From an uncultured Bacilli bacterium (GTDB taxonomy: Bacteria; Bacillota_I; Bacilli_A; RFN20; CAG-449), in the NCBI GenBank assembly GCA_944332075.1, contig CALVJL010000007.1, forward strand, positions 1 to 64,000: 64,000 nucleotides of DNA, read 5' to 3'. The translations under genes were made by a program, and so were the position numbers. Of the stretch, positions 1 to 64,000 are shown in pieces. Under the pieces are notes generated by a model, which was not told where the DNA came from, searched no databases, and saw nothing but the letters and a program-made list of their open reading frames with translations. Position 1 is the stretch's first letter. The number at the start of each line of letters is the position of its first letter.

Positions 1-8
1 TTTCTTCA

Positions 9-935
9 TTATCTAGCTCCTCCTATTTGTGTTGCCTCTCTTGAACCAAATCTCCATGCTGAACATCCATCAAGAGCGTGAATCAAATGCTCTCTACAAT
101 TTTTAAACTCATCACCGATAAGTCCTAATCTATTAAGGTAGGTTCTCATCGCAAACTTCTCATTTTCAACTTGAGGCTTTTTACTTGAAGCGCACTTTTG
201 AGTTAAGGCTTGGTGATTAAGAGCTAAAGCAAGAACGATATAACTTCTAACCTTTCCAGCATGAAGTTCGGAGTTAAATCCTCTAAGTTCAACTGTGTGG
301 TTGCCAGTAAAGAATGAATGAAGATTGAGGAAGTGATATCTAGAATCGTGATAATGTGTGTTTCTATTTCCGTAGTAGCCTTCATACCAAATATCAGCGA
401 GTTGAGACATTGTTTTAGGATGCTTCTTATTAATCGTGTTTACTAAGTGTTCATCCATCTTCTTACAAAACCTCATTCTCTCTTGTTTGATTTCTAAGGC
501 TTTATAAAGAAGATCATTTTTACTAGCCACAATGTTGATGAAGTTTCTAATGCTTCTAACATCGTGATCTTCACCATTTAAATGAACGTGAATACCACAA
601 CTTGAATTTGTTAGACCTCCTGCTTTTCTAAGTATCCTTACTAATTCTTGGAGTGTGTTTATATCCTCGTCATAAGTAAGAATTGGACTAACTAACTCGC
701 ATGAATAATCTCTTGAAGCACTTATGATTTCGCCATTTCTTTTGGTCTGACATCTTAAGGAACCATCATACATTACTTTCCATTTCCTTCCGTCAGGTGC
801 AGTTATTACCTTAGTGTCGTAATAATCACGAGCATCACTAACTGTTCCGTTTAAGTATTCAGCGACTAGTTTTGCAGCTTTATTTCTAGTGATACCTGTA
901 AACTCAATTTCAATGCCAAACTTCTCTTTAAACAT
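9..935 (-). CDS. Phage amidoligase family protein
   Basis: This 308-residue protein resembles the amidoligase (COOH-NH2 ligase, PF12224-type) family, related to ATP-grasp and glutamine synthetase folds, which forms amide bonds on peptides or proteins. Visible landmarks are GIEIEF near the N-terminus, YDGSL, CELVSPIL, CGIHVH near residue 113, a YHFLNLHS block and TVELRGFN, which place His, Glu and Arg residues where the family binds ATP and metal. It follows a 64-residue gene by one base and has a GGAGAG ribosome site. In phages such enzymes are proposed to modify or cross-link proteins, but the substrate here is unknown. The assignment rests on motif pattern only. Confidence 0.75.
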   Translation of the reverse strand: MFKEKFGIEIEFTGITRNKAAKLVAEYLNGTVSDARDYYDTKVITAPDGRKWKVMYDGSLRCQTKRNGEIISASRDYSCELVSPILTYDEDINTLQELVRILRKAGGLTNSSCGIHVHLNGEDHDVRSIRNFINIVASKNDLLYKALEIKQERMRFCKKMDEHLVNTINKKHPKTMSQLADIWYEGYYGNRNTHYHDSRYHFLNLHSFFTGNHTVELRGFNSELHAGKVRSYIVLALALNHQALTQKCASSKKPQVENEKFAMRTYLNRLGLIGDEFKNCREHLIHALDGCSAWRFGSREATQIGGAR

Positions 936-936
936 C

Positions 937-1131
937 TTACTTACTCTCCTTTATAAGCTCTTCATATAACTCTTCCATTCTTTCCATTGATGAGAGGTAA
1001 GCATCCTCTTGAAGCATGTGTTTCATATCGTCTTCACTAGTTTCACAAGGATTCTCATCATAGGCTTTTTTGTTCTTAAGGTAGTTAAGAGCTTCCTTTA
1101 AGATTTCCTTTTTAATCTCTTGTTTTGTCAT
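937..1131 (-). CDS. Small acidic helical phage protein, unknown function
   Basis: A 64-residue charged protein, rich in Lys and Glu and predicted to be almost entirely helical, with no recognisable domain. A strong AAGGAGG site precedes the ATG, and the amidoligase begins one base after its stop, so the two are probably translated together. It may be an amidoligase partner or substrate, but nothing in the sequence proves that. Confidence 0.6.
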   Translation of the reverse strand: MTKQEIKKEILKEALNYLKNKKAYDENPCETSEDDMKHMLQEDAYLSSMERMEELYEELIKESK

Positions 1132-1433
1132 CGTGTTTTTCCTCCTTGAAGGTGTATTTCTTTACCCTTCGCACATATAGTAATCACTCTAAAAACACAC
1201 GATATCAACTACATATTTGAGGTATTTTTAAGTATTTTAAAGAATGTTAAAATTATCATTAAACTTGCAAAAAACACTGCAAAAATAAGTTTTTTTACAA
1301 AGAAACGATTTAATTCAATTTTTGAGATTTTCAGATTTTCAAAATATTTGGCTCGTATTTTTCGTGAGTCCCCCTTGCTCGGTACCCCAAGGATAATTTA
1401 AAGGCTACCTGGGGGGGAGGGTTAAGGCAACAA
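1132..1433. other. Intergenic phage region with GC-rich inverted block; possible cos
   Basis: No gene is seen in these 302 bases. Most of it is very AT-rich, but about 1369-1423 holds a sharply GC-rich patch with CCCCC and ACCCC runs and a GGGGGGG run facing each other across a short AT core. It lies just downstream of an HNH endonuclease gene and before the genes leading toward packaging. In cos-type phages of Gram-positive bacteria HNH and terminase genes often flank the cohesive-end site, so this is a candidate cos region. That is inference from position and composition. Confidence 0.35.
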
Positions 1434-1817
1434 TTATTTATATTTTTCGCCGAGTTTGTTAGCCCAGCTTTCAGTATAAAAAGAATAGTAGCTGATGTTA
1501 TTCTTCTCTCTATACTTACTAAAACATCCACACCAGATAAGACTTGGTAAGCCAATCACAAATGACCAAACAGGTCCCAAAATTAAGCTTTGAACTGTGT
1601 GTCCATATTCGTGTTTGATGAGCTTTAAGTCATATGGTCTAGCAGTAAAGATAAACATCCCTAAACTAAGTGAACTACCTAGCTTCCAAGTAGTAATCAC
1701 TGCTCCGTGAAACACTCTATGATTTCTTACTGCTAAAAATAAAAAGAGAATCAATCCTAGTAAGTTTTGGATGATTCCCCAAGTCCATTGCACTAAATAA
1801 AATAAAAACTTCTTCAT
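1434..1817 (-). CDS. Small membrane protein with HEYGH zinc-protease-like motif
   Basis: A 127-residue protein with a hydrophobic N-terminal segment (about residues 5-30), a second hydrophobic stretch, then HEYGHTVQS followed by another membrane segment and a downstream TESWAN motif. HExxH plus a later Glu is the ligand pattern of gluzincin-type metallopeptidases, so a membrane-embedded or tethered zinc protease fold is likely. The start ATG overlaps the HNH stop by four bases (ATGA), indicating coupled translation. No role in a phage is known to me; processing of a phage or host envelope protein is possible. Confidence 0.6.
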   Translation of the reverse strand: MKKFLFYLVQWTWGIIQNLLGLILFLFLAVRNHRVFHGAVITTWKLGSSLSLGMFIFTARPYDLKLIKHEYGHTVQSLILGPVWSFVIGLPSLIWCGCFSKYREKNNISYYSFYTESWANKLGEKYK

Positions 1818-2149
1818 CTATTTCCGTCCTCCCTAACTTCAACTAAGTCACCATCTTCATTCCATTTGTATTTTGGTAACTTACCATTAAAACGACCATG
1901 TATCTTGTTATGGCATTCTTTGCAAAGCAAGAGAAGGTTATCCAAGTTTAAAGCAATCGATGGATCATCTACGTTATCAAGCGTTAAGTGAATTTTATGA
2001 TGGACCTCCGTCCCAGGCTTTCCACAGACTTCACATCTTCCTTTTGCTCTTAAGATAACCTCTTCCCTTACCTTGTGCCAAACATCTGACTTATAGAAGT
2101 TATGTAGACGCTTTGGCTGTAGCCTTCTTGAGCTCACTGACTTTTCCAT
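1814..2149 (-). CDS. Phage HNH endonuclease
   Basis: A 111-residue HNH nuclease. It has a CEVCGK zinc knuckle, the EVHHKIHL catalytic histidine block, NLDNLLLLC and a second CKECHNKIH knuckle, in the order usual for phage HNH proteins that work with terminase at packaging. The start overlaps the end of metK by about 50 bases, yet GGGAGA lies at the right distance upstream inside metK, so the overlapping start is favoured. Its closeness to the probable packaging genes fits a role in genome end cutting. Confidence 0.9.
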   Translation of the reverse strand: MEKSVSSRRLQPKRLHNFYKSDVWHKVREEVILRAKGRCEVCGKPGTEVHHKIHLTLDNVDDPSIALNLDNLLLLCKECHNKIHGRFNGKLPKYKWNEDGDLVEVREDGNR

Positions 2150-3215
2150 CTACATTCTCCCAAGGATAAATGTCATTACCAAAGTGACCATATTCCGCTA
2201 GTCTTTGATAAGAGATATCCTTTAATTTAAGTTCTTTTATGATGTTGCCTACCGAGAAATCAAAGTGATCATTAATGAGTTTTAAAAGTTCATCGTCACT
2301 AAGTTTTCCTGTGCCAAAAGTATCTATGCTTACGCTTATTGGACTTGCTACACCAATCGAATAAGAAACAGCCACTTCACACTTGTCAGCTAGCCCAGCC
2401 TCTACAATTGACTTAGCGACAAATCGCGCATAATAAGCACCGCTTCTATCAACTTTGGTATAGTCCTTACCACTAAAGGCTCCTCCGCCATGATGAGCAA
2501 CTCCGCCATAAGTATCGACCATAAGTTTTCTTCCTGTAAGTCCACTATCAGCATAAGGACCGCCTCTAAAAAACGCTCCTGTTGGATTAATTAAAATCTC
2601 AATTCCGTCAAGCGTGGTACCAAGTAAAGGAATTAAAACTTCTTCTTTAATGATTCTTTTTACTTCTTCAAGTTTTATTCCTTTTTTAGTTTGAGCACTT
2701 ACCACAATTGTTTTGATATCTTTAGGTTTATTATCCTCATATCTAACAGTCACTTGGCACTTACCATCAGGCATAAGAACATCCATATATTTTTCTTTTC
2801 TGATGTTTTCTACTGCCTTTGAAATATCTCTAGCAACCACATAAGGAAGCGGTAAGCACTCTTTTGTTTCATTAGTGGCATAGCCATACATGATCCCTTG
2901 ATCACCTGCTCCAAGTTTATCTACACCTTTTGCTATATCCCAAGACTGAGTAGATACTTTAGTAATGACGACAAAATTATCAAAATAGCCAATATCTCTT
3001 AAAACTCTTTTAGCTACCTTTTCTAAATTCACATGAGCTTTAGAGGTAACCTCTCCAAAGATAATGACTAGGTTATCCTTGATAGAACATTCAATCGCTA
3101 CTCTTGAGTCTTTATCCTTAAGCAAATATTCATCCAATATGGCATCACTAATCTGATCGCATAACTTATCAGGATGGCCTCTAAAAACTGATTCACAAGT
3201 TACATATTTATTCAT
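2100..3215 (-). CDS. metK: S-adenosylmethionine synthetase (phage-borne)
   Basis: Makes S-adenosylmethionine from ATP and methionine. The 371-residue product is close to full family length. It has GHPDKLCDQISDAILD at the N-terminus, GAGDQG in the middle and DTYGGVAHHGGGAFSGKD in the C-terminal half, covering the ATP, metal and phosphate-binding loops. A TTG lies 21 bases upstream in frame, but the ATG at 3215 follows AAAGGAAAA and aligns with the family start. It sits directly downstream of a DNA methylase gene, suggesting local supply of methyl donor. A metabolic gene inside a phage late cluster is an auxiliary gene. No missing catalytic residue was noticed. Confidence 0.95.
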   Translation of the reverse strand: MNKYVTCESVFRGHPDKLCDQISDAILDEYLLKDKDSRVAIECSIKDNLVIIFGEVTSKAHVNLEKVAKRVLRDIGYFDNFVVITKVSTQSWDIAKGVDKLGAGDQGIMYGYATNETKECLPLPYVVARDISKAVENIRKEKYMDVLMPDGKCQVTVRYEDNKPKDIKTIVVSAQTKKGIKLEEVKRIIKEEVLIPLLGTTLDGIEILINPTGAFFRGGPYADSGLTGRKLMVDTYGGVAHHGGGAFSGKDYTKVDRSGAYYARFVAKSIVEAGLADKCEVAVSYSIGVASPISVSIDTFGTGKLSDDELLKLINDHFDFSVGNIIKELKLKDISYQRLAEYGHFGNDIYPWENVDGKVSELKKATAKAST

Positions 3216-3236
3216 AATTATTATTTTTCCTTTCAA

Positions 3237-4490
3237 TTAAAAAGGAGCCGAAGCTCCAGTGTTATTTTCTTCAATGTTTAAGTCTTGATACCTTATCCTC
3301 TCTCCGTCTCTTAGGACATAGACTTCATCACTTTTACCAACTTGAGCGATATATCTTTTTACCGCTACATCTACAAACTTTTCTTCGAGTTCAATACCAT
3401 AACAAGTTCGATTTGTTTGCTCGCACGCAATAAGTGTTGAAGCTGAACCTAAGAAAGCATCAAATACTAAATCTTTAGGTTTAGAACTTTGAGCTACAAG
3501 ATAAGCAATTAATGGTACAGGTTTACTTGATGGATGATTCCACCCTTCCGTAGTTGAATTTCTAATAGAAGCAAAGTCAAAGCAAGCCTTCTGCTTTTGG
3601 TCACCATACCAGTGATGCTTTCCGTCTCTTCTCCAACCAAAGATTACTGGCTCAAAATTAAACTTCCAGTCCGTTCTCATTAAAGGTGTATGGTCTTTTC
3701 GCCAAACAAGTGATGCTCCAAGTTTAAAGCCAGCATCTTCAAAGGCATCATAAAATATCCTAGATTGACTAGTCGCATAAAACTCATAGATAGAAGCATC
3801 TTCACGCATGATTTCTTTTAGATTAGTAAAGGCTTTAAGTAAGAACTCATAGGCTTCTTTACCTTTAAGATTGTCATTTTGAATTTTGCCACTAGCACTA
3901 TCTAAATCTACGAAATAAGGAGCATCTGTAACTACCAAATTGACTTTATTTCCATCTAAAACCCTTGCAAAAGTCTCTTTAATTGTTGAATCCCCACAAA
4001 TTACTCTGTGCTTTCCTAAAAGCCATATATCGCCTTTCTTACTAAAAGCTGGTTTTTGAAGTTCACTATCTATATCAAATTCATCTTCTTTGACATTTTC
4101 TAGATCCTCAAGTGAGAAATCCTCAAAACCAAAATCACCCATATCTAAAGAAATGCCATCTAATTCTTGTTTTAGTTTTTCAAAGTCCCATTCTGATAAT
4201 TCAGCAGTTTTATTATGAGCTAAAGCATAGGCTTTTCTTTGTTCATCGGTTAGTTGGTCGAGTCTAATACAAGGCACTTCTTTATACCCTAGTTCCTTAA
4301 GAGCTAAGAGGCGGCCATGTCCCTCCACTATGATATTTTTGTCACTCCAAACACCAATAGGATCATTCATACCAAAAGCCTCAATTGATTTCTTAATAGC
4401 CTCAACATCTGCTTTTTGGTGCTTTCTAGCATTATTTTCATAAGGAGTAATTTTATTTATATCTATGTATTCAATTCTAAGTTCACTCAT
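3237..4490 (-). CDS. ParB-domain DNA adenine/cytosine-N4 methyltransferase
   Basis: A 417-residue fusion. Residues about 5-95 are a ParB/sulfiredoxin-like domain with NARKHQ and VEGHGRLLAL (residues 55-64). From about residue 150 comes a Dam-like methylase domain with CGDS, the catalytic DAPY at 189-192 (a DPPY variant), and the SAM-binding block FDAFLGSAS near the C-terminus. It probably methylates phage DNA to evade host restriction. An AGGAGG-type site precedes the ATG. It sits between the small-terminase-like gene and metK, a common arrangement in Firmicutes phages. DAPY differs from the canonical motif but is tolerated in this subgroup. Confidence 0.9.
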   Translation of the reverse strand: MSELRIEYIDINKITPYENNARKHQKADVEAIKKSIEAFGMNDPIGVWSDKNIIVEGHGRLLALKELGYKEVPCIRLDQLTDEQRKAYALAHNKTAELSEWDFEKLKQELDGISLDMGDFGFEDFSLEDLENVKEDEFDIDSELQKPAFSKKGDIWLLGKHRVICGDSTIKETFARVLDGNKVNLVVTDAPYFVDLDSASGKIQNDNLKGKEAYEFLLKAFTNLKEIMREDASIYEFYATSQSRIFYDAFEDAGFKLGASLVWRKDHTPLMRTDWKFNFEPVIFGWRRDGKHHWYGDQKQKACFDFASIRNSTTEGWNHPSSKPVPLIAYLVAQSSKPKDLVFDAFLGSASTLIACEQTNRTCYGIELEEKFVDVAVKRYIAQVGKSDEVYVLRDGERIRYQDLNIEENNTGASAPF

Positions 4491-4503
4491 TTACTTTCCT
4501 CCA

Positions 4504-5043
4504 TTAAAGGCAAACATTACCGTCGTCAGTTTCGATATTTTCTTCATCTTCACTATCAGCACTTTGCCATTCTTCATCATTTACTTTTTCTTTTTGCTCA
4601 GCCATAAAGGTCAAATCTTCGTATCTTTCGCTCCATTCCCTACCAAAATGTTTCGTTAAAAGGTAAGTCAACGCTTTATAGTCAGGTCCGACTTGCTTTT
4701 TGGTTCTATGAACTTTTTTCACTTGTTGACCACCTTTATCAACTATGTATTGGTCCTCTTCTACCATTTCATATCCAACTGCCTTTTTATACATGGCACT
4801 TGCTAAATCTTTTTTAAGCTCATATTTAGCTTTGTCGATTGCTTCTTGAATATCTGGATGATCTTTTTTCATCGATGAGAATGTATTAGCGTTAATTTTC
4901 AAAACTCGACACATTTCCTTTTGTGAAACAAGTTTTTTTGCACATTCAGTGATAAAGGCTAATACCTCAGGGAGTTTTCCAGATTCAACCCAATTTTTAT
5001 AAATATCCGTTCCATAGATTCTTTTATTTTTTCTATTAGCCAC
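4504..5043 (-). CDS. Putative phage small terminase-like HTH protein
   Basis: A 179-residue protein starting at GTG after AAAGGAGA. Residues about 35-60 (KKLVSQKEMCRVLKINANTF) look like a helix-turn-helix, followed by a charged helical region, GREWSERYEDLT, and a very acidic tail. This layout resembles small terminase subunits and related phage DNA-binding proteins found before ParB-methylase genes in Firmicutes phages. It is the first gene after the palindrome-rich control region and so probably opens the late operon. The small-terminase call is inferred from order and the HTH; a late regulator is the alternative. Confidence 0.55.
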   Translation of the reverse strand: MANRKNKRIYGTDIYKNWVESGKLPEVLAFITECAKKLVSQKEMCRVLKINANTFSSMKKDHPDIQEAIDKAKYELKKDLASAMYKKAVGYEMVEEDQYIVDKGGQQVKKVHRTKKQVGPDYKALTYLLTKHFGREWSERYEDLTFMAEQKEKVNDEEWQSADSEDEENIETDDGNVCL

Positions 5044-5067
5044 TCATGATTTCTCCTTTCTTTGCAT

Positions 5068-5104
5068 GAAAAAAGCCCACAGCATCTATTTGCACTATGG
5101 GCTC
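5068..5104 (-). terminator. Rho-independent terminator before the late operon
   Basis: On the minus strand AGCCCATAG pairs with CTGTGGGCT (nine pairs, one G-U) and is followed by six T. It would stop leftward early transcripts before the 4504-5043 gene, leaving that gene dependent on read-through or antitermination, since it lies between the control region and the ribosome site. Confidence 0.75.
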
Positions 5105-5575
5105 AAAAATATAAGTTGCTCTAGATATAATTATCTATACTACCATTTTACCCTCTTGACATATTATTTCAATGTTTCACTATGTGTCAGAGCGTTCCAC
5201 CGTGTTTCAGAGTGTTCCAATTTTTCAAAGCATCAATTTTTATTGAAGATTTTGTCTTTTAAGCCTTGTATACAGCTAGAAAGACATTGTCTTCTTTTGC
5301 TTATCTCGTTAAAGACTTTCAAGGTATTAAAGGTATTTTAAATCTAAGACAATGTCTTTTAAAAAATCTTTTACGTGTCTTTTGCTTGAATTTTCTAACG
5401 TATCAAACGTATTACTCAAATTGAGACAAAATCTCTTTTTAAGTCTTTACCTTAAATCACCTTAAATAAAACTAACGTATTTAACGTAGCGCCTAACATA
5501 CCGTAATTTACAAAAAGAAAAGACTATGTTGAATCACCTTAATTCGGTTTAACGACTCTAACATAGCCTCGACAT
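5104..5575. promoter_or_regulatory. Palindrome-rich phage control region
   Basis: No gene is seen. The stretch holds related palindromes AAGACATTGTCTT (5281-5293), AAGACAATGTCTT (5346-5358) and GAGACAAAATCTC (5423-5435), plus a degenerate copy near 5246. Two 20-bp tandem repeats lie at 5179-5198 and 5199-5218 (16 of 20 bases equal). AACGTAT and CACCTTAA motifs also recur. It lies between a RinA/ArpU-like regulator gene and the likely late operon, so it probably carries the late promoter and regulator or terminase binding sites. Confidence 0.6.
5179..5218. repeat. Two 20-bp tandem direct repeats
   Basis: Units 5179-5198 and 5199-5218 share 16 of 20 bases around a CAGAG core and TTCC end, with a partial third copy just to the left. 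The repeat could be a binding site for the HTH protein encoded immediately to the left. Confidence 0.7.
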
Positions 5576-5989
5576 CTATGCATCAAGACTTTTCATTACT
5601 TCTTCAGCCTCATTAAGAAGCCTATAAAGCGAACTTCTCGAAACATACATAGCCGACATTATCTCATCATAAGTCATAAAACTGATATGCCTATACATGA
5701 TTGCAAGTGCCATATCTTTATTTTCTAATTTTTCAAGTGCATTAGTAGCTTTAAGCTTTAGATCAGCAAGTGAATCCTCTTCTTCTTTTATCTCCTTTTC
5801 TTTATCTAATGCTTTGATAATCCATTTCTCAAAAGGAGCTTTACCACTAGGCTGTGTGTGTATTTTTTCACCATAGATAGGACCAGGAATCATATCAGCT
5901 TGCCTTTTATAAAACTTTAATAGTCCTCTATCCTGATGAATTTTGTTGTTTAAGTCTTTGATTTCATCTAGTACAAGTTTTAGTTTCAT
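5576..5989 (-). CDS. RinA/ArpU/DUF1492-like phage transcription regulator
   Basis: A 137-residue protein with an N-terminal coiled coil (about residues 1-100, Lys/Glu-rich) and a C-terminal sigma-region-4-like helix-turn-helix: MTYDEIMSAMYVSRSSLYRL. This is the plan of phage regulators that switch on late genes. Its ATG overlaps the helicase stop (ATGA), so it is the last gene of the early/replication operon, and the repeat-rich control region lies immediately downstream. Activation of the late promoter there is inferred from architecture and position. Confidence 0.75.
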   Translation of the reverse strand: MKLKLVLDEIKDLNNKIHQDRGLLKFYKRQADMIPGPIYGEKIHTQPSGKAPFEKWIIKALDKEKEIKEEEDSLADLKLKATNALEKLENKDMALAIMYRHISFMTYDEIMSAMYVSRSSLYRLLNEAEEVMKSLDA

Positions 5990-7374
5990 TGCCTATTTCC
6001 TCCTTTCACATGGGCTTTTACTGCCTCAATTAAGGCATCCTGCGTTCTTTCCTTTTTATCAAGTGCCTTAATGACGTCTTCATCGATAGTTCCTGAACCG
6101 ATTATTCTTATCACTACTACTGAACTAGCCTTTTGACCTTGCCTATATAATCTTCCGATTGTTTGTTGATAAAGTTCTAATGACCAAGTTAGTGAAAACC
6201 AAACTAGAACATTCCCACCTTCTTGAAGATTGAGTCCATGCCCTGCTGATTGAGGATGGATAAGTCCAACATTTATTTCACCTTTATTCCATTTTTCTAT
6301 CGATTCTGGCTCATCCAAGATTTCAATAGAGATATCTGTCTTATCTCTTATCTTCTTTAGCCTATTTTTGATCCTTTCCAAATCAGATTTAAACCAATAG
6401 GCAACTAATATAGGCTTTCCGTTTGATGCTTCTATAATATCTTCAAGTGCATCAAGCTTCTTATCATGAATCCACTCAAATGTTCCATCGTTTTTGTATA
6501 TGCCTCCATTTGCAATTTGAAGCAGTTTACTAGATAAAACACCTGCATTAGCAATGGTGATATCTTTATCCTCAAATTCCAAAACGAAGTTTTGTCTTAT
6601 GGCATCATAGATTTCAAATTCCTTCTCACTTAGTACAACTGGATAATCATTTATAATTAGACGTGGCATTTTTAGATGGTCGATCGACTTCATTGAAATG
6701 GTGATGTCCTCAATGAGCTTATAAATAGCTTTCTTCGCCCAAGGTAGAGGCTTATATGAGAACACTATCTCTTGATTTCTTTTATCTGGTTCAAAGAAAG
6801 ATTGTCGGTAATTGCTAATGAATCTCCCTAGCCTCTTTCCTTTATCGAGAAGTTTATATTCAGCCCATAGGTCCATAAGTCCATTACTTGAAGGAGTAGC
6901 CGTTAGACCTATGATTCTTTTTACTAGAGGCCTTACTTTATTAAGGGCTTTAAATCTTTTTGATTTACCATTCTTGAAGGAAGAAAGCTCGTCTAGAACA
7001 ATGGTGTCAAAGTCAAACCGAACTTTACTCTTTTCAATTAACCATTCGACATTTTCTCTATTGATGATATAAATATCTGACCTTTCACTTAATGCTCTTT
7101 TTCTAGTTTTTTCATCACCTACACAAAGAGAAAATTTTAAATCTTTCAGATGGTCCCACTTCTTAATCTCATTTACCCAAGTGTTAATGCAAACCCTAAT
7201 AGGGGCAACGATAAGAACCTTATGAGCTTCAAAAGAGTCAAAGAGTAAATCGTTAATTGCTGTTAAAGTAATAATCGTCTTGCCTAAGCCGACATCCAAA
7301 ATCAACGCACTCTCTAAATGGTTTTCAATAAAGTGTATGGCATATTTTTGATATTCATGTGGTTGAAATTCCAT
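5986..7374 (-). CDS. SNF2-family DEAD/DEAH helicase, phage replication
   Basis: A 462-residue superfamily 2 ATPase. Visible motifs are QPHEYQKYAI (Q-tip), DVGLGKTIITL (Walker A), VLDELSSFKN (DEAx-type Walker B), GLTATPSSNG (motif III), and the C-terminal QSAGHGLNLQEGG with QTIGRLYRQGQ (motifs V and VI). Such single-unit Swi2/Snf2 proteins lie beside VRR-NUC in many Firmicutes phages and probably remodel DNA during replication. The ATG at 7374 follows GGAGG; a longer in-frame extension upstream lacks a site. It overlaps the nuclease gene by 20 bases. Confidence 0.92.
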   Translation of the reverse strand: MEFQPHEYQKYAIHFIENHLESALILDVGLGKTIITLTAINDLLFDSFEAHKVLIVAPIRVCINTWVNEIKKWDHLKDLKFSLCVGDEKTRKRALSERSDIYIINRENVEWLIEKSKVRFDFDTIVLDELSSFKNGKSKRFKALNKVRPLVKRIIGLTATPSSNGLMDLWAEYKLLDKGKRLGRFISNYRQSFFEPDKRNQEIVFSYKPLPWAKKAIYKLIEDITISMKSIDHLKMPRLIINDYPVVLSEKEFEIYDAIRQNFVLEFEDKDITIANAGVLSSKLLQIANGGIYKNDGTFEWIHDKKLDALEDIIEASNGKPILVAYWFKSDLERIKNRLKKIRDKTDISIEILDEPESIEKWNKGEINVGLIHPQSAGHGLNLQEGGNVLVWFSLTWSLELYQQTIGRLYRQGQKASSVVVIRIIGSGTIDEDVIKALDKKERTQDALIEAVKAHVKGGNRQ

Positions 7375-7660
7375 CTTTTCTTCCTCCTTCAATTTCATCA
7401 AGTATCTTTTCAATTTCTTCTTTCTTATCCAGGACATAGACTTTAAATCCTAGATTTCTTAGCTCTTCATGCCTTTTTACCTGTATTGGTCTTGGCATTT
7501 TTTTAGGTGCCTTAACTTCCACAAAGCCAATATGACCAAATGCGATGAGAACTAATCTATCTGGAATACCTATGTAACTAGGTGAATAAAGTTTTAATGC
7601 TAAGCCGTTTCTTTTCTTAACTGCCTTTATAAGTTGCTGCTCTATATATTTTTCATTCAT
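7355..7660 (-). CDS. VRR-NUC domain nuclease
   Basis: A 101-residue stand-alone VRR-NUC protein of the PD-(D/E)XK fold, typical of phage genomes. GIPDRLVL supplies the Asp, GFVEVKAPK the E-x-K, and a Gln-containing helix follows (PIQVKRHEELRNLG). Members act on branched DNA or ends. The ATG at 7660 follows AGGA at proper spacing; in-frame sequence upstream is not needed. Adjacent to the helicase, with which it probably works in replication or recombination. Confidence 0.9.
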   Translation of the reverse strand: MNEKYIEQQLIKAVKKRNGLALKLYSPSYIGIPDRLVLIAFGHIGFVEVKAPKKMPRPIQVKRHEELRNLGFKVYVLDKKEEIEKILDEIEGGRKDGISTT

Positions 7661-7723
7661 TTTTAAATCCTGCTTCCCTTTTACATCGACACACAAGTTA
7701 CAACTACAACGACCAGTTCCTTA

Positions 7724-7749
7724 TATTTATATACGCGCCTATATAAATA
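7724..7749. promoter_or_regulatory. Ten-base-pair perfect AT hairpin with GC loop
   Basis: TATTTATATA and TATATAAATA pair perfectly around a six-base CGCGCC loop, in the 129-base gap between the VapE-like gene and the VRR-NUC gene. It may be an RNA processing site, a weak terminator without a T tract, or a protein site. No function is assigned. Confidence 0.5.
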
Positions 7750-7789
7750 CATAATTCCTATTTATTTCTCACTGTCGGTCTAATAAGAA

Positions 7790-10204
7790 TTAGTTGTGTT
7801 TACTGTGTTTCGTGTTTGCATTTAATCTCTTTTTATATATTCTTTGTCTTCCATAAATAGGCAAATTTCTAATTGTTGAGGTTCTTTCCCAGCCACCTAT
7901 TTGTTTCATAATTGCAGCAAGTTGATAAGAATCACTAGACTTTAGATCACTTTGTGATTTACCAAAACACTCACACCAAATTTCAGTATTTGAAACTTCC
8001 GTTCTTTGAATTGTCCCTTTTTCACAAATAAAATCATCACCATTTAGAAAAGAACGTCTTTTATATAGATCCATTTCATGCCAATTTTTAGGAAGAAGCC
8101 TATTAAGATATTGTTCTACAATTCCTACTCTTTCATCTTGCTCTAGTGCTTCATTTTGATAATCAGTCGCAATATCAAGTAAATTGCCTTCAAGGTACAA
8201 CTCCTCGCCACTTTCATAGATTTCTTTTGCTTCAGACCAAAATTGATCTCTATATTTTTTATCATTTTCATCCCACATTCTCTTTTGGAGTGTTTGATTG
8301 CATTTGACAATCCAAAATCTACGATTACCTGTAATGTCTCTTAAATAACCTCTGCCATCACCATTAACCGTAGCAAAAATGACACATTGTCTAGGATGCG
8401 ACTCTACCACTCTTCCATAACTTGCACGGTACTTGTCATCGGTGGTTGAAACAAAAGATTTAACCTTTTCAATATCTGCTTTCTTCATACCAGAAAGTTC
8501 GCCTATTTCAATCAGCCAATTACCCTGTATTTTCTCAGCAGCGGTTTTGTCATTCATATCAGTTAAAGAAAGGTTATCTGAGAAGAACTCCTCACCTGCT
8601 AGATATTTAATAAGCGTTGACTTTCCTATGCCTTGAGCCCCGTCTAAAACTGGGATGCTATCAAACTTTGTCCCTGGATGATATGCTCTAGCTACACAGG
8701 CAGCAAAGATCTTTTTAGTAATAGCTCTCGTATAGTCATTATCATCAGCACTTAAAAACTTAATGAATACCTCTTCTACTCTTTTAACACCATCCCATTT
8801 AGGCAAAGAGTCTAGATAATCCCTGACTGGATGAAAACGCCTATTATCAACAATAGAATTAAATGCGACTTCAAAATTACGCTCTTTAAACTCAATGTAT
8901 TTTTTATCAATATAAAGCCTTAGCTGTGATTCATCAGCTTCTCTCCAAAACCTATTATCTTTTGGTCTATCCCAAGGAACTCTTCCAATAACCTCAACTC
9001 GATTAGATAGTTCGTTATAAGCAAAACCTTGCAGATTCTTATCGTTTTCTAAAATTATTTCTAAATTCTTTGAAGTATTTTCAATTGCTCCATCAATTCC
9101 TATTGATAATTTTGATATCCAATCTTTTACAGGTTTAGTTTTACTAACAATAGGACTTTCGCTTTGACTATCAACATTTATTTCATCTTCATCGAATTCC
9201 CCATTATCTAAAATTAGTTGTGTTCTTACATGCTCATCATCACGCGCTACTTCTTTCATCTTCTTTACAGCATCGTTATTATCACTACCAAATAGATGAA
9301 ACATGACTAGTTGAAAGGCATTAAGTTCTCTGCCACAAGCAATATCAGTAGCATGATGAGAAAAGGCATACTTATCATCATAGATAATTAAGCCGCCTTT
9401 AGAATCGGCACTTTTTAAGCTATATCTATTACTTTTATCAGTTGGCTCATAAACATCACTTAAATAAGTCTCTATGGCTTCCTGAACTGTATAAGCTCTA
9501 CAAAAAGCACCTATAACCCCCTTTAGCTCAGTAGGATCCTTTTTCTTCCTCCCTCTTTGAACATTGTTCTTAGGTAGTTCATCAGGAGTTAAAGGAAGAG
9601 TAGAAATGTCCTGCCACATAGGATAATCAGCTAAAAACTCATCTGGATTAAGTATCTCTCCTTCAACTTTCTTAAAGATGAACTCGCCGTTTTTAGGAGT
9701 AGTTGGATAAAACATTAATTGAGCTATTCTAAAAGAACAAACATCAAACTGCTCAATCCCAAATTGAGACGCAAAAAGTCTAGCGATAGCATTATATTCA
9801 TCAGGCGTAACATCCCTACTTAAAGGAACGATCACCCTACATCTAGGTTCTTCTTTTGTATGGCTATGTGTAGTGTATAAACAAGATAAATATTTTGATT
9901 CTGTAGTGAATTTATCAATAAATTCTACTTTTGCCTTATCTAAATCAAGGGTAAGCATTGAGCGAAATAAAACTTCACTTACACCTCTTTTTGTGCCTTT
10001 TAACTTTCCTCCGACAAAGCCACCATTATCTTTAGCCTTATTTCTTTCCTCTTTATTAAAGTGCTTATATTGCTCTATGGTTTCGCTTGTATATTTAGTC
10101 TTTGATAATCTTTGGCAAAGCTCATCAAAAGTTACTTCTTCATTTGCCCAGAATTTAGCTTCACAGCTATTTCCAACCGCAATGCTATATTTTCTTTCAC
10201 CCAT
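7790..10204 (-). CDS. Phage primase-helicase, VapE family
   Basis: An 804-residue replication protein. The first 200 residues resemble a primase-polymerase domain (MLTLDLDKAK carries acidic metal ligands, later HSHTKEEPRCRVIVPL). The C-terminal half is the VirE/VapE ATPase: DGAQGIGKSTLIKYLAG (Walker A), WLIEIGELSG (Walker B), VKSFVSTTDDKYR, and GNRRFWIVK. It unwinds and primes phage DNA. AAAGGAGG precedes the start at ideal spacing. It is followed by the VRR-NUC and SNF2 genes and preceded by polymerase, completing a phage replisome. Confidence 0.92.
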   Translation of the reverse strand: MGERKYSIAVGNSCEAKFWANEEVTFDELCQRLSKTKYTSETIEQYKHFNKEERNKAKDNGGFVGGKLKGTKRGVSEVLFRSMLTLDLDKAKVEFIDKFTTESKYLSCLYTTHSHTKEEPRCRVIVPLSRDVTPDEYNAIARLFASQFGIEQFDVCSFRIAQLMFYPTTPKNGEFIFKKVEGEILNPDEFLADYPMWQDISTLPLTPDELPKNNVQRGRKKKDPTELKGVIGAFCRAYTVQEAIETYLSDVYEPTDKSNRYSLKSADSKGGLIIYDDKYAFSHHATDIACGRELNAFQLVMFHLFGSDNNDAVKKMKEVARDDEHVRTQLILDNGEFDEDEINVDSQSESPIVSKTKPVKDWISKLSIGIDGAIENTSKNLEIILENDKNLQGFAYNELSNRVEVIGRVPWDRPKDNRFWREADESQLRLYIDKKYIEFKERNFEVAFNSIVDNRRFHPVRDYLDSLPKWDGVKRVEEVFIKFLSADDNDYTRAITKKIFAACVARAYHPGTKFDSIPVLDGAQGIGKSTLIKYLAGEEFFSDNLSLTDMNDKTAAEKIQGNWLIEIGELSGMKKADIEKVKSFVSTTDDKYRASYGRVVESHPRQCVIFATVNGDGRGYLRDITGNRRFWIVKCNQTLQKRMWDENDKKYRDQFWSEAKEIYESGEELYLEGNLLDIATDYQNEALEQDERVGIVEQYLNRLLPKNWHEMDLYKRRSFLNGDDFICEKGTIQRTEVSNTEIWCECFGKSQSDLKSSDSYQLAAIMKQIGGWERTSTIRNLPIYGRQRIYKKRLNANTKHSKHN

Positions 10205-10223
10205 TATTAATTACCTCCTTTAA

Positions 10224-12158
10224 TTAATCTTTCTGATAAAAATTGCACTCATATCCATCTGCTCTTAAAAGTAAGTCACTAGCCCATGAAGGTGATTTAC
10301 TCATTAGTGAAGTCACCTCTTCTAACTTAGTGTCTAAACTTGCTTCAACAACTACTTCATCGTGAATATGCATCACTATGTCGTAGGCTTTTAAGTTATG
10401 AATAGAATTACAAAGTATGTCCCTAGCCGTAGCTTGAACGATATTTTCAACAAACTTAGGACCATAGGAATTTATCCTTTCCCATTTCTTGGTATTTCCT
10501 ATGCCCTCATATGTAATGTCACCATTTATGTCACTGATTCTTGGTCTTATATAAGCAAGAGCTCTGCCACTTGGAAGTTTTATGAATAAGACACCTTTAT
10601 CAAAATATATGGAAAGCCTATATAAACTAACTTCTCTATGTTCTTTTATGGCCGTTCTTATAGCCTTATCTATATCCCACCAAAACTTAACAATATGCGG
10701 ATTGGCATTTCGCCAACTATCGACTAGCTCTTGAAGTTCATCTTCTTTTAATCCTGCGTCAAGTGCTCCCATTGCTTTAAGTGCACCTATGCTTCCGCCA
10801 TATCCACAAGCCAAATTTGCTTGTTTCCCTTTTTGTCTTAGTTCGCCATTAATGCCGTGCTTTACGACAGGTACTCCATACATTTTGCTAGCAGTTGCAC
10901 AGTAGATATCTTCACCATTTTTAAAGGCATCAAGCACCCAAGTTTCACCTGCATACCAAGCCAAGACCCTAGCCTCAATAGCACTAAAATCAGCTACTAT
11001 AAACTTATGGTTTTTCTTAGGAATAAAGGCCGTTCTTATAAGCTGAGAAAGTACATCTGGTATATCGTCATAAAGTATGTTTAATGCTTCAATGTCGCCG
11101 TTTTTGACAATTTCTCTAGCACCATCTAAATCAGATAAATGGTTCTGTCTTAGGTTTTGAAGTTGCACGAATTTAGAAGCAAACCTTCCTGTCCTCGAGG
11201 CGCCATAAAATTGGAACATTCCCCTGATTCTTTGGTCAGATAACTTGCATTTTTCCATTGCCTCATACTTTTTAATTGAGGATTTAGAGGTTTGTAGCCT
11301 TAAGGCTAGCGCTGAAGAAATAAGGTTATTTGTAGTAGATTTTATTAAACCTTCAACATTCTTTTTCCCTAGATCTTCTACTTCTAAACCTTGCTCCTTT
11401 AACCATTTTTTAAGCTGTGTAACTGAATTAGGATTTGATAAATTAGTTAGATTTTGCAAGGAATTTAATAGATTTTCATTAGTTTTTGCAGCAATATCAA
11501 TTGCATTACTTACTAGGTCTTTATCTATTAAAACTCCTCTATCATTTATCTTTTCGCTCTCGCTATATTCTCTCCAAATAAAATCTGGAACCTTAATCGC
11601 ACTTAGCCTTTTAATTATCTCTACTTCACTATCGACATCACGCTTGTTATATTCCTTAAATAAGGTCCATTTACTAATATCATGAATGGGCAAATTCCTA
11701 GTTCGCATCTTGTTTGATTTAGTAGGTTTGCATGGAACACTAAAATAGCGAATGAGGTCCTTTCCTTCATCAAGTTTTTGTTTATCTAATTCAAGTACTA
11801 TCCCTATATCTTTAAGCGACTTTGGTAAGCCTAGCATTGAGGCATAGACCATCGAGCAACGCCATGAAGAAGGATCTAAATATGTGTGTGATGGTAGCCT
11901 TAAGTATCTAGAAAGACAAATACGTTCAAAGGCGGCATTATGACTTATTTTGATTATCTTATCGCTTAAAATAGCTTCTACTATTTCATCTGGTATCTTC
12001 TCACCATTTGCTAGGTCAATGACTTTTGCTTCGTTAAAATCGACACTATAACCAAATAAAAGGATTTCAAAGTCTTTATCTTCAGCGTATCTATATGCAC
12101 CACTTTTAGAGATATCAGTGCTTGAATATGTTTCTAAATCTATTATCAAATTATGCAT
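10224..12158 (-). CDS. Phage DNA polymerase A with 3'-5' exonuclease
   Basis: A 644-residue family A polymerase. The N-terminal DEDD exonuclease begins IIDLETYSS and has SHNAAFERICL. The polymerase domain shows DFSAIEARVLAWYAG (motif A), KQANLACGYGGS (motif B region) and MHIHDEVVVEA (motif C), with both catalytic aspartates. The ATG at 12158 follows AAGGGGTG; an upstream in-frame extension is unlikely. It lacks a 5' nuclease domain, as usual for phage versions. It copies phage DNA together with the VapE-type protein downstream. Confidence 0.95.
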   Translation of the reverse strand: MHNLIIDLETYSSTDISKSGAYRYAEDKDFEILLFGYSVDFNEAKVIDLANGEKIPDEIVEAILSDKIIKISHNAAFERICLSRYLRLPSHTYLDPSSWRCSMVYASMLGLPKSLKDIGIVLELDKQKLDEGKDLIRYFSVPCKPTKSNKMRTRNLPIHDISKWTLFKEYNKRDVDSEVEIIKRLSAIKVPDFIWREYSESEKINDRGVLIDKDLVSNAIDIAAKTNENLLNSLQNLTNLSNPNSVTQLKKWLKEQGLEVEDLGKKNVEGLIKSTTNNLISSALALRLQTSKSSIKKYEAMEKCKLSDQRIRGMFQFYGASRTGRFASKFVQLQNLRQNHLSDLDGAREIVKNGDIEALNILYDDIPDVLSQLIRTAFIPKKNHKFIVADFSAIEARVLAWYAGETWVLDAFKNGEDIYCATASKMYGVPVVKHGINGELRQKGKQANLACGYGGSIGALKAMGALDAGLKEDELQELVDSWRNANPHIVKFWWDIDKAIRTAIKEHREVSLYRLSIYFDKGVLFIKLPSGRALAYIRPRISDINGDITYEGIGNTKKWERINSYGPKFVENIVQATARDILCNSIHNLKAYDIVMHIHDEVVVEASLDTKLEEVTSLMSKSPSWASDLLLRADGYECNFYQKD

Positions 12159-12227
12159 AATAAATTCACCCCTTAATAAGCAAATAGGGTGATAAGAGCT
12201 TCCTCCTACCACCCTTAAAACTTCTAA

Positions 12228-12800
12228 TTAAAATAAGTAATCTTCGTCATCGTCAGCATCTTCTAGATTGCTAAAATCACTTTCAGCTGTAGCTTTACCA
12301 CCAAGTCTCTCGCCATCAGCTATCTTTTGAACGTTATTAAGTCCGCAAGCGATGCCCTTTGACATACCAGTGTTATAGGCATAGAAGGTAATTGATGCCC
12401 TACCATAAATTCCTGAATAGATTTCTTCTTCTGGGTTTAAGATAGGTTCACAATTAGCATCGACGATTCCAGGTTTTGTTCTTGATTTAGCATTGACGAA
12501 ATAGCTGTTTTTATAGGCTTCGTCCCCTGCTTTATCAATATCACCATCACGTAGGACACTTCTAAGTGAAGCAAGAGGAGGTACAACTTTAGAGTTGCCT
12601 TTTAATTTATTTGCACCTTCTTCATATGCTGCTTTGATAGCATTATTGATTTTATCGATAGTAAACTTATCATCTTTAGAGATAATAAGAGATACACTAT
12701 AGACTGGTTCAGCTCCTTCAACAGGGCTTTTTGGTGTTAAGAGATTAGCATAAGAAAATCTCACATTTTTTGAAGTAATAACTTTAGTTTGTTTATTCAT
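12228..12800 (-). CDS. DUF2815 phage ssDNA-binding-like protein
   Basis: A 190-residue protein of the DUF2815 type, regarded as an OB-fold single-strand binding protein. It starts MNKQTKVITSKNVRFSYANL, contains repeated beta-strand segments (VYSVSLIISKDD, YGRASITFYAY), and ends in an acidic tail DADDDEDYLF with an aromatic C-terminus like the tips of bacterial SSB. The ATG at 12800 follows AAAAGGAG. It lies between the DUF2800 nuclease and polymerase. The function is inferred from family literature and the tail. Confidence 0.85.
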   Translation of the reverse strand: MNKQTKVITSKNVRFSYANLLTPKSPVEGAEPVYSVSLIISKDDKFTIDKINNAIKAAYEEGANKLKGNSKVVPPLASLRSVLRDGDIDKAGDEAYKNSYFVNAKSRTKPGIVDANCEPILNPEEEIYSGIYGRASITFYAYNTGMSKGIACGLNNVQKIADGERLGGKATAESDFSNLEDADDDEDYLF

Positions 12801-12816
12801 AATAATTTTTCTCCTT

Positions 12817-13944
12817 TTATTCATCTTTAAAATCATTAACAGCTAGATTCATTTCTGGTCTTTTATCATCAATGCTTACTAAGGTTGGCTTACCTTGTGG
12901 CTTATAGACAAATTCATCTAATAGCTCGACAAACTTCGCCTTGCCTAGAAGCTTTGTTAGTTCAGTAATGCTACGAAGTTTCTTCTCATAAGGATCATAT
13001 CCAGCATCCTCTACGATTTTGGCAACTTCGTCTTCTTTACTAAACTTACGATTAGAACGACCTTCAACCACTTTGTATCTAGACCACTTTTTTCCTTTTA
13101 ATGCTTCATTCAAGGCATATTCTTTAATTGAATTAGCCCACTCGACTAAATCATCAGTTTTACCGATAATCTCTTCGATTTCTTCATCAGTAAGTAAGTC
13201 AGCGGTCTTGAATTCATAAGCAGCTAGTTTAAGGTTTTCAAGTGCTCTAGCAGTACACTTGACCCTAGCTTTGCAAAATCTACAATGCTCTCCAGGTACA
13301 AATTCCCCTTTACCTTCAAATGCCAACTTTGCCTTTGGTGCTAAGAAGTTATTAGCCCAGTCTAGGAGTTCATCTTTACTCATCTCATAAGTGCTGATAT
13401 TGCCTATCCTAGGTTGGAAGATAGTCATTGAGATTTTTGGTGTGTCATATAGGCAAGAGAAGAGATTTAAGGCACCGAGTGAGTAAAGCATCATTTGTGG
13501 ATTTTTCTCACAAGAGATCTTGATACCCGTCCCATTTTTGTAGTCAATTACATGCATGACTCCATCTTCTATAATCAAACAATCACAAGTTCCAAATCCC
13601 TCAGGTACAAAGTTTGAAAAGTCCACTTTTTGCTCGATTAGGATTACAGGATCATTGCATCTTTGCTTAATCTCTGAGATTAAATCCATGATGTAATTAA
13701 CGTACTCATCGCTTGCTTCTTTTAGGTCTTCACTAAACTCAAAGTCTTGTGGCAATTTCTCATCGGTATGGATTCCTAGTAGCTCACATAATCTAATCTC
13801 ATTTAGCAAGTGAACCATAGTTCCTTCACGACTATAAATTGTCTCAATATCTTCAAAATTAGCTGAGATTGAAGGGGATTTTGTACAATTTAGCCAAATA
13901 TGAGCACCTGAAGCAGATAGCTTAGCGTGTATTTCACTTGCCAT
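12817..13944 (-). CDS. DUF2800 RecB/Cas4-like nuclease
   Basis: A 375-residue DUF2800 protein with a PD-(D/E)XK nuclease core. Landmarks are SREGTMVHLLNE, GTCDCLIIEDG (Asp), MHVIDYKNG (D-x-K), QMMLYSLGAL (Gln motif), and a late CRFCKARVKC cysteine cluster that, with an upstream Cys, could hold an iron-sulphur centre as in Cas4/AddB. It probably processes DNA ends in phage recombination with the neighbouring ssDNA-binding-like protein. It ends 16 bases before the DUF2815 start. Confidence 0.88.
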   Translation of the reverse strand: MASEIHAKLSASGAHIWLNCTKSPSISANFEDIETIYSREGTMVHLLNEIRLCELLGIHTDEKLPQDFEFSEDLKEASDEYVNYIMDLISEIKQRCNDPVILIEQKVDFSNFVPEGFGTCDCLIIEDGVMHVIDYKNGTGIKISCEKNPQMMLYSLGALNLFSCLYDTPKISMTIFQPRIGNISTYEMSKDELLDWANNFLAPKAKLAFEGKGEFVPGEHCRFCKARVKCTARALENLKLAAYEFKTADLLTDEEIEEIIGKTDDLVEWANSIKEYALNEALKGKKWSRYKVVEGRSNRKFSKEDEVAKIVEDAGYDPYEKKLRSITELTKLLGKAKFVELLDEFVYKPQGKPTLVSIDDKRPEMNLAVNDFKDE

Positions 13945-13946
13945 AA

Positions 13947-14255
13947 TTAAAGCCCCTCTGCTTCCTTTAATAGTTCTTCATAGTCATCTGGATTAACCTC
14001 TGACAATTTGTTAGAACCATGCTTTTTAAGTAAAGCCTTAACGTCACTAGTCTTACCTGCTCTAGACTTTTCAATTAGTACTTTTCTAACATCCTCTAGC
14101 GTAAGTTTGACAGTCTTAGCTTCTGCCTTACCTAACACTTCTTCTGATGCTTCTTTTTCTCCATCATTTAATAGGCTTTTAGCTTCTTTAGCCTTCTCAA
14201 TGATTTCAGTTAAAAGAGCATCAATCTTTTGAATTTCTTTTTTCTTCATCGTCAT
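13947..14255 (-). CDS. Small helical phage protein with SAP-like C-terminal motif
   Basis: A 102-residue Lys/Glu-rich protein. The first half is coiled coil; the second half (VRKVLIEKSRAGKTSDVKAL, then HGSNKLSEV and DYEELLKEAEG) is a conserved-looking helical module that recurs in phage proteins encoded just before DUF2800 genes. The ATG at 14255 with AAAGGAAAA is preferred; a second ATG two codons on is also possible. It may be an accessory factor for the recombination nuclease. Function unknown. Confidence 0.7.
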   Translation of the reverse strand: MTMKKKEIQKIDALLTEIIEKAKEAKSLLNDGEKEASEEVLGKAEAKTVKLTLEDVRKVLIEKSRAGKTSDVKALLKKHGSNKLSEVNPDDYEELLKEAEGL

Positions 14256-14376
14256 TTTTCCTTTCTGCAAGGAAGCTCCCACTTTGAAGGACGATGATTT
14301 TAGAAAGTAAAGACAGTAAGTTTACGAACTCTTGGATAGGATTCATGTTTGGTTCGTTCTTATTTTCTTCTTTCAC
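14221..14376 (-). CDS. Possible 51-residue phage peptide
   Basis: A short frame starts with GTG behind GGCGGTGA and overlaps the next gene by 35 bases. The product is hydrophilic at both ends with a hydrophobic middle (FVNLLSLLSKIIVLQ). The good ribosome site and otherwise unexplained gap before the next gene favour translation, but the overlap and lack of a known family leave it uncertain. Confidence 0.35.
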   Translation of the reverse strand: MKEENKNEPNMNPIQEFVNLLSLLSKIIVLQSGSFLAERKNDDEEKRNSKD

Positions 14377-14465
14377 TTTTAATCACCGCCTTTCTTGTGG
14401 ATTTGCTTAACCCTTACACTTACAAAAGGAAGCAAACTTTCATCTTTGGAACCTTGATGACAAAA

Positions 14466-15137
14466 TTATTTCAAAAGGTATTTAGCTAAAAAGTAATAAT
14501 CATCTTCACTTATTTCTTCTTTAGCTTTAGCAAGAGCAGTCTTTATAGCTTTTTCGATAGCTTTATGACTAACTCCGTAAATATCTCCTATCTTTTGATA
14601 GGTTAAGCCTTCTTTAAAATAGAGCTTAATCTTTTTAAACTGCTCTTCTGTTGAAACGCTTTTTATTACATTCCACAGTAATTTATTAGCTTCATTAAAA
14701 AGAGATAGTTCTTTAGGATCGAGGCTACTATCATCAGCAGGCTCAAACTTAGTTTCGGCTTTCATAGCATCAAGTGATGCTGGTTTACCGCTTTTGCAAA
14801 ATGGACACTTTTCGCAGTCTTCCATGCAACGCTTATAACCAACGCTATTTTTAGCAGGTATAAGGCATCGCTTTTCTAACTGTTCTTTTTTCCATTCTCG
14901 CCATATAGGTCTTTTGTAGAGAAGATAATCATGGCGGTCGACATAGATAGTATCTAGGACTTTGCCATGAACATCTTTAAGCTCAATGTAGTAGTTTCTC
15001 TCGTCAGTCTGAGTTTTAAGTTCGACTTCTGATAAATTACTACAATGGTATTTTTCATCTTCATTTAGCTCTTCTGCCTCATCAGCAAAAGAGTCAATTT
15101 CTTTCTTTATTAAATCGTTATAATTATCGTTATACAC
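14466..15137 (-). CDS. Phage sigma-like regulator with Cys cluster and HTH
   Basis: A 223-residue protein. A central block CLIPAKNSVGYKRCMED, then CEKCPFC, looks metal-binding. The C-terminal 70 residues form a sigma-70 region 4-like HTH (GLTYQKIGDIYGVSHKAIEK). Proteins of this plan are common as the first gene of replication operons in Firmicutes phages. The start chosen is GTG at 15137, seven bases after AAGAGGTG; a TTG further upstream lacks a site. A long structured leader precedes it. It is likely an early transcription regulator. Confidence 0.75.
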   Translation of the reverse strand: MYNDNYNDLIKKEIDSFADEAEELNEDEKYHCSNLSEVELKTQTDERNYYIELKDVHGKVLDTIYVDRHDYLLYKRPIWREWKKEQLEKRCLIPAKNSVGYKRCMEDCEKCPFCKSGKPASLDAMKAETKFEPADDSSLDPKELSLFNEANKLLWNVIKSVSTEEQFKKIKLYFKEGLTYQKIGDIYGVSHKAIEKAIKTALAKAKEEISEDDYYFLAKYLLK

Positions 15138-15233
15138 CGTGTTGCACCTCTTGTTTGGAAGGCGCAAGCCACAGCGAGCAAAAACTTATGATGTAGTGCT
15201 TACTGCGGCCTTTGCCTAACAGAAAGCGCAACT

Positions 15234-15321
15234 CGATTCACCTAAGTTTTGCCTCTATAAAACTGACAACATGTGAATCGGAGACATTGATTTTCCGGAG
15301 TCTAATGTCCCTTATTGTCAG
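15234..15321 (-). ncRNA. Candidate structured leader RNA with pseudoknot
   Basis: Three perfect inverted pairs lie in 88 bases: CTGACAA 15263-15269 with TTGTCAG 15315-15321; GACATT 15283-15288 with AATGTC 15304-15309, nested inside; and CGATTCAC 15234-15241 with GTGAATCG 15273-15280, which crosses the first stem and would form a pseudoknot. A further GCCGCAG/CTGTGGC pairing lies downstream toward the sigma-like gene. It is in the leader of the replication operon, two genes above DUF2800. A conserved DUF2800 RNA motif has been described from comparative genomics; whether this is that motif was not tested. Confidence 0.55.
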
Positions 15322-15349
15322 AAAAAATTGTTTGTTAAGACTTGTATCT

Positions 15350-15493
15350 CTAGTCTTCGTTGTCTAATTCATGAGCTAATTCATCTTCTTTGAAAAGCTC
15401 CCAAGAATTAATTGTTAAGTGACCTTCAGCATCATAAGAATCAGGTTCTAATGCGTCAGGTCCGCCATCAGGGACTGGAATTTTCTCTAGCAT
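15350..15493 (-). CDS. Small early phage protein (47 residues)
   Basis: The ATG at 15493 follows GGTAGGTGG and the frame runs 47 codons to TAG. The product is acidic, starts MLEKIPVPDGGPDALEP and ends ELAHELDNED, with no membrane segment. It is the first gene after the early operator palindromes. No family is recognised; small acidic early phage proteins often inhibit host enzymes, but that is only a general expectation. Confidence 0.6.
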   Translation of the reverse strand: MLEKIPVPDGGPDALEPDSYDAEGHLTINSWELFKEDELAHELDNED

Positions 15494-15548
15494 ATAACCA
15501 CCTACCTTTATTAATAATTCGCCTGTTGCAACTGACTTAAAATCATTC

Positions 15549-15588
15549 TAAAAGATATCTTTTAAACCCGTTAGGACACCCCTGTCCT
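15549..15588. promoter_or_regulatory. Operator-like palindromes at the early promoter region
   Basis: TAAAAGATATCTTTTA at 15549-15564 is a perfect 16-base palindrome, and AGGACA-CCCC-TGTCCT at 15573-15588 is a six-base inverted repeat. They sit between the terminator of the upstream operon and the 47-residue gene, where the early promoter must be. Likely regulator binding sites. Confidence 0.5.
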
Positions 15589-15601
15589 TAAAAATTCTGT
15601 A

Positions 15602-15654
15602 GAAAAAAGCCACAAAAAAAGCCTAGAGATATACCTCTAAGCCTTAATTGTGGC
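15602..15654 (-). terminator. Nested double-hairpin terminator of the seven-gene operon
   Basis: On the minus strand an eight-pair outer stem (AGCCACAA with TTGTGGCT) encloses an eleven-pair inner stem around GTATAT. Each is followed by a T run, so two overlapping terminators are possible. It separates the 15687-24461 operon from phage early transcription. Confidence 0.85.
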
Positions 15655-15686
15655 TAATTTATAGACACCATTGTCTAAATTTTTAT

Positions 15687-17573
15687 TTATTCTTCAATTT
15701 TTATTAATGGTTTGAAGCCCTGCATTATCAAATAATGATTGGCTTCATCAACCGATTTATCATACATATAGCAAAGTATAGTCCTAAACGCATCACCTTC
15801 TGGCGTTGTTCTAATACCTCCGCAAGTAAATTTTATGAGAATATTGGAAAGCTTAGGAGGAAGGTTAAAAGATAAGCAAATTGAAACAATACATCTTATA
15901 TCAAATTGCTTTTCTTTGCTATTTTTATCGAGATACCTAGATATGGTCTTTTCACTTAGCTTGCTTCTTCTAATAAGAGAAGCTTTATTCATCTTAAATT
16001 CTTTCATAAGATACTCGAGTAGTTCTCTGAATGTGTTATATGTCGAAATCTCTCTTATCATCCCAGCAATCCTAGCTTGCGATTCTTCCCTCGCTTTTTT
16101 AATGTCAGGTATACTCTCTGGGGCTTTAACCGAAACAATTTCATAAGTCATGTCTTCTCTTATTTCGCGGCACAAATAGCAAAAAGTTACAAAAGACGAA
16201 GAAATATTATTAAAGGACTTGTCTTTAGCTACTATTTTGAATTTTATGGCACATTCATCAAGATGAACCCTAGCGTAATCCGTTAATTCTCCTTCGTCCG
16301 TTATGTACTTTTTATCATTAAGGATTAAGTGGTTTTCGATAAAATGATAATCACCAGAAAACATCAAAGCCAGCAAACTTGCTGAGTTTGATTTAGATAA
16401 ATCATTAAAAGAAATGGTATAAGTTTCCCCTTCCTTTAATGAATCCTTAGCAAATAAATAAGGTTTGACATATGCGTTATCTGCATAATCAAATACGCCT
16501 TTAGCGCTGTTATAACCTAAATCTATTAAGCGCTTCTTAACGGCATATTTTGTAACTCCATATTTTTCAGCCAAATTCTCTATAACATGAGGTGCATAAT
16601 TTTCAAATTTCGAGCCGTATAGCCTCTGTGCATCAATTAACTCAGTTTCGTAATTTTTAATAAACGAATCTTTCGGCATTAGAACACAGGGGGCAATTCC
16701 GTTAGCCTGTATTTCCATCCATTTGGAACGATCGTCATCACTGGCATCAATAATTCCATTCATTGAACACGCTATTCTAGTTATATTTTTGTTGTAAATT
16801 TGAGAAAAAATAAAAGCTCTTCTATGAAGATAGTAATGCAAACACTCATGGATGATAGTAAGGCCTATTGTTCCAAAAGAATAAAAGCACATCGCCAAGT
16901 CATCAATCACTATGGTATTAGCTTCTACTTCTTCCTCAACATATTCATTGTTAAACGCATCATAAAAAGAAGCCTTAGATTTTTTAAAAAATATTTCGCC
17001 AAAAATCGTATCTTCTTTGTTAATTTTTCTTCTTATAAGTTTCAATCCCATCGCCTTAACTATCTTGTAAGGGTTTGGTATGTCATCTTTTAATGCTGAC
17101 GGAAAATAAGTCATTAAAAATTCAGTTGCTATGTCATCATATTCTGTTTTGCTGATGATTGGCACTAAATCGCCGTTAAATGGTTTGTCGTATTTTTTAT
17201 ATTGATGCTCATAAACGTCCAAAACATTAAAATCGTGAATCGTTTCTTCGAATTTAGCAGAGCATTCGATTATAACCTTGCCTAAGCGCACCAATTCGCT
17301 TTCGTAGGATTTATATTTCCCTGAATGATAAACTGAAACTTGAACATCCGGCATCATGACGATATCTATGGCTATGTTGTTTGCTTCAGCTGGTTCGACA
17401 TGAGCACCCATTTCATTGAATTCGATCTCGATATCATCATCGATTTTTGTGGCATCATCAAACTTATCAAGAATCAGACTCTCATGATTGTTCAATATGT
17501 ATTTTCTCAGTGCTTTGTATAATTGATCGTAATAGTTGTCCAGCACATATGATAAAAAATTGTTCTTCTTCAC
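15687..17573 (-). CDS. Large ImmA/IrrE metallopeptidase with C-terminal HTH
   Basis: A 628-residue protein. Residues about 140-310 carry an ImmA/IrrE-type zinc peptidase: HECLH at 242-246 and the third ligand in MEIQANGIAPCVLMP (Glu near 287). A winged-helix-like segment (EKYGVTKYAVKKRL) follows. Residues about 535-575 look like an XRE-type HTH (NKASLIRRSKLSEKTISRYL). Short ImmA proteins cleave phage repressors after damage; this one carries long extra N-terminal and middle regions. It starts with GTG overlapping the stop of the radical-SAM-like gene, and is the last gene of the operon. It could sense infection or relieve repression of the operon; both are inference. Confidence 0.85.
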   Translation of the reverse strand: MKKNNFLSYVLDNYYDQLYKALRKYILNNHESLILDKFDDATKIDDDIEIEFNEMGAHVEPAEANNIAIDIVMMPDVQVSVYHSGKYKSYESELVRLGKVIIECSAKFEETIHDFNVLDVYEHQYKKYDKPFNGDLVPIISKTEYDDIATEFLMTYFPSALKDDIPNPYKIVKAMGLKLIRRKINKEDTIFGEIFFKKSKASFYDAFNNEYVEEEVEANTIVIDDLAMCFYSFGTIGLTIIHECLHYYLHRRAFIFSQIYNKNITRIACSMNGIIDASDDDRSKWMEIQANGIAPCVLMPKDSFIKNYETELIDAQRLYGSKFENYAPHVIENLAEKYGVTKYAVKKRLIDLGYNSAKGVFDYADNAYVKPYLFAKDSLKEGETYTISFNDLSKSNSASLLALMFSGDYHFIENHLILNDKKYITDEGELTDYARVHLDECAIKFKIVAKDKSFNNISSSFVTFCYLCREIREDMTYEIVSVKAPESIPDIKKAREESQARIAGMIREISTYNTFRELLEYLMKEFKMNKASLIRRSKLSEKTISRYLDKNSKEKQFDIRCIVSICLSFNLPPKLSNILIKFTCGGIRTTPEGDAFRTILCYMYDKSVDEANHYLIMQGFKPLIKIEE

Positions 17574-18349
17574 AATAAATCGCTTTCTCCCTTACTATAA
17601 GTTCCAGTTTTGATATGGAATCTTATATTGTTTTTCTTACAAAAATCAATGACCGTCTCACTACATTCATCATAGAAAGCCTTGTGGTCTTTATATTGAG
17701 AGATTAGCTTGTTGTAATGCCACATGCCAAAAACTATGTAATCAACAAATTTTACCCTATTAAGCAGCTTTTTTAGGCTTTGCTTATTAATGTTTGGCGT
17801 TGGGTAAGGTTCAATACTAACCCAGGTCTTACATCCCCTTTCGTGAAGGTACTTCAATGCTTTTATTCGATCTTCATATTTACTAGTATATGGCTCATAT
17901 TTATCTCTAAAAGATTCATCAGTGGAAACAAGTGTTATACCATATTGATTTATCCTCGATAGTTTAGCTAATTCATGAGGTAGGGTACTTTTTGTTAAAA
18001 CAATAGCTGGAACATTATAATCATTTAGTTTATTTATAATTTGAATTGTCATTTCCCCCACTTCTGGATAATCAGACATAAATGGATCAGTCGTAAAACA
18101 TAACTGAACACTTTTAATTTTGTCTTTTAATCTTGGTAATTCTTTTTCAAGAAGATCAATGGCATTAATAACTAATTTTGGCTCTAACCATTCCTGATAA
18201 GATTTGACATTTCCAAATCTCTTAGCCATGTTAAAAGCATAACAAGGAAACATGCACCCATGGGCACAGCCTTGCACATGATTTATGGTATAGTCGCCAT
18301 ATTCAACTCCAGTTTTATAAAGAAGTGATTTTCTCTCTATCGTTTTCAT
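17570..18349 (-). CDS. Radical-SAM-like three-Cys protein (TcmP partner type)
   Basis: A 259-residue protein with Cys28, Cys32 and Cys36 in GCAHGCMFPCYAF, a CX3CX3C spacing close to but one residue longer than the usual CX3CX2C of radical SAM enzymes. The remainder follows a half-barrel pattern (FTTDPFMSDYPEVG, AIVLTKST, TWVSIEPYP). It resembles SPL/DUF5131-like proteins known as the three-Cys partner of TcmP, whose gene it overlaps by one base. It probably binds a 4Fe-4S cluster and S-adenosylmethionine. The substrate (DNA, RNA or protein) is unknown. Confidence 0.8.
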   Translation of the reverse strand: MKTIERKSLLYKTGVEYGDYTINHVQGCAHGCMFPCYAFNMAKRFGNVKSYQEWLEPKLVINAIDLLEKELPRLKDKIKSVQLCFTTDPFMSDYPEVGEMTIQIINKLNDYNVPAIVLTKSTLPHELAKLSRINQYGITLVSTDESFRDKYEPYTSKYEDRIKALKYLHERGCKTWVSIEPYPTPNINKQSLKKLLNRVKFVDYIVFGMWHYNKLISQYKDHKAFYDECSETVIDFCKKNNIRFHIKTGTYSKGESDLL

Positions 18350-19560
18350 TAAGCCATACCTCTTTTCACTTGCACCGTCTGCTTCTCTTTTCCACTTTTT
18401 TCAGACCAAAAATTGCTGCGCTTTCCTTTCTCTGTGAAGGCAGGCTCTCTTACGACAACAATATCACCGTTTGTTTCAAATTCTTTTAAAAATAAAATTA
18501 ATTTTTTCTCGTCGCATAAAACCCCATTGTTTGTGTAAAAATTAGCAAGAATATTTTTAAGATGTATAAAGCCATCAGGAATCTCTTTTATTATCTTTTC
18601 TTTTATTTCCTTATCATCAATTGCCATATCCTCAACTGTAAATTCAAAGAAAGACATTTGCCCACCATGCCTTACATTCCTATGTTCTAAACTTCTTTTA
18701 TACATATTATTTGCCATAAGAATGCAACCATCAGTATGATTGCAACAATGAACTAATCTATATTTAGTGCCCTCTTCATCCTTTCTTCTTATAGGCATAT
18801 TAAGAACATACTTATATCCATTTTTTAAGGTGTTACAAAAAAGTTCGGCTATGTTTCTCTCAGCTTCTCCAGCACTAATTTTATTTTCCTTGTATTTTAA
18901 AACTATATCAACCCATTGATTACTTCCTATAATGTTGGTTAATGTATCTTTTGAATCAATCGGAGTTGTATCATATTCTTCTAAAATATTAAGTATATGA
19001 TTAATTGCATTGTCTTTTAATTTTACATTTAAAACGCGACATGCATCTCTAAAAAATCCATAAGAATTGAAATTTATTAATAATTCAATGCTCTTGAAAT
19101 AGTTTGCATAATTAACAAAATCTTTAGCATTTAAAGCTTTAATCCCGTATGGATCAATATAAAGAAAAACGGAACTTTCCTTATTTTTGAATAATATATT
19201 TTGAATATTTTCTTCAAACGTACCATTGATTACATGCAAATTATATTTTTCATAATCTATTAAATTATTTTTTAAGTCCTTTGCATAATTAACGTCGATA
19301 AAGTAGCAATTTATGATGGGTTTTGTAATTGTGTTAAAATGTTCAAAAGACTCATCTATTGTTTTCATTGCAATTCTTGGAGATCCATCTTTCCCATCAT
19401 CAAATTTGCCTTTGCCAGCAAAAGCATCTATATAACAAATTGGTTTTTTTCTATATTTAATTTTCTCAAGATAGGGTTTCAAATAACAGCCTAAAAGAGC
19501 ATCTTTAGTTTCAGACCATATTTTCTTTTTAACAAAAAAGTCATCATTTCTCTTGGACAT
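18349..19560 (-). CDS. tcmP: TcmP (three-Cys-motif partner), methyltransferase fold
   Basis: A 403-residue protein of the TcmP type. It has KKKIWSETKDALLGCYLKPY at the N-terminus, a SAM-binding-like loop YIDAFAGKGKF at residues 43-53, and YIDPYG at 134-139, in the position of motif IV of amino-methyltransferases. The C-terminal 100 residues look like a winged helix. The family always accompanies a three-Cys protein, here the next gene. The reaction is not established; a Rossmann-fold methyltransferase is expected. It starts eight bases after AGGGGA and two bases after the preceding stop. Confidence 0.85.
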   Translation of the reverse strand: MSKRNDDFFVKKKIWSETKDALLGCYLKPYLEKIKYRKKPICYIDAFAGKGKFDDGKDGSPRIAMKTIDESFEHFNTITKPIINCYFIDVNYAKDLKNNLIDYEKYNLHVINGTFEENIQNILFKNKESSVFLYIDPYGIKALNAKDFVNYANYFKSIELLINFNSYGFFRDACRVLNVKLKDNAINHILNILEEYDTTPIDSKDTLTNIIGSNQWVDIVLKYKENKISAGEAERNIAELFCNTLKNGYKYVLNMPIRRKDEEGTKYRLVHCCNHTDGCILMANNMYKRSLEHRNVRHGGQMSFFEFTVEDMAIDDKEIKEKIIKEIPDGFIHLKNILANFYTNNGVLCDEKKLILFLKEFETNGDIVVVREPAFTEKGKRSNFWSEKSGKEKQTVQVKRGMA

Positions 19561-19562
19561 AG

Positions 19563-20441
19563 TTATTTTTCCCCTTCTCTTGCTTCATTTAGATAATAAA
19601 TAAGCAAACTATTAATGTCAGCAAGTGGTCTTCCCATTCTTAAAGGACAAACAAAGTATAAAGCCTTCTCAGATTTGCCTTTTTTTATTAATTTCATTAA
19701 ACTAGCATTTTCATAAAAAGTTTTTTTGTCAACCCAGCCCATAATAATAGCTTTACGAGCATCTTCGTCTATAAAAACTCTGATATACACATCATCAGAA
19801 TTCTCTTTCTCTATTTTTAGAACATCTTTTATCAAGTCGTTATCAATAGAGCTAAGACCTATTTTATCCTTGACAAACTTACAATAATTTTCAAAGTTTA
19901 AATCCCCTTCTCTCAAGAAAAACGGATAAGTTAGAAAATCTAGCGACTCTAATTCGCTAAAAAGACTTTCAACTTCTTTTGGGTTGTTATAATCAGCAAA
20001 ATGAGCTCTTTCTTTATATTTTTTTGCTAATCTTGTAGATTTTATTTCCACAGTGAAAGCATTAAATTTTCGAATTTGTTTTCTTACTTCAGCGTTAAGT
20101 TTAGGCCCATTTTTCTTGACAGAACTATTAATTAATTCTACTAAATCATCTTCTAAACATTCACATAAAAGAGCATCAAAAGGGGCATGTAATTTAAAAT
20201 TATCTTTTCTAAAAGAATCATATGGATAATAAATAGGTATATTAAAAATTCTAAACGCAGTAGCAACCGCAAATTCAGCAATTTTGCCAATATTTGTGTC
20301 AGATTCCTTTTGATACGTAGTTCGCCCCTTTTGCCAGGTGTTGAATGTATTAACTACTAATTTATGAATATTAAGATTTTTATCAGCAATAATGTCATCA
20401 AAATTTATAATTATCGCATTATTTATTAATTGCAAATACAT
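19563..20441 (-). CDS. Putative PD-(D/E)XK nuclease-like accessory protein
   Basis: A 292-residue protein of no family I can name. A GKIAEFAVA helix (Glu56), then APFDALL (Asp89) and FTVEIKST (Glu132, Lys134) give the E...D...ExK order of restriction-endonuclease folds. The C-terminal part has VYIRVFIDEDARKAIIMGWV, a strand pair often seen after such cores. It sits between Res and TcmP with six- and two-base gaps, so it is co-translated with them. It may be the specificity nuclease, a second cutter or an assembly factor. Confidence 0.55.
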   Translation of the reverse strand: MYLQLINNAIIINFDDIIADKNLNIHKLVVNTFNTWQKGRTTYQKESDTNIGKIAEFAVATAFRIFNIPIYYPYDSFRKDNFKLHAPFDALLCECLEDDLVELINSSVKKNGPKLNAEVRKQIRKFNAFTVEIKSTRLAKKYKERAHFADYNNPKEVESLFSELESLDFLTYPFFLREGDLNFENYCKFVKDKIGLSSIDNDLIKDVLKIEKENSDDVYIRVFIDEDARKAIIMGWVDKKTFYENASLMKLIKKGKSEKALYFVCPLRMGRPLADINSLLIYYLNEAREGEK

Positions 20442-20446
20442 TTAAA

Positions 20447-22579
20447 TCACCTTTTTGATATTAATTGGACAAATTGATCAAATGTTAGCGTGCTTTCAAG
20501 CCCATTAAAATAACAGCTAATTTGCCACGAATCATCTTTCTTTATTGGTAAATAAAAATAATATCCAGTTAAGCGAGATGCTTCTTTATAACATTTTTTG
20601 AGCTCAGCTACTTTTGCAATATAAGAGCCTCTATCAATATTAACATCAGACGAAATATTGACACTTTTTACTTCAAAAAGATGAATTCGATCATAACTAT
20701 CTTTAACAATAAAATCAGGATAAGAAAAATGACTACCTTTTAAATAATATTCATATTTAATCTCAGAGTTTGAAACGTAGTTTTTTGCCCATAAAAATTT
20801 ATTTGTAGCATTTAGATATTTTGGCTCTGGCTCGTCAAGTAATGTTGGCTGACCATATCTAGGATTTTTACGGCCAAATAGTCTACACTTCACAATAGTT
20901 TGTTTATTTGAATTGATCTTAGAAGTAAGGTCTTTTAATCTTGAAGCCCAGTCCCATTCAGCTTCACTATCGAAAGAAAACTTAACTTGCCCATCTTTTC
21001 TTTTCCAAAGCCAATCATCTATAAGTAAATAGTTTCCGTTATCGGTGTAATAAGATTCAATTGGAAGACTACTTAAAATTATTCCTGTGTCACTTTCATT
21101 TAAAGTCATGCTTTTTGAATAATCACATAAAAATTTATTTGATTCGTTTTCAATTTCCTCTACGTGGGAAGTAAATTTGATCCATTTTTGAATCGAATTT
21201 GAATATTCATAGCACATATTTTTTACATGCTCATCCGATTGCATCAGTCTTCTATATAACGCAAAAATAGATTTGAAATTATCGTCTTCATTTTTTGTTG
21301 CGATAAAACTATCTATTGAAAAATTTGCCTTCTTGGATAAATTCTTAAGACGAGTTGTCTTTATTGATATTTCACTTTTAACATCATAGTATTCATCAAT
21401 AGGCTTAACGGCAAATGTTTTCTTTTTACGTATAGGCAATATGCCCCAGATCCATGCAGTCATTGCTAGTTTTTGTGCGTCAATATTTAGATTTTCAAAA
21501 TCTAGTAATCGTGGATTTCTTCTTACTCTCCCTATAACTTGTTCATCAAGTTGATCACTTTTTGTATCTCTGACTTGATAAAGCATACACGCTCTAGGAA
21601 TATCCCATCCTTCTGTTATAACCATTTTAAAAATGATTATGTCTATACCCGATGTATTTTCTTTTGCATAGTCTTTCCATTTTTTTACTGGCATTTTTTT
21701 AGCCTTGAAGACATCGTTCGTGTTACATTTCTTTTCATCATCAACAATAAGCATCCATTTTAAATCTTGATGCTCTATTTTATTTAAGGTTGGAAATATA
21801 ATATTGTTTAGTTCGTAATCTGCTTTATCTTTATTTGAAATTTGTATTATAAGGCAAGGATTTACACCTAATAGATTTCTATAGTTATCTTTAATACTTT
21901 CAAATTTATTTATTGCAGCTTCAACAGTGTCGTTTTCATCACCAAGAACAACTCTTTTAATCAAACATGAATTAACTGCTTCTTCATCAGCAATTTGTAC
22001 ATCAGGATTTTGTCCTCGTCTTAAATTTGGCGTAGCTGAGAAATTAATTATTTTTTCAAAGTATTCATCAGAAATACTGTCGAGATTATTGGTTGCAATG
22101 TGACACTCATCTTTAATTAAAATAAAGCGTTTACCAAGACCACCTAAAAAAGGATTGAACGTCATCGTGTTTAAAAAATTTTGCATAGCACCTTGCATTA
22201 ACCTACCACCTTTTTTGAAAAGATCTCGAGGCAGTAAATAAATATTATAAGTAGTCGGTATAAATAGACTTTCTTCGCCACTAATATTTGTGTTTATAAG
22301 ATATGTGTTAAGATTAGGAAATTTCCCTGAACTCTTATATTGCTCAAATTTTTCGTAGTTTTGCTCCGCTAAATTACCTTTGGATAAAGTGGAAATTAGA
22401 AAAACTATATCTTTGTTCGCAGAGATAATTCGATTTATTAAGTCAGCCATCATGAAAGTTTTTCCGCTTCCTGTAGGAGCACGAAAAGTGAATTCGTTTT
22501 TCTTTGAATTACTATTTTGTAAAAGAGAATATAACTCGTTAACAGCTCTATTTTGTAAATCAATTGCATCTTGAAGCAT
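20447..22579 (-). CDS. res: Type III restriction (Res)-like helicase-nuclease
   Basis: A 710-residue SF2 protein. FRAPTGSGKTFM (Walker A, residues 34-41), IKDECH (157-160), NFSATPN (180-185) and DEQVIGRVRRNPR (345-357) are the helicase motifs. Near the C-terminus SYPDFIV and HLFEVKSV form a PD...ExK nuclease site. This is the layout of type III Res subunits, though shorter than the usual 900 or more residues. It begins two bases after the Mod stop. It would translocate and cut unmodified DNA with Mod. Length and extra neighbours suggest a variant subtype. Confidence 0.85.
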   Translation of the reverse strand: MLQDAIDLQNRAVNELYSLLQNSNSKKNEFTFRAPTGSGKTFMMADLINRIISANKDIVFLISTLSKGNLAEQNYEKFEQYKSSGKFPNLNTYLINTNISGEESLFIPTTYNIYLLPRDLFKKGGRLMQGAMQNFLNTMTFNPFLGGLGKRFILIKDECHIATNNLDSISDEYFEKIINFSATPNLRRGQNPDVQIADEEAVNSCLIKRVVLGDENDTVEAAINKFESIKDNYRNLLGVNPCLIIQISNKDKADYELNNIIFPTLNKIEHQDLKWMLIVDDEKKCNTNDVFKAKKMPVKKWKDYAKENTSGIDIIIFKMVITEGWDIPRACMLYQVRDTKSDQLDEQVIGRVRRNPRLLDFENLNIDAQKLAMTAWIWGILPIRKKKTFAVKPIDEYYDVKSEISIKTTRLKNLSKKANFSIDSFIATKNEDDNFKSIFALYRRLMQSDEHVKNMCYEYSNSIQKWIKFTSHVEEIENESNKFLCDYSKSMTLNESDTGIILSSLPIESYYTDNGNYLLIDDWLWKRKDGQVKFSFDSEAEWDWASRLKDLTSKINSNKQTIVKCRLFGRKNPRYGQPTLLDEPEPKYLNATNKFLWAKNYVSNSEIKYEYYLKGSHFSYPDFIVKDSYDRIHLFEVKSVNISSDVNIDRGSYIAKVAELKKCYKEASRLTGYYFYLPIKKDDSWQISCYFNGLESTLTFDQFVQLISKR

Positions 22580-22581
22580 AT

Positions 22582-24249
22582 CTATTCGTTCTCCCTTTTG
22601 ATATATGACTCATCACTTTCAATGATTATTTGTGTAGGTTCAAAGCTGTTACAAACCCATTGTATTTTGTCTTTCAAATAATCAAATTTCTTTAATCCGT
22701 AAAGCTCTTCGTCGATTACATCAAATGCAGTTTTACCTTCGGTTTTCTCAAAATTGGCAACACTGTTTATTTCATACACATCCAAATTTTCTTTGTATGG
22801 AATAAAACCATCTCGGGCTAACTTAAAATCTTTAGTCCCGTCATAGCAACAGCCAGTCATAATTCTCTTTAAACGCTTTGCCGTAACGTCATATGCAATT
22901 CCGTTTGGTGTTGTATCTGTAACTTCGTTTAATTGGCAAAGGATAAATTGCCTTTCACCGCCATCCTTAGAATTTAATTCAAGTACAGACTGAGCAGTCG
23001 TCCCTGAACCACCAAAAAAGTCAAGTATAATAGCGTCTTTTTTACTACAAACCATATTAATTAAAGATGTAGTTAAAGAAGATGGCTTAGGATTCTTAAA
23101 AATAACACTCCCATTATCAAAAATGGAATCAAGTTCTTTTTTCCCATTATCATTGGAATATTTATTGTCAATAAATGAAAGAGTAGTAAAAGCTTTAGTA
23201 GGATCTATAAACTCAATTTCATTTTTGCCATTTTTCTTTCTACATTTAAGGTATGATTTTGTATAAATTCTATTATTTTTAACCACAAGAAAATCATTTT
23301 TTATACCCCATTCAACTGCGCTTTTAGACCATCTCCATACCCAGTCAGTTACGCCATGGATACCATTATGTCTTTTCTCCATTTCTTCTTTGTTACCGCC
23401 AGGATAAAACTTTTTACCTTCAAACTCGATTTCGTAGTCCATGCCTGTACTATATTGAAGCGAATCATAGTCCAATGTCTGTGTGAGAGCATATTTGCCC
23501 CTTGTCTCGACATATTGGTCTTCGTATTTATATTTTGATAAATCAGTTTTTTCTTCTTGGCTAAAAACAATATCAGAAGATAAAGTATAACCCAAAACAT
23601 AGTCGTTATTTTTTGCAATTGTTTGGGTGGATTTTCCACCTTTCTTAGTAATGCGTGGAACATTAAGAAGAAAACTTGACTCTCCGAAAACCTCATCCAT
23701 TAAGCATTTAATATATGCTTGATTTCTATCATCAATGCTGACGAAAATAACCCCACTAGATGATAAAAGTTGTTTAGCTAATATGAGTCTCGGATACAGC
23801 ATTGATATCAAATTATCACGAGTTAAAGCATTCTCATAATTAGTCTGAGCAAATTCACCTAAACTATCCTTCCCATAAGGAGGATCTATATAAATAACAT
23901 CTATGCTATGTCTATACTGAATTAATAAATTTAACAATGCTGGGTAATTATCACCAATAATTAGTTTATGAGTTGTTTTTGATTGGTTTGTGACAAAGCT
24001 TAAACTATTATTTTTCTTAAAATAACTTATAGTATTGCTAGGTTTCTCTAATCTTTTATCAAAATGAAGTCCAGTTCTTTTATAGGTTGTCCCAAGTTCA
24101 GCTATACTAATTGCTTCAGTCAAAGATTCTGATTTAATTATAAGTTTTTTTAATAAGTCAGCATTTGATTTTTCTAAAATTTTATCTGCTACTCTTCGGT
24201 CTAATTCAGCAATAAGCATGTCTTTACTTGCATTTGTTTTGTTTTCCAT
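22582..24249 (-). CDS. mod: Type III-like DNA methyltransferase (Mod)
   Basis: A 555-residue amino-methyltransferase of the beta class. IGDNYPALLNLL precedes VIYIDPPYGKDSLGEF (catalytic DPPY near residue 122), a long target-recognition region follows, and LDFFGGSGTTAQSVLEL near residue 410 is the SAM-binding motif. The order DPPY then FxGxG, with the Res-like gene downstream, is that of type III Mod proteins. The ATG at 24249 fits AGAGGTGA; an in-frame GTG nine bases earlier overlaps that site. It gives sequence specificity to both modification and cutting. Confidence 0.9.
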   Translation of the reverse strand: MENKTNASKDMLIAELDRRVADKILEKSNADLLKKLIIKSESLTEAISIAELGTTYKRTGLHFDKRLEKPSNTISYFKKNNSLSFVTNQSKTTHKLIIGDNYPALLNLLIQYRHSIDVIYIDPPYGKDSLGEFAQTNYENALTRDNLISMLYPRLILAKQLLSSSGVIFVSIDDRNQAYIKCLMDEVFGESSFLLNVPRITKKGGKSTQTIAKNNDYVLGYTLSSDIVFSQEEKTDLSKYKYEDQYVETRGKYALTQTLDYDSLQYSTGMDYEIEFEGKKFYPGGNKEEMEKRHNGIHGVTDWVWRWSKSAVEWGIKNDFLVVKNNRIYTKSYLKCRKKNGKNEIEFIDPTKAFTTLSFIDNKYSNDNGKKELDSIFDNGSVIFKNPKPSSLTTSLINMVCSKKDAIILDFFGGSGTTAQSVLELNSKDGGERQFILCQLNEVTDTTPNGIAYDVTAKRLKRIMTGCCYDGTKDFKLARDGFIPYKENLDVYEINSVANFEKTEGKTAFDVIDEELYGLKKFDYLKDKIQWVCNSFEPTQIIIESDESYIKRENE

Positions 24250-24266
24250 TCTCTTCACCTCTATTA

Positions 24267-24461
24267 TTAATCATCTAATTTCATGCCTATCTCATCAAAG
24301 AGAGCGACAAGTTTCTTTTTGGTATCCATAGTTGGCTCGAATCTACCCGTTTCCCATCTACAAACGGAAACATAACTAACATTTAATATTTTAGCTAATT
24401 CCTCTTGTGTTAAGCATTTTCTTTCACGGTATTCTCTTATTTTCTTTGCATAATCAAACAT
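24267..24461 (-). CDS. XRE-family regulator, C-protein-like
   Basis: A 64-residue single HTH protein: IREYRERKCLTQEELAKILN, then SYVSVCRWETGRFEP, the classic Cro/C1 fold, without an oligomerisation domain. It starts after GAGGTGAC and ends 17 bases before the Mod ATG. Small HTH proteins encoded just before restriction-modification genes (C proteins) delay restriction until methylation is complete, which suits its position. A phage-type repressor role cannot be ruled out. An inverted repeat in its leader is a possible binding site. Confidence 0.9.
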   Translation of the reverse strand: MFDYAKKIREYRERKCLTQEELAKILNVSYVSVCRWETGRFEPTMDTKKKLVALFDEIGMKLDD

Positions 24462-24488
24462 ATGGTCACCTCAAATATTTATCAGTAT

Positions 24489-24509
24489 TTTAACATAAAC
24501 AAGGTTAAA
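24489..24509. promoter_or_regulatory. Putative operator of the XRE-led operon
   Basis: TTTAAC and GTTAAA are inverted around nine bases, just upstream of the XRE start and overlapping a TTAAAAT-like -10 on the minus strand. It is placed for autoregulation. Confidence 0.45.
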
Positions 24510-24557
24510 TTTCGATATTTTCGTAGAACTTTGAAGAGATTTTTTCTCAAAAAGGAT

Positions 24558-24614
24558 AAAAAGTTTTTTGTGGGACAAAAAGTTTATTGTGCTATAAAAA
24601 GTTTTTAGTGCAAA
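24558..24614. repeat. Three 19-bp tandem repeats near the integration end
   Basis: Units start at 24558, 24577 and 24596, each with AAAAAGTTT followed by a variant of TTGTG. The exact 19-bp period puts the copies about two helix turns apart. Possible integrase arm sites or regulator sites. Confidence 0.75.
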
Positions 24615-24710
24615 ATCATGAGCTAAAAGTTCACTAGCAGAGGTTAGGATGTTTAGTCGGTTATACTCAATTTATGTTAAAAAAATGCTAAATTTTGCTA
24701 ATTTTGGCAC

Positions 24711-24750
24711 AAAAAAAGGTTTGACCAGCGATTTTCACTGTATCAAACCT
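24711..24750 (-). terminator. Terminator of the yitT-gltX-tRNA-Glu unit
   Basis: On the minus strand AGGTTTGA pairs with TCAAACCT, with an inner CAGTGA/TCGCTG stem and AAA loop, followed by seven T. It lies 12 bases beyond the tRNA 3' end. Confidence 0.9.
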
Positions 24751-24762
24751 ATGCTTTCAATA

Positions 24763-24839
24763 TGGTGATCCTTAGGAGACTCGAACTCCTACTCTTCTCC
24801 TTGAGAGGGAGACGTGTTAACCAGTTCCACCAAAGGACC
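24763..24839 (-). tRNA. tRNA-Glu (anticodon CTC), probable attachment site
   Basis: The minus strand gives a seven-pair acceptor stem (GGTCCTT with AAGGATC, one G-U), a D arm, an anticodon stem TCTCC/GGAGA with loop CTCTCAA (anticodon CTC, reading GAG), a T arm AGGAG-TTCGAGT-CTCCT, and an encoded CCA. It lies 31 bases downstream of gltX, whose product charges it, so enzyme and substrate share a transcript. The 3' end faces the phage-like element and is the likely attB. Confidence 0.93.
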
Positions 24840-24870
24840 AATGTGGTGCTTAGTTATTACACCACATTTT

Positions 24871-26535
24871 TTACATCAATGCAATAGCTTTTTCAATTCT
24901 CCGGTTAATTTCTTCCTTACCGAGAATTCTTAAGATGTAATAAATATTTGGAGATTGTTTTGATGAAGTTAATGCAATTCTAATCATCTCTGCAACATCA
25001 CCGACTTGTCCGATATAAAGATCTCTATTTTTCTTTAAGGTCTTCATATTTTCCGCAAAATGATATTTGGCTCCTAAAGCTTTTAAAGAAGCAAACCAAG
25101 TGCTTTCATCAGTATCATAATTTAAAGTAGCAGCGAACTCTCTTAAAATATTTTTAATTAATTCTTTATCAAAATTTGGATTAAACGGTAATGGATTGCT
25201 TTCCATTAATTCCGAATAATATGGTTCATACATAAACTTAATCTTATCAAAGACTTCAGAATAGGTAACATAGTCTTTTCTTGGATTAGGTTTATCTTTT
25301 TCAATATCCATAATCTTCTCAAAATATTCTTCATTAGAAGTAATGAGCTTATAGAAGTTTTGATCATACTTTTCAGTATATTTTTTCATTTCTTCTAACA
25401 TCTTTTTCGCGGTATATTTTCCGATTACTTCTTTAGAAATATTTCTTAATTTCTCTAAATCGAATAACGCTCCATCAAGAGACATTTTATCAAAGGAGAA
25501 GGTAAAATCATCTAAACCTAAAGTTGGATTTTCAATATGCCATTCTTCATAGTTAGAATTAGCAATTGTATATAAATATTCTTTAATTGCTTCAACTGGA
25601 TAGCCGTCTTGAAGGAAATAGGCAATAGCAGCTTCATTATCTTTTCTCTTTGATAATTTTCTCTTATTTCCGTTATCGAGTTTCATGATAACTGGAAGAT
25701 GAGCATATTTAGGAGCCTTCCAGCTCATGGAAGCAAATAATTCAAGGTGAATAGGTAAAGATGGAAGCCATTCTTCGCCGCGGGAGACAATCGTTGTTCT
25801 CATAAAGTGATCATCGACTAAATGAGCGAAATGGTAAGTTGGTAAACCATCAGATTTATAAATAACGATGTCTTGGTCATTTTCTGATAGGAAAAGGTGA
25901 CCTCTAACTAAATCATCGACTTCAACTTTATTATTGTGATCGCCCATTGATTTAAAACGGATGACATAAGGTTTGCCCTCTTTAATTAAAACCATAGCTT
26001 CATCGACTGATAATTTACGGCATTTCGCGTATTCTCCGTAGTAACCTGGGATAATTTTATTTTCTTCTTGAGTCTTTCTTAAAGCCTGTAAATCTTCTTG
26101 AGAGCAAAAGCATGGATAGGCCCGTCCTCTTAATAATAAATCCTTAATTACGACTTTATAAATATCCGCGCGGTGAGATTGGATATATGGTCCATATTTT
26201 CCTTCTTCATGGTCACCTAAATAACCTTCATCTGGGACGACATTAAAGACTGCGAGTTGATCGAGTAATTCTTTTCCTGATCCTTCAATTTCTCTTTTAG
26301 TATCAGTATCTTCAAGACGGGTAAAGAAGACACCTTTGCTTTGATGAGCGACTTTTTCAGCAACTAAGGTTGTAAAAAGTGAACCAGTATGTAAAAAGCC
26401 GGTTGGTGAAGGAGCAAAACGAGTAACTTCGGCACCTTCAGGAAGATTTCTTGAAGGATATCTCTTTTCTAAATCTGCGACAGTTTCTGTGACTTCTGGG
26501 AAAATTAAATTTGCTAAATCTGATAATGTAGCCAT
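24871..26535 (-). CDS. gltX: Glutamyl-tRNA synthetase
   Basis: Attaches glutamate to tRNA-Glu (and often tRNA-Gln in this type of bacterium). The 554-residue protein has a HIGH-type motif in FAPSPTGFLHTGSL (residues 40-53), the KMSKS equivalent KLSKR, and the family landmarks EDTDTKR and PTYHFAHLVDDHFM. It is somewhat longer than the common 480 residues, with an N-terminal extension of about 35 residues. AAAGG precedes the ATG, 12 bases behind yitT, and the gene runs into tRNA-Glu. Confidence 0.97.
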   Translation of the reverse strand: MATLSDLANLIFPEVTETVADLEKRYPSRNLPEGAEVTRFAPSPTGFLHTGSLFTTLVAEKVAHQSKGVFFTRLEDTDTKREIEGSGKELLDQLAVFNVVPDEGYLGDHEEGKYGPYIQSHRADIYKVVIKDLLLRGRAYPCFCSQEDLQALRKTQEENKIIPGYYGEYAKCRKLSVDEAMVLIKEGKPYVIRFKSMGDHNNKVEVDDLVRGHLFLSENDQDIVIYKSDGLPTYHFAHLVDDHFMRTTIVSRGEEWLPSLPIHLELFASMSWKAPKYAHLPVIMKLDNGNKRKLSKRKDNEAAIAYFLQDGYPVEAIKEYLYTIANSNYEEWHIENPTLGLDDFTFSFDKMSLDGALFDLEKLRNISKEVIGKYTAKKMLEEMKKYTEKYDQNFYKLITSNEEYFEKIMDIEKDKPNPRKDYVTYSEVFDKIKFMYEPYYSELMESNPLPFNPNFDKELIKNILREFAATLNYDTDESTWFASLKALGAKYHFAENMKTLKKNRDLYIGQVGDVAEMIRIALTSSKQSPNIYYILRILGKEEINRRIEKAIALM

Positions 26536-26547
26536 AAATAAACCTTT

Positions 26548-27594
26548 CTATTGAATCGGTTTAAGGAAGAATTTTCCATAAACCCTAAATGCGTTATTAA
26601 CAGTAACGAATGCATGCGGATCAATTTTATAAATAATCTGCGTCGCCTTCTTTAATTCAAATGAAGAGATAACGGTAAAGATAATCTTTTTATCGGAATT
26701 ATAGAAAGCACCTTTAGCATCGACAATCGTGCAGCCATGCGGGAATTGCTGAATGAGCATCTTAGCAACGCGCGGCTCACTGGTAACGATTTGTAATTGA
26801 ACCTTTTTATTTCTTGTCGAGATATGATCGATAACCAGTGATGACGTAAAGAAATAAATTAAGGTATATAAAGCCATGGTGAATGAACCCGGGACACCAG
26901 GTGATGTCGGGGTATCAACCGCGGCTAATAAGGTATAAGCGATAACAATTGATGTATTGATAATCAAAACATATTTTCCAATTGCGATACCTTTTTTCAA
27001 TGCAAAGTACATCGAGATGATATCCGTGCCTCCGGTTGAGTGACCTAATTCAACAGCGATAGAAATAGCTAAGCCGTTTAAGACACCTGCAAAAACCGCG
27101 CGGGCTAATAAATCGTTTTGGATATCAAAAATTTCGCACCACGATTCCGGTATCACAGAAATAAAAACAGATGTTAATAAAACATTGATAACCGAAAAGA
27201 TAGCGAATTTCTTGCCGATGCAGAAGAACGCTAAAAGGAATAAAGGAATATTCACCGCGAAATAGATAATAGACTGCATCGTGGCATGACTAATAATATA
27301 ATCAATTCCTAACTTATCTAATATTAATATTATTACTTGGCCAAACCCGGTTACACCTCCGCCGATTAAGTTATAATGATTAATATTAGGTGGTTCAACA
27401 AGTACACCATTTTCAATAACTGGCTCTATAATATTAGCGCTAGGAGAAACTAAAGCCCTATATGAATAAGCCAAAGCAAAAGCGGCAATAACCGTTCCAA
27501 TTAAAATAAAGCCATTACTAGTTAGAAATTTTAAGACTGGATGTTCTAAGACATAATCATTCCATTTTTCTTTAAGTGCTGCAATACGCTTCAT
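26548..27594 (-). CDS. YitT family membrane protein
   Basis: A 348-residue integral membrane protein of the YitT/DUF161 family. Five or six membrane spans are visible from residue 25 to about 260 (GFILIGTVIAAFALAYS, VIILILDKLGI, GGTDIISMYFAL), followed by a soluble DUF2179 domain (VQLQIVTSEPRVAKMLI, CTIVDAKGAFYNSDKKII). Function is unsettled; members are often considered transporters or nucleotide-responsive proteins. It is the first gene of the yitT-gltX-tRNA-Glu unit. GAGGAAA lies slightly far (about 11 bases) from the ATG. Confidence 0.93.
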   Translation of the reverse strand: MKRIAALKEKWNDYVLEHPVLKFLTSNGFILIGTVIAAFALAYSYRALVSPSANIIEPVIENGVLVEPPNINHYNLIGGGVTGFGQVIILILDKLGIDYIISHATMQSIIYFAVNIPLFLLAFFCIGKKFAIFSVINVLLTSVFISVIPESWCEIFDIQNDLLARAVFAGVLNGLAISIAVELGHSTGGTDIISMYFALKKGIAIGKYVLIINTSIVIAYTLLAAVDTPTSPGVPGSFTMALYTLIYFFTSSLVIDHISTRNKKVQLQIVTSEPRVAKMLIQQFPHGCTIVDAKGAFYNSDKKIIFTVISSFELKKATQIIYKIDPHAFVTVNNAFRVYGKFFLKPIQ

Positions 27595-27716
27595 AAACTA
27601 ATTTTTTCCTCATTAGTATTTTAGCATTTGAAAAATTTTTATCTATATAAAGATAATTGAAATAAGAAAGTCTTTTGTAAAACTTAGTTTCTTTATTAAT
27701 TTTTGTAAATAAATGC

Positions 27717-27745
27717 ATGACAGAAGAAAAATTTTAAAGTATAAT
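27717..27745 (+). promoter_or_regulatory. Strong sigma-A-type promoter
   Basis: ATGACA and TATAAT are separated by 17 bases, a near-consensus vegetative promoter for the thioredoxin-like gene. An inverted repeat at 27756-27789 (AAGCC...GGCTT with AATAATA/TATTATT) would form a hairpin near the 5' end of the message. Confidence 0.8.
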
Positions 27746-27815
27746 CGCTATTGAAAAGCCCTAATAATAATGGTATTATTATTTGGCTTATGTTTTAACT
27801 AATAGGAGGTTCGAC

Positions 27816-28496
27816 ATGAATACAAAAGTCGGGAATTTCTTTGTTTCAATCGGTCGCGGAATCAAGAAAGGATTCTTCGGTCTTATCAACTGGATCAAGA
27901 CAACTGCTTGGATTCAACCATTATTAATAGTTGCAGTTATCTTAGGTATCATTCTTTGCATTAAACCGGTTGGTTCATTAATCGGTAATCTCTTCAACCC
28001 AGATACCACCTATCAATTCTATCGTCAACATACCGCTGATATGGATGATGTCTTAACTGTTATGAATAAAGACGGTACTAGCATTGTCTTATTCTACAGC
28101 GAGGATTCTTCTAGTAAGGATGCTGAAACAGCTATTATCAATTTCAACGCTGCTAATCCATCAGTTAGTTGGTACTGCATCAATGTCGATGGCACAAGCG
28201 ATGAAGAAAATGATTTAGGTCAAACCGAAAAAGAACAATTACAAGATCAATTCGCTAATGAATTCCTCGATCAGTACGATAATCTTTATTACGAATTACC
28301 AGAAAGCATGAAGGATTCAAATTATCCAACAACCTTAGCTACCGATAGCGCAGCTATCCCAACTCCTCTCTTCGCTCGTTACGATAAAGGTGAATTATAC
28401 GGAGTTAAAGTTGGAGTTAATTCAACTAACCCAGGTAAAGATCTCGATAACTTCATTAACGGCACTAAAGAAGACTGGGCTAACTTCACAATCTAA
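27816..28496 (+). CDS. Membrane-anchored thioredoxin-like protein lacking CXXC
   Basis: A 226-residue protein with one membrane span (about residues 33-52, PLLIVAVILGIILCI) and an extracytoplasmic domain. SIVLFYSEDSSSKDAE sits where thioredoxins carry FWAxWCxxC, and IPTPLFARYDKGELYG matches the cis-proline strand and turn, so the fold is likely thioredoxin-like without catalytic cysteines. The ATG at 27816 follows AGGAGG; an earlier in-frame start would cover that site. It is transcribed alone between a strong promoter and a terminator. The role is unknown, perhaps a binding or scaffold domain. Confidence 0.6.
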   Translation: MNTKVGNFFVSIGRGIKKGFFGLINWIKTTAWIQPLLIVAVILGIILCIKPVGSLIGNLFNPDTTYQFYRQHTADMDDVLTVMNKDGTSIVLFYSEDSSSKDAETAIINFNAANPSVSWYCINVDGTSDEENDLGQTEKEQLQDQFANEFLDQYDNLYYELPESMKDSNYPTTLATDSAAIPTPLFARYDKGELYGVKVGVNSTNPGKDLDNFINGTKEDWANFTI

Positions 28497-28504
28497 CAAA
28501 TAAT

Positions 28505-28529
28505 AGGAACTGACAAAAGTTCCTTTTTT
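28505..28529 (+). terminator. Terminator of the thioredoxin-like gene
   Basis: AGGAACT and AGTTCCT form a seven-pair stem with a six-base loop, followed by six T, nine bases after the stop. Confidence 0.9.
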
Positions 28530-28537
28530 CTTGCTAA

Positions 28538-28561
28538 TAAAAAAAATGAGATAACTCTCAT
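28538..28561 (-). terminator. Terminator of the ylbF-rsmD-coaD operon
   Basis: On the minus strand ATGAGA-GTTA-TCTCAT is followed by eight T, just beyond the coaD stop. It stands back to back with the opposing terminator. Confidence 0.85.
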
Positions 28562-28563
28562 TT

Positions 28564-29058
28564 TTATTTTTTTATCTTTAATTCTTTTTCCCGAATTGCA
28601 AATTGCTCAATGACAATTGGAGGAACTAGCCCAGAAATATCGACGTTATGATAACGGAACTCTTTAATTGACGAAGAGGAAATAAAAGACTTGCCAGGTG
28701 AGGCCATTAAAAAGACCATCTCTATACTTTTATCAAGATATTCATTACCCGCGGCTAAAGCGAATTCGTATTCAAAATCAGTCACCGCGCGTAAGCCTCT
28801 GACTATCGCTGAGCAATTTAACTTCTTCGCGACATTAACAATTAAGTCTTCAGAAATAATTACTTCGACATTAGGAATATCTTTACAAGCTTCTTTCACC
28901 ATCAATAAACGCTGCTGAGGGGTAAAGAAGGAGGTTTTAGAAATATTTTTTGCGACGCAGACATAGATTTTATCAAAAAGCTTCGCGCATCTTTTAATAA
29001 TATCGATATGGCCGTTGGTCACTGGATCAAACGAACCAGGATAGATAACAGATCTCAT
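28564..29058 (-). CDS. coaD: Phosphopantetheine adenylyltransferase
   Basis: Transfers AMP to 4'-phosphopantetheine in coenzyme A synthesis. The 164-residue length is typical. YPGSFDPVTNGHIDII carries the nucleotidyltransferase TxGH motif, IVRGLRAVTDFEYEF the phosphopantetheine-binding region, and PGKSFISSSSIKE the ISSTxIR equivalent. It overlaps the end of rsmD by four bases (ATGA), the same pairing as in Bacillus and many relatives. Confidence 0.97.
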   Translation of the reverse strand: MRSVIYPGSFDPVTNGHIDIIKRCAKLFDKIYVCVAKNISKTSFFTPQQRLLMVKEACKDIPNVEVIISEDLIVNVAKKLNCSAIVRGLRAVTDFEYEFALAAGNEYLDKSIEMVFLMASPGKSFISSSSIKEFRYHNVDISGLVPPIVIEQFAIREKELKIKK

Positions 29059-29606
29059 TTTAAAGTCCTTTCTAAGAGAAGATAAACAATTCCGTAATGA
29101 TATTTCTTATGATAAACAAAACGTTCATCTTCATTTAATTCTTCATCGCTTTCTTTAACAATTAAGCAATCCTTATTTAGTAAATCTAATTCAATTAATA
29201 AATCGACAGCTCCTTGATAATACTCTTTAAATTTATAAGGGGGATCGAGATAAACGATATCGAATTTAATATTTTTATCGCTTAATGATTTTAAATAAGT
29301 ATGAAAATCACCTTTATTAACATGCGTTTGTTCTTCAATCTTTAAAGTCTCAATGTTATTTTTTATTGTTTGGTACGCTTTAAAGTTTTTATCAAGAAAA
29401 TAGCATTCTCTTCCCCCGCGCGATAATGATTCTAAGCCTAAAGCCCCAGAGCCAGCGAATAAATCTAAAATCACCGCGTCAATAACCTTTTCACCGATAA
29501 TTGACATTAAAGCTTCGCGAACTTTATCAGTCGTCGGACGCGTTGTCGTCACTTCTGGAGCTTTAATTAATAAATGCCGGTACTTACCTGCGATAATCCT
29601 TAGCAT
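29055..29606 (-). CDS. rsmD: 16S rRNA (guanine966-N2) methyltransferase
   Basis: Methylates G966 of 16S rRNA. A 183-residue Rossmann methyltransferase: MLRIIAGKYRHLLIKAP at the start, TRPTTDKVREALMSI, DLFAGSGALGLESLSRG (SAM site) and YLDPPYKF (catalytic DPPY). All family landmarks are present. It sits between the ylbF-like gene (seven-base overlap) and coaD. Confidence 0.96.
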   Translation of the reverse strand: MLRIIAGKYRHLLIKAPEVTTTRPTTDKVREALMSIIGEKVIDAVILDLFAGSGALGLESLSRGGRECYFLDKNFKAYQTIKNNIETLKIEEQTHVNKGDFHTYLKSLSDKNIKFDIVYLDPPYKFKEYYQGAVDLLIELDLLNKDCLIVKESDEELNEDERFVYHKKYHYGIVYLLLERTLK

Positions 29607-29950
29607 ATTTTCTTTTTCCTTCTAAAACGAGAAAGCAAATTTCTTTCTAAATAGACAAAAGGTTCATTAGCCTCGTTATAGACTTTTAAATATTCTTGAA
29701 CTAAGGGATGGGAGTCTAATGCAAGTTTTTTCTCATGGAGAATTTTCTTTTTTTCTTCGCAGATAGGTGAAGTGCTTTGATACCAACGCAAAACTTCATT
29801 ATAGGCATCTAAAGCTTGATTCATCTCCTTAGATAAACGTCTAACTTCTTCATTATTAATTAATTTTTTTTCGATTTCTTGATATCTTTTCATCACTTCG
29901 CGAGAAAAGATTTTATTAGCTAGTAGAGTTTCTAATTCTTCAAGTTCCAT
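29600..29950 (-). CDS. YlbF family regulator-like protein
   Basis: A 116-residue helical protein of the YlbF/YmcA type, with two amphipathic helical stretches (SREVMKRYQEIEKKL, VRRLSKEMNQALDAYNEV) and HPLVQEYLKVYNEAN near the C-terminus. In Bacillus, YlbF, YmcA and YaaT form a complex that influences RNase Y processing, sporulation and competence. Gene order ylbF-rsmD-coaD supports the call. The C-terminus ends in a basic FRRKKK patch. Confidence 0.8.
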   Translation of the reverse strand: MELEELETLLANKIFSREVMKRYQEIEKKLINNEEVRRLSKEMNQALDAYNEVLRWYQSTSPICEEKKKILHEKKLALDSHPLVQEYLKVYNEANEPFVYLERNLLSRFRRKKKIC

Positions 29951-29992
29951 AAGTACCTCTTATATCAGTATTTTACAAATTTATCAATGATT

Positions 29993-30006
29993 AGTAAATA
30001 TTTACT
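29993..30006. promoter_or_regulatory. Palindromic operator before the DtxR/MntR-like gene
   Basis: AGTAAATATTTACT is a perfect 14-base palindrome about 47 bases upstream of the ATG, a likely autoregulatory site for the metal-responsive repressor or part of its promoter. Confidence 0.6.
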
Positions 30007-30052
30007 TAAAGCTGTTAATCATGCTAAAATAAGCCCAAGAGGTAACTATAAT

Positions 30053-30427
30053 ATGCACATTTTAGAATCTGGTCAAGATTATCTTGAACGCATTTTAATG
30101 ATTAAGAATAAAAAAGGTGTCGTTAGAAGTATCGATATTGCTAATGAGTTAAATTTCTCTAAGCCAAGCGTCTCAGTCGCGATGAAAAAACTTAGAGAAG
30201 AGCATCTAATTGAAGTTGATGAGAAAGGTTATATCACTTTAACAGAAGAAGGATACAAAATTGCTTCAGGAATCTTAGAAAGACACGTCATCATCTCGAA
30301 AATGCTCATCTCATTAGGCGTTAATGAAAAAACGGCCTTAGAAGATGCTTGCAAAATCGAACACGACTTAAGCGAAGAAACCTTCCAGGCTATTAAAAAT
30401 CACTTTTTAAATAAGGTTAACAAATAA
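30053..30427 (+). CDS. DtxR/MntR-family metal-dependent regulator
   Basis: A 124-residue regulator: winged HTH in residues 1-65 (SGQDYLERILMI, VRSIDIANELNFSKPSVSVA) and a short dimerisation domain with metal-ligand residues in EDACKIEHDLSEETF. There is no C-terminal FeoA/SH3 domain, so it is MntR-like in length. The ATG at 30053 follows AGAGG; a longer in-frame version would cover the promoter palindrome. It is convergent with the ABC-transporter operon, whose far upstream region carries DtxR-type palindromes, so it may control that operon. Whether it senses manganese, iron or haem is not visible. Confidence 0.88.
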   Translation: MHILESGQDYLERILMIKNKKGVVRSIDIANELNFSKPSVSVAMKKLREEHLIEVDEKGYITLTEEGYKIASGILERHVIISKMLISLGVNEKTALEDACKIEHDLSEETFQAIKNHFLNKVNK

Positions 30428-30438
30428 CCTTATTTTTT
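30410..30438 (+). terminator. Terminator of the DtxR-like gene
   Basis: AATAAGGTTA and TAACCTTATT pair perfectly (ten pairs), followed by TTTT. It overlaps the end of the opposing small gene. Confidence 0.88.
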
Positions 30439-30543
30439 ATTTTTGCTCATTTGATAACGGACAAAAATAATAACTAAACAGATAAAGGCGATAGTAATGC
30501 CGATAAGAGCAATCATCCGCGGCAGGGAAATCAAACTATTCAT
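30430..30543 (-). CDS. 37-residue single-span membrane peptide coupled to the ABC operon
   Basis: A short gene starts inside the last codons of the ABC-transporter gene (eight-base overlap) behind a strong GGAAGGAG site. The product has a positive-inside pattern: a short leader, a hydrophobic span of about residues 10-28 (MIALIGITIAFICLVIIFV) and a basic tail RYQMSKNKK. Its size and place recall small subunits such as CydX-type peptides that stabilise larger membrane complexes, but no sequence family is claimed. It was probably missed because of length. Confidence 0.75.
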   Translation of the reverse strand: MNSLISLPRMIALIGITIAFICLVIIFVRYQMSKNKK

Positions 30544-32185
30544 AGATTACTCCTTCCTTCAATAAATAGACTTTATCGCAGTATTGAGCGATATTTTCTT
30601 GATGGGAGACAATAATAACTGACATATCTCCCTTTTCTTTTAATAAGGCTTTATAAATTAATGAAGCATTAAGCGAATCAATATTACTTGTCGGCTCATC
30701 GAGTAATAAAAGCTTTGGTTTTCTTAAAAAGACTCTCGCTAAACCAATTCTTTGTTTTTCGCCTAAAGAAATATTTAATGCGCTTTCGTTAATAACGGTA
30801 TCTAACTTATTCGGTAAATTATTAATAAACTCACCTAAAGAAGCTTTTTCTAATGCTATCATGATTTCTTCATCACTAGCGTCGGCTTTAGCGATTTTTA
30901 AGTTATCGCGGATTGTTTCATTAAAGAGATAGGTTTGCTGAGAGAACATGCTGACATTATCTTTTAATGATGTATCATCAATAGTACGTAATTCTTGATC
31001 GTTATAATAGATTGCACCTTGATAAGGATAATAACGCATTAAAAGTTTTAATAAGGTCGATTTACCCGCGCCGGACTGCCCTTTTAATAAGACAATTTCA
31101 CCTTTGTTAACATGGAAATTAACCTTATTTAAGATTATTTTCTCGTCATAGCCAAAGGACAGATTCTGAATATCTAAAGAAGTAAAATCAAAAGTCTTAT
31201 CATTATGAACTTCTTTTACTTTAGCTTTTTCGTCAAGCAAAGCAAATAAGCGTCTAGCCGAAGCAAAGGTTTGATTTAAATTGCCTGGTAAGGAAGCTAA
31301 AGAAACCACCGGGCCATAAGAAGTTAATAAAGTAACTAGAGAAACGATAATTAATGAAAAGGCGATTAATCCTTTATTAAAGAGATAAAAGTTTAAAAAG
31401 AGCATTGCTAAGGCGGAAAGAATAATTAATGTATCAACGACAATTCTAACGGTTTTAGAGTTATATAAACTTTTTTCGCTTTGCTTTTGTAAGCTTAAAG
31501 TTTTTGCTAAATTTTCCTTTTTAATCTCTTCTTCCTTTTGCGAAAAGATAATATCGTTTTTACCTTTTAAAATATCGAGGTAAAAGCTTTGATAAGAAGC
31601 CAATTCACTTCGATAGATCTTTCCGTTACGTTTATTAATTTGATAAAAGATTAGAGGAATAACTACGCCGATTAACAAATAGAAAGCTAAAGCTAGTAAG
31701 CCAGTTAAATAATGGACAAATAAACTTAAAAAGACTACAATCACCCCATTAGCGATTAAAGCGATTAAAATCGGGGAAATAGTATGCGCGTAGAAAACCT
31801 CCAATGTTTCAACATCGCTAGTAATCTGGGAAACTAAATCACCTTTAGAATCGTTATCGACTTTACTCGGTGAAAGGCTTCTTACCTTTTCAAAAATAAT
31901 ATGCCTGATAGAAGCTAAAATCTTAAAGGCGATATAGTGATTTGAATACTGTTCAAAATAACGTAAGACTCCGCGTAAAACTCCAAATAATACCATTAAC
32001 GATAATAAAAGAGGATAAGATAAGGTGATAGCTAACCCTAAAGCCTTAGCTAAGGTTAACGAAGCAAAAATAGCTACTGACATCGCCAGAAGATTTCCGA
32101 CAATTCCGTTAATCACTGCTAAGATGACAATTTTTCTAAATCCTTTAATTAAGGATAATAACCTGATAATTAAATTCTTACGCAT
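30536..32185 (-). CDS. ABC transporter, fused permease-ATPase (CydC-like)
   Basis: A 549-residue half-transporter with six membrane spans (residues 1-300) and a nucleotide-binding domain: LLKGQSGAGKSTLL (Walker A), the degenerate signature NISLGEKQRIG and LLLLDEPTSNID (Walker B). It pairs with the preceding half-transporter (eight-base overlap). Such pairs resemble CydDC, which exports cysteine/glutathione or handles haem. The ATG at 32185 follows GAAGGTG. The altered signature suggests this half contributes the non-consensus ATP site of the heterodimer. Confidence 0.88.
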   Translation of the reverse strand: MRKNLIIRLLSLIKGFRKIVILAVINGIVGNLLAMSVAIFASLTLAKALGLAITLSYPLLLSLMVLFGVLRGVLRYFEQYSNHYIAFKILASIRHIIFEKVRSLSPSKVDNDSKGDLVSQITSDVETLEVFYAHTISPILIALIANGVIVVFLSLFVHYLTGLLALAFYLLIGVVIPLIFYQINKRNGKIYRSELASYQSFYLDILKGKNDIIFSQKEEEIKKENLAKTLSLQKQSEKSLYNSKTVRIVVDTLIILSALAMLFLNFYLFNKGLIAFSLIIVSLVTLLTSYGPVVSLASLPGNLNQTFASARRLFALLDEKAKVKEVHNDKTFDFTSLDIQNLSFGYDEKIILNKVNFHVNKGEIVLLKGQSGAGKSTLLKLLMRYYPYQGAIYYNDQELRTIDDTSLKDNVSMFSQQTYLFNETIRDNLKIAKADASDEEIMIALEKASLGEFINNLPNKLDTVINESALNISLGEKQRIGLARVFLRKPKLLLLDEPTSNIDSLNASLIYKALLKEKGDMSVIIVSHQENIAQYCDKVYLLKEGVIYE

Positions 32186-33881
32186 ATAAATCACCTTCTA
32201 TCTGTTTTTGCTTTTGATAAAGCGAAGCAAATTCTTGATTATCTTTGATTAATGAAGCAAAATTACCTCTTTCTTTAATCTCGCCATGCTTTAAATAAAG
32301 TATTTCTTTACAAGGCTGAAGATTTCTTAAGTGATGCGAGATAACGATTACTAATTTATCTTGACTCAGTTTTTGAATTAATGAATTAATTATTTCTTCG
32401 CTTTCATTATCGATATTGCTCGTCGCCTCATCAAAGATATAGACCTTTTTATCTAAAGAAAGATAAATCGCTAAGACCATTCTTTGCTTCTGCCCCCCGG
32501 AGAGATTAGTTGTATCTTCGCTTAATTTATAATCTAAGCTTAATGACTCTAAACGCACTAATTTTAATAATTTTAAGATCTCTTCATCGCTTAAAAGAGG
32601 ATTAATTAAATGAAAGTTTTCTCTAACAGTTTTATTAAAAAGATGAGAGTTATAGGAAATAAAAGCTGTTAAATTAAAATAAGAACTCTCTTCGATACTA
32701 GACAAATTAATATCATCAATTAGTATCTGTCCTTCATGTATTAAACTTTCTTTGCTAAGCAACCTGACAATTGTCGATTTACCTCCTCCAGAAGCCCCGG
32801 CAATTCCGTATAATCCGCTTCTAGAAAAATTAAAGGAAACATTATTTAATGCTTTATTATTGCTGCCTTCATACGTCAAAGAAACATTCTTAAAGGTAAT
32901 ATTATTAATATCATTAATGATGACATCACCTTTCTTTTCTTCTTGGTAATTTAATATTTCTAAAATCTTTTTACCCGCGGAAGCTCCGTTCATGGAAATA
33001 TGAAACGCTGAACCTAGATAACGCATCGGAAGGAAAAATTCGCTGCCGACTAAGATAATAAAGATTACTAAAGCAAAATTAGTAATGCCCCCGTTAAAGA
33101 AGCTAATTAACGCGCATAATAAGCCAACAGCCGCGCCGCCATAAGCAATTAAATCCATTAATGATGTTGAATATAACTGCATTACTAAGACCTTCATCGT
33201 TACTTTTCGAAATTCTTCTGCGTTTTGATCAAGCTTTTCTTGCTGACGTAAATCAGCATTAAAGATTTTTAATTCTTTCATGCCCATCAACGAATCATAG
33301 AAATCACCGCCCATTGATAAATATTTATCCCAGTACTTATTAAAAATTTTCTTTGCATATTTACTGACTAAGATAATTGAAAGAGGAATTAATGGCACGC
33401 AGATTAAGAAAATAAAGGCCGTTAATAAATCGATAAAGCAAAATATAATAAATAAGATAATCGGTCCAATTAACGCGTAGAAAAATTGAGGAAGATAAAC
33501 GCTATAATAAAGGTTTAATTGCTCTACCCCTTCAATGCCTAACTGGGCTAAAGCTTCAGAGTTATAAGGTAACGTCTTTCTAAATGAAAAAATCTTACTT
33601 AAAACATCATTTCTTAATTTTACTTTTACTTCTCTTCCTAAGCTCGCTTCGCTTTTACTAATAGAAAGAGAAAATAAAATCTTCAAAGCGATCAAGAGAA
33701 AAAAAGTTAAAATTAGATAAGTAATCGACTCAAACTGGCTATTAGCAATTTGATAGATAAATAATGCTAATAAGGCGTATAGTGAAACAGATATCAGCAG
33801 ATTTAATAAATTAATAAAGGTAATAAAAAAGATTTTCTTTTTATCTTTACCTAAAAATTTTAACAATGCTTTATCAATCAT
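32178..33881 (-). CDS. ABC transporter, fused permease-ATPase (CydD-like)
   Basis: A 567-residue half-transporter with six spans and an ATPase domain: GIAGASGGGKSTIV (Walker A), NLSGGQKQRMVLA (intact signature), KVYIFDEATSNID (Walker B) and ISHHLRNL (H-loop). It has the intact ATP site of the pair. It starts eight bases into the end of the DUF454 gene and runs into the second half. The substrate is unknown; the CydD resemblance, the YgbA and DUF454 neighbours and the metal regulator point to redox, nitrosative or haem stress. Confidence 0.9.
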   Translation of the reverse strand: MIDKALLKFLGKDKKKIFFITFINLLNLLISVSLYALLALFIYQIANSQFESITYLILTFFLLIALKILFSLSISKSEASLGREVKVKLRNDVLSKIFSFRKTLPYNSEALAQLGIEGVEQLNLYYSVYLPQFFYALIGPIILFIIFCFIDLLTAFIFLICVPLIPLSIILVSKYAKKIFNKYWDKYLSMGGDFYDSLMGMKELKIFNADLRQQEKLDQNAEEFRKVTMKVLVMQLYSTSLMDLIAYGGAAVGLLCALISFFNGGITNFALVIFIILVGSEFFLPMRYLGSAFHISMNGASAGKKILEILNYQEEKKGDVIINDINNITFKNVSLTYEGSNNKALNNVSFNFSRSGLYGIAGASGGGKSTIVRLLSKESLIHEGQILIDDINLSSIEESSYFNLTAFISYNSHLFNKTVRENFHLINPLLSDEEILKLLKLVRLESLSLDYKLSEDTTNLSGGQKQRMVLAIYLSLDKKVYIFDEATSNIDNESEEIINSLIQKLSQDKLVIVISHHLRNLQPCKEILYLKHGEIKERGNFASLIKDNQEFASLYQKQKQIEGDLYA

Positions 33882-34290
33882 ATTTTTGCTCCATCTGTCT
33901 TATTTTGATATATTCTGCTCTCGATACTGTTTTGATTTTGAAAATAAAATAAAGATACTTAATTAAAATCAAAATAGTTAAGCAAATGCTCATATAAAGG
34001 TTATTAACGCTATACATGGCCATAAAAAGCATCAATGAAACTAGACTTAATAATATCATCTGTCCATACCATGTCATCACCTTATGCTTAGTGAAATTTT
34101 CTAAATGCTTTTTATAAATCTTAGTTGAATGAAACCAGTTATTAAATTTATCTGAGCCACGAGAAAAGAAAAAGGAAGTGAGCAATAAAAACGGAACAGT
34201 CGGTAAAATAGGAAGAATTATTCCAACTATACCTAAACCTAAAAAAATAAAACCTAAACTGATATAGATAGCCTTTTTTATCTTGTTCAT
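33874..34290 (-). CDS. DUF454 (YbaN-type) membrane protein
   Basis: A 138-residue inner-membrane protein of the DUF454 family. GLGIVGIILPILPTVPFLLL is the characteristic proline-rich first span, followed by SFFFSRGSDKFNNWF and two further spans. Often found next to haem- or iron-related genes. It lies directly after the YgbA-like gene, with no gap, and overlaps the next by eight bases. Function unknown. Confidence 0.88.
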   Translation of the reverse strand: MNKIKKAIYISLGFIFLGLGIVGIILPILPTVPFLLLTSFFFSRGSDKFNNWFHSTKIYKKHLENFTKHKVMTWYGQMILLSLVSLMLFMAMYSVNNLYMSICLTILILIKYLYFIFKIKTVSRAEYIKIRQMEQKYD

Positions 34291-34590
34291 TTAATTGCTC
34301 CTTTCAAAGAGATGTTTAAATAATAAAATTGGATGTTTAAATAACATTCTCGGTCCAGCATAACGCATGACCTTTTTCATCTTTTCCCGGTATTCTTTTT
34401 GATAGCAATGAATCTTACAATGGGAACAGAACTTTTTATTATCTTTAAACGGACACTTACTTAACCTAAGTTCGGCATAACGAAGCAAATTTAAACATTC
34501 TTCATTATCTTCTAACTTCTTTTTATCGACGCCTTGAGAATACATAGAAATCATCAAGGCAACAATTTTCTTCTCTTTTTCTATTTTCAT
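34291..34590 (-). CDS. YgbA-like nitrous-oxide-stimulated-promoter family protein
   Basis: A 99-residue protein of the YgbA_NO family. CPFKDNKKFCSHCKIHCY supplies four closely spaced cysteines, probably a metal site, followed by KVMRYAGPRMLFKHPILLFKHL. In enterobacteria the gene is induced by nitric oxide through NsrR. It is the first gene of the operon. Its AAGAGGT ribosome site falls inside a hairpin of the long structured leader, so translation may be switched. Confidence 0.85.
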   Translation of the reverse strand: MKIEKEKKIVALMISMYSQGVDKKKLEDNEECLNLLRYAELRLSKCPFKDNKKFCSHCKIHCYQKEYREKMKKVMRYAGPRMLFKHPILLFKHLFERSN

Positions 34591-34599
34591 AACTCAAGA

Positions 34600-34862
34600 T
34601 ACCTCTTAAAAATATAGAGGTTAATGTTAACTCAGTAGGAGAAGATATAAGTTTAACTATTTCTATTCATTCTAATTTTTAAGAAGATTGATATTTGATT
34701 TAGAGAGAAGTAAACAAAGCATAAGAATAATCTAAATATCAATAACTAAAAACTTAAAACGAGAAGCATTAAACCTATCAATAACGGCAGAAAGAATATT
34801 TATAGAAGGAAGAAACATAATAATAAATACATTGCCGTTATCTGAGTTAACAATTAACCTCT
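34600..34862 (-). ncRNA. Candidate cis-regulatory leader RNA of the ygbA operon
   Basis: A 20-pair stem joins 34616-34635 with 34842-34862 (one bulge). A 9-pair stem joins 34781-34789 with 34833-34841 and is stacked directly against it. A 10-pair stem joins 34687-34696 with 34734-34743. The 3' strand ACCTCT of the long stem (34616-34621 complement) can instead pair with the ribosome site AGAGGT (34601-34606 complement), ten bases before the ATG. The two pairings exclude each other, giving a plausible on/off switch. The alternative is a small transposon-like element with 20-bp inverted ends. Confidence 0.6.
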
Positions 34863-34869
34863 TTTAATT

Positions 34870-34887
34870 GGTTAGTAATGACTAACC
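34870..34887. promoter_or_regulatory. DtxR-type operator 1
   Basis: GGTTAGT-AATG-ACTAACC is an inverted repeat close to the TTAGGTTAG/CTAACCTAA pattern of DtxR/IdeR boxes. It lies just upstream of the leader of the ygbA operon in the divergent region before the MATE gene. Confidence 0.65.
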
Positions 34888-34904
34888 TATAATGATAAGA
34901 TAAA

Positions 34905-34922
34905 GCTGATATTTAAATCAGC
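34905..34922. other. Short inverted repeat in the divergent region
   Basis: GCTGAT and ATCAGC are inverted around ATTTAA with AAA and TTT flanks. It could be a bidirectional weak terminator or protein site. No firm function. Confidence 0.4.
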
Positions 34923-34927
34923 CTTTA

Positions 34928-34945
34928 AGTTAGTTTATACTAACT
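34928..34945. promoter_or_regulatory. DtxR-type operator 2
   Basis: AGTTAGT-TTAT-ACTAACT has the same half-site and four-base spacer as operator 1, 58 bases away, on the MATE side of the divergent region. Confidence 0.65.
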
Positions 34946-35074
34946 ATCTTTATTTAGCAAGTATTTTTTTCAACTTTTTTATTTATCTTTCATAAAGGCA
35001 ATTATTGCAAAAATATAATTTAGTCCTATAATTATTTAGTCATTAATATTTATTAATTTGTTATAGGGATATTT

Positions 35075-36445
35075 ATGAAAAAACTTTCACTTCAAGAAGA
35101 AGCCGAACTCTTCGGTAAAGAAAAAATTTATAAAATATTATTGAGGACTGCTCCTCCAGTAATGCTCGCCCAATTAATTCAGGCTCTATATAATATTGTC
35201 GACTCTTTCTTCGTCGGCCATTATTCAAACGATGGATTAACCGCCTTATCAGTTATCTATCCTCTGCAGTTAATCATTACCGCGTTAGCTGTCGGTACCG
35301 GTGTCGGAGTCAACACCTTAATGTCACGTTATTACGCGGCAAATAAAGAAAGCGAAGCGAATAAAGCCGGTGGATGCGGAATTGTTGTATCGTTATTTCT
35401 TTGGATGATTTTCTCAATCATCTCAGTCTTCATCTTAAGACCGTTTGCCATGACCAGCGCTGATTCACCTCAGGCAATTGACTATGCCGTTGAGTACGGC
35501 ATGATCTGCTGCGTTGGCTCAATCTTTATATTTGTTGAAAGTATCTTCACCAAGATTCACCAAGCTCACGGCAATATGGTTATCCCGATGATTGCTCAAG
35601 TATCCGGAGCTATTACCAACATTATCTTTGACCCATTATTAATCTTCGGAATTGGCTTTTTCCCAGAACTCGGAATCAAAGGCGCGGCTATCGCGACTGT
35701 CTTAGGGCAGTTAGTCGCTGCGATTATCGTCGGCATTAAAGGCTTTAGAAAATCACCGGCTCTATCGACTTATCCAAAGTATATTAAAAATATCTTTAAG
35801 CTTGGTTTCCCATCGATTTTCATGCAAGTCTTATATACAGTTTATATTTTAGCCTTAAATATTATTTTAAATGGCTTTTCTGATCAAGCTGTCACGGTTT
35901 TAGGGCTTTATTATAAAATTCAATCCTTCTTCTTCATTCCGTTATTTGGCTTACAAACATGTATTGTTCCTATTCTCAGCTTTAACTATGCTCAAGGACG
36001 TTATCAAAGAGTTAAATCGGTTTTCCATGAGTCATTAATCATATCGGCTGTCTTTATGGTAATCGGCATTCTCTGCTTTGAATTAATTCCAGGCCAATTA
36101 ATCGGTTTATTCTCAGAAGATGATTTAGTTAAACAAATCGGTACAACGGCCTTTAGAATAATCGGTATATCTTTCTTACCAGCCTGCGTTTCCTTAATGT
36201 CACCGGTATTCTTCCAAGCACTTGGAAAAGGAGTAAAAAGCGTCTTGCTTTCTTTAACTAGACAAATTTTCTGTTTAATCCCAATTTTCTACGCTTTCTC
36301 GTTTATCGGCCTAGATTATACCTGGATTGCTTTCCCGGTTGCTGAGACAACCACGACGATTATTGCAGTTATCCTCTATTTCTTAACTGTGAGAAAATGG
36401 AAAGCGCTAGGCCACGATCAAGAAAAAATTCTTAATCTTAACTAA
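35075..36445 (+). CDS. MATE-family multidrug/cation antiporter
   Basis: A 456-residue, twelve-span exporter of the MATE family (NorM/DinF branch). TAPPVMLAQLIQALYNIVDSFF is the diagnostic first span, followed by VGTGVGVNTLMSRYYA and a symmetrical second half (GFPSIFMQVLYTVY, LGLYYKIQSFFFIPLFGLQ). It moves organic cations or drugs using sodium or proton gradients. It lies alone, with DtxR-type palindromes upstream and a terminator after it. Confidence 0.95.
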   Translation: MKKLSLQEEAELFGKEKIYKILLRTAPPVMLAQLIQALYNIVDSFFVGHYSNDGLTALSVIYPLQLIITALAVGTGVGVNTLMSRYYAANKESEANKAGGCGIVVSLFLWMIFSIISVFILRPFAMTSADSPQAIDYAVEYGMICCVGSIFIFVESIFTKIHQAHGNMVIPMIAQVSGAITNIIFDPLLIFGIGFFPELGIKGAAIATVLGQLVAAIIVGIKGFRKSPALSTYPKYIKNIFKLGFPSIFMQVLYTVYILALNIILNGFSDQAVTVLGLYYKIQSFFFIPLFGLQTCIVPILSFNYAQGRYQRVKSVFHESLIISAVFMVIGILCFELIPGQLIGLFSEDDLVKQIGTTAFRIIGISFLPACVSLMSPVFFQALGKGVKSVLLSLTRQIFCLIPIFYAFSFIGLDYTWIAFPVAETTTTIIAVILYFLTVRKWKALGHDQEKILNLN

Positions 36446-36464
36446 TAATTAAATTAATGAATAC

Positions 36465-36492
36465 AGTCGCTTATTTATCTAAGCGACTTTTT
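36465..36492 (+). terminator. Terminator of the MATE gene
   Basis: AGTCGCTT and AAGCGACT pair fully with an eight-base loop and are followed by TTTTTG. Confidence 0.9.
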
Positions 36493-36549
36493 GTTATATA
36501 ATTTCAATATAAAAGTTATATAGAATAACTATTTATTAAGAAAGGAGGA

Positions 36550-36569
36550 TTCATAGCCTTGGCTATGGA
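36550..36569 (+). promoter_or_regulatory. Hairpin between Shine-Dalgarno and start codon
   Basis: AAAGGAGG (36541-36548) is 30 bases from the ATG at 36579, too far for normal initiation. Between them CATAGCC-TT-GGCTATG forms a seven- to nine-pair hairpin that would bring the two close. A short overlapping frame (TTG or ATG start, ending TAA across the real ATG) also exists. Confidence 0.55.
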
Positions 36570-36578
36570 ACACTTTAC

Positions 36579-37526
36579 ATGGAATTAAATAGAGAAACTG
36601 CAATGCGGATTTGGAACCAGCGTTATGGAAGACAAATCGCAGTTAATGATTTTGCTGGGAGAAAAATTGTTAAATCGGCCTATGAAGATGAGATGAGCCA
36701 GTATTGTTGGTCACTTGGTCACATCTTACCTCCAGAGCAAGGTGGAGCGAACATCAACTATAATTTAATCTGCTGCCATAAATTAACCTTAACGGAAAAA
36801 GGTGATCATTTTCCTTTATTTTCAGCAAACGGAGAAAATTATGAAATCGTTAGAGTGATGAACCATTATGAAATCCATCTCCACGAAAAAAATGATGAAC
36901 AAGCTGTCACCATTATAAAAGAAGATAATGAAGGTATTAACTTATTAGACAAAGATAACGCCTTAAATTTATTAAAAGATATTTCAAGAAAACTCAACGA
37001 AGAAAGATTTATGTCAGTTATCCAAATCTCTTTAACAAATATCACTAACTTAGAAGTCCATGAATTTATTAAAGAATTATTTAATCAAGATAACGTTATC
37101 TTCTCACCTTTATCATCGCAATACCGTAATGATATCATCATCGCTGATTACGATTTATTTTCCAAAAGCGATGTTTCTAACTTATTAGATAAATGCGTCT
37201 TATTAAACACTTATCTTTCTAATTACTTTGTACCAAAGGGCGATATTATCACTTATAGTATCTACTTTACTGTTAAGCATTTTGAAAAGGGTAAAGATAT
37301 GTTTAACCATATCGACTTTGATGAATTAAAAAGATTAGCGTTATTACCTGGTAAATCAACAGTCTATATCGATTCTGAAGCTGCAATTAATTCTAAAGCT
37401 CAAAATTATATAAACCGTTTAACACCTGCAGTAATCGGTTATAAAAAATTCTATGAATATAACTTCATCTTTAAAAATCTTGCTGACCAGTTAAAAGCAG
37501 AATTAGCTAAAGAAACAAAAAAATAA
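36579..37526 (+). CDS. HNH-like protein with altered catalytic motif
   Basis: A 315-residue protein. Residues 1-90 follow an HNH nuclease pattern known from the group beginning xxWxxRYG...DFAGR: LGHILPPEQGG stands where active relatives have DHIxPxSxGG, then NLICCHKLTLTEKGDHFPLF. The first Asp is replaced by Gly, so catalysis may be lost or altered. The remaining 220 residues are not recognised. It lies alone between two terminators. It could be a regulator or binding protein derived from a nuclease. Confidence 0.6.
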   Translation: MELNRETAMRIWNQRYGRQIAVNDFAGRKIVKSAYEDEMSQYCWSLGHILPPEQGGANINYNLICCHKLTLTEKGDHFPLFSANGENYEIVRVMNHYEIHLHEKNDEQAVTIIKEDNEGINLLDKDNALNLLKDISRKLNEERFMSVIQISLTNITNLEVHEFIKELFNQDNVIFSPLSSQYRNDIIIADYDLFSKSDVSNLLDKCVLLNTYLSNYFVPKGDIITYSIYFTVKHFEKGKDMFNHIDFDELKRLALLPGKSTVYIDSEAAINSKAQNYINRLTPAVIGYKKFYEYNFIFKNLADQLKAELAKETKK

Positions 37527-37549
37527 ATGCTCATTTCTGAGCATTTTTT
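37526..37549 (+). terminator. Terminator of the HNH-like gene
   Basis: AATGCTCA-TTTC-TGAGCATT followed by TTTT, beginning in the stop codon. Confidence 0.9.
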
Positions 37550-37553
37550 ATTA

Positions 37554-37775
37554 TCAAATCCAAGGAAAGACAACTTCGGTATCTTGATTTGATGAAATAG
37601 ATGAACTGCTGACTGCTTGACTAGATTCAGAAGAAACTGCAACTGATGAAGATTCGCTGACTTGAGAAGTAGTAACTTCACTTTGCGAAGATGAAGTATT
37701 GCTAGGCTTATCAGTGCATCCCATTAGCAATCCTAATGACAGCAATATTGTAACTGCGAATATACTTTTTTTCAT
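37554..37775 (-). CDS. Small serine-rich lipoprotein
   Basis: A 73-residue protein with signal peptide MKKSIFAVTILLSLGLLMGC, whose LMGC is a lipobox, and a mature part of low complexity made almost entirely of Ser, Thr, Val, Gln and Glu, ending EVVFPWI. It would be anchored outside the membrane. ACGGAGA precedes the start. The lack of a folded domain suggests a spacer, a surface coat or a remnant of a larger lipoprotein. Confidence 0.75.
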   Translation of the reverse strand: MKKSIFAVTILLSLGLLMGCTDKPSNTSSSQSEVTTSQVSESSSVAVSSESSQAVSSSSISSNQDTEVVFPWI

Positions 37776-37907
37776 ATAAATCTCCGTAAAAATAGTATCA
37801 TAAATATTAAGTAAAAAAAAGAAATACTACAACATGTAGACTATTTAATGACATTTATCATATAAAACAAGATTTATCTTATTTTTCTATTATAATAGTT
37901 ATAAACG

Positions 37908-38060
37908 GTGGTTATAAAAATAGTTGATTTAGTAACTTTAAAAGAGAGCCAAGAAGCTCGAAGACGCGCGCACAATCTTATTAACAAAGTCAGAAACCAT
38001 AAAAAAATAAAAGGTCATTATAAATTTTTTTGCAATAGTTATAAGTGTAAAAATGGATGA
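37908..38060 (+). CDS. Possible 50-residue basic peptide before the TOPRIM gene
   Basis: A GTG-started frame runs 50 codons and overlaps the TOPRIM ATG. The product is strongly basic (KESQEARRRAHNLINKVRNH) and ends with CNSYKCKNG. There is no clear ribosome site and no known family. A TATAAT lies just upstream (37890s). It could be an antitoxin-like small protein or chance. Confidence 0.3.
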   Translation: MVIKIVDLVTLKESQEARRRAHNLINKVRNHKKIKGHYKFFCNSYKCKNG

Positions 38061-38655
38061 ACGCGGGACAATGATACAAAGATTCAATGGTAACAACGAA
38101 TTATATGAAAATATCATTTCAGAGCTAGGTAATCTTGATGCTAACAATATTTTGTTTAGTCCTTCTAAAACTTTATTACTAGTCGAAGGAGAAGCAGATA
38201 AAGCTGTAATAAAGAAGCTTTCAGATCTACTAAGGTATGACATATCAGACTATTCCATTCATGTTTGCGATGGCGATTCTATCATGCAAGTATCGTATAT
38301 TTGTATAACTAACAATATAAAATTCATCGCAATAGCCGATTCTGATAATAAAAGCAAAGAGGAATGGTACCTTAATAGTCATAAAAATTTTAAAAAATGT
38401 TTAAACAAATATGAACAAGATTATAAGCATTGTTTCTTCGTCGGCAATGGCTCTAATGGATCAATAGAAAATTTATTTGACAGTAATAAAGATAAAATAT
38501 TTTATAAAAATGGCGAAAACAAGAAAAAAATAAGTATTAATTTAATTTCACAATTATCAAGTAAAGATGCTCTTAGCAATAAAGCTATTCAAAATTTCAA
38601 TGATTTATTTTTGAAAATAGGTTTGCATAAGAATAATATAGTCAAAAAATCTTAA
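38053..38655 (+). CDS. Stand-alone TOPRIM-domain protein (OLD C-terminus-like)
   Basis: A 200-residue protein. LLLVEGEADKAVIKKL (Glu45) and FIAIADSDN (Asp96, Asp98) form a TOPRIM nuclease site, and GSNGSIENLFD resembles the IE segment of OLD-family nucleases. OLD proteins normally have an N-terminal ABC-type ATPase, which is missing here, and the start has no ribosome site, so this may be a 5'-truncated gene or a domain working with another ATPase. An AAA15 ATPase gene starts 165 bases downstream. Confidence 0.65.
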   Translation: MDERGTMIQRFNGNNELYENIISELGNLDANNILFSPSKTLLLVEGEADKAVIKKLSDLLRYDISDYSIHVCDGDSIMQVSYICITNNIKFIAIADSDNKSKEEWYLNSHKNFKKCLNKYEQDYKHCFFVGNGSNGSIENLFDSNKDKIFYKNGENKKKISINLISQLSSKDALSNKAIQNFNDLFLKIGLHKNNIVKKS

Positions 38656-38820
38656 GGTATATCATCTTGGCTTTTCTTAGCATTACAGCAGTTTTTAGTA
38701 ATTAAATACAATAGAAAATAATTAAATTAATGTTTTTGAACATTTTTTGCAAAAATTCAAATTAAATTATTTAATTTCACAAATACTACTATATAATATT
38801 AGTAATAGGTGGGATGACAT

Positions 38821-40062
38821 ATGATTTTAGAATTTAGCATTAAGAATTTTCTATCATTCAAAGATAAGGTCACATTTAGCATGCTAGCCAACGCAACAAA
38901 AGGATTAGACGATAATTACGTTATGTATAAAGATCGAAGAATTTTAAAAACTGCTGCAATATATGGCGCTAACGCCTCTGGCAAAACTAATATATTTAAA
39001 ATTTTAGCTTTAATCACAGCAATGTTAAGAAATTCAAATAATGTTAATATAAACGCTAAACTTCCAATATCGCCATTTAAATTTGATGATAATGCAAATA
39101 AACTAAGCGAATTTGAAATTAAATTTATTATCGAGAATATTAGATACGTTTATGGTTTTATCGCTGATGCTAATAATATTTACGAAGAATATCTATATTA
39201 CTATCCAAACGGAAAAGAAACAAAAATCTTTGACAGAACAGAAATCAATAACTATTCATTTTCTCAAAAAGATGAAAAATTTTTAAGTGAAATAGTTAAA
39301 AAGAATACTCCAAATAAATTTTTTATAGCGACTGCGACAAATTGGAATTATGAAAAGACAAGACTTCCTTATAAATTTCTAAGTACCGAAATCAACGTTT
39401 TTAATAATTTAGGTGGACTTAGAGATTTTGCTCTAAAGGAATATTTAAAAAATGACGACGAATTAAAAACTTTTGCATTAGAATTTCTTAAAAATGCTGA
39501 TTTTAATATTGAAGATTATAAAGTTTTAGAAACAGAAGTTCCAGATGATTTGTTTGCAGCTATACCGGATTTTATTAAAGCTGGAATGAATATAAAAGAA
39601 AAGTTAAAAGTATTCACTGCTTTATTTAAACATAAGGGATCAGATGCTGAACTTTCTTATGAAGAAGAATCTTTAGGAACTCAGATTATTTTTTGTTTTA
39701 TTCCTTTTATAAGAGATGCTTTTAATAATAAAAAGGTTTTAATAGTTGATGAGTTAGATAAAAGCCTGCATCCATATTTAATCGAAATGATTGTTCAAAT
39801 GTTTAATGATCCAGATATTAATAAAAATGGTGCTCAATTAATTTTTAATACTCATGACACTAATTTATTGAGATTAAATATTTTAAGACGTGATCAAATA
39901 TGGTTTACCGAAAAGAATGATGATAATGGGGTAAGCACATTATATCCTTTAAGCGATTTTTCCGTTAGAAATAGCGAAAATGTAGAAAAAGGATACATGT
40001 TAGGACGATATGGAGCTGTTCCGTTTATCAAAAATGATTTTTACTTAAGAGAAGAAAAATGA
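38821..40062 (+). CDS. AAA15-type ATPase, AbiL/RloA-like defence subunit
   Basis: A 413-residue ATPase of the SMC/ABC-like AAA15 class. The start FSIKNFLSFKDKVTFSM is diagnostic. IYGANASGKTNIFK is Walker A, VLIVDELDKSLHPYLI Walker B, and FNTHDTNLL the H-loop. It overlaps the RloB-type gene by four bases. ATPase plus RloB TOPRIM pairs match the AbiL abortive-infection arrangement: the ATPase senses phage and the RloB partner acts. GGTGGG precedes the ATG. Confidence 0.85.
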   Translation: MILEFSIKNFLSFKDKVTFSMLANATKGLDDNYVMYKDRRILKTAAIYGANASGKTNIFKILALITAMLRNSNNVNINAKLPISPFKFDDNANKLSEFEIKFIIENIRYVYGFIADANNIYEEYLYYYPNGKETKIFDRTEINNYSFSQKDEKFLSEIVKKNTPNKFFIATATNWNYEKTRLPYKFLSTEINVFNNLGGLRDFALKEYLKNDDELKTFALEFLKNADFNIEDYKVLETEVPDDLFAAIPDFIKAGMNIKEKLKVFTALFKHKGSDAELSYEEESLGTQIIFCFIPFIRDAFNNKKVLIVDELDKSLHPYLIEMIVQMFNDPDINKNGAQLIFNTHDTNLLRLNILRRDQIWFTEKNDDNGVSTLYPLSDFSVRNSENVEKGYMLGRYGAVPFIKNDFYLREEK

Positions 40063-40685
40063 GCAAAAATAGGATTATCAGCAGTGACAGAGTAAGGCAA
40101 ATTAGAAAGCCTAAAACTAAAATATTAATTGCCGTTGAAGGCAAAAACAAAACTGAGAAAAACTATTTTAACAATTTTGAAAATGGTCAAAGATCATATA
40201 ATATTTCCTATGCCAGAAGAACCAATACCGATTCATTAAACTTAGTTACTATGCTAATTAAAGAAATAAAAGAATTGAGACTCAATTTACAAAATGGTGA
40301 TATGGCTTATTGCGTATTTGATACGGATACTAATCAAGATAAGAACATAATAATCAATAAAGCCATTGAACTAGCTAAAAATAATAGAATAATAGTTATC
40401 ACATCATCACCATGCTTTGAAATATGGTTCTTATTACATTATGTCTACACAACCGCGAGCATGAGTAATGATGATGTGATTAAAGCTCTCAAACAACATT
40501 ATCCAAAATACGAAAAGAATATTAATATTTATCCGTATATCAAAGAAAATTTAAATGAAGCTATTTTACGTTCAAAAAGATTAGAACAATATCATCTAAA
40601 TAACAATCATACAATCGGTAACATTGAAGCCAATCCAAATACTGAAGTATATAAAGTTATAGAATACTTAACAAAAAATAACTAG
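40059..40685 (+). CDS. RloB/AbiLii-like TOPRIM protein
   Basis: A 208-residue RloB-family protein. KILIAVEGKNKTEKNYF (Glu27) and YCVFDTDTNQD (Asp88, Asp90) are the TOPRIM metal site; SSPCFEIWFLLHYVYT is the RloB signature. It is the likely effector of the ATPase encoded immediately upstream, with ATGA overlap. RloB proteins are thought to act on RNA or DNA such as tRNA; the target is not shown here. A terminator follows. Confidence 0.88.
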   Translation: MSKNRIISSDRVRQIRKPKTKILIAVEGKNKTEKNYFNNFENGQRSYNISYARRTNTDSLNLVTMLIKEIKELRLNLQNGDMAYCVFDTDTNQDKNIIINKAIELAKNNRIIVITSSPCFEIWFLLHYVYTTASMSNDDVIKALKQHYPKYEKNINIYPYIKENLNEAILRSKRLEQYHLNNNHTIGNIEANPNTEVYKVIEYLTKNN

Positions 40686-40705
40686 GAGAAAATCCTAGTT
40701 ATTTT
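40677..40705 (+). terminator. Terminator of the AbiL-like pair, shared with the opposing operon
   Basis: AATAACTAGGA and TCCTAGTTATT form an eleven-pair stem with GAAAA loop, then TTTT. A-rich flank on the left lets it serve the opposing minus-strand unit. Confidence 0.9.
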
Positions 40706-40732
40706 AATATATTTTTCTAATGTTATTTAATA

Positions 40733-40873
40733 TTACTTATCCCAAACATTTAAAATATCATCAAATGAGAAGGCTTTGTCACCGGCAACTGAATCACCAA
40801 CAGATGCAGCGATAACATCATCTAATTCGATATTTTCAATTTCAATAATTGGTTCAACATATATTTTTTTCAT
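40733..40873 (-). CDS. 46-residue acidic peptide, copy A
   Basis: A complete small gene with AAAGGAG site, 18 bases after the stop of the exported protein gene. The product starts MKKIYVEPIIEIENIELDDV, has GDKAFSFDDILN near the end, and no membrane span. It is a clear paralogue of the peptide at 42836-42976: same 46-residue length and the same IENIxLDDVIA and GDxAFxFDDI blocks. Function is unknown; the leader-like N-terminus and variable middle would also suit a modified-peptide precursor or a small partner of the exported protein. Confidence 0.85.
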   Translation of the reverse strand: MKKIYVEPIIEIENIELDDVIAASVGDSVAGDKAFSFDDILNVWDK

Positions 40874-40891
40874 TTTTAAATATCTCCTTTA

Positions 40892-42514
40892 TTACATTGC
40901 ATTTAAAGCATTTAAGATAGCTACGCTATTATCAGTTAATGAGCCCATTATTTCTTCATCGGCTAAATAAGCATCAACAACTGAATTAATTGAACGTCTA
41001 GCTTCTTTCATTAAATAAAGTTGCCCTTCATATTCCATATAGCAAACAGCTGCGAATGTTTGATCCATATGTTCAAGTAATCCATCAATAACTACTGCAA
41101 ATTGAGCATATTTAGCATTAGGGTCTGTTTCATCTAAGGCAACTGTTGAGTTAGGTGTTGCAACATATGCAATTTCTTTATCAGCAAATGGTTCTTGATA
41201 AACGCTAATTCCTTGTTCTTTCAAATATGCTACATAGTCAAATGCAGAACTTGTATTTGATTCATCAAATAAAGAATTTAAATTATCGTCGCCATCGATT
41301 TTAGTAGCATCAGCAAGAATTACACCATAGGAAGCTTCTTTAACAAATTTATCCATAGGAATACTAGTACCAAATCTAATTGAAGCAGAGTTGATTCTAG
41401 TACTAATTAAGCCAACGCCAAAAACAATATCATTTTCAACATATACATTATCTTTAGTATCTTTTGGAACCATTAAAGTTACTGACTGTGTACCATTTTC
41501 AAAGTTTATATTGCCATTATTTGCGCTAGCACTATATTTGTTGTTCATATCATCTATGATTGTAATAGTACCTTTACTAATATCTAATTTTAAATTATAA
41601 ATTTTTTCGTCGAGTCTAGTAAATTTAATTTTTCCACCCTTATAAATTCGTAAACTAACATCGTTATCAGAATTTTGCCATAATCTATTTTTAGTACCAT
41701 CCCCATCTTCATTTAAAATATTCCACTCGTCTGATAAATCATTCCAAAATAATTCACTAATATTGCTACCAATATCATCAATATTAACATAGTAATTTGT
41801 GTTCTCAATTTTGCTATTAGGCATCTCACTTACTGTAAAATTATTTAAAGAAATTTCTTGTTCTCTAATGTTTCTATCAACAATACCACTAGCTTTAAGT
41901 GATGTTTTAGTTGATAAAGAATTAAAGTAATCTTCACTAGATATTTCATCTACACCAGAAAGTGTAATTGATAAACTTCTAATGCCAATCTGATTCTTTT
42001 GACTTGAAAATGTGAATTGTAATTCTGTAGCACTATAAGAGCTAATATCTCCACTATCTATAACAAAGTTATCAGAGCTTAAATTTGGCTCAAATGTGTC
42101 AAAATTCAAATTGTCTACAGAATATTCTGCTGTGATTGTCTGTGGTTTAGTATCCCACTGTTTGCAAGTCAATGTAAAAGACTTTACAATGAACCCTTCT
42201 TCTTTCAAAGCAAATGTTACTGGTGATCCTTTTGTGACAGGCATATTCGTAATAGTTTGCGATTGTTTATTCGCACTATCAAAAGTAATCTCAGCACTTG
42301 GCAAATCTGCAACACCAAAATTTTCACTATTTACGACACGTTCTTTATATGAATTATCCCATGTAGAAAAGTCATCAAAACTAGTGAAATCATAAATGTA
42401 TTCTCTATTTGCTTCCGCCGCCTTCGCACTAGTTACACCATCTGCTGCAGACAAAGCAAAAATACCTCCGCCCACGAGCAAAGAAGCTGTAACTAATAAT
42501 TTTAATTTCTTCAT
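40892..42514 (-). CDS. Exported surface protein, copy A
   Basis: A 540-residue secreted protein with signal peptide (KLLVTASLLVGGGIFALSA, cleavage near AKA-AEA). The middle is beta-rich, with discoidin- or CBM-like stretches; the last 170 residues share a domain with copy B: SIRFGTSIP, ASYGVILAD, YAQFAVVIDGLLEHMDQTF and AAVCYMEYEGQLY. There is no LPxTG anchor and no catalytic motif. It is followed at once by a 46-residue peptide gene, as is copy B. Possibly an adhesin or a substrate-binding protein. Confidence 0.75.
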   Translation of the reverse strand: MKKLKLLVTASLLVGGGIFALSAADGVTSAKAAEANREYIYDFTSFDDFSTWDNSYKERVVNSENFGVADLPSAEITFDSANKQSQTITNMPVTKGSPVTFALKEEGFIVKSFTLTCKQWDTKPQTITAEYSVDNLNFDTFEPNLSSDNFVIDSGDISSYSATELQFTFSSQKNQIGIRSLSITLSGVDEISSEDYFNSLSTKTSLKASGIVDRNIREQEISLNNFTVSEMPNSKIENTNYYVNIDDIGSNISELFWNDLSDEWNILNEDGDGTKNRLWQNSDNDVSLRIYKGGKIKFTRLDEKIYNLKLDISKGTITIIDDMNNKYSASANNGNINFENGTQSVTLMVPKDTKDNVYVENDIVFGVGLISTRINSASIRFGTSIPMDKFVKEASYGVILADATKIDGDDNLNSLFDESNTSSAFDYVAYLKEQGISVYQEPFADKEIAYVATPNSTVALDETDPNAKYAQFAVVIDGLLEHMDQTFAAVCYMEYEGQLYLMKEARRSINSVVDAYLADEEIMGSLTDNSVAILNALNAM

Positions 42515-42835
42515 TTGTTTGCCCCCCTATAAATAAATTAAAATATTGTTTACATGAAAAATGTTATCACTTAAAAATATAAAAAAACATAAGATATATA
42601 AATAAAATGTTTATAACGCAAAAAAGATTAAGTTATACAAGATTTATTCTAAAAACCGCAAATATATTTAGAAAAACATATAGAAATATAACTTAATCTA
42701 ATATTTTTACAATCACTATCTATAAAATAGTGAATAAATTTCTATAAACCTTCCAGGAATATATAATAAGGGGCAAACAATATTATTAAATTCGAAGGAA
42801 GGTAATCTAACATCAAATATGATGAAAGATTTTGA
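42515..42835. other. Intergenic region between the two exported-protein cassettes
   Basis: No gene is seen. It is very AT-rich, holds the upstream region of copy A, and a distant ACCTTCC/GGAAGGT inverted pair (42748-42754 and 42797-42803). No clear T-run terminator for the copy B cassette was found, so read-through into copy A is possible. Confidence 0.4.
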
Positions 42836-42976
42836 TTAATATACATCGTTGAAAATATCATCGAAGGTGAAAGCATTATCACCAACAAAATCATCGCCAA
42901 ATTTTGAAACAGCAATAACATCATCTAATCTGATATTTTCGATTAAAATTTCAGGTTTAATATACTCCTTTTTCAT
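42836..42976 (-). CDS. 46-residue acidic peptide, copy B
   Basis: Paralogue of the peptide at 40733-40873. It starts MKKEYIKPEILIENIRLDDV and ends GDNAFTFDDIFNDVY. The only length change is a one-residue insertion balanced at the C-terminus. A GAGGAG-type site precedes the ATG, and it follows the copy B exported protein by 22 bases. Longer in-frame upstream starts run into the preceding gene and lack a site. Confidence 0.85.
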   Translation of the reverse strand: MKKEYIKPEILIENIRLDDVIAVSKFGDDFVGDNAFTFDDIFNDVY

Positions 42977-42998
42977 TTTATTAATCTCCTCTAAATAA

Positions 42999-44732
42999 CT
43001 AAGCATTATAATTAAGAATTGCATTTAAGATATCTTTATAATCTTCAGATAAGGTTCCTTCTTCGATATTATTAAGATATTCATTGGACAATGTTTTCAC
43101 TGAATATGTAACTTCGTTCATAACGTATAAATTATCATTTGTTTCCATATAACAAGCTGCTGTAATTTCTTCACCTATATGCTCCAACATATCTTTAATA
43201 ACAATTGCATATTGGAAATAAGGAGCTGTTTCTGGATTTTTTGATTCTTCAACAGCACCCGTATCAGTGTCAACCATTGCAATGTTCGAAGCTTGAGCAG
43301 AATGAAGAGTTTTGTTATTAATTAGTAAATTTTCAACAGAAGTTTCATTTTCAGCAAGTGTGTTAATATCTTCACCATTCAATCCAAAGATAACACCATA
43401 AGTAGCCTTTTCATCATACAATTTTGAACTTAATGCAGTACCAAATCTAATTGATGAATTTGTTACTTCTAAAACATTATCAATATATTCTATTGAGAAT
43501 GAATTATTGATAGTAGTATTTGTATCACTAGAATTATAAATTGTAAAACTATGATTATTATCTGAAAATGAATAGGTTCCGTTTAGATGACTTACAATAT
43601 CTCCTTTTTCATCACGTATTTCGATTTTAGATAAATTAGAAATATCTTTGAATGAAATAGAATTAATTATTCCATCATACGACATCGTAAGTGAGGAATG
43701 ATTTCCTTTATTAGTAAATAACTTTAAATCACCATTAGATATTTGTGGATAAGTGCCTGATCCATTATGCTTTGCATCATAAGACCATTTAGAATCGAAT
43801 CCTATTGTAGAAAGTTTGTTTTTATTAGGATTAAATGTAAAGCTACTTGTTAGATTTTTAGTAATAATAGATTTTGTTTCTGACACATTAGCAATCAAAC
43901 TTTTTTTAGTTGTTTGCAAAGCAAATTGCTCTCCAATCGAAAGATCTGAGATTAAAATATATTTAGCATATAATACCAAATCTTCAGTTACTAGAGTATT
44001 AACATCGAAAGGAGTAGTGAATTCACTATCAATATACCATCCTTCAAAAACAAAGCCTTCTTTTATAGGATTTTCATCTTTTAAATCTACGAGTTTTCCT
44101 TCGTCAACTTCAATGGTATTAATTATCTCATCTCCGTCCATCAATGTAACTGAATATTTATTATTTTCAATAATTTTAAACAAATCAAATGATTCTTGCG
44201 TTCCCTTATAACAAGCAAATCTTTCTTGACCACTACTTTTATTATATTCTAAAAATCTATCTTTTCCATTGCTATCTTTTTCTATATTTTGAAAATGAAA
44301 TGAGCCATCTTTTAAAATAGGTGTCCAATAAATATTTCCATCATTTTTCAAATATACATTATTGCTACTTCCATGGTATTCGACATATTGTTCACCAATT
44401 TGCAAAGTATAATAACCGTTAGAGCTATCCTTTTTTATATTAATTATTTCAGCACCATTTAATTCTGTAGTTCTTTGAAAAATATTTTCTCCAAAACTAC
44501 CTAAAAAATTACCCGACTTGATTGAACTTGTATTTTCATCAAAATTAACATCGTAGCCAAAAATATAATTTCCATCGGATAATGCTTCAACACTATCAAT
44601 CTTTTCATATTGGCAGTTAGTTAAATCAATATCCGCCGCATTGGCCTTTATTATGTTATTAGAAGAGGAAGCTAATAGACCCCCCCCCACAAGCAACGCA
44701 GCACTTGTGATTAACAATTTAATTTTTTTCAT
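42999..44732 (-). CDS. Exported surface protein with InlB B-repeat, copy B
   Basis: A 577-residue secreted protein: signal peptide (LLITSAALLVGGGLLASS), an N-terminal beta-rich domain, one InlB B-repeat/Flg_new-type repeat (EGFVFEGWYIDSEFTTPFD), and the same C-terminal domain as copy A (SSIRFGTALS, ATYGVIFGL, YFQYAIVIKDMLEHIGEEI, AACYMETNDNLY). There is no wall anchor. The three Gly codons of the signal peptide lie in a run of nine G (44690-44698), which could slip and switch the gene off and on. The function is probably adhesion or surface binding. Confidence 0.8.
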   Translation of the reverse strand: MKKIKLLITSAALLVGGGLLASSSNNIIKANAADIDLTNCQYEKIDSVEALSDGNYIFGYDVNFDENTSSIKSGNFLGSFGENIFQRTTELNGAEIINIKKDSSNGYYTLQIGEQYVEYHGSSNNVYLKNDGNIYWTPILKDGSFHFQNIEKDSNGKDRFLEYNKSSGQERFACYKGTQESFDLFKIIENNKYSVTLMDGDEIINTIEVDEGKLVDLKDENPIKEGFVFEGWYIDSEFTTPFDVNTLVTEDLVLYAKYILISDLSIGEQFALQTTKKSLIANVSETKSIITKNLTSSFTFNPNKNKLSTIGFDSKWSYDAKHNGSGTYPQISNGDLKLFTNKGNHSSLTMSYDGIINSISFKDISNLSKIEIRDEKGDIVSHLNGTYSFSDNNHSFTIYNSSDTNTTINNSFSIEYIDNVLEVTNSSIRFGTALSSKLYDEKATYGVIFGLNGEDINTLAENETSVENLLINNKTLHSAQASNIAMVDTDTGAVEESKNPETAPYFQYAIVIKDMLEHIGEEITAACYMETNDNLYVMNEVTYSVKTLSNEYLNNIEEGTLSEDYKDILNAILNYNA

Positions 44733-44943
44733 GTTCTTCCCCCTAAAAATTAATTTGTTCTTATACGATATTAGTCTAATACTTTATTTAGGAAAATCCC
44801 ATATCTAAAGGTAAAAAGAACGTAAAGATAGCACCTTATTTAATACATTAAATAAAAATTCATATGGTTATTAGAATTTTTTATATAAATTTTGCTTTTA
44901 TCCATAAAAGTGCTTATATAAGCGAATAGTTTTATAATTTTAT

Positions 44944-46089
44944 TTAATTTAGCAAAAATAGAAAATTATTTATCAATTTTTTTATTATAAAAATTATTCT
45001 TTCCAAACCATTAAATTTATAAAAATAAAGATAGCCATTACCATGCGATAAGGCTTGTGAAATTAAATAATAAGATAAAATCTCTTCTTTATTCTCATTA
45101 AAATACTTATCTAAATAATTATTAACTAAAGTGAAATAAGTTTGAGGTTTATCATTCTCTAAAATATTTAACCCGAAATAATTTTTTAAAAACACCTCTT
45201 GGAATTTTTCTTTCTTTAATCCTTTAATGCATAATTCATTATAAAGTTCATAGGCTTCATCAATATTAAATTTTTCATGCTGAAAATATTGATATTTAAT
45301 AAAAGTATGTTCCTTAACTAATTCTCTAGCTAAATTATTTGTTAATTTATCTTCTTTCTTTAAATAAGCAAAGAAGGCTATTAATTCAAGTAATGTTTTA
45401 AACGATATTAAAATGAATTCACCTTGATTATAAGATAAAAGTTTGTCTTCGCTTTTTAAAAGATTAACGATAATATCTCTCGTCTCTAAATAATACTTAT
45501 CATTAGACTGAATATTTTTTAATAGCTGTATTTCTTGATTAAAGACATTATTTTCTTGATAAGGTAAATCTTCAACTTTAGATAATAAAGAAAATTCATC
45601 ATAGATTAACTTATCAATAACCTTTTCTTTCTCTAAGCAATCAGTAATTAATAATTGAGAATTAAAATGCGGATGAATCACTAATGATAAACATAGATAT
45701 TCATCAGTTAAATCATGGCTAAGATATTTATTGACGATTTGATGATAAGTTAAATCTTTTTCTTTTAAGTAATCTAGACGGAAATAAGGTAAATTTTCAT
45801 CAATTTGCTGAACCTTTTTAATTAGTTCATCAACTTCTAAAGAAATATCGTTTTTAACCTTGATTGAAACATGCTGCGATAACCTTTTAATCGAGAGATG
45901 TTCAATAACCATGCGCATAGCAAAAACAGTTAATTGACTCTTCTCCTTTTTTAAAAGCAGATAAGCAATCATCGCCGTCACTAAAGAATAATCAATTACA
46001 TCAAGAAACGAAGGATCATCAGAAATCAAACTTTTTTGGTATTTATAGAGTTTTTTTAATAGTTCATCCATATCTATTATCATTACCAT
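44944..46089 (-). CDS. Hypothetical helical protein
   Basis: A 381-residue protein with no recognised family. It is largely alpha-helical, Leu/Lys/Asp-rich, without signal peptide or clear membrane span (KYQKSLISDDPSFLDV, TVFAMRMVIEHLSIKRL, LVIHPHFNSQLLITDC). The start is uncertain: ATGs at 46089, 46083 and 46071 all lack a good ribosome site. It is divergent from the acyltransferase-like gene. No function is proposed. Confidence 0.6.
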   Translation of the reverse strand: MVMIIDMDELLKKLYKYQKSLISDDPSFLDVIDYSLVTAMIAYLLLKKEKSQLTVFAMRMVIEHLSIKRLSQHVSIKVKNDISLEVDELIKKVQQIDENLPYFRLDYLKEKDLTYHQIVNKYLSHDLTDEYLCLSLVIHPHFNSQLLITDCLEKEKVIDKLIYDEFSLLSKVEDLPYQENNVFNQEIQLLKNIQSNDKYYLETRDIIVNLLKSEDKLLSYNQGEFILISFKTLLELIAFFAYLKKEDKLTNNLARELVKEHTFIKYQYFQHEKFNIDEAYELYNELCIKGLKKEKFQEVFLKNYFGLNILENDKPQTYFTLVNNYLDKYFNENKEEILSYYLISQALSHGNGYLYFYKFNGLERIIFIIKKLINNFLFLLN

Positions 46090-46176
46090 GATAAATAATT
46101 GTTACAATATGTAAAAGCATATTTCTTGAATTAAATGCGCGCGTTATTTATTATGTAGTCATTAAGGTATTAAATT

Positions 46177-47007
46177 ATGGAAGAAGAATTAACAACCAAA
46201 AAGCCAAGAATTTGGGAAATTGACTTTTTAAGAGGCTTAGCTATTATCATGATGATTCTCGATCACTTTTGCTATGACTGCTTATTCTTACCAAGGCTCT
46301 TTTCCAATTTTTATCAAATAAACAACCCTTTTGTTAATTTTCTTTATAATGATATTGGTCCAATTTATTCTAGCGGTGTTAGAAACGTCTTCCACGTTAT
46401 CTTTGTCGGTATCTTTTTAATGTTAGTCGGTATCTCTTGTCACTTTTCCAAGAATAATCTAAAAAGAGGTTTACTCTTATTATTAGTCCAAGTTATCTTC
46501 GGTACCATTATGGAAGTCGTTTCCTTCTTATTAAAAGAAGACTTCAGCGTCTGGTTCGGTATTTTATACGCGATTTCCTTTTCTATCTTAGCGACTGTCT
46601 TATTTGATTTCTTATTAAAGAAAGTCAAATACAAACAGTTTATCTATCTCGGAATGGGAGTTATCTTAGTTGCTATCGGCTTAATCTTCCATCAATTCAC
46701 CCAATATCATTACGTTAGTGAAATAACCGTTTCTAATTTTTTTAAAGTCATTCTCGGCATTAATGCCTATGGCGCGGATTATTTTCCTCTCTTCCCGTTG
46801 ATGGGCTTTTGCTTTATCGGTAAATTCGTCGGAGAATTTTTCTATAATGATAGAAAGTCATTATTACCAAAGCTCGATAAAGCCTACAATAAGCCGTTTT
46901 GCTTCGTCGGCAGACATTCAATTATCTTTTATTTAGCCCATCAGGTAGTCTTAGTCTTAATTCTCGGCATCATCATGCTCAGCTTAGGTTATAAATTAGC
47001 CCTTTAG
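46177..47007 (+). CDS. DUF1624/HGSNAT-like membrane acyltransferase
   Basis: A 276-residue integral membrane protein. RIWEIDFLRGLAIIMMILDHFCYD is the typical first span of the heparan-alpha-glucosaminide N-acetyltransferase-like (DUF1624) family, with about seven spans in all and a late GRHSIIFYLAHQ motif. It may acylate a cell-envelope glycan or lipid. It is eight bases from an acyl-CoA ligase-like gene that could activate the acyl group. AAGG precedes the ATG. Confidence 0.85.
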   Translation: MEEELTTKKPRIWEIDFLRGLAIIMMILDHFCYDCLFLPRLFSNFYQINNPFVNFLYNDIGPIYSSGVRNVFHVIFVGIFLMLVGISCHFSKNNLKRGLLLLLVQVIFGTIMEVVSFLLKEDFSVWFGILYAISFSILATVLFDFLLKKVKYKQFIYLGMGVILVAIGLIFHQFTQYHYVSEITVSNFFKVILGINAYGADYFPLFPLMGFCFIGKFVGEFFYNDRKSLLPKLDKAYNKPFCFVGRHSIIFYLAHQVVLVLILGIIMLSLGYKLAL

Positions 47008-47015
47008 GAGGTCAA

Positions 47016-48605
47016 ATGGATTTATCTCAAACGCTTTTTGAAAACTTTTATCAGATTAATAAATTACATCCAACATTTAAAGCGATTAATTATTTAGGTA
47101 AGAAGATTTCTTATCAAGAACTCTTTGCTTTTGTTAACAACATCGCACATTTTTTTAAGTCTTTAGATTTAAAAAAAGATGATTTTATCACCTTAGTCGC
47201 TCCAAATATTCCGGAGGCCTTCTACTGCTTTTTAGCCGGAGAGAAACTCGGATTAAAGGTACATCTCCTCCATCCTCTTGCCGGCAAAAATCTCGTTGAG
47301 GAAGAAATTAAAGATAAGCATTCTCGATTATTTATCACCGCGGATATCTTTTCTAAAAAATATGAAGACATTATCAAAGTAACTCCGACTTTACTTTTAT
47401 CACCGGTTGATTCTTTATCATTTATCAAAAAGACTGCTTTTAAATTAGCTAACTTAAAAAACTATACTTCAGAGAAATGCTACCATTATCATAAGATTCC
47501 GCATTTTAATAAAGAAATTAACACTGAACATTTTAATAATAAAAAAGGCTGCGTTTATCTTTCTTCAGGAGGAACGACAGGTAAGAGCAAAACCATTGAA
47601 TTATCTGACTATGCAATTCTTGCTTTGTTAAGTCAAACCTATCATATTCTTGATAAAAAGATTATCGATAACCATTATATGTTATCAGTTTTGCCAATGT
47701 TCCACGGCTTTGGTTTAGTCATGGGAATTTTAACTCCGTTATTCTTTAATGCAAAAATTACCATGCTTCCAAACTTCCATACTAAGCCGGTAATTAAGTT
47801 AATTAAGAAAAACGAAATTAATGCAATGATCGGTGTTCCGTTAATTTATGAAGCTTTATTAAGAAATCCGAAATTTAATGGACCTTTATTAAAAAATCTT
47901 TATGTTTCCTTTGTCGGAGGCGATTTTATTTCTCCGTCTTTACTTTCGCGGTTTAACACTCGCATGGCAGAGAATAACTCTTCTTGCTTACTTTTAGAAG
48001 GATATGGCTTAACGGAAACCGTCACGGTCTGCAACGTTAATACCATTGATGAAAACCGGGAGAAATCAGTTGGTAAACCTTTACCTAACGTTGAAAACTT
48101 TATTATTGATGAAGAGAATAATATTTTACCTCCAGAAGCTATTGGAGAAATTGTTGTCACCGGAGAAACTTTAATGAATGGCTACTATGAAGGCGATAGC
48201 CCATTTATTGAAATTAACGATAAAAAAGGTGTGAGAACTGGTGATTTAGGTTATCTAGACAAAGACGGCTATCTCTATTTCGTTTCCCGTAAGAAAAACG
48301 TTATTTCTTATAAAGGCTTTAATATCTATCCATTAGGTATTGAAAAGAAAATATCATTGCTTCCTTATATTAAAGAAGTTTCTTACTTCCAGTTAAATGA
48401 TAAAATCATCATCTACTTATCTTTAAAAGAAAATAAAGATCATGAAGAAGTAAAAAAAGAAATAAATAAGCTTATTGAAGATAACTTTGCTTCGTATTGT
48501 TTACCAAATGAAATCTGCTTCTTAGAATCTCTTCCGTACACGAATGTCGGTAAGATTGATGTAAAAGAATTAAAAAGAATTCATGAAGAAAAAGCTGCTA
48601 ATTAA
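47016..48605 (+). CDS. AMP-forming acyl-CoA/acyl-acid ligase
   Basis: A 529-residue adenylate-forming enzyme. YLSSGGTTGKSKTIE is the P-loop-like AMP-binding motif, GYGLTETVT the A5 motif, and RTGDLGYLDKDGYLYFVSRKKN the A7/A8 hinge; the C-terminal lysine is in NVGKIDVKEL. It activates a carboxylic acid with ATP. It is preceded by AGGAGG and co-transcribed with the acyltransferase-like gene, so together they may modify a cell-surface component. The substrate is unknown. Confidence 0.92.
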   Translation: MDLSQTLFENFYQINKLHPTFKAINYLGKKISYQELFAFVNNIAHFFKSLDLKKDDFITLVAPNIPEAFYCFLAGEKLGLKVHLLHPLAGKNLVEEEIKDKHSRLFITADIFSKKYEDIIKVTPTLLLSPVDSLSFIKKTAFKLANLKNYTSEKCYHYHKIPHFNKEINTEHFNNKKGCVYLSSGGTTGKSKTIELSDYAILALLSQTYHILDKKIIDNHYMLSVLPMFHGFGLVMGILTPLFFNAKITMLPNFHTKPVIKLIKKNEINAMIGVPLIYEALLRNPKFNGPLLKNLYVSFVGGDFISPSLLSRFNTRMAENNSSCLLLEGYGLTETVTVCNVNTIDENREKSVGKPLPNVENFIIDEENNILPPEAIGEIVVTGETLMNGYYEGDSPFIEINDKKGVRTGDLGYLDKDGYLYFVSRKKNVISYKGFNIYPLGIEKKISLLPYIKEVSYFQLNDKIIIYLSLKENKDHEEVKKEINKLIEDNFASYCLPNEICFLESLPYTNVGKIDVKELKRIHEEKAAN

Positions 48606-48618
48606 AGCAGCTTTTTAT
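48589..48618 (+). terminator. Terminator after the acyl ligase gene
   Basis: AAAGCTGCT and AGCAGCTTT pair around a six-base loop, followed by T. It overlaps the stop and converges with the histidine kinase gene. Confidence 0.88.
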
Positions 48619-49955
48619 ATTGTAAATAACAAATTAATTCTAAAAATATTATTCTCCGCGTCAATTTCCATTGAGCCATCATACTTCGCGCAGATCATTT
48701 TAACTGATTGAAGACCAAATCCGTGATAAGCTGAATCACCTTTACTAGTTTTTGGTAACCCGTTAACCATCTTTATTTCGCCTGAGAAAGAGTTCTTTGA
48801 AGATATTGAAACTAAATTACCAATTGCTTTAATCTTTAAAATAATTATTCTCTTATCTTCTTCAAGTTCCTTAACCGCGTCAATTGCATTATCAATGATA
48901 TTGCCAAATAAAGAATAGATATCCTCTTCTTCCATGAATGAAATAAGCTGACCATCCGCGACGCAGGAAAACTTAATATTATATTTATTACAAATCAAAG
49001 ATTTTTCACCGAGAATAATATTTAACGTCTTATTGGAAGTCTTAATCGCCGAATCATAAATATCGATATAACTATTAATATTTTTAATAACATTCTCATC
49101 GATATGATTGTATCTCCCCATATCGCGGATTTGATGACGGAAATCATGGCATTTAACGTTAATCATATCAATCGTTTGCTTACTTAACTGATATTGCTCT
49201 TTTTCACCTTTTCTAATTGCCTGAATAATTTCATATTTTCGGTTAAGGTTATTACGGTAATAAACTTCAAAAATAAACATAATACCGAAGGCGCAGCAGA
49301 TGAAATTAATCATGGAAACTAAGCCGATATAAATTCTTTCAAAGTGAATTGATGAATAATAGCTGACCACGGAATTAATTACGACATTAATTAAAATATA
49401 GAAAATACCGATAATAACTAAACTATAACGCGTCTCTTCATGGAAACTTTCACCTTTAACAATTCTCCGAGCAAACAATAAAAAGATAATCCAGTAGACA
49501 TTAATAAATGAAGCTATCCAAAGTGTTAAATCGACAGAGTTAGCAAAAAGTTTCAGCTTATCATAATCATAAAGTCCACCTAAAGCTGAATCGTTAGCCA
49601 CGATAAAGCAATGAAGCATCATATAAAGTTCATACGCGGCATGTTCAGCGGTATACGCGCAGATAAGCGAAAAAAGGATCATTCTCCAATTTTCTTTAAA
49701 AAGCCATAACGCCATCACAAAAGTAAAGGCGAACATAATTAAAAACATCGCCATTGAATAAAAGGCATTGCCGGTTGGAATAGGAAAAGCTAATGCAAAA
49801 AGAAAACAAGCTAAAATAGCAATGATAAGTTTAATAACAAATTTATCTTTTCTTTTAAACTTATAGCAAAACATGCCTTCGGCAACGAGTAATGTCGCCA
49901 TAAAAATTAAGCGATAAAAGAATAAACTATTAATCGGATACAATAATTTTAACAT
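48615..49955 (-). CDS. GHKL sensor histidine kinase (AgrC-like)
   Basis: A 446-residue sensor kinase with about seven membrane spans (residues 1-235) and a cytoplasmic kinase: CHDFRHQIRDM contains the phospho-accepting His, NIIDNAIDAVKELEED is the N-box, and YHGFGLQSVKMICAKYDG the G-box. This is the peptide-sensing AgrC/ComD class by shape. It overlaps the response-regulator gene by seven bases. No signal-peptide gene is seen beside it, so the ligand is unknown. Confidence 0.92.
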   Translation of the reverse strand: MLKLLYPINSLFFYRLIFMATLLVAEGMFCYKFKRKDKFVIKLIIAILACFLFALAFPIPTGNAFYSMAMFLIMFAFTFVMALWLFKENWRMILFSLICAYTAEHAAYELYMMLHCFIVANDSALGGLYDYDKLKLFANSVDLTLWIASFINVYWIIFLLFARRIVKGESFHEETRYSLVIIGIFYILINVVINSVVSYYSSIHFERIYIGLVSMINFICCAFGIMFIFEVYYRNNLNRKYEIIQAIRKGEKEQYQLSKQTIDMINVKCHDFRHQIRDMGRYNHIDENVIKNINSYIDIYDSAIKTSNKTLNIILGEKSLICNKYNIKFSCVADGQLISFMEEEDIYSLFGNIIDNAIDAVKELEEDKRIIILKIKAIGNLVSISSKNSFSGEIKMVNGLPKTSKGDSAYHGFGLQSVKMICAKYDGSMEIDAENNIFRINLLFTI

Positions 49956-50659
49956 TTTCCTAAATATGCGCTGAGCTCCTTCATAAATTCTTTTTTACGC
50001 GGATGAGAAATTAATAACTTATGTCCCTTGACCGTGACATCATAGCCATCTACTCTCTCAACATAATCGAGATTAACTAAAAAGCAAGAATTGCATAAAG
50101 CAAAATTAAAGCTTTTTAATTCTTTTTCAACAGCTTTTAACGAACCATATGTCTTAAAATCACCAACCGATGTATGATAAATCATCTGATGACCAGAGAT
50201 TTCTACATAATAGATATCTTTAATCTTGACCACTGCCTTCATCCCATCATTTTGAAGGAGAATTCTCTCCGATTTTTGGGAATTAATTTTTGAAACAATC
50301 GCCATAATCTGCGATGAAAAATCAAAATAGGAATAAGGCTTAACGATATAATTAAAAGCATTAACCTTATATCCTTCAATAGCATACTGAGCTAAATTGG
50401 TTGTAAAAACCAAAACGACATCTTCATCAATTTTTCGAAGCTTTTTTGACACCTCAATTCCGTTATCTTTACTGCTTAAATCAATATCCATTAAGACTAA
50501 ATCAAACACTCCGTATTGAAAAGAAAAAAGAAATTGATCACCGTTTAAAAAGAATGACAAAGCAAACTTTTCTCCGCTTTCTTCACTGAGCCTTTCAAAA
50601 AAAGTTTTCGCCTTTTCTTGATCTTGAATATCATCTTCTACAATTGCAATTTTAATCAT
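49949..50659 (-). CDS. LytTR response regulator (AgrA-like)
   Basis: A 236-residue regulator. The receiver domain has IAIVEDD, VLMDIDLSSKDNG (phospho-Asp) and TTNLAQYAIEGYKVNAFNYIVKP (Thr and Lys of the switch); residues 135-236 are a LytTR DNA-binding domain (DIYYVEISGHQMIYHT, FALCNSCFLVNLDYVERV). It is the partner of the downstream GHKL kinase. Targets would have paired LytTR sites, not identified here. Confidence 0.95.
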   Translation of the reverse strand: MIKIAIVEDDIQDQEKAKTFFERLSEESGEKFALSFFLNGDQFLFSFQYGVFDLVLMDIDLSSKDNGIEVSKKLRKIDEDVVLVFTTNLAQYAIEGYKVNAFNYIVKPYSYFDFSSQIMAIVSKINSQKSERILLQNDGMKAVVKIKDIYYVEISGHQMIYHTSVGDFKTYGSLKAVEKELKSFNFALCNSCFLVNLDYVERVDGYDVTVKGHKLLISHPRKKEFMKELSAYLGKC

Positions 50660-50730
50660 ATATAAAAACCTATAATAAGCATTAAATATATCATATATTA
50701 TAATATCAATTTATCTTTCTCCTGTCAAAA

Positions 50731-50758
50731 GCAGGCCTCACGCTAAAGTGAAGCCTGC
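50731..50758 (-). terminator. Terminator after the GH3 operon
   Basis: On the minus strand GCAGGCTTCAC and GTGAGGCCTGC form an eleven-pair stem (one G-U) with a six-base loop and a short TTTT. Confidence 0.85.
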
Positions 50759-50797
50759 AAGGAGAAATATAATTTATTTAGAGGATGTAACCTTTCC

Positions 50798-51310
50798 CTA
50801 ACGCTTTTGCTGATCAATCAGATCTTTGTGATGGAGGATAATCATCGCTGAAGGGTAGGAGGCGATGACTGAGAGTAAAGCTGCGACAGGGACAAGTATA
50901 TTTCCTATCTTGAATCCCCAATAGCCTTGGGTGAAACCGAGTTCACTATTTAATTTATCAAGGCCGGAAATAAAGATTCCGCATGAGAGGATAATTGCTC
51001 CTCCAAGCGTGCAAACGATGCTTAACACCGACATAACTGTGGTGATAATATCATTGCTTTTCTTTAAAACTAATAAGGCTAATAAAATTAGAGTAGTAAT
51101 AATTCCCACAATTAATAAGACAAATCCGAAGATTAATAATGGTGATGCTCCAACACGTCCATCACCGAGCATTATCTGGAACAAGGATAAGTCAGGGCGA
51201 TTTTGTTCAAAATATGCGGGAAGGAAGGTAAAGGCTAAAGCCAAAATTCCAAATAGTAACGCGATACCTTCAGATATGGTATACTTTAAATTTTCGTTAG
51301 GCGTTTTCAT
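50798..51310 (-). CDS. Four-span membrane protein of the GH3 operon
   Basis: A 170-residue membrane protein with four hydrophobic segments (AFTFLPAYF region; LIFGFVLLIVGIITTLILLALL; IVCTLGGAIILSCGIF; ILVPVAALLSVIASYPSAMIIL). No family is recognised. The ATG at 51310 overlaps the GH3 gene end by 14 bases, so they are co-translated. It could help assemble or anchor the membrane-tethered glycosidase. Confidence 0.65.
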   Translation of the reverse strand: MKTPNENLKYTISEGIALLFGILALAFTFLPAYFEQNRPDLSLFQIMLGDGRVGASPLLIFGFVLLIVGIITTLILLALLVLKKSNDIITTVMSVLSIVCTLGGAIILSCGIFISGLDKLNSELGFTQGYWGFKIGNILVPVAALLSVIASYPSAMIILHHKDLIDQQKR

Positions 51311-54284
51311 GATCTTCAATCTCTCTTTCTTTACGAGGTTTTAACCAAGTGAGGTAGATACATAAGGCTCCCCAAGTTAAGAAACCAACACCGACAACAC
51401 CGTCAACAGAATAGAGAACATATCTCCACCATCTGCCACTAGTATCTTCTCTTCTTTGACCAATTTCTTCACTCATATCGACACCAGTAAACTTTTCTGT
51501 TCTATCAATTGTATCAATATATGTATAAAGAATATTATGAGCAGCATTTTGCAAAGCAATTAAAGTAGTATTACTTGGGTTAGCGTAATCTTCAAAGTAA
51601 CTAGGTCCACCAGAAGGTTGTAAGACCATATCATTACCCGCGCGGATACCTTCATCGATATCGTTAACGTTACCGGCTTGATAATAGTCGGTAATAACCG
51701 ATCCTCTAAATCCCCATTCATCTCTTAATAAAGATGTTAATAAGGCATAAGAACCAGTTGCTCTAGTCGCACCGATACGGTCAACTGAAGCCATCATGGC
51801 ATTAGCTTTTCCTTCTTTAGTAGCTAATTCACCAGGTTTTGCCCAAATTTCTCTTAATGACTGTTCGGTCATCCAGATAAATTGACCATTTCTGCCTTCA
51901 TCAGTATCATTAGCCGCAAAGTGTTTCATATAAGCATAGACGCCATTTTCTGTACAAGCTTTAACAGTTTGAGCGACAAACTTACCGCACATAAAGCCGT
52001 CTTCTGAGAAGTATTCAAAGTTTCTGCCGCCTAATGGGCTTCTATGGACGTTACATCCAGGGGCATACCAACCATTAATCTTTAAAGCCTTGCCTTCTTC
52101 ACCGATTGAATGGCCCCATTTATAAGCTAAATCAATATCAAAGGTGGAAGCTAAGACGTTTGCTGCCGGATATTTAATCGCATGTCCGCCATCACCGCTA
52201 ACAATGCCGCTTGTAAATCCAGTTCCGCCATCAGAATCGACGCAGGCACCTTTATTAATGTCTGGAATAGCAATTGTACCAAATCCAGCTTTCGCGCTTA
52301 ATGTTTGCAATTCATTAACTGATAATTGAGAAATTAATTCATCCCATTTTGGATCTTCATAAGGTAAGCCTTTAACATCATCAAGAGTCCAACTTGTTTC
52401 AGTTGAATCAGTTAATGGTCTTTCATCATCTTCGTTATTAAACGGAGAATGGACGACGAAGACATTATTAAACATCGCGTCGGACATACTTCTTTGAGCA
52501 GTAGCTTTTGGGAATGTTCCCGCAAAATCTGCTCTAGTGAGATAGGTAACATTTTGATTATAGTCTGCTGATTTATCATTTCCGTCTATTGATAAAGGAT
52601 AGATTGTTTGAGGTTCATCGCAGACAGAAGAAGCTCCGCTCTTTTCATTAGTATAAGTAGTAAATCTATTTTTGACTTCATTGCCGGTAGTTGAATCATT
52701 TCTTATTTGATATCCACCATCTTTTACGCGGAAAGAATAAGACATCGGTTTACCATTTTTATCAATTTTAACATCATGAGAATTTACTCTAAGTGAGAAA
52801 GTAACTTTTCCGCCTTCAAGTTCATAACCCATGAAACCATTGTTGTTACTATCATATGTATCATATGAAGCTAAATCACTAACCTTAACCGAAATTTCAA
52901 GAGCTTGGGAATCACCTGGTTCATCACCGAAACGCGGTTTTAATTCGGTTGTCTTTTCAAAGCCGACTAAATTTTGAGATGCTTTTTCAATTCCGCCTTC
53001 AGTATATTCAGGACTAAAGTAGAGTTGAACTGTATCTTTACCATTAAATGTATTACCGATATTTTCAACCCAAACCTTGAAAGTTAAAGTATCATTGATA
53101 TCTAACTCAGAATTTTCTGTAATTGTCTTTCCGTCTTGGTTAGTAATTGACTCTAAATCCCAATCAAAATCAGTATAGCTTAAGCCGTGACCAAACGGAT
53201 ATTGAACAACGGCAGAATATCCTTTTTTAGTTTCTCCGTTTTCGGTAACTCTAGTTTCGTTATCAAAATAACCTTCTTCATCCGCGGTTTCATACCATTT
53301 ATAACCGACATAAATATTTTCAGCATAATCTTTATAGTTGCCGCCTTTGCCAGCATAAGTATGAGTTGCATCTGGGCCGGCATTAACATAGCTAGGTGCA
53401 CTAGATAATTCATAAGCGCAGGTATCGCTCATATGTCCGCTTGGAGTAACCACGCCGCTTAAAATATTTGGAATAGCCATCGCGCCATAATATCCTGGAT
53501 ATCCAACCCAGAGGGCAGCATCGATTTTATCATTATCGAGGAAACCCATCTCCATCGGTGCAGAAGTATTGATTAAGCAGATAACTTTATCAAAGTTTTC
53601 CGTAACCTTATCAATCATTAACTGCTCTTTATCAGTTAAAGCTAAATAGTTTCTGCTATCATCAGCATTGCCGTTTTCATCATAGCTAACCTTTGGTAAA
53701 TCATCACCTTCAGTTGCTCTTCTAGATAAAACAATTACGGCTGTATCTGAGAAACTAACTGCTTCTTCCATTAATTCAGTTGTATAGAAATCTGCACCTG
53801 GTTCATAAGTTCTATAATAGACAGAGTGCTGGTTACGGTCAGGTGATCCTTCTCGGCGATAAGATAAGCTATTATAAGCATCACATAATGATTCATTAAC
53901 GCTAAATCCTGCATCGCGGAAGGCATCATAAAGTGAAATTTTATCCGCGGAATACCCGCCTTCACTAGATCCGCCACCTTGATACATAAAGCCGTTATCA
54001 CATCCGCCCCAACCAAAGATATTGATTGAAGTATTGTCGACTTCTAATGGCAAAGTATTGTTTTGATTTTTTAGAAGAACATCGCCGTTTTCACAAATTT
54101 CCATTGCGAGTTCTTTGCCTAATGTTAAGGCTTCTTCAACTTGTTCCCCATCAAAGCTCTGTGACTTTGAGAAATACTTATCGATAACACCTCCATTGGC
54201 GAAGGCAATAGAATTGCCTACCGCCAAAACTGAGGCGAGAAACACAATTGAAGAAAGACAGATGACTGCTGTAGTTCTTTTCAT
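51297..54284 (-). CDS. Membrane-anchored GH3 glycoside hydrolase, permuted domains
   Basis: A 995-residue family 3 glycosidase with reversed domain order. The C-terminal-type alpha/beta domain comes first (NGDVLLKNQNNTLPL, near residue 70), then an FnIII-like domain (VQYPFGHGLSYTDFDW onward), and the TIM-barrel catalytic domain last (GWYAPGCNVHRSPLGGRNFE, MKHFAAND, and GSVITDYYQAG with the nucleophile Asp near 866). A membrane span near each end (residues 5-30 and about 960-980) would tether it outside the cell. It follows a carbohydrate-binding lipoprotein gene by 25 bases. Beta-glucosidase/xylosidase-type activity is likely. Confidence 0.92.
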   Translation of the reverse strand: MKRTTAVICLSSIVFLASVLAVGNSIAFANGGVIDKYFSKSQSFDGEQVEEALTLGKELAMEICENGDVLLKNQNNTLPLEVDNTSINIFGWGGCDNGFMYQGGGSSEGGYSADKISLYDAFRDAGFSVNESLCDAYNSLSYRREGSPDRNQHSVYYRTYEPGADFYTTELMEEAVSFSDTAVIVLSRRATEGDDLPKVSYDENGNADDSRNYLALTDKEQLMIDKVTENFDKVICLINTSAPMEMGFLDNDKIDAALWVGYPGYYGAMAIPNILSGVVTPSGHMSDTCAYELSSAPSYVNAGPDATHTYAGKGGNYKDYAENIYVGYKWYETADEEGYFDNETRVTENGETKKGYSAVVQYPFGHGLSYTDFDWDLESITNQDGKTITENSELDINDTLTFKVWVENIGNTFNGKDTVQLYFSPEYTEGGIEKASQNLVGFEKTTELKPRFGDEPGDSQALEISVKVSDLASYDTYDSNNNGFMGYELEGGKVTFSLRVNSHDVKIDKNGKPMSYSFRVKDGGYQIRNDSTTGNEVKNRFTTYTNEKSGASSVCDEPQTIYPLSIDGNDKSADYNQNVTYLTRADFAGTFPKATAQRSMSDAMFNNVFVVHSPFNNEDDERPLTDSTETSWTLDDVKGLPYEDPKWDELISQLSVNELQTLSAKAGFGTIAIPDINKGACVDSDGGTGFTSGIVSGDGGHAIKYPAANVLASTFDIDLAYKWGHSIGEEGKALKINGWYAPGCNVHRSPLGGRNFEYFSEDGFMCGKFVAQTVKACTENGVYAYMKHFAANDTDEGRNGQFIWMTEQSLREIWAKPGELATKEGKANAMMASVDRIGATRATGSYALLTSLLRDEWGFRGSVITDYYQAGNVNDIDEGIRAGNDMVLQPSGGPSYFEDYANPSNTTLIALQNAAHNILYTYIDTIDRTEKFTGVDMSEEIGQRREDTSGRWWRYVLYSVDGVVGVGFLTWGALCIYLTWLKPRKEREIEDHENA

Positions 54285-54309
54285 TGCATTATACCCTTTC
54301 TTTTTTTAA

Positions 54310-57231
54310 TTATGCAGAAAATTTAAAATTGAAATAATCAACATTAGCACCGCTTTGGAAAGTGATTCTAAATGTATGTGTACCTTTAGCGACTGCTACA
54401 GATTCAGTAGTAACCGTTTTGTAATTATAATAATATAGATTATCGACACCAGGTCCTAATGCTACTTCATCAAATTCTAAGATAGTATCATCAATTTGAA
54501 TCGAAGAAATTTTTGTTTTGGAGGTTGATCCAACATCAGCATTTGAAATTATCGACTCTATGATAAGATTTAAATCGGTTTCAGTAACAAAGTAACCTTC
54601 AATATATCCTTTGCTGAAATGTCCAACATTTTGTCCGTTGCTTGATGCTGCACCGCTATTTTCAACTTGAGAGAACGCTGGAGAATCTGGAACGAGATTG
54701 CTTAAATCAAGGGTTTCAGCTTCAACTTTGAAGTCACTAGCTTCAGTAACAGTAAACATCGGTGAAATAATATTAATATTTAAAGTTGTTGTCAATTCAC
54801 CAGCTGTAATAGTAATGACTGAATCATCAACTGTTAATGGTGATGTCTTATCAACTGTATACTCGGTAACCACTTCATCAAAAGAATCAGAATATTTTCC
54901 CATGATAACCATGCCAGTTGGATCAAAGGTCTCACCAACTTTATAATCCATCTTATTTGGATTTTGTGAAACATAAATTGATTCTAAAGTATGTTCTTCT
55001 TTTGCTTCACCGTATTCATAAGCATGGAAATTGATGCAGTCAAGATTTGGTTTGGCATTGGTAAATGTAATAGTAATTGTATGTTCACCCATGGTTAATT
55101 CTTGTGTTCCATAATCAACATTAACCCAGTTATAGAAATCATTATCATATCTATGGCCAAGTTTTGGATTATTTGAAGTAATAACTTCACCATCAATCTT
55201 CACTTCAACGCCTTCATCAAAGACGATTTCTTCATAGTTCGCGGCTCTGAGAGTTAAGTGTGTTTTGCTATCGGCTCCAACATAGAATGGGAATTCAATA
55301 ACCGAACCGACATCATAACGTTCAATAGATTTTCCATTACTTGCACCTGGAGCATCGACAACATACGGTGTTCCTGCTGGAACATCTGCACGAATTTTTA
55401 ATCCGTCTTGAGGCATGTTTTCAGCTTCAATAATATTATCGCCGAGAGCATTAATTTTTCCAACATATGCTTTACCGACAATAATAGGTACTTCAACAGA
55501 GAATCCGCCATAATAAATTGTAACTTTATCATCTGATAATTCTAATGGACGATTTGGTTCGACTGTATAATCAGTGACTACTTCGGTTTCAAAGGTGCTG
55601 AATGTTGCTTCAACAACCATTCCAGTTGGATCAAAAGTTTCACCAACCTCATATTGAGTTTTTGATGGAGAAGCAGTTAATTTTAAGCCTGTGACTTCTT
55701 TTTCTGCTACTTCATCGCCATATTCGATTACGACAAAGTCAAAGCAGTCGAGATTAGGTCTTCTATTAATTGACTCGAGCATGAAGGTATGTTCTCCAGG
55801 TGTTACTTCAACTAAGCCGATATTAAATTCCACCCAGTTCCAAAAATCGCCGGTTCCAGCATAGTAGAATCCTGGTTCATCAGCAGTGAGAACTTCTTCA
55901 TCGAAGGTAAATTTTAATCCTTCATTGATTGGATATCCTAAATCAGTATCGGACATTCTCGCTCTAATCATGATTTTGGCATCTTTATCAGTTTCAACAG
56001 AAATCTTGAATTTACTTCCTGGATTATATCCGCAGATATTATAGCCATTACTTGCACCTTGTCCTGATTCTAAGAAGGTTCTGCCCGCTGCGATAAAGTC
56101 TTCTCTTAAGGTCGCTTCACTAGTATCAAGATATTCTGCTTCAATTCTTGTCGTGCCAAGGGAATCAACTTTGACTTTATTTGGGATTGCATTAACAACG
56201 ATAGTGACCTTAGCAGTAAATCCGCCGTAAGAAATGGTTATTTCGGTATCACTTGTTGCAAGAGGTCCGGTCTTATCAATTTCATAATCAGTAATTGTTT
56301 CTGTTTTGCCGCCTTCATAATTTGCTGTAACAACCATTCCGGCTGGATCAAAAGTTTCGCCTTCGAGGTATTCTGTCTTAGTTGGCTGAGAAGTGATGCT
56401 GATTCCAGTTAAAGCAGCTTCGCTAACAGCAATCTTTAAAGTTGTAGTCATATCATTATAAGAGATGGTTACAACAGTATCAGCTAATGTCAATGGAGAT
56501 GTCTTATCATATGTATAGTCACTTGCTGATAAAGCTGTCTTCTTGCCGGCATTAGTGACTGTAGAAACTTCCATTCCTGTCGGATCAAAAGTTTCTCCGA
56601 CTAAATATGACATCTTAGTAGGATTTTTAGTAACAGCAATTCCAGTCACTACTTCTTCAGTAACGGTAATTGCAACTTTACATGTTAAGTTTTCATAAGA
56701 AATAGTGACATATTTATCATCGAGAGTTAAAGGTCCTGTCTTATCATAAGTATAATCACTAATATTTGTTTTCTTATTAGTATTCCAGTATCCAACGACT
56801 TTCATTCCAGTTGGATCAAAGGTCTCACCGACAACATAGTTAGTTTTATTTGGTTGAACCTCAACTTTAATTTCAGTAATCTTTTCAACAAAATTAACTT
56901 TGATAGGGACATAAGCACGTCTACCTTGATAAGTAATAGTTACTTGAGTAGTGCTCGTATCTAAAGGTGAAGTTGGATAAGTGTAGTCTTCAACAACACG
57001 AGAAGTTCCGTCATTAAACTTCGCGGTAACTTCCATTCCAGTTGGATCAAATAAATCCCCAACTTCATATACGGTCTTAGTCGGCATTTTAGTAATTTCA
57101 ATGCTTTGGACTCTTATTTGCTGCGAAGTTTGGGAAGTAGCACTGCTTGTTTTACCTCCGCAGGCAGTCAATGGCACGCTAATACATGTGAATGTAAGTA
57201 AGGCTACCATTAATTTTTTGGCACGTTTCAT
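54310..57231 (-). CDS. Lipoprotein with six Ig-like (Big_3) and three CBM-like domains
   Basis: A 973-residue surface lipoprotein: signal peptide ending LTACGG (lipobox Cys). Six Ig-like repeats each contain a VGxxFDPTGM motif (starting near residues 45, 118, 195, 270, about 530 and about 785). Repeats 4, 5 and 6 are each followed by a beta-sandwich unit beginning xIEAExL or VEAETL, as in CBM6/CBM35 modules. It probably binds glycans and presents them to the GH3 enzyme encoded next. A perfect cre site lies at its promoter. AGGAGG precedes the ATG. Confidence 0.88.
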   Translation of the reverse strand: MKRAKKLMVALLTFTCISVPLTACGGKTSSATSQTSQQIRVQSIEITKMPTKTVYEVGDLFDPTGMEVTAKFNDGTSRVVEDYTYPTSPLDTSTTQVTITYQGRRAYVPIKVNFVEKITEIKVEVQPNKTNYVVGETFDPTGMKVVGYWNTNKKTNISDYTYDKTGPLTLDDKYVTISYENLTCKVAITVTEEVVTGIAVTKNPTKMSYLVGETFDPTGMEVSTVTNAGKKTALSASDYTYDKTSPLTLADTVVTISYNDMTTTLKIAVSEAALTGISITSQPTKTEYLEGETFDPAGMVVTANYEGGKTETITDYEIDKTGPLATSDTEITISYGGFTAKVTIVVNAIPNKVKVDSLGTTRIEAEYLDTSEATLREDFIAAGRTFLESGQGASNGYNICGYNPGSKFKISVETDKDAKIMIRARMSDTDLGYPINEGLKFTFDEEVLTADEPGFYYAGTGDFWNWVEFNIGLVEVTPGEHTFMLESINRRPNLDCFDFVVIEYGDEVAEKEVTGLKLTASPSKTQYEVGETFDPTGMVVEATFSTFETEVVTDYTVEPNRPLELSDDKVTIYYGGFSVEVPIIVGKAYVGKINALGDNIIEAENMPQDGLKIRADVPAGTPYVVDAPGASNGKSIERYDVGSVIEFPFYVGADSKTHLTLRAANYEEIVFDEGVEVKIDGEVITSNNPKLGHRYDNDFYNWVNVDYGTQELTMGEHTITITFTNAKPNLDCINFHAYEYGEAKEEHTLESIYVSQNPNKMDYKVGETFDPTGMVIMGKYSDSFDEVVTEYTVDKTSPLTVDDSVITITAGELTTTLNINIISPMFTVTEASDFKVEAETLDLSNLVPDSPAFSQVENSGAASSNGQNVGHFSKGYIEGYFVTETDLNLIIESIISNADVGSTSKTKISSIQIDDTILEFDEVALGPGVDNLYYYNYKTVTTESVAVAKGTHTFRITFQSGANVDYFNFKFSA

Positions 57232-57699
57232 TTATTATTCCTCCTAACAAAACGCTAGAAAACAATTTACACTAAGTATAATCGTTTTCCTTTTGCTAAC
57301 GTGAAAGCGCTAACATTTATACTGATACTTTATATTACGGCTTATTTTTTGTGTTGATAATTTGTTATTCTTGAATTTTTAGAGCATAATCTTAAAAATT
57401 TTCTCTAAATAGCTACCATAATTAAGATATCTTTTAATTACTCTATACATAAAGATAATTTTTCTTTCATTTAGCCTTAATTATATTATATTTATTAATT
57501 ATATTATCTAATAATCTAATATTATTATTCATTTTTTAGAATTATCTTATTAATATGATTAAACCATAAATTATTGTATCAATTATAAATAGGGGTCATA
57601 ATAGTTACTAAATGAGGGGTTAATTACATCCTTCGGGAGCTTTTTTTATTATTGACTAAGTAAAAATATATGCGACAATATTTTTAAGAGGAATAGTCA
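57232..57699. other. Divergent intergenic region between the glycan operon and the ATPase pair
   Basis: The left part holds the promoter of the lipoprotein-GH3 operon (minus-strand TATACT -10) with the cre site. The right part has AT-rich DNA, a CTTCGGGAGC-T7 segment (57631-57647) that looks like the end of a terminator, and TTGACT as a possible -35 for the ATPase pair. No gene is seen. Confidence 0.5.
57302..57315. promoter_or_regulatory. cre site (CcpA/LacI-type operator)
   Basis: TGAAAGCGCTAACA fits the consensus TGWAANCGNTNWCA at every position. It overlaps the -35 region of the minus-strand promoter for the lipoprotein-GH3 operon, so catabolite or LacI-type repression is expected. Confidence 0.85.
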
Positions 57700-59052
57700 A
57701 TGAATAATAATATTATCATCAAGTTAGTTTCTTTAACTTTAAAAGGAATCAAAAATGTCTCAAACGGTAAAATTACTTTTGAAGATTATCGTCATCTTCT
57801 TAAAGGCGATTTTACTTTTACCCATCCGGTAAGTGGCATCTACGGTCAAAACGGATCAGGTAAAACCGCGATTATCGAAGCAATTAAATTATTAAGAATT
57901 CTTTTGATGGGTGAAAAATTAGCTAAAAGCGATATTAACTACATTAACTATCAAGAAAAGGAACTTTATTTAAAAAGCCAGTTCTATTTATTTTTAAACG
58001 ATAATCATTATCTCATTAGTTATGAATTCACGTTAAAAGATAATCAAGGTGAATGCGAAATCATTAATGAAGGTTTATCTTATCGCTTCTTTGATTTGCA
58101 AAAGGAAAAGTTCTCCGCGAATAAATATCTTTTCCATATGGATAATCATAAATCGATCAACCAGCAATTCAATGCTTATTTTGACCATGATGAAAGATTA
58201 ACATTACATGTCACCTCTAAAATTTTAAAGAGTGAATCCTTATTATTTTCGCAAGTTAGCCGCGCGTTATTAAAAGAAAAACTCGGTAATTCTTTATTAA
58301 GCGAATTAATCGATATCTTTAATTACTACGGACAAATGAAGATGGTAATCATCGGTAATGAATTCTTAGGAAATATTTCTCTAAATAAAATGATGCCGAT
58401 TAATATTTATCTTGAAGATGATGACGATATCACCTTTAATAATATTTATTTAAATTTATTAGAGCCTTCAACAATTAAAAAGAATCTCTATCCTTATTTA
58501 AAGAAGGCCTTAAATGAAGTTGATTTATTAATCAATGCGATTATTCCGCATCTGCACTTAGAAATCGGACGCGAACAACCATTACTCATGAAAGACGGAG
58601 AAGAAGGAATCAATTTTGAGGTGGTCACTAGAAGAGAAGATCACGTTGTCCCATTAAAATATGAATCTGAAGGCATTAAGAAGATTATCTCAGTAACCTG
58701 CGCGTTAATCGCTTGCTTTAACGATGAATCGCTTTTATTAGCGATTGATGAACTCGACGCGGGCATCCATGAATATCTGCTTGGAGAATTATTAGATATC
58801 TTCTTAGATGCGAAGGGACAATTAATTTTCACTAGCCATAATCTGCGTCCATTAGAAAAACTTTCTAGTAAAGATGTTATTTTCACAACTACTGATAAAG
58901 ATCAAAGATATATCCATCTAAATAAAGTTGGTGAATTCACCAATCTCCGCGACTTATATATGCGGAAATTAATGCTCGGGGAAAAAGATTACCTCTACCA
59001 TCAAACCGATAATTATCTAATTAAGAAAGCTCTTAGAAAGGCCGCGAAATAA
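57700..59052 (+). CDS. AAA15-type ATPase of a second ATPase/TOPRIM-like pair
   Basis: A 450-residue SMC-like ATPase. VSGIYGQNGSGKTAIIE is Walker A (about residues 45-57), SEGIKKIISVTCALI the signature region, LLLAIDELDAGIHEYLL Walker B and FTSHNLRPLE the H-loop. It belongs to the same broad class as RloA, AriA and OLD ATPases but is only distantly like the 38821 protein. Its stop overlaps the next start (TAATG). Likely a phage-sensing ATPase, by analogy. Confidence 0.8.
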   Translation: MNNNIIIKLVSLTLKGIKNVSNGKITFEDYRHLLKGDFTFTHPVSGIYGQNGSGKTAIIEAIKLLRILLMGEKLAKSDINYINYQEKELYLKSQFYLFLNDNHYLISYEFTLKDNQGECEIINEGLSYRFFDLQKEKFSANKYLFHMDNHKSINQQFNAYFDHDERLTLHVTSKILKSESLLFSQVSRALLKEKLGNSLLSELIDIFNYYGQMKMVIIGNEFLGNISLNKMMPINIYLEDDDDITFNNIYLNLLEPSTIKKNLYPYLKKALNEVDLLINAIIPHLHLEIGREQPLLMKDGEEGINFEVVTRREDHVVPLKYESEGIKKIISVTCALIACFNDESLLLAIDELDAGIHEYLLGELLDIFLDAKGQLIFTSHNLRPLEKLSSKDVIFTTTDKDQRYIHLNKVGEFTNLRDLYMRKLMLGEKDYLYHQTDNYLIKKALRKAAK

Positions 59053-59786
59053 TGAGAAAAATTATTTTATTCATCGTGGAAGGAACATCCGATGAATATG
59101 CCTTATCGCCGTTAATCGATAAGCTAATCAATCAAAACCTCGTCCGTTTTTCCGTTATGCGCGGAGATATTACGGCTTTTCCAGACGGAATATATAAAAA
59201 TAAAAGTATTGAGGAGAGATTAGAAATCGCCTTAAAGAAATATTTACTTAAAAATCGTCCATTAAGGAAAAAAGATATTGAAAAAATTATCTTTGTTACT
59301 GATACAGATGGAGTTTTTATCCCTGATTCTTTAATTTACGAAAAAGAAGATCAAAAGTCTTTTTATTATCAAGATGACGGCTTATATTGCCAAATTAAAG
59401 AAAACGCAATTAAACGTAACCAAGTCAAAAAAGAAAATTTAACGCGGATTGTCGAAATGGAATTTCTCGATGATATTCCTTTAGAAGCTTATTATTTTTC
59501 TTGTAATCTCGACGATACATTATATGGAGAAAAGAATCTCTCATCGCGTTTAAAAGAAGATTACGCGGATGACTTTTCCGAAAATTTTTATCTTAAAGAA
59601 GAAGATTTTATCAACTTTATCTTTAGAGATGATATCGCTAATCAAGAAGAGTATTATTCTTCTTGGGATTATATAAAAGAAAGTAACCATTCGTTATTAA
59701 GAGGAAGTAATTTTCATATTTTCTTTATCAGAAATTATGACGCCTTATCCGATAAAAGCAAAATAAGATTAAGTAATTTTATCTAA
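59052..59786 (+). CDS. TOPRIM-like partner of the second ATPase
   Basis: A 244-residue protein. FIVEGTSDEYAL (Glu10) and FVTDTDGVF (Asp84, Asp86) match the E and DxD of TOPRIM nucleases. It is not RloB (no RloB signature) and not recognisably DUF4435, so the pair does not fit AbiL or PARIS as I know them. It is translationally coupled with the ATPase. A nuclease effector is inferred. Confidence 0.65.
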   Translation: MRKIILFIVEGTSDEYALSPLIDKLINQNLVRFSVMRGDITAFPDGIYKNKSIEERLEIALKKYLLKNRPLRKKDIEKIIFVTDTDGVFIPDSLIYEKEDQKSFYYQDDGLYCQIKENAIKRNQVKKENLTRIVEMEFLDDIPLEAYYFSCNLDDTLYGEKNLSSRLKEDYADDFSENFYLKEEDFINFIFRDDIANQEEYYSSWDYIKESNHSLLRGSNFHIFFIRNYDALSDKSKIRLSNFI

Positions 59787-59835
59787 TTCTTTACAAGTGA
59801 GGTTTTTCTTTTTAAAATATTAACCGGTGAAAAAC

Positions 59836-60399
59836 ATGGACAAAGTGAAAATTTTTAAGATTTATGATGACAAACAAAAACTTCTTCGCACGACTTTAGA
59901 TGAAGTTACCCTTCCTTTAGATGCGAAGACCCGTCAAACCATCATTGATATGGTCGACTATTTAAAAGCTTCTCAAGATGAAGACTTTCAAAAAGCGCAT
60001 CCGAATATCCGCGCGGGAATTGGTCTCTCCGCGAATCAAATCGGAATCAACAAACGCTTTTTCGCTATCTATATGTTAGATGAAGACGGAAACGAAATTA
60101 AATATGGTTTGGTCAATCCAAAAATCATTAAAAATTCTTTAAGAAAATGTGCGTTAAGAAGCGGTGAAGGTTGCTTATCAGTTAAAAATGACCGTCACGG
60201 CTACGTCTATCGTTACGCGAAAATTACCTTAAGAGCCTTTGATGTCTTTGAAAATAAAGTTATCGACATAAAAGCTGAAGGCTATCTCGCTATCGCTTTG
60301 CAACATGAACTAGATCACTTAAACGGTGTTCTTTATTACGATCACATTAATAAATATAACCCGGAAGAAATAATTGATAATTCTTATCTCATCGGATAA
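59836..60399 (+). CDS. def: Peptide deformylase
   Basis: Removes the formyl group from nascent proteins. The 187-residue product has all three motifs: GIGLSANQIG (G-x-G-x-A-A-x-Q type), GEGCLSV (Cys ligand) and LQHELDHLNG (HExxH-type ligands). The ATG at 59836 follows CCGGTGA; an in-frame GTG nine bases upstream overlaps that site. It is just after the ATPase/TOPRIM-like pair and may be read from it. Confidence 0.96.
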   Translation: MDKVKIFKIYDDKQKLLRTTLDEVTLPLDAKTRQTIIDMVDYLKASQDEDFQKAHPNIRAGIGLSANQIGINKRFFAIYMLDEDGNEIKYGLVNPKIIKNSLRKCALRSGEGCLSVKNDRHGYVYRYAKITLRAFDVFENKVIDIKAEGYLAIALQHELDHLNGVLYYDHINKYNPEEIIDNSYLIG

Positions 60400-60543
60400 T
60401 GAGATTTTAATTTTTATCTGTATTTCTCTTTGAAAAAAACGATATAAACTTTATAATAAAAGTGATTTCAATCGGTTTTTTGTGGTGAATTTTAATCATT
60501 ACCATTTAATAAGGGTCTTTTTCAGAAAGGAAGGATTTATAAT

Positions 60544-62241
60544 ATGTCAGATTACCCTATCATTTCTTCTCCTGTACGCATTTATGCTTTAGGTGGTTTA
60601 GGAGAGGTCGGAAAAAATACTTATTGCATTGAAGATGATGACAATTTAATCTTAATCGATGCCGGAGTTATGTTCCCGGAAGAAAGCGTACTCGGTATTA
60701 ATTACGTGATTCCTGACTACACTCATTTAAAAAATAATCGTTATAAAATTCGCGCGTTATTTATTACTCATGGCCATGAAGACCATATCGGAGGTATTCC
60801 GTTTTTAATTCAAAATGTCCATATTCCGGTTATATATGCACCAAAATTAGCCGCGGCTTTGATTAAGCACAAACTCGAAGAAAATAATATTCGCGATAAA
60901 GTCTTAATTCAAGAAATCGATGAGGATTCCTTAATCAATGTCGCTGATGATTTCCGCGTTTCCTTTTTCCATATGACCCATTCCATTCCGGATTCATATG
61001 GTATCTGCGTCGATACTCCGCAAGGCAGAATCGTTACCACCGGCGACTTCAAAGTTGACTTAACTCCAGTTGATCATGATATCTCCTTAAGTAAAATCGC
61101 CCGCATCGGCGAAGAAGGTGTCGACTTATTCTTATCAGATTCAACTAATGCTGAAAAAGAAGGCTATACCCCATCAGAAAGAAGCGTTATCGATTCCATT
61201 AATGAAGTCTTTACCAAAGCGCCGGGCCGCTTAATTATTTCAACCTTCTCATCTAACGTTTCAAGAATTCAGCAAATCGTCGAAGCAGCGGTCGCTCATA
61301 AAAGAAAAATTGCAATTATCGGCCGCTCGATGGAATCAATAATCACGATGGCGAGAAAATATGGCTATATCAAAATACCTGATTCAGCCATTCTCTCCGC
61401 GGATAATGTTAAATCAATTAAATCCTCTTCGGAAATCTGCATTCTCTGCACGGGTTCCCAAGGTGAACCGATGGCAGCCTTAAGCAGAATTGCTAATGAC
61501 GAACACCCAACAATTAAAGTTCAACCGGGTGATACCATCGTCTTCTCTTCATCAGCTATTCCAGGTAATACCGCATCAATTAACCGCGTCGTTAATAAAT
61601 TAACTAGAAAAGGCGCTAATGTCTTAACTAATTCAATTCTTTCTAACCTTCACGCTTCTGGTCACCCATCAAAGCAAGAACTTAGATTAATGTTAAAATT
61701 AGTTAAGCCAAAATACTTTATGCCGGTTCACGGTGAATACCGCATGTTAAGAATTCATGCTGAATTAGCTCAAAGTTTAGGAATGGCTAAAGATCATACT
61801 TTTGTCTTAGGAAACGGCGATACCTTAGTCCTTTTCCATCACAATGTTAAGCAAGGAACTAGAATCCATGCTGATGATATCTATATTGACGGAAAAGATA
61901 TTTCAGGCTTATCTACCGCGGTTATCAAAGACAGAAAAGATTTATCGCAAGACGGCATGATCAGCGTTCTTCTCGCTATCGATAGCAAGACCAACAGCTT
62001 ATTAATGAAACCAAAAATCATCTCAAGAGGTTTCTTAGCAGCATCAAATAAGACCGACTTATTATTAAATAATGCCTTAGATATTCTCGTTAAAGAATTA
62101 AATGAATTATTTAAGAGCAAAGTCACCTTTAACGAAATCAAGAATACTGTTAGAAATACCATTTCCCAAGTTATCTTCATCACGACTCATCGGACCCCGA
62201 TGGTCATCCCGCTAATTATGAATAAGATTCAAAATTATTAG
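60544..62241 (+). CDS. rnj: Ribonuclease J
   Basis: A 565-residue metallo-beta-lactamase/beta-CASP ribonuclease that matures and degrades RNA, acting as 5'-3' exonuclease and endonuclease. TLFITHGHEDHIGG is represented by LFITHGHEDHIGGIPF; MTHSIPDSYG, TGDFKVD, SDSTNAEKEG, LCTGSQGEPMAAL and LHASGHPSKQELRLML are all present. AAGGAAGG lies before the ATG. It is followed after 11 bases by maf. Confidence 0.97.
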   Translation: MSDYPIISSPVRIYALGGLGEVGKNTYCIEDDDNLILIDAGVMFPEESVLGINYVIPDYTHLKNNRYKIRALFITHGHEDHIGGIPFLIQNVHIPVIYAPKLAAALIKHKLEENNIRDKVLIQEIDEDSLINVADDFRVSFFHMTHSIPDSYGICVDTPQGRIVTTGDFKVDLTPVDHDISLSKIARIGEEGVDLFLSDSTNAEKEGYTPSERSVIDSINEVFTKAPGRLIISTFSSNVSRIQQIVEAAVAHKRKIAIIGRSMESIITMARKYGYIKIPDSAILSADNVKSIKSSSEICILCTGSQGEPMAALSRIANDEHPTIKVQPGDTIVFSSSAIPGNTASINRVVNKLTRKGANVLTNSILSNLHASGHPSKQELRLMLKLVKPKYFMPVHGEYRMLRIHAELAQSLGMAKDHTFVLGNGDTLVLFHHNVKQGTRIHADDIYIDGKDISGLSTAVIKDRKDLSQDGMISVLLAIDSKTNSLLMKPKIISRGFLAASNKTDLLLNNALDILVKELNELFKSKVTFNEIKNTVRNTISQVIFITTHRTPMVIPLIMNKIQNY

Positions 62242-62252
62242 GAGGTAATATC

Positions 62253-62807
62253 ATGGACGTAATCTTAGCATCTTCTTCCCCGCGCAGAGCCAAATTATTA
62301 ACTCAGCTCTTTGATGATTTCAAAATCATTCCACCAAAGATTGATGAAAGCAAGTATCCAGTTGAGACATTATCAACCGAAAAATGTAAAAAAGTCGCGT
62401 TGATGCATAAAAGCAGTTTAGTCATCGCTGCCGATACCTTTGTTTTATTAGACGGCGAAGTTATTGGAAAACCAGAAAACGATGAAGCAGCTTTTAAAAT
62501 GTTAAAGTTACTTTCCGGAAAGACCCATCAAGTTATTACTTACTATACCTTTATGATGCTTTCTGAGCACCTTCTCTTTACATCATCAGCTGTTAGCAAC
62601 GTCACTTTTAATGATTTAAGCGATGAAACAATAAAAAATTATATCGCTGCTTCAATGCCGTTAGATAAAGCTGGAGGATATGGCTTACAAGAAAACGATG
62701 AATTCCATTTAATCAAGGAAGTGGACGGTTCGTTAACTAACGTCATCGGTTTACCTATTGAAATGTTAAAAATTGATCTTAACCGTTTAGGATTTAAGAC
62801 TAAATAA
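62253..62807 (+). CDS. maf: Maf family nucleotide pyrophosphatase
   Basis: A 184-residue Maf protein that hydrolyses modified or non-canonical nucleoside triphosphates and affects septation. ILASSSPRRAKLL, VIAADTFVLLDGEVIGKP and DKAGGYGLQE are the family motifs. AGGAGG precedes the start. It is the last gene of the rnj unit. Confidence 0.96.
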   Translation: MDVILASSSPRRAKLLTQLFDDFKIIPPKIDESKYPVETLSTEKCKKVALMHKSSLVIAADTFVLLDGEVIGKPENDEAAFKMLKLLSGKTHQVITYYTFMMLSEHLLFTSSAVSNVTFNDLSDETIKNYIAASMPLDKAGGYGLQENDEFHLIKEVDGSLTNVIGLPIEMLKIDLNRLGFKTK

Positions 62808-62830
62808 CAAAGCTTCGGCTTTGTTTTTTT
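62806..62830 (+). terminator. Terminator of the rnj-maf unit
   Basis: AACAAAGC-TTCG-GCTTTGTT with a stable tetraloop, followed by seven T. Confidence 0.93.
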
Positions 62831-62832
62831 AT

Positions 62833-62860
62833 AAAAAAAGCGAACTATTATTGTTCGCTT
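62833..62860 (-). terminator. Terminator of the nadK-EIIB-like unit
   Basis: On the minus strand AAGCGAAC and GTTCGCTT pair around seven bases and are followed by seven T. It overlaps the last codons and stop of the EIIB-like gene. Confidence 0.9.
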
Positions 62861-63210
62861 AAGAACTGTTCGATTTCTTTAGTTTCTTCACCGATAACTA
62901 AGGTAATTTTATTTGACATTTTAATTAAAGAAGCTACGCCGCATTTTTTTAACTCTTCATCATCGACTAAGGTATAATCTTTTAAAGTTAATGATAGTCT
63001 TGAACCATTAGCTTTATAAGTTAAGATATTATCTCTGCCACCTAAAGCTAAAATGATTTTATTATCAGCCTCTCTTCTTTCCCGGAAATAAGCCTTTTTC
63101 TTATTGTTTTTAACAATTAAGACAACTGCAATTATAATTACTGCGATAACAATAACTGCTCCGATAATATAATAAAGCCAATTAAGGTTAAAATTATTTG
63201 CTAAGTACAT
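62848..63210 (-). CDS. Membrane-anchored EIIB-like domain without phosphocysteine
   Basis: A 120-residue protein with one membrane span (about residues 11-33, YYIIGAVIVIAVIIIAVVLIV) followed by a domain that follows glucose-family PTS EIIB: LALGGRDNILTYKANGSRL, LSLTLKDYTLVDDEELKKCG, ASLIKMSNKITLVIGEE. In active EIIB the C of NxxxxxxCxTRLR is phosphorylated; here the position reads Asn-Gly-Ser-Arg, so it cannot carry phosphate. It starts directly after nadK. Perhaps a structural or sensory relic. Confidence 0.75.
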   Translation of the reverse strand: MYLANNFNLNWLYYIIGAVIVIAVIIIAVVLIVKNNKKKAYFRERREADNKIILALGGRDNILTYKANGSRLSLTLKDYTLVDDEELKKCGVASLIKMSNKITLVIGEETKEIEQFLSEQ

Positions 63211-63999
63211 CTATTTACTTCCTTTCACATATGACATCTTTAGTTTATCATAATAACGCATCTCTTTAAAATGTGCAAATTGAACTTTTTTATCGCTAAG
63301 GGTGATGACGATTTCTGAATTTATATCGTCATTAATCGTTTGATAAACGGTATCACCTCCGATAAATGTTCCTTTAAAATTACCTTTTAAAGTTATTTTA
63401 TCGTCTTTTCTTAATAGGACAAACGAGGTAATTGATCCATAGACATTATGGTTTATCGGAGCGATTTCTCCTAAGATTAAGCCTTCGATATCCGGATGGA
63501 TTAACGGTCCTCCTAAAGAACGGTTATAAGCTGTCGAGCCTAACGAGGTAGCGACGTTAAAGCCGTTTCCGCGGAAAGTTTCAATCTTCTCATCGTTAAT
63601 ATATAAATCGCAGGTCAACGTATCAAAGATTTTTTCAACCCGAGCCTCATTAACAAAATACGAAGAGAAATAAGGGCTTTTAAGAGAAACTAAGCGATGA
63701 GATGAGATATTGCATTTGCCATCTTTTAATAGTGAAATAAATGTTTGATATTCATCGCTAGAGAAATCGCATAAAAAACCTAATTTACCAGTTTTAATCC
63801 CGGTAAAGACGATATTATCAAGTTTATCGATATATTTCCTGACCGCGCGCAAAAAAGTTCCGTCCCCTCCAACTGATATCACTAAAGAAGGATTTTCTTC
63901 ATCTAAGACATAATCATCCTTTAATGAAACGAGAATCTTTTCTTTAATCTCTTGAGAAAGGGGATTTGAATTAGCATAGACAAAATAAGTGTTTTTCAT
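63211..63999 (-). CDS. nadK: NAD kinase
   Basis: Phosphorylates NAD to NADP. The 262-residue protein has VISVGGDGTFLRAVR (GGDG motif), TGKLGFLCDF and NVATSLGSTAYNRSLGGPLIHP (the NE/D and SxGxT regions). The start ATG is at 63999, within the window. It is followed without a gap by the EIIB-like gene. The sequence upstream is outside the window, so promoter and partners are not visible. Confidence 0.95.
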   Translation of the reverse strand: MKNTYFVYANSNPLSQEIKEKILVSLKDDYVLDEENPSLVISVGGDGTFLRAVRKYIDKLDNIVFTGIKTGKLGFLCDFSSDEYQTFISLLKDGKCNISSHRLVSLKSPYFSSYFVNEARVEKIFDTLTCDLYINDEKIETFRGNGFNVATSLGSTAYNRSLGGPLIHPDIEGLILGEIAPINHNVYGSITSFVLLRKDDKITLKGNFKGTFIGGDTVYQTINDDINSEIVITLSDKKVQFAHFKEMRYYDKLKMSYVKGSK

Positions 64000-64000
64000 A

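Follow-up and report, generated by a model that had tools for sequence, protein, structure and literature searches.

Linear polyphosphorylated peptides (LPPs) are RiPPs described in 2026 from the lpp cluster of Paenibacillus alginolyticus DSM5050, in which five genes encode an HprK-like kinase, a discrete RRE, a SipW-like signal peptidase, an MsbA-like exporter and an NTP_transf_5 protein (PMC13381572). The LPP leader has the consensus YxxPxVLxHQxIxFETxxS with a Y-to-S spacing of 18, and its YxxP is held by Asn33 and Asp70 of the RRE LppB; the SipW-like peptidase cuts the leader in an RRE-dependent manner, and Ser3 of the core is multiply phosphorylated, dependent on the kinase (PMC13381572). 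The role of LPPs and of paeninodin-type phosphopeptides was stated as unknown, LPPs were called restricted to Bacillota, and exported partners are absent from the main text of that report (PMC13381572).

We propose, with a probability of roughly 78%, that the 46-residue peptides encoded by an uncultured Bacilli bacterium are LPP-like RiPP precursors, matured in trans by one operon elsewhere in the genome, and that each core partners the neighbouring surface protein. Within the window, the whole 64,000-nucleotide stretch of DNA analysed here, an earlier note had described two secreted proteins with a shared C-terminal domain, each followed within 25 bp by a paralogous 46-residue peptide, and the coordinates bear this out (Table 1). 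The peptide genes begin 22 bp after the gene for the 577-aa protein and 18 bp after that for the 540-aa protein, each behind a good Shine-Dalgarno sequence of its own (AAAGGAGAT / AGAGGAGAT). The peptides are about 66% identical, and the two exported proteins have similar signal peptides and C-terminal domains with 30% identity over 264 aa (E=1e-18). For the second peptide the ORF finder had chosen an upstream ATG, giving 62 aa; the homologous start is the internal MKKEYIKP. AlphaFold models the shared domain as a beta-rich fold with C-terminal helices (pLDDT 82.7), for which the PDB held no significant match, and a single-sequence model of the 540-aa protein gave no usable structure. Judging from its sequence, the inverted repeat that separates the converging genes for precursor 2 and RloB/AbiLii is likely a (bidirectional) terminator. 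Defence genes (38053-40685) now separate both cassettes from a small lipoprotein gene of a type that in relatives adjoins precursor genes directly, and the ortholog in genome G001 of the 315-aa gene at 36579 directly adjoins a precursor (locus L049). A GHKL/LytTR two-component pair also lies within the window, 4-6 kb from the cassettes.

Table 1. Features of the two cassettes and their surroundings in the window.
Feature	Position	Strand	Description
Exported protein 1, 577 aa	42999..44732	-	Sec signal peptide; Flg_new/List-Bact repeat (PF09479, 49.8 bits); C-terminal beta-rich domain in common with exported protein 2
Putative LPP-like RiPP precursor 1, 46 aa	42836..42976	-	MKKEYIKPEILIENIRLDDVIAVS / KFGDDFVGDNAFTFDDIFNDVY; assigned by analogy to LppA (PMC13381572)
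Exported protein 2, 540 aa	40892..42514	-	Sec signal peptide, variable middle, conserved C-terminal domain
Putative LPP-like RiPP precursor 2, 46 aa	40733..40873	-	MKKIYVEPIIEIENIELDDVIAAS / VGDSVAGDKAFSFDDILNVWDK
Inverted repeat with T/A runs	40675..40705	none	13 pairs, consensus match only
Small Ser-rich lipoprotein, 73 aa	37554..37775	-	C-terminal EVVFPWI

The genome carries three copies of the peptide. The third (G000:C1, L004 8755-8892) lies 19 bp after the gene for an 890-aa exported protein; next come genes for a Ser-rich lipoprotein and for a second lipoprotein, by its sequence resembling a glycoside hydrolase of family 5. A search of the genome gave no match between the 540-aa and the 890-aa protein, and because the third copy follows an unrelated protein, the peptide is no fixed companion of the shared C-terminal domain. 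It goes instead with many unrelated exported proteins and sometimes lies upstream of them.

Profile searches recovered the peptide family from 10 of 18 genomes of the bacterium's own family, 28 of 245 of the order and 33 of 392 of the phylum, and beyond the phylum from two Prevotella-type MAGs; 79 members were examined in all. No Pfam or NCBIfam family matched the peptides even at E=1, and a PDB profile search with the peptide family returned chance RIG-I matches only. In the alignments, the first 24 residues follow the pattern M-K-K-x-[YF]-x-x-P-x-[hydrophobic]...[IV]-[IL]-x-x-S, the Pro and Ser of which are invariant across 38 diverse members, with a Y-to-S spacing of mostly 19. The tail beyond this point is variable, acidic, rich in Trp/Phe and usually without Cys, and the three cores of this genome have no Cys and net charges of -3 to -6. 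A conserved first half joined to a variable second half is a RiPP architecture, and the first half is, on its motif (Y-x-x-P...S), a leader such as stand-alone PqqD/RRE proteins recognise. By analogy with LPPs, Y5xxP8 of precursor 1 is the predicted RRE motif and the invariant Ser24 the predicted phospho-acceptor, matching Ser3 of the LPP core; cleavage is predicted shortly before Ser24, at residues 21/22, which would leave a core of about 25 residues.

Such a YxxP...S leader led us to suspect a PqqD-type recognition element, and the genome contains one operon (G000:C1, L151 10030->5873) encoding an HprK-like kinase, a PqqD/RRE protein (PF05402, 40.7 bits; cut-off 23.4), a SipW-like S24/S26 signal peptidase (S24, 33 bits; TIGR02228, 43.7 bits, a distant match below the curated cut-off of 51.85), an MsbA-like ABC exporter and an NTP_transf_5 protein (PF14907, 92 bits). 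The kinase reached no Pfam model and matched NCBIfam weakly. Of 20 RRE loci retrieved, most have the genes in this order, KIN-RRE-SPI-ABC-NTP, the few exceptions being fusions (kinase-peptidase, peptidase-NTP) or contig ends. Conserved are the Ser/His/Asp triad of the protease (GxSMxP / LHR / GD) and the HprK P-loop of the kinase (SGTGKSTH), and among 27 RREs the Asn equivalent to LppB N33 is present in nearly all and the Asp equivalent to D70 in most. Genomes of distant families in the class carry the operon genes right next to a precursor and an exported protein.

The resemblance to the Paenibacillus system thus covers all five core genes in a conserved order, in this genome and in relatives, as well as short precursors with a YxxP...S leader, a variable C-terminus and no lasso B2, and the leaders keep the Y/F, the P, the hydrophobic positions and the Ser. 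They lack, however, the HQ and FET of the LPP consensus and are usually one residue longer (spacing 19 versus 18), and because of these differences in detail the peptides are best named LPP-like. Unlike those of the lpp cluster, the precursors of this genome and its relatives lie outside the cluster, at several scattered sites in a genome, and next to each is the gene for a large exported protein, often with one for a Ser-rich lipoprotein. What is new here is that the precursors are scattered in trans, one per exported protein, with cores that track the partner; two Prevotella genomes show something similar. Paeninodin-like phosphorylated lasso peptides have in common with the present system an HprK-like kinase, NTP_transf_5, RRE, ABC exporter and Ser phosphorylation (here predicted); however, the first motif position in our alignments is Tyr or Phe and never Trp, so that their WxxP leader is not found, no B2 peptidase was detected, a SipW-like peptidase taking its place, and no cyclase was seen in the operon neighbourhood. 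PQQ (PqqA/PqqD) and other discrete-RRE RiPPs likewise employ a PqqD-fold RRE to read a short leader, but their enzymes differ, the present cores have no Glu-Tyr cofactor motif and no PqqB/C/E was seen in the operon neighbourhood.

Precursor and operon occur together. An RRE was found in 25 of 28 precursor-bearing genomes of the order versus 9 of 217 others (p=1.6e-23), NTP_transf_5 in 27 of 28 versus 11 of 217 (p=4.8e-26), and an RRE in 32 of 33 versus 19 of 359 genomes across the phylum (p=1.5e-32), p-values that overstate independence because the genomes are related. Within the bacterium's own family of 18 genomes the split is clean, with an RRE in nine of ten genomes with the precursor and in none of the eight without it. 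Among the precursor genomes of the order in which the RRE is missing, one is 65% complete, and in another, G139, the contig with the operon is interrupted by an assembly gap. Conversely, the one RRE-positive genome without a profile match that was inspected (G230) holds a diverged YxxP...S precursor between two lipoprotein genes. In the two Prevotella genomes the RRE lies beside kinase and peptidase homologs, with an exporter homolog in one, whereas LPPs had been said to be restricted to Bacillota.

The pairing with exported proteins is frequent. Of the 79 precursors, 69 have on their own strand, within 60 bp, a gene whose product is Sec-exported or a lipoprotein, against a background of about 26% exported-type genes in the same loci by the same crude detector (p=5e-15), signal peptides having been called by a crude hydrophobicity rule and gene starts by a simple rule in genomes that are mostly MAGs. 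In 65 of these 69 the exported neighbour is at least 300 aa long. Of the 10 precursors with no recognised exported neighbour, several are next to the end of a contig or to an ORF that is truncated or mis-started. With three copies in one genome and this frequency among 79 members, the pairing is not due to chance, and the outcome that would have counted against the earlier note by its own terms, a peptide occurring mostly apart from the exported protein, did not appear in the survey. The partner gene is usually 5' of the precursor, sometimes 3', and its product may carry Flg_new repeats, CBM26, LTD, Big_2 or weak CBM35/F5-8 matches. A frequent third member is a Ser-rich lipoprotein of 70-130 aa ending in Trp/Pro/Gly and hydrophobic residues (ELPWL, EFPPI, WGPVI, FPWI). 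A literature search on the exported-protein pairing of such precursors found nothing.

Cores and partners, moreover, appear to be inherited together. Among cassettes of the same genome, the median similarity of the tails is 0.49 when the partners are homologous versus 0.12 when they are unrelated (p=1.5e-4), while leaders are alike whatever the partner, as one shared RRE would lead us to expect. Comparison of this genome (G000) with that of another species (G002) shows identical DNA over about 190 bp ending with the stop codon of precursor 2, a stretch that takes in this precursor and the last ~10 codons of its partner; of the partner, residues 181-360 are 17-33% identical and both ends about 92%. 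A core that acts together with the constant end of a surface protein, the middle of which diversifies, would fit this pattern. The simpler account of the co-inheritance would be duplication of whole cassettes, in keeping with which the leaders, too, are more alike when the partners are homologous (0.69 versus 0.47). Together with adjacency in 69 of 79 cases, the tracking of the partner by the core supports the earlier proposal of a functional pair.

On the model that we favour, the RRE would bind the leader via Tyr5-x-x-Pro8 and the following strand, whereupon the HprK-like kinase would phosphorylate Ser24, the NTP-transferase perhaps adding a further group. The signal-peptidase-like protease would then cut off the leader just before Ser24, and the ABC exporter would release the acidic, aromatic core, about 25 residues long. 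Once outside, this core may join the adjacent Sec-exported protein and the small Ser-rich lipoprotein in a surface complex. What was observed here is the gene content, the conservation of residues for catalysis and recognition, and the co-occurrence; the steps up to release are carried over by homology from the experimentally studied Paenibacillus lpp system, and the surface complex is deduced from gene pairing and core-partner co-inheritance only.

Lasso peptides and LPPs are usually regarded as free natural products, and the released peptide might accordingly be a free signal or antimicrobial, its exported neighbours reflecting only co-regulation of surface and secretion genes. The two-component pair 4-6 kb away in the window would suit this alternative, which we nevertheless consider unlikely: the precursors, a single one for each exported gene and as many as ten in a genome, overlap that gene or lie 2-28 bp away, the cores differ between cassettes of one genome yet follow the partner, and no dedicated immunity gene was seen to recur from cassette to cassette. 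An Agr-type peptide, thought of on general grounds, was set aside once the RRE operon had been found. Less probable again is that the peptide is a recruiter, its leader bringing the kinase and NTP-transferase to the exported protein or lipoprotein as the real substrate. The partner is always near and the small lipoproteins are Ser-rich with conserved hydrophobic/Trp tails; however, the peptide has its own invariant Ser at nearly the spacing phosphorylated in LppA, and the partners, which have Sec signals, cross the membrane in unfolded form. An unprocessed cytosolic chaperone or export pilot, to which the tight adjacency, the acidity and the lack of a signal peptide on the peptide might point, is very improbable, since its partners are unrelated although the leader is conserved, and its presence tracks almost perfectly an RRE/kinase/peptidase operon that a chaperone would not need. 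This reading and that of a toxin-antitoxin pair were dropped because the peptide follows the RRE operon rather than a protein family. Among the three roles put forward in the earlier note, the precursor of a modified peptide has strong support from the leader motif, the trans operon and the near-perfect co-occurrence, and neither the chaperone nor the exported signal gained support. Lasso peptide precursors are the least credible reading and were rejected: they have the YxxP leader class in common, the sole sensible PDB match of the RRE is the lasso RRE TfuB1 (E=0.0035) and NCBIfam lasso PqqD models match weakly, but the leader peptidase B2 (PF13471, transglutaminase-like) is absent from this genome and above cut-off in none of the 18 family genomes, the SipW-like peptidase standing in its place, no cyclase-like gene or macrolactam synthetase (C protein) was seen in the operon neighbourhood, and the cores have no consistent D/E at ring positions 7-9 after a conserved Gly1.

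For LPP-like precursors, the pairing with surface proteins provides a first clue to their role, directing attention to the cell surface and naming a partner for each precursor. Their dispersal over the genome implies that cluster-based mining misses them, as they lie far from their enzymes, and the machinery is probably not limited to Bacillota. More broadly, we see about even odds that uncultured Bacilli and Bacteroidota use RiPP products as dedicated partners of Sec-exported surface proteins, with one trans-acting phosphopeptide factory serving many scattered precursors, each matched to its own surface protein, often with a small lipoprotein, as anchor, subunit or ligand. Were the core to be bound by, or attached to, the exported protein, RiPPs would have a new use as components of surface proteins.

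The exported protein encoded at 40892-42514, partner of the second precursor, has near-constant ends (about 92%) relative to its counterpart in locus L046 (positions 328-1881), and a middle at 17-33% identity. This middle is either swapped or hypervariable between two species of one genus.

Flanking features of the window
Feature	Position	Strand	Remark
GHKL sensor kinase + LytTR response regulator (AgrC/AgrA-like)	48615-50659	-	few kb from cassettes
OLD/GajA-like TOPRIM protein, 200 aa	38053-38655	+	directly 5' of AbiL pair
AbiL-type gene pair, overlapping ORFs	38821-40685	+	AAA_21 ATPase + RloB

Precursor cassettes at two other loci, L052 and L096, are adjoined by proteins resembling a pair of the GHKL/LytTR kind. 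The AbiL-type pair (AbiLi ATPase, 316 bits; AbiLii RloB, 88 bits) lies in a low-GC stretch and is probably an anti-phage system; the TOPRIM protein, which has no ATPase half of its own, could be a remnant or else a split nuclease.

LPPs have been described as confined to Bacillota (PMC13381572); however, parts of an LPP-like operon are present in two Prevotella-type MAGs of the Bacteroidota (L223, L224), in which YxxP peptides follow exported proteins with C-terminal ends resembling T9SS tails.

At L116 (genome G138), two divergent, head-to-head cassettes, each comprising a precursor and a large lipoprotein, lie beside the biosynthetic operon, a compact example suited to experiments.
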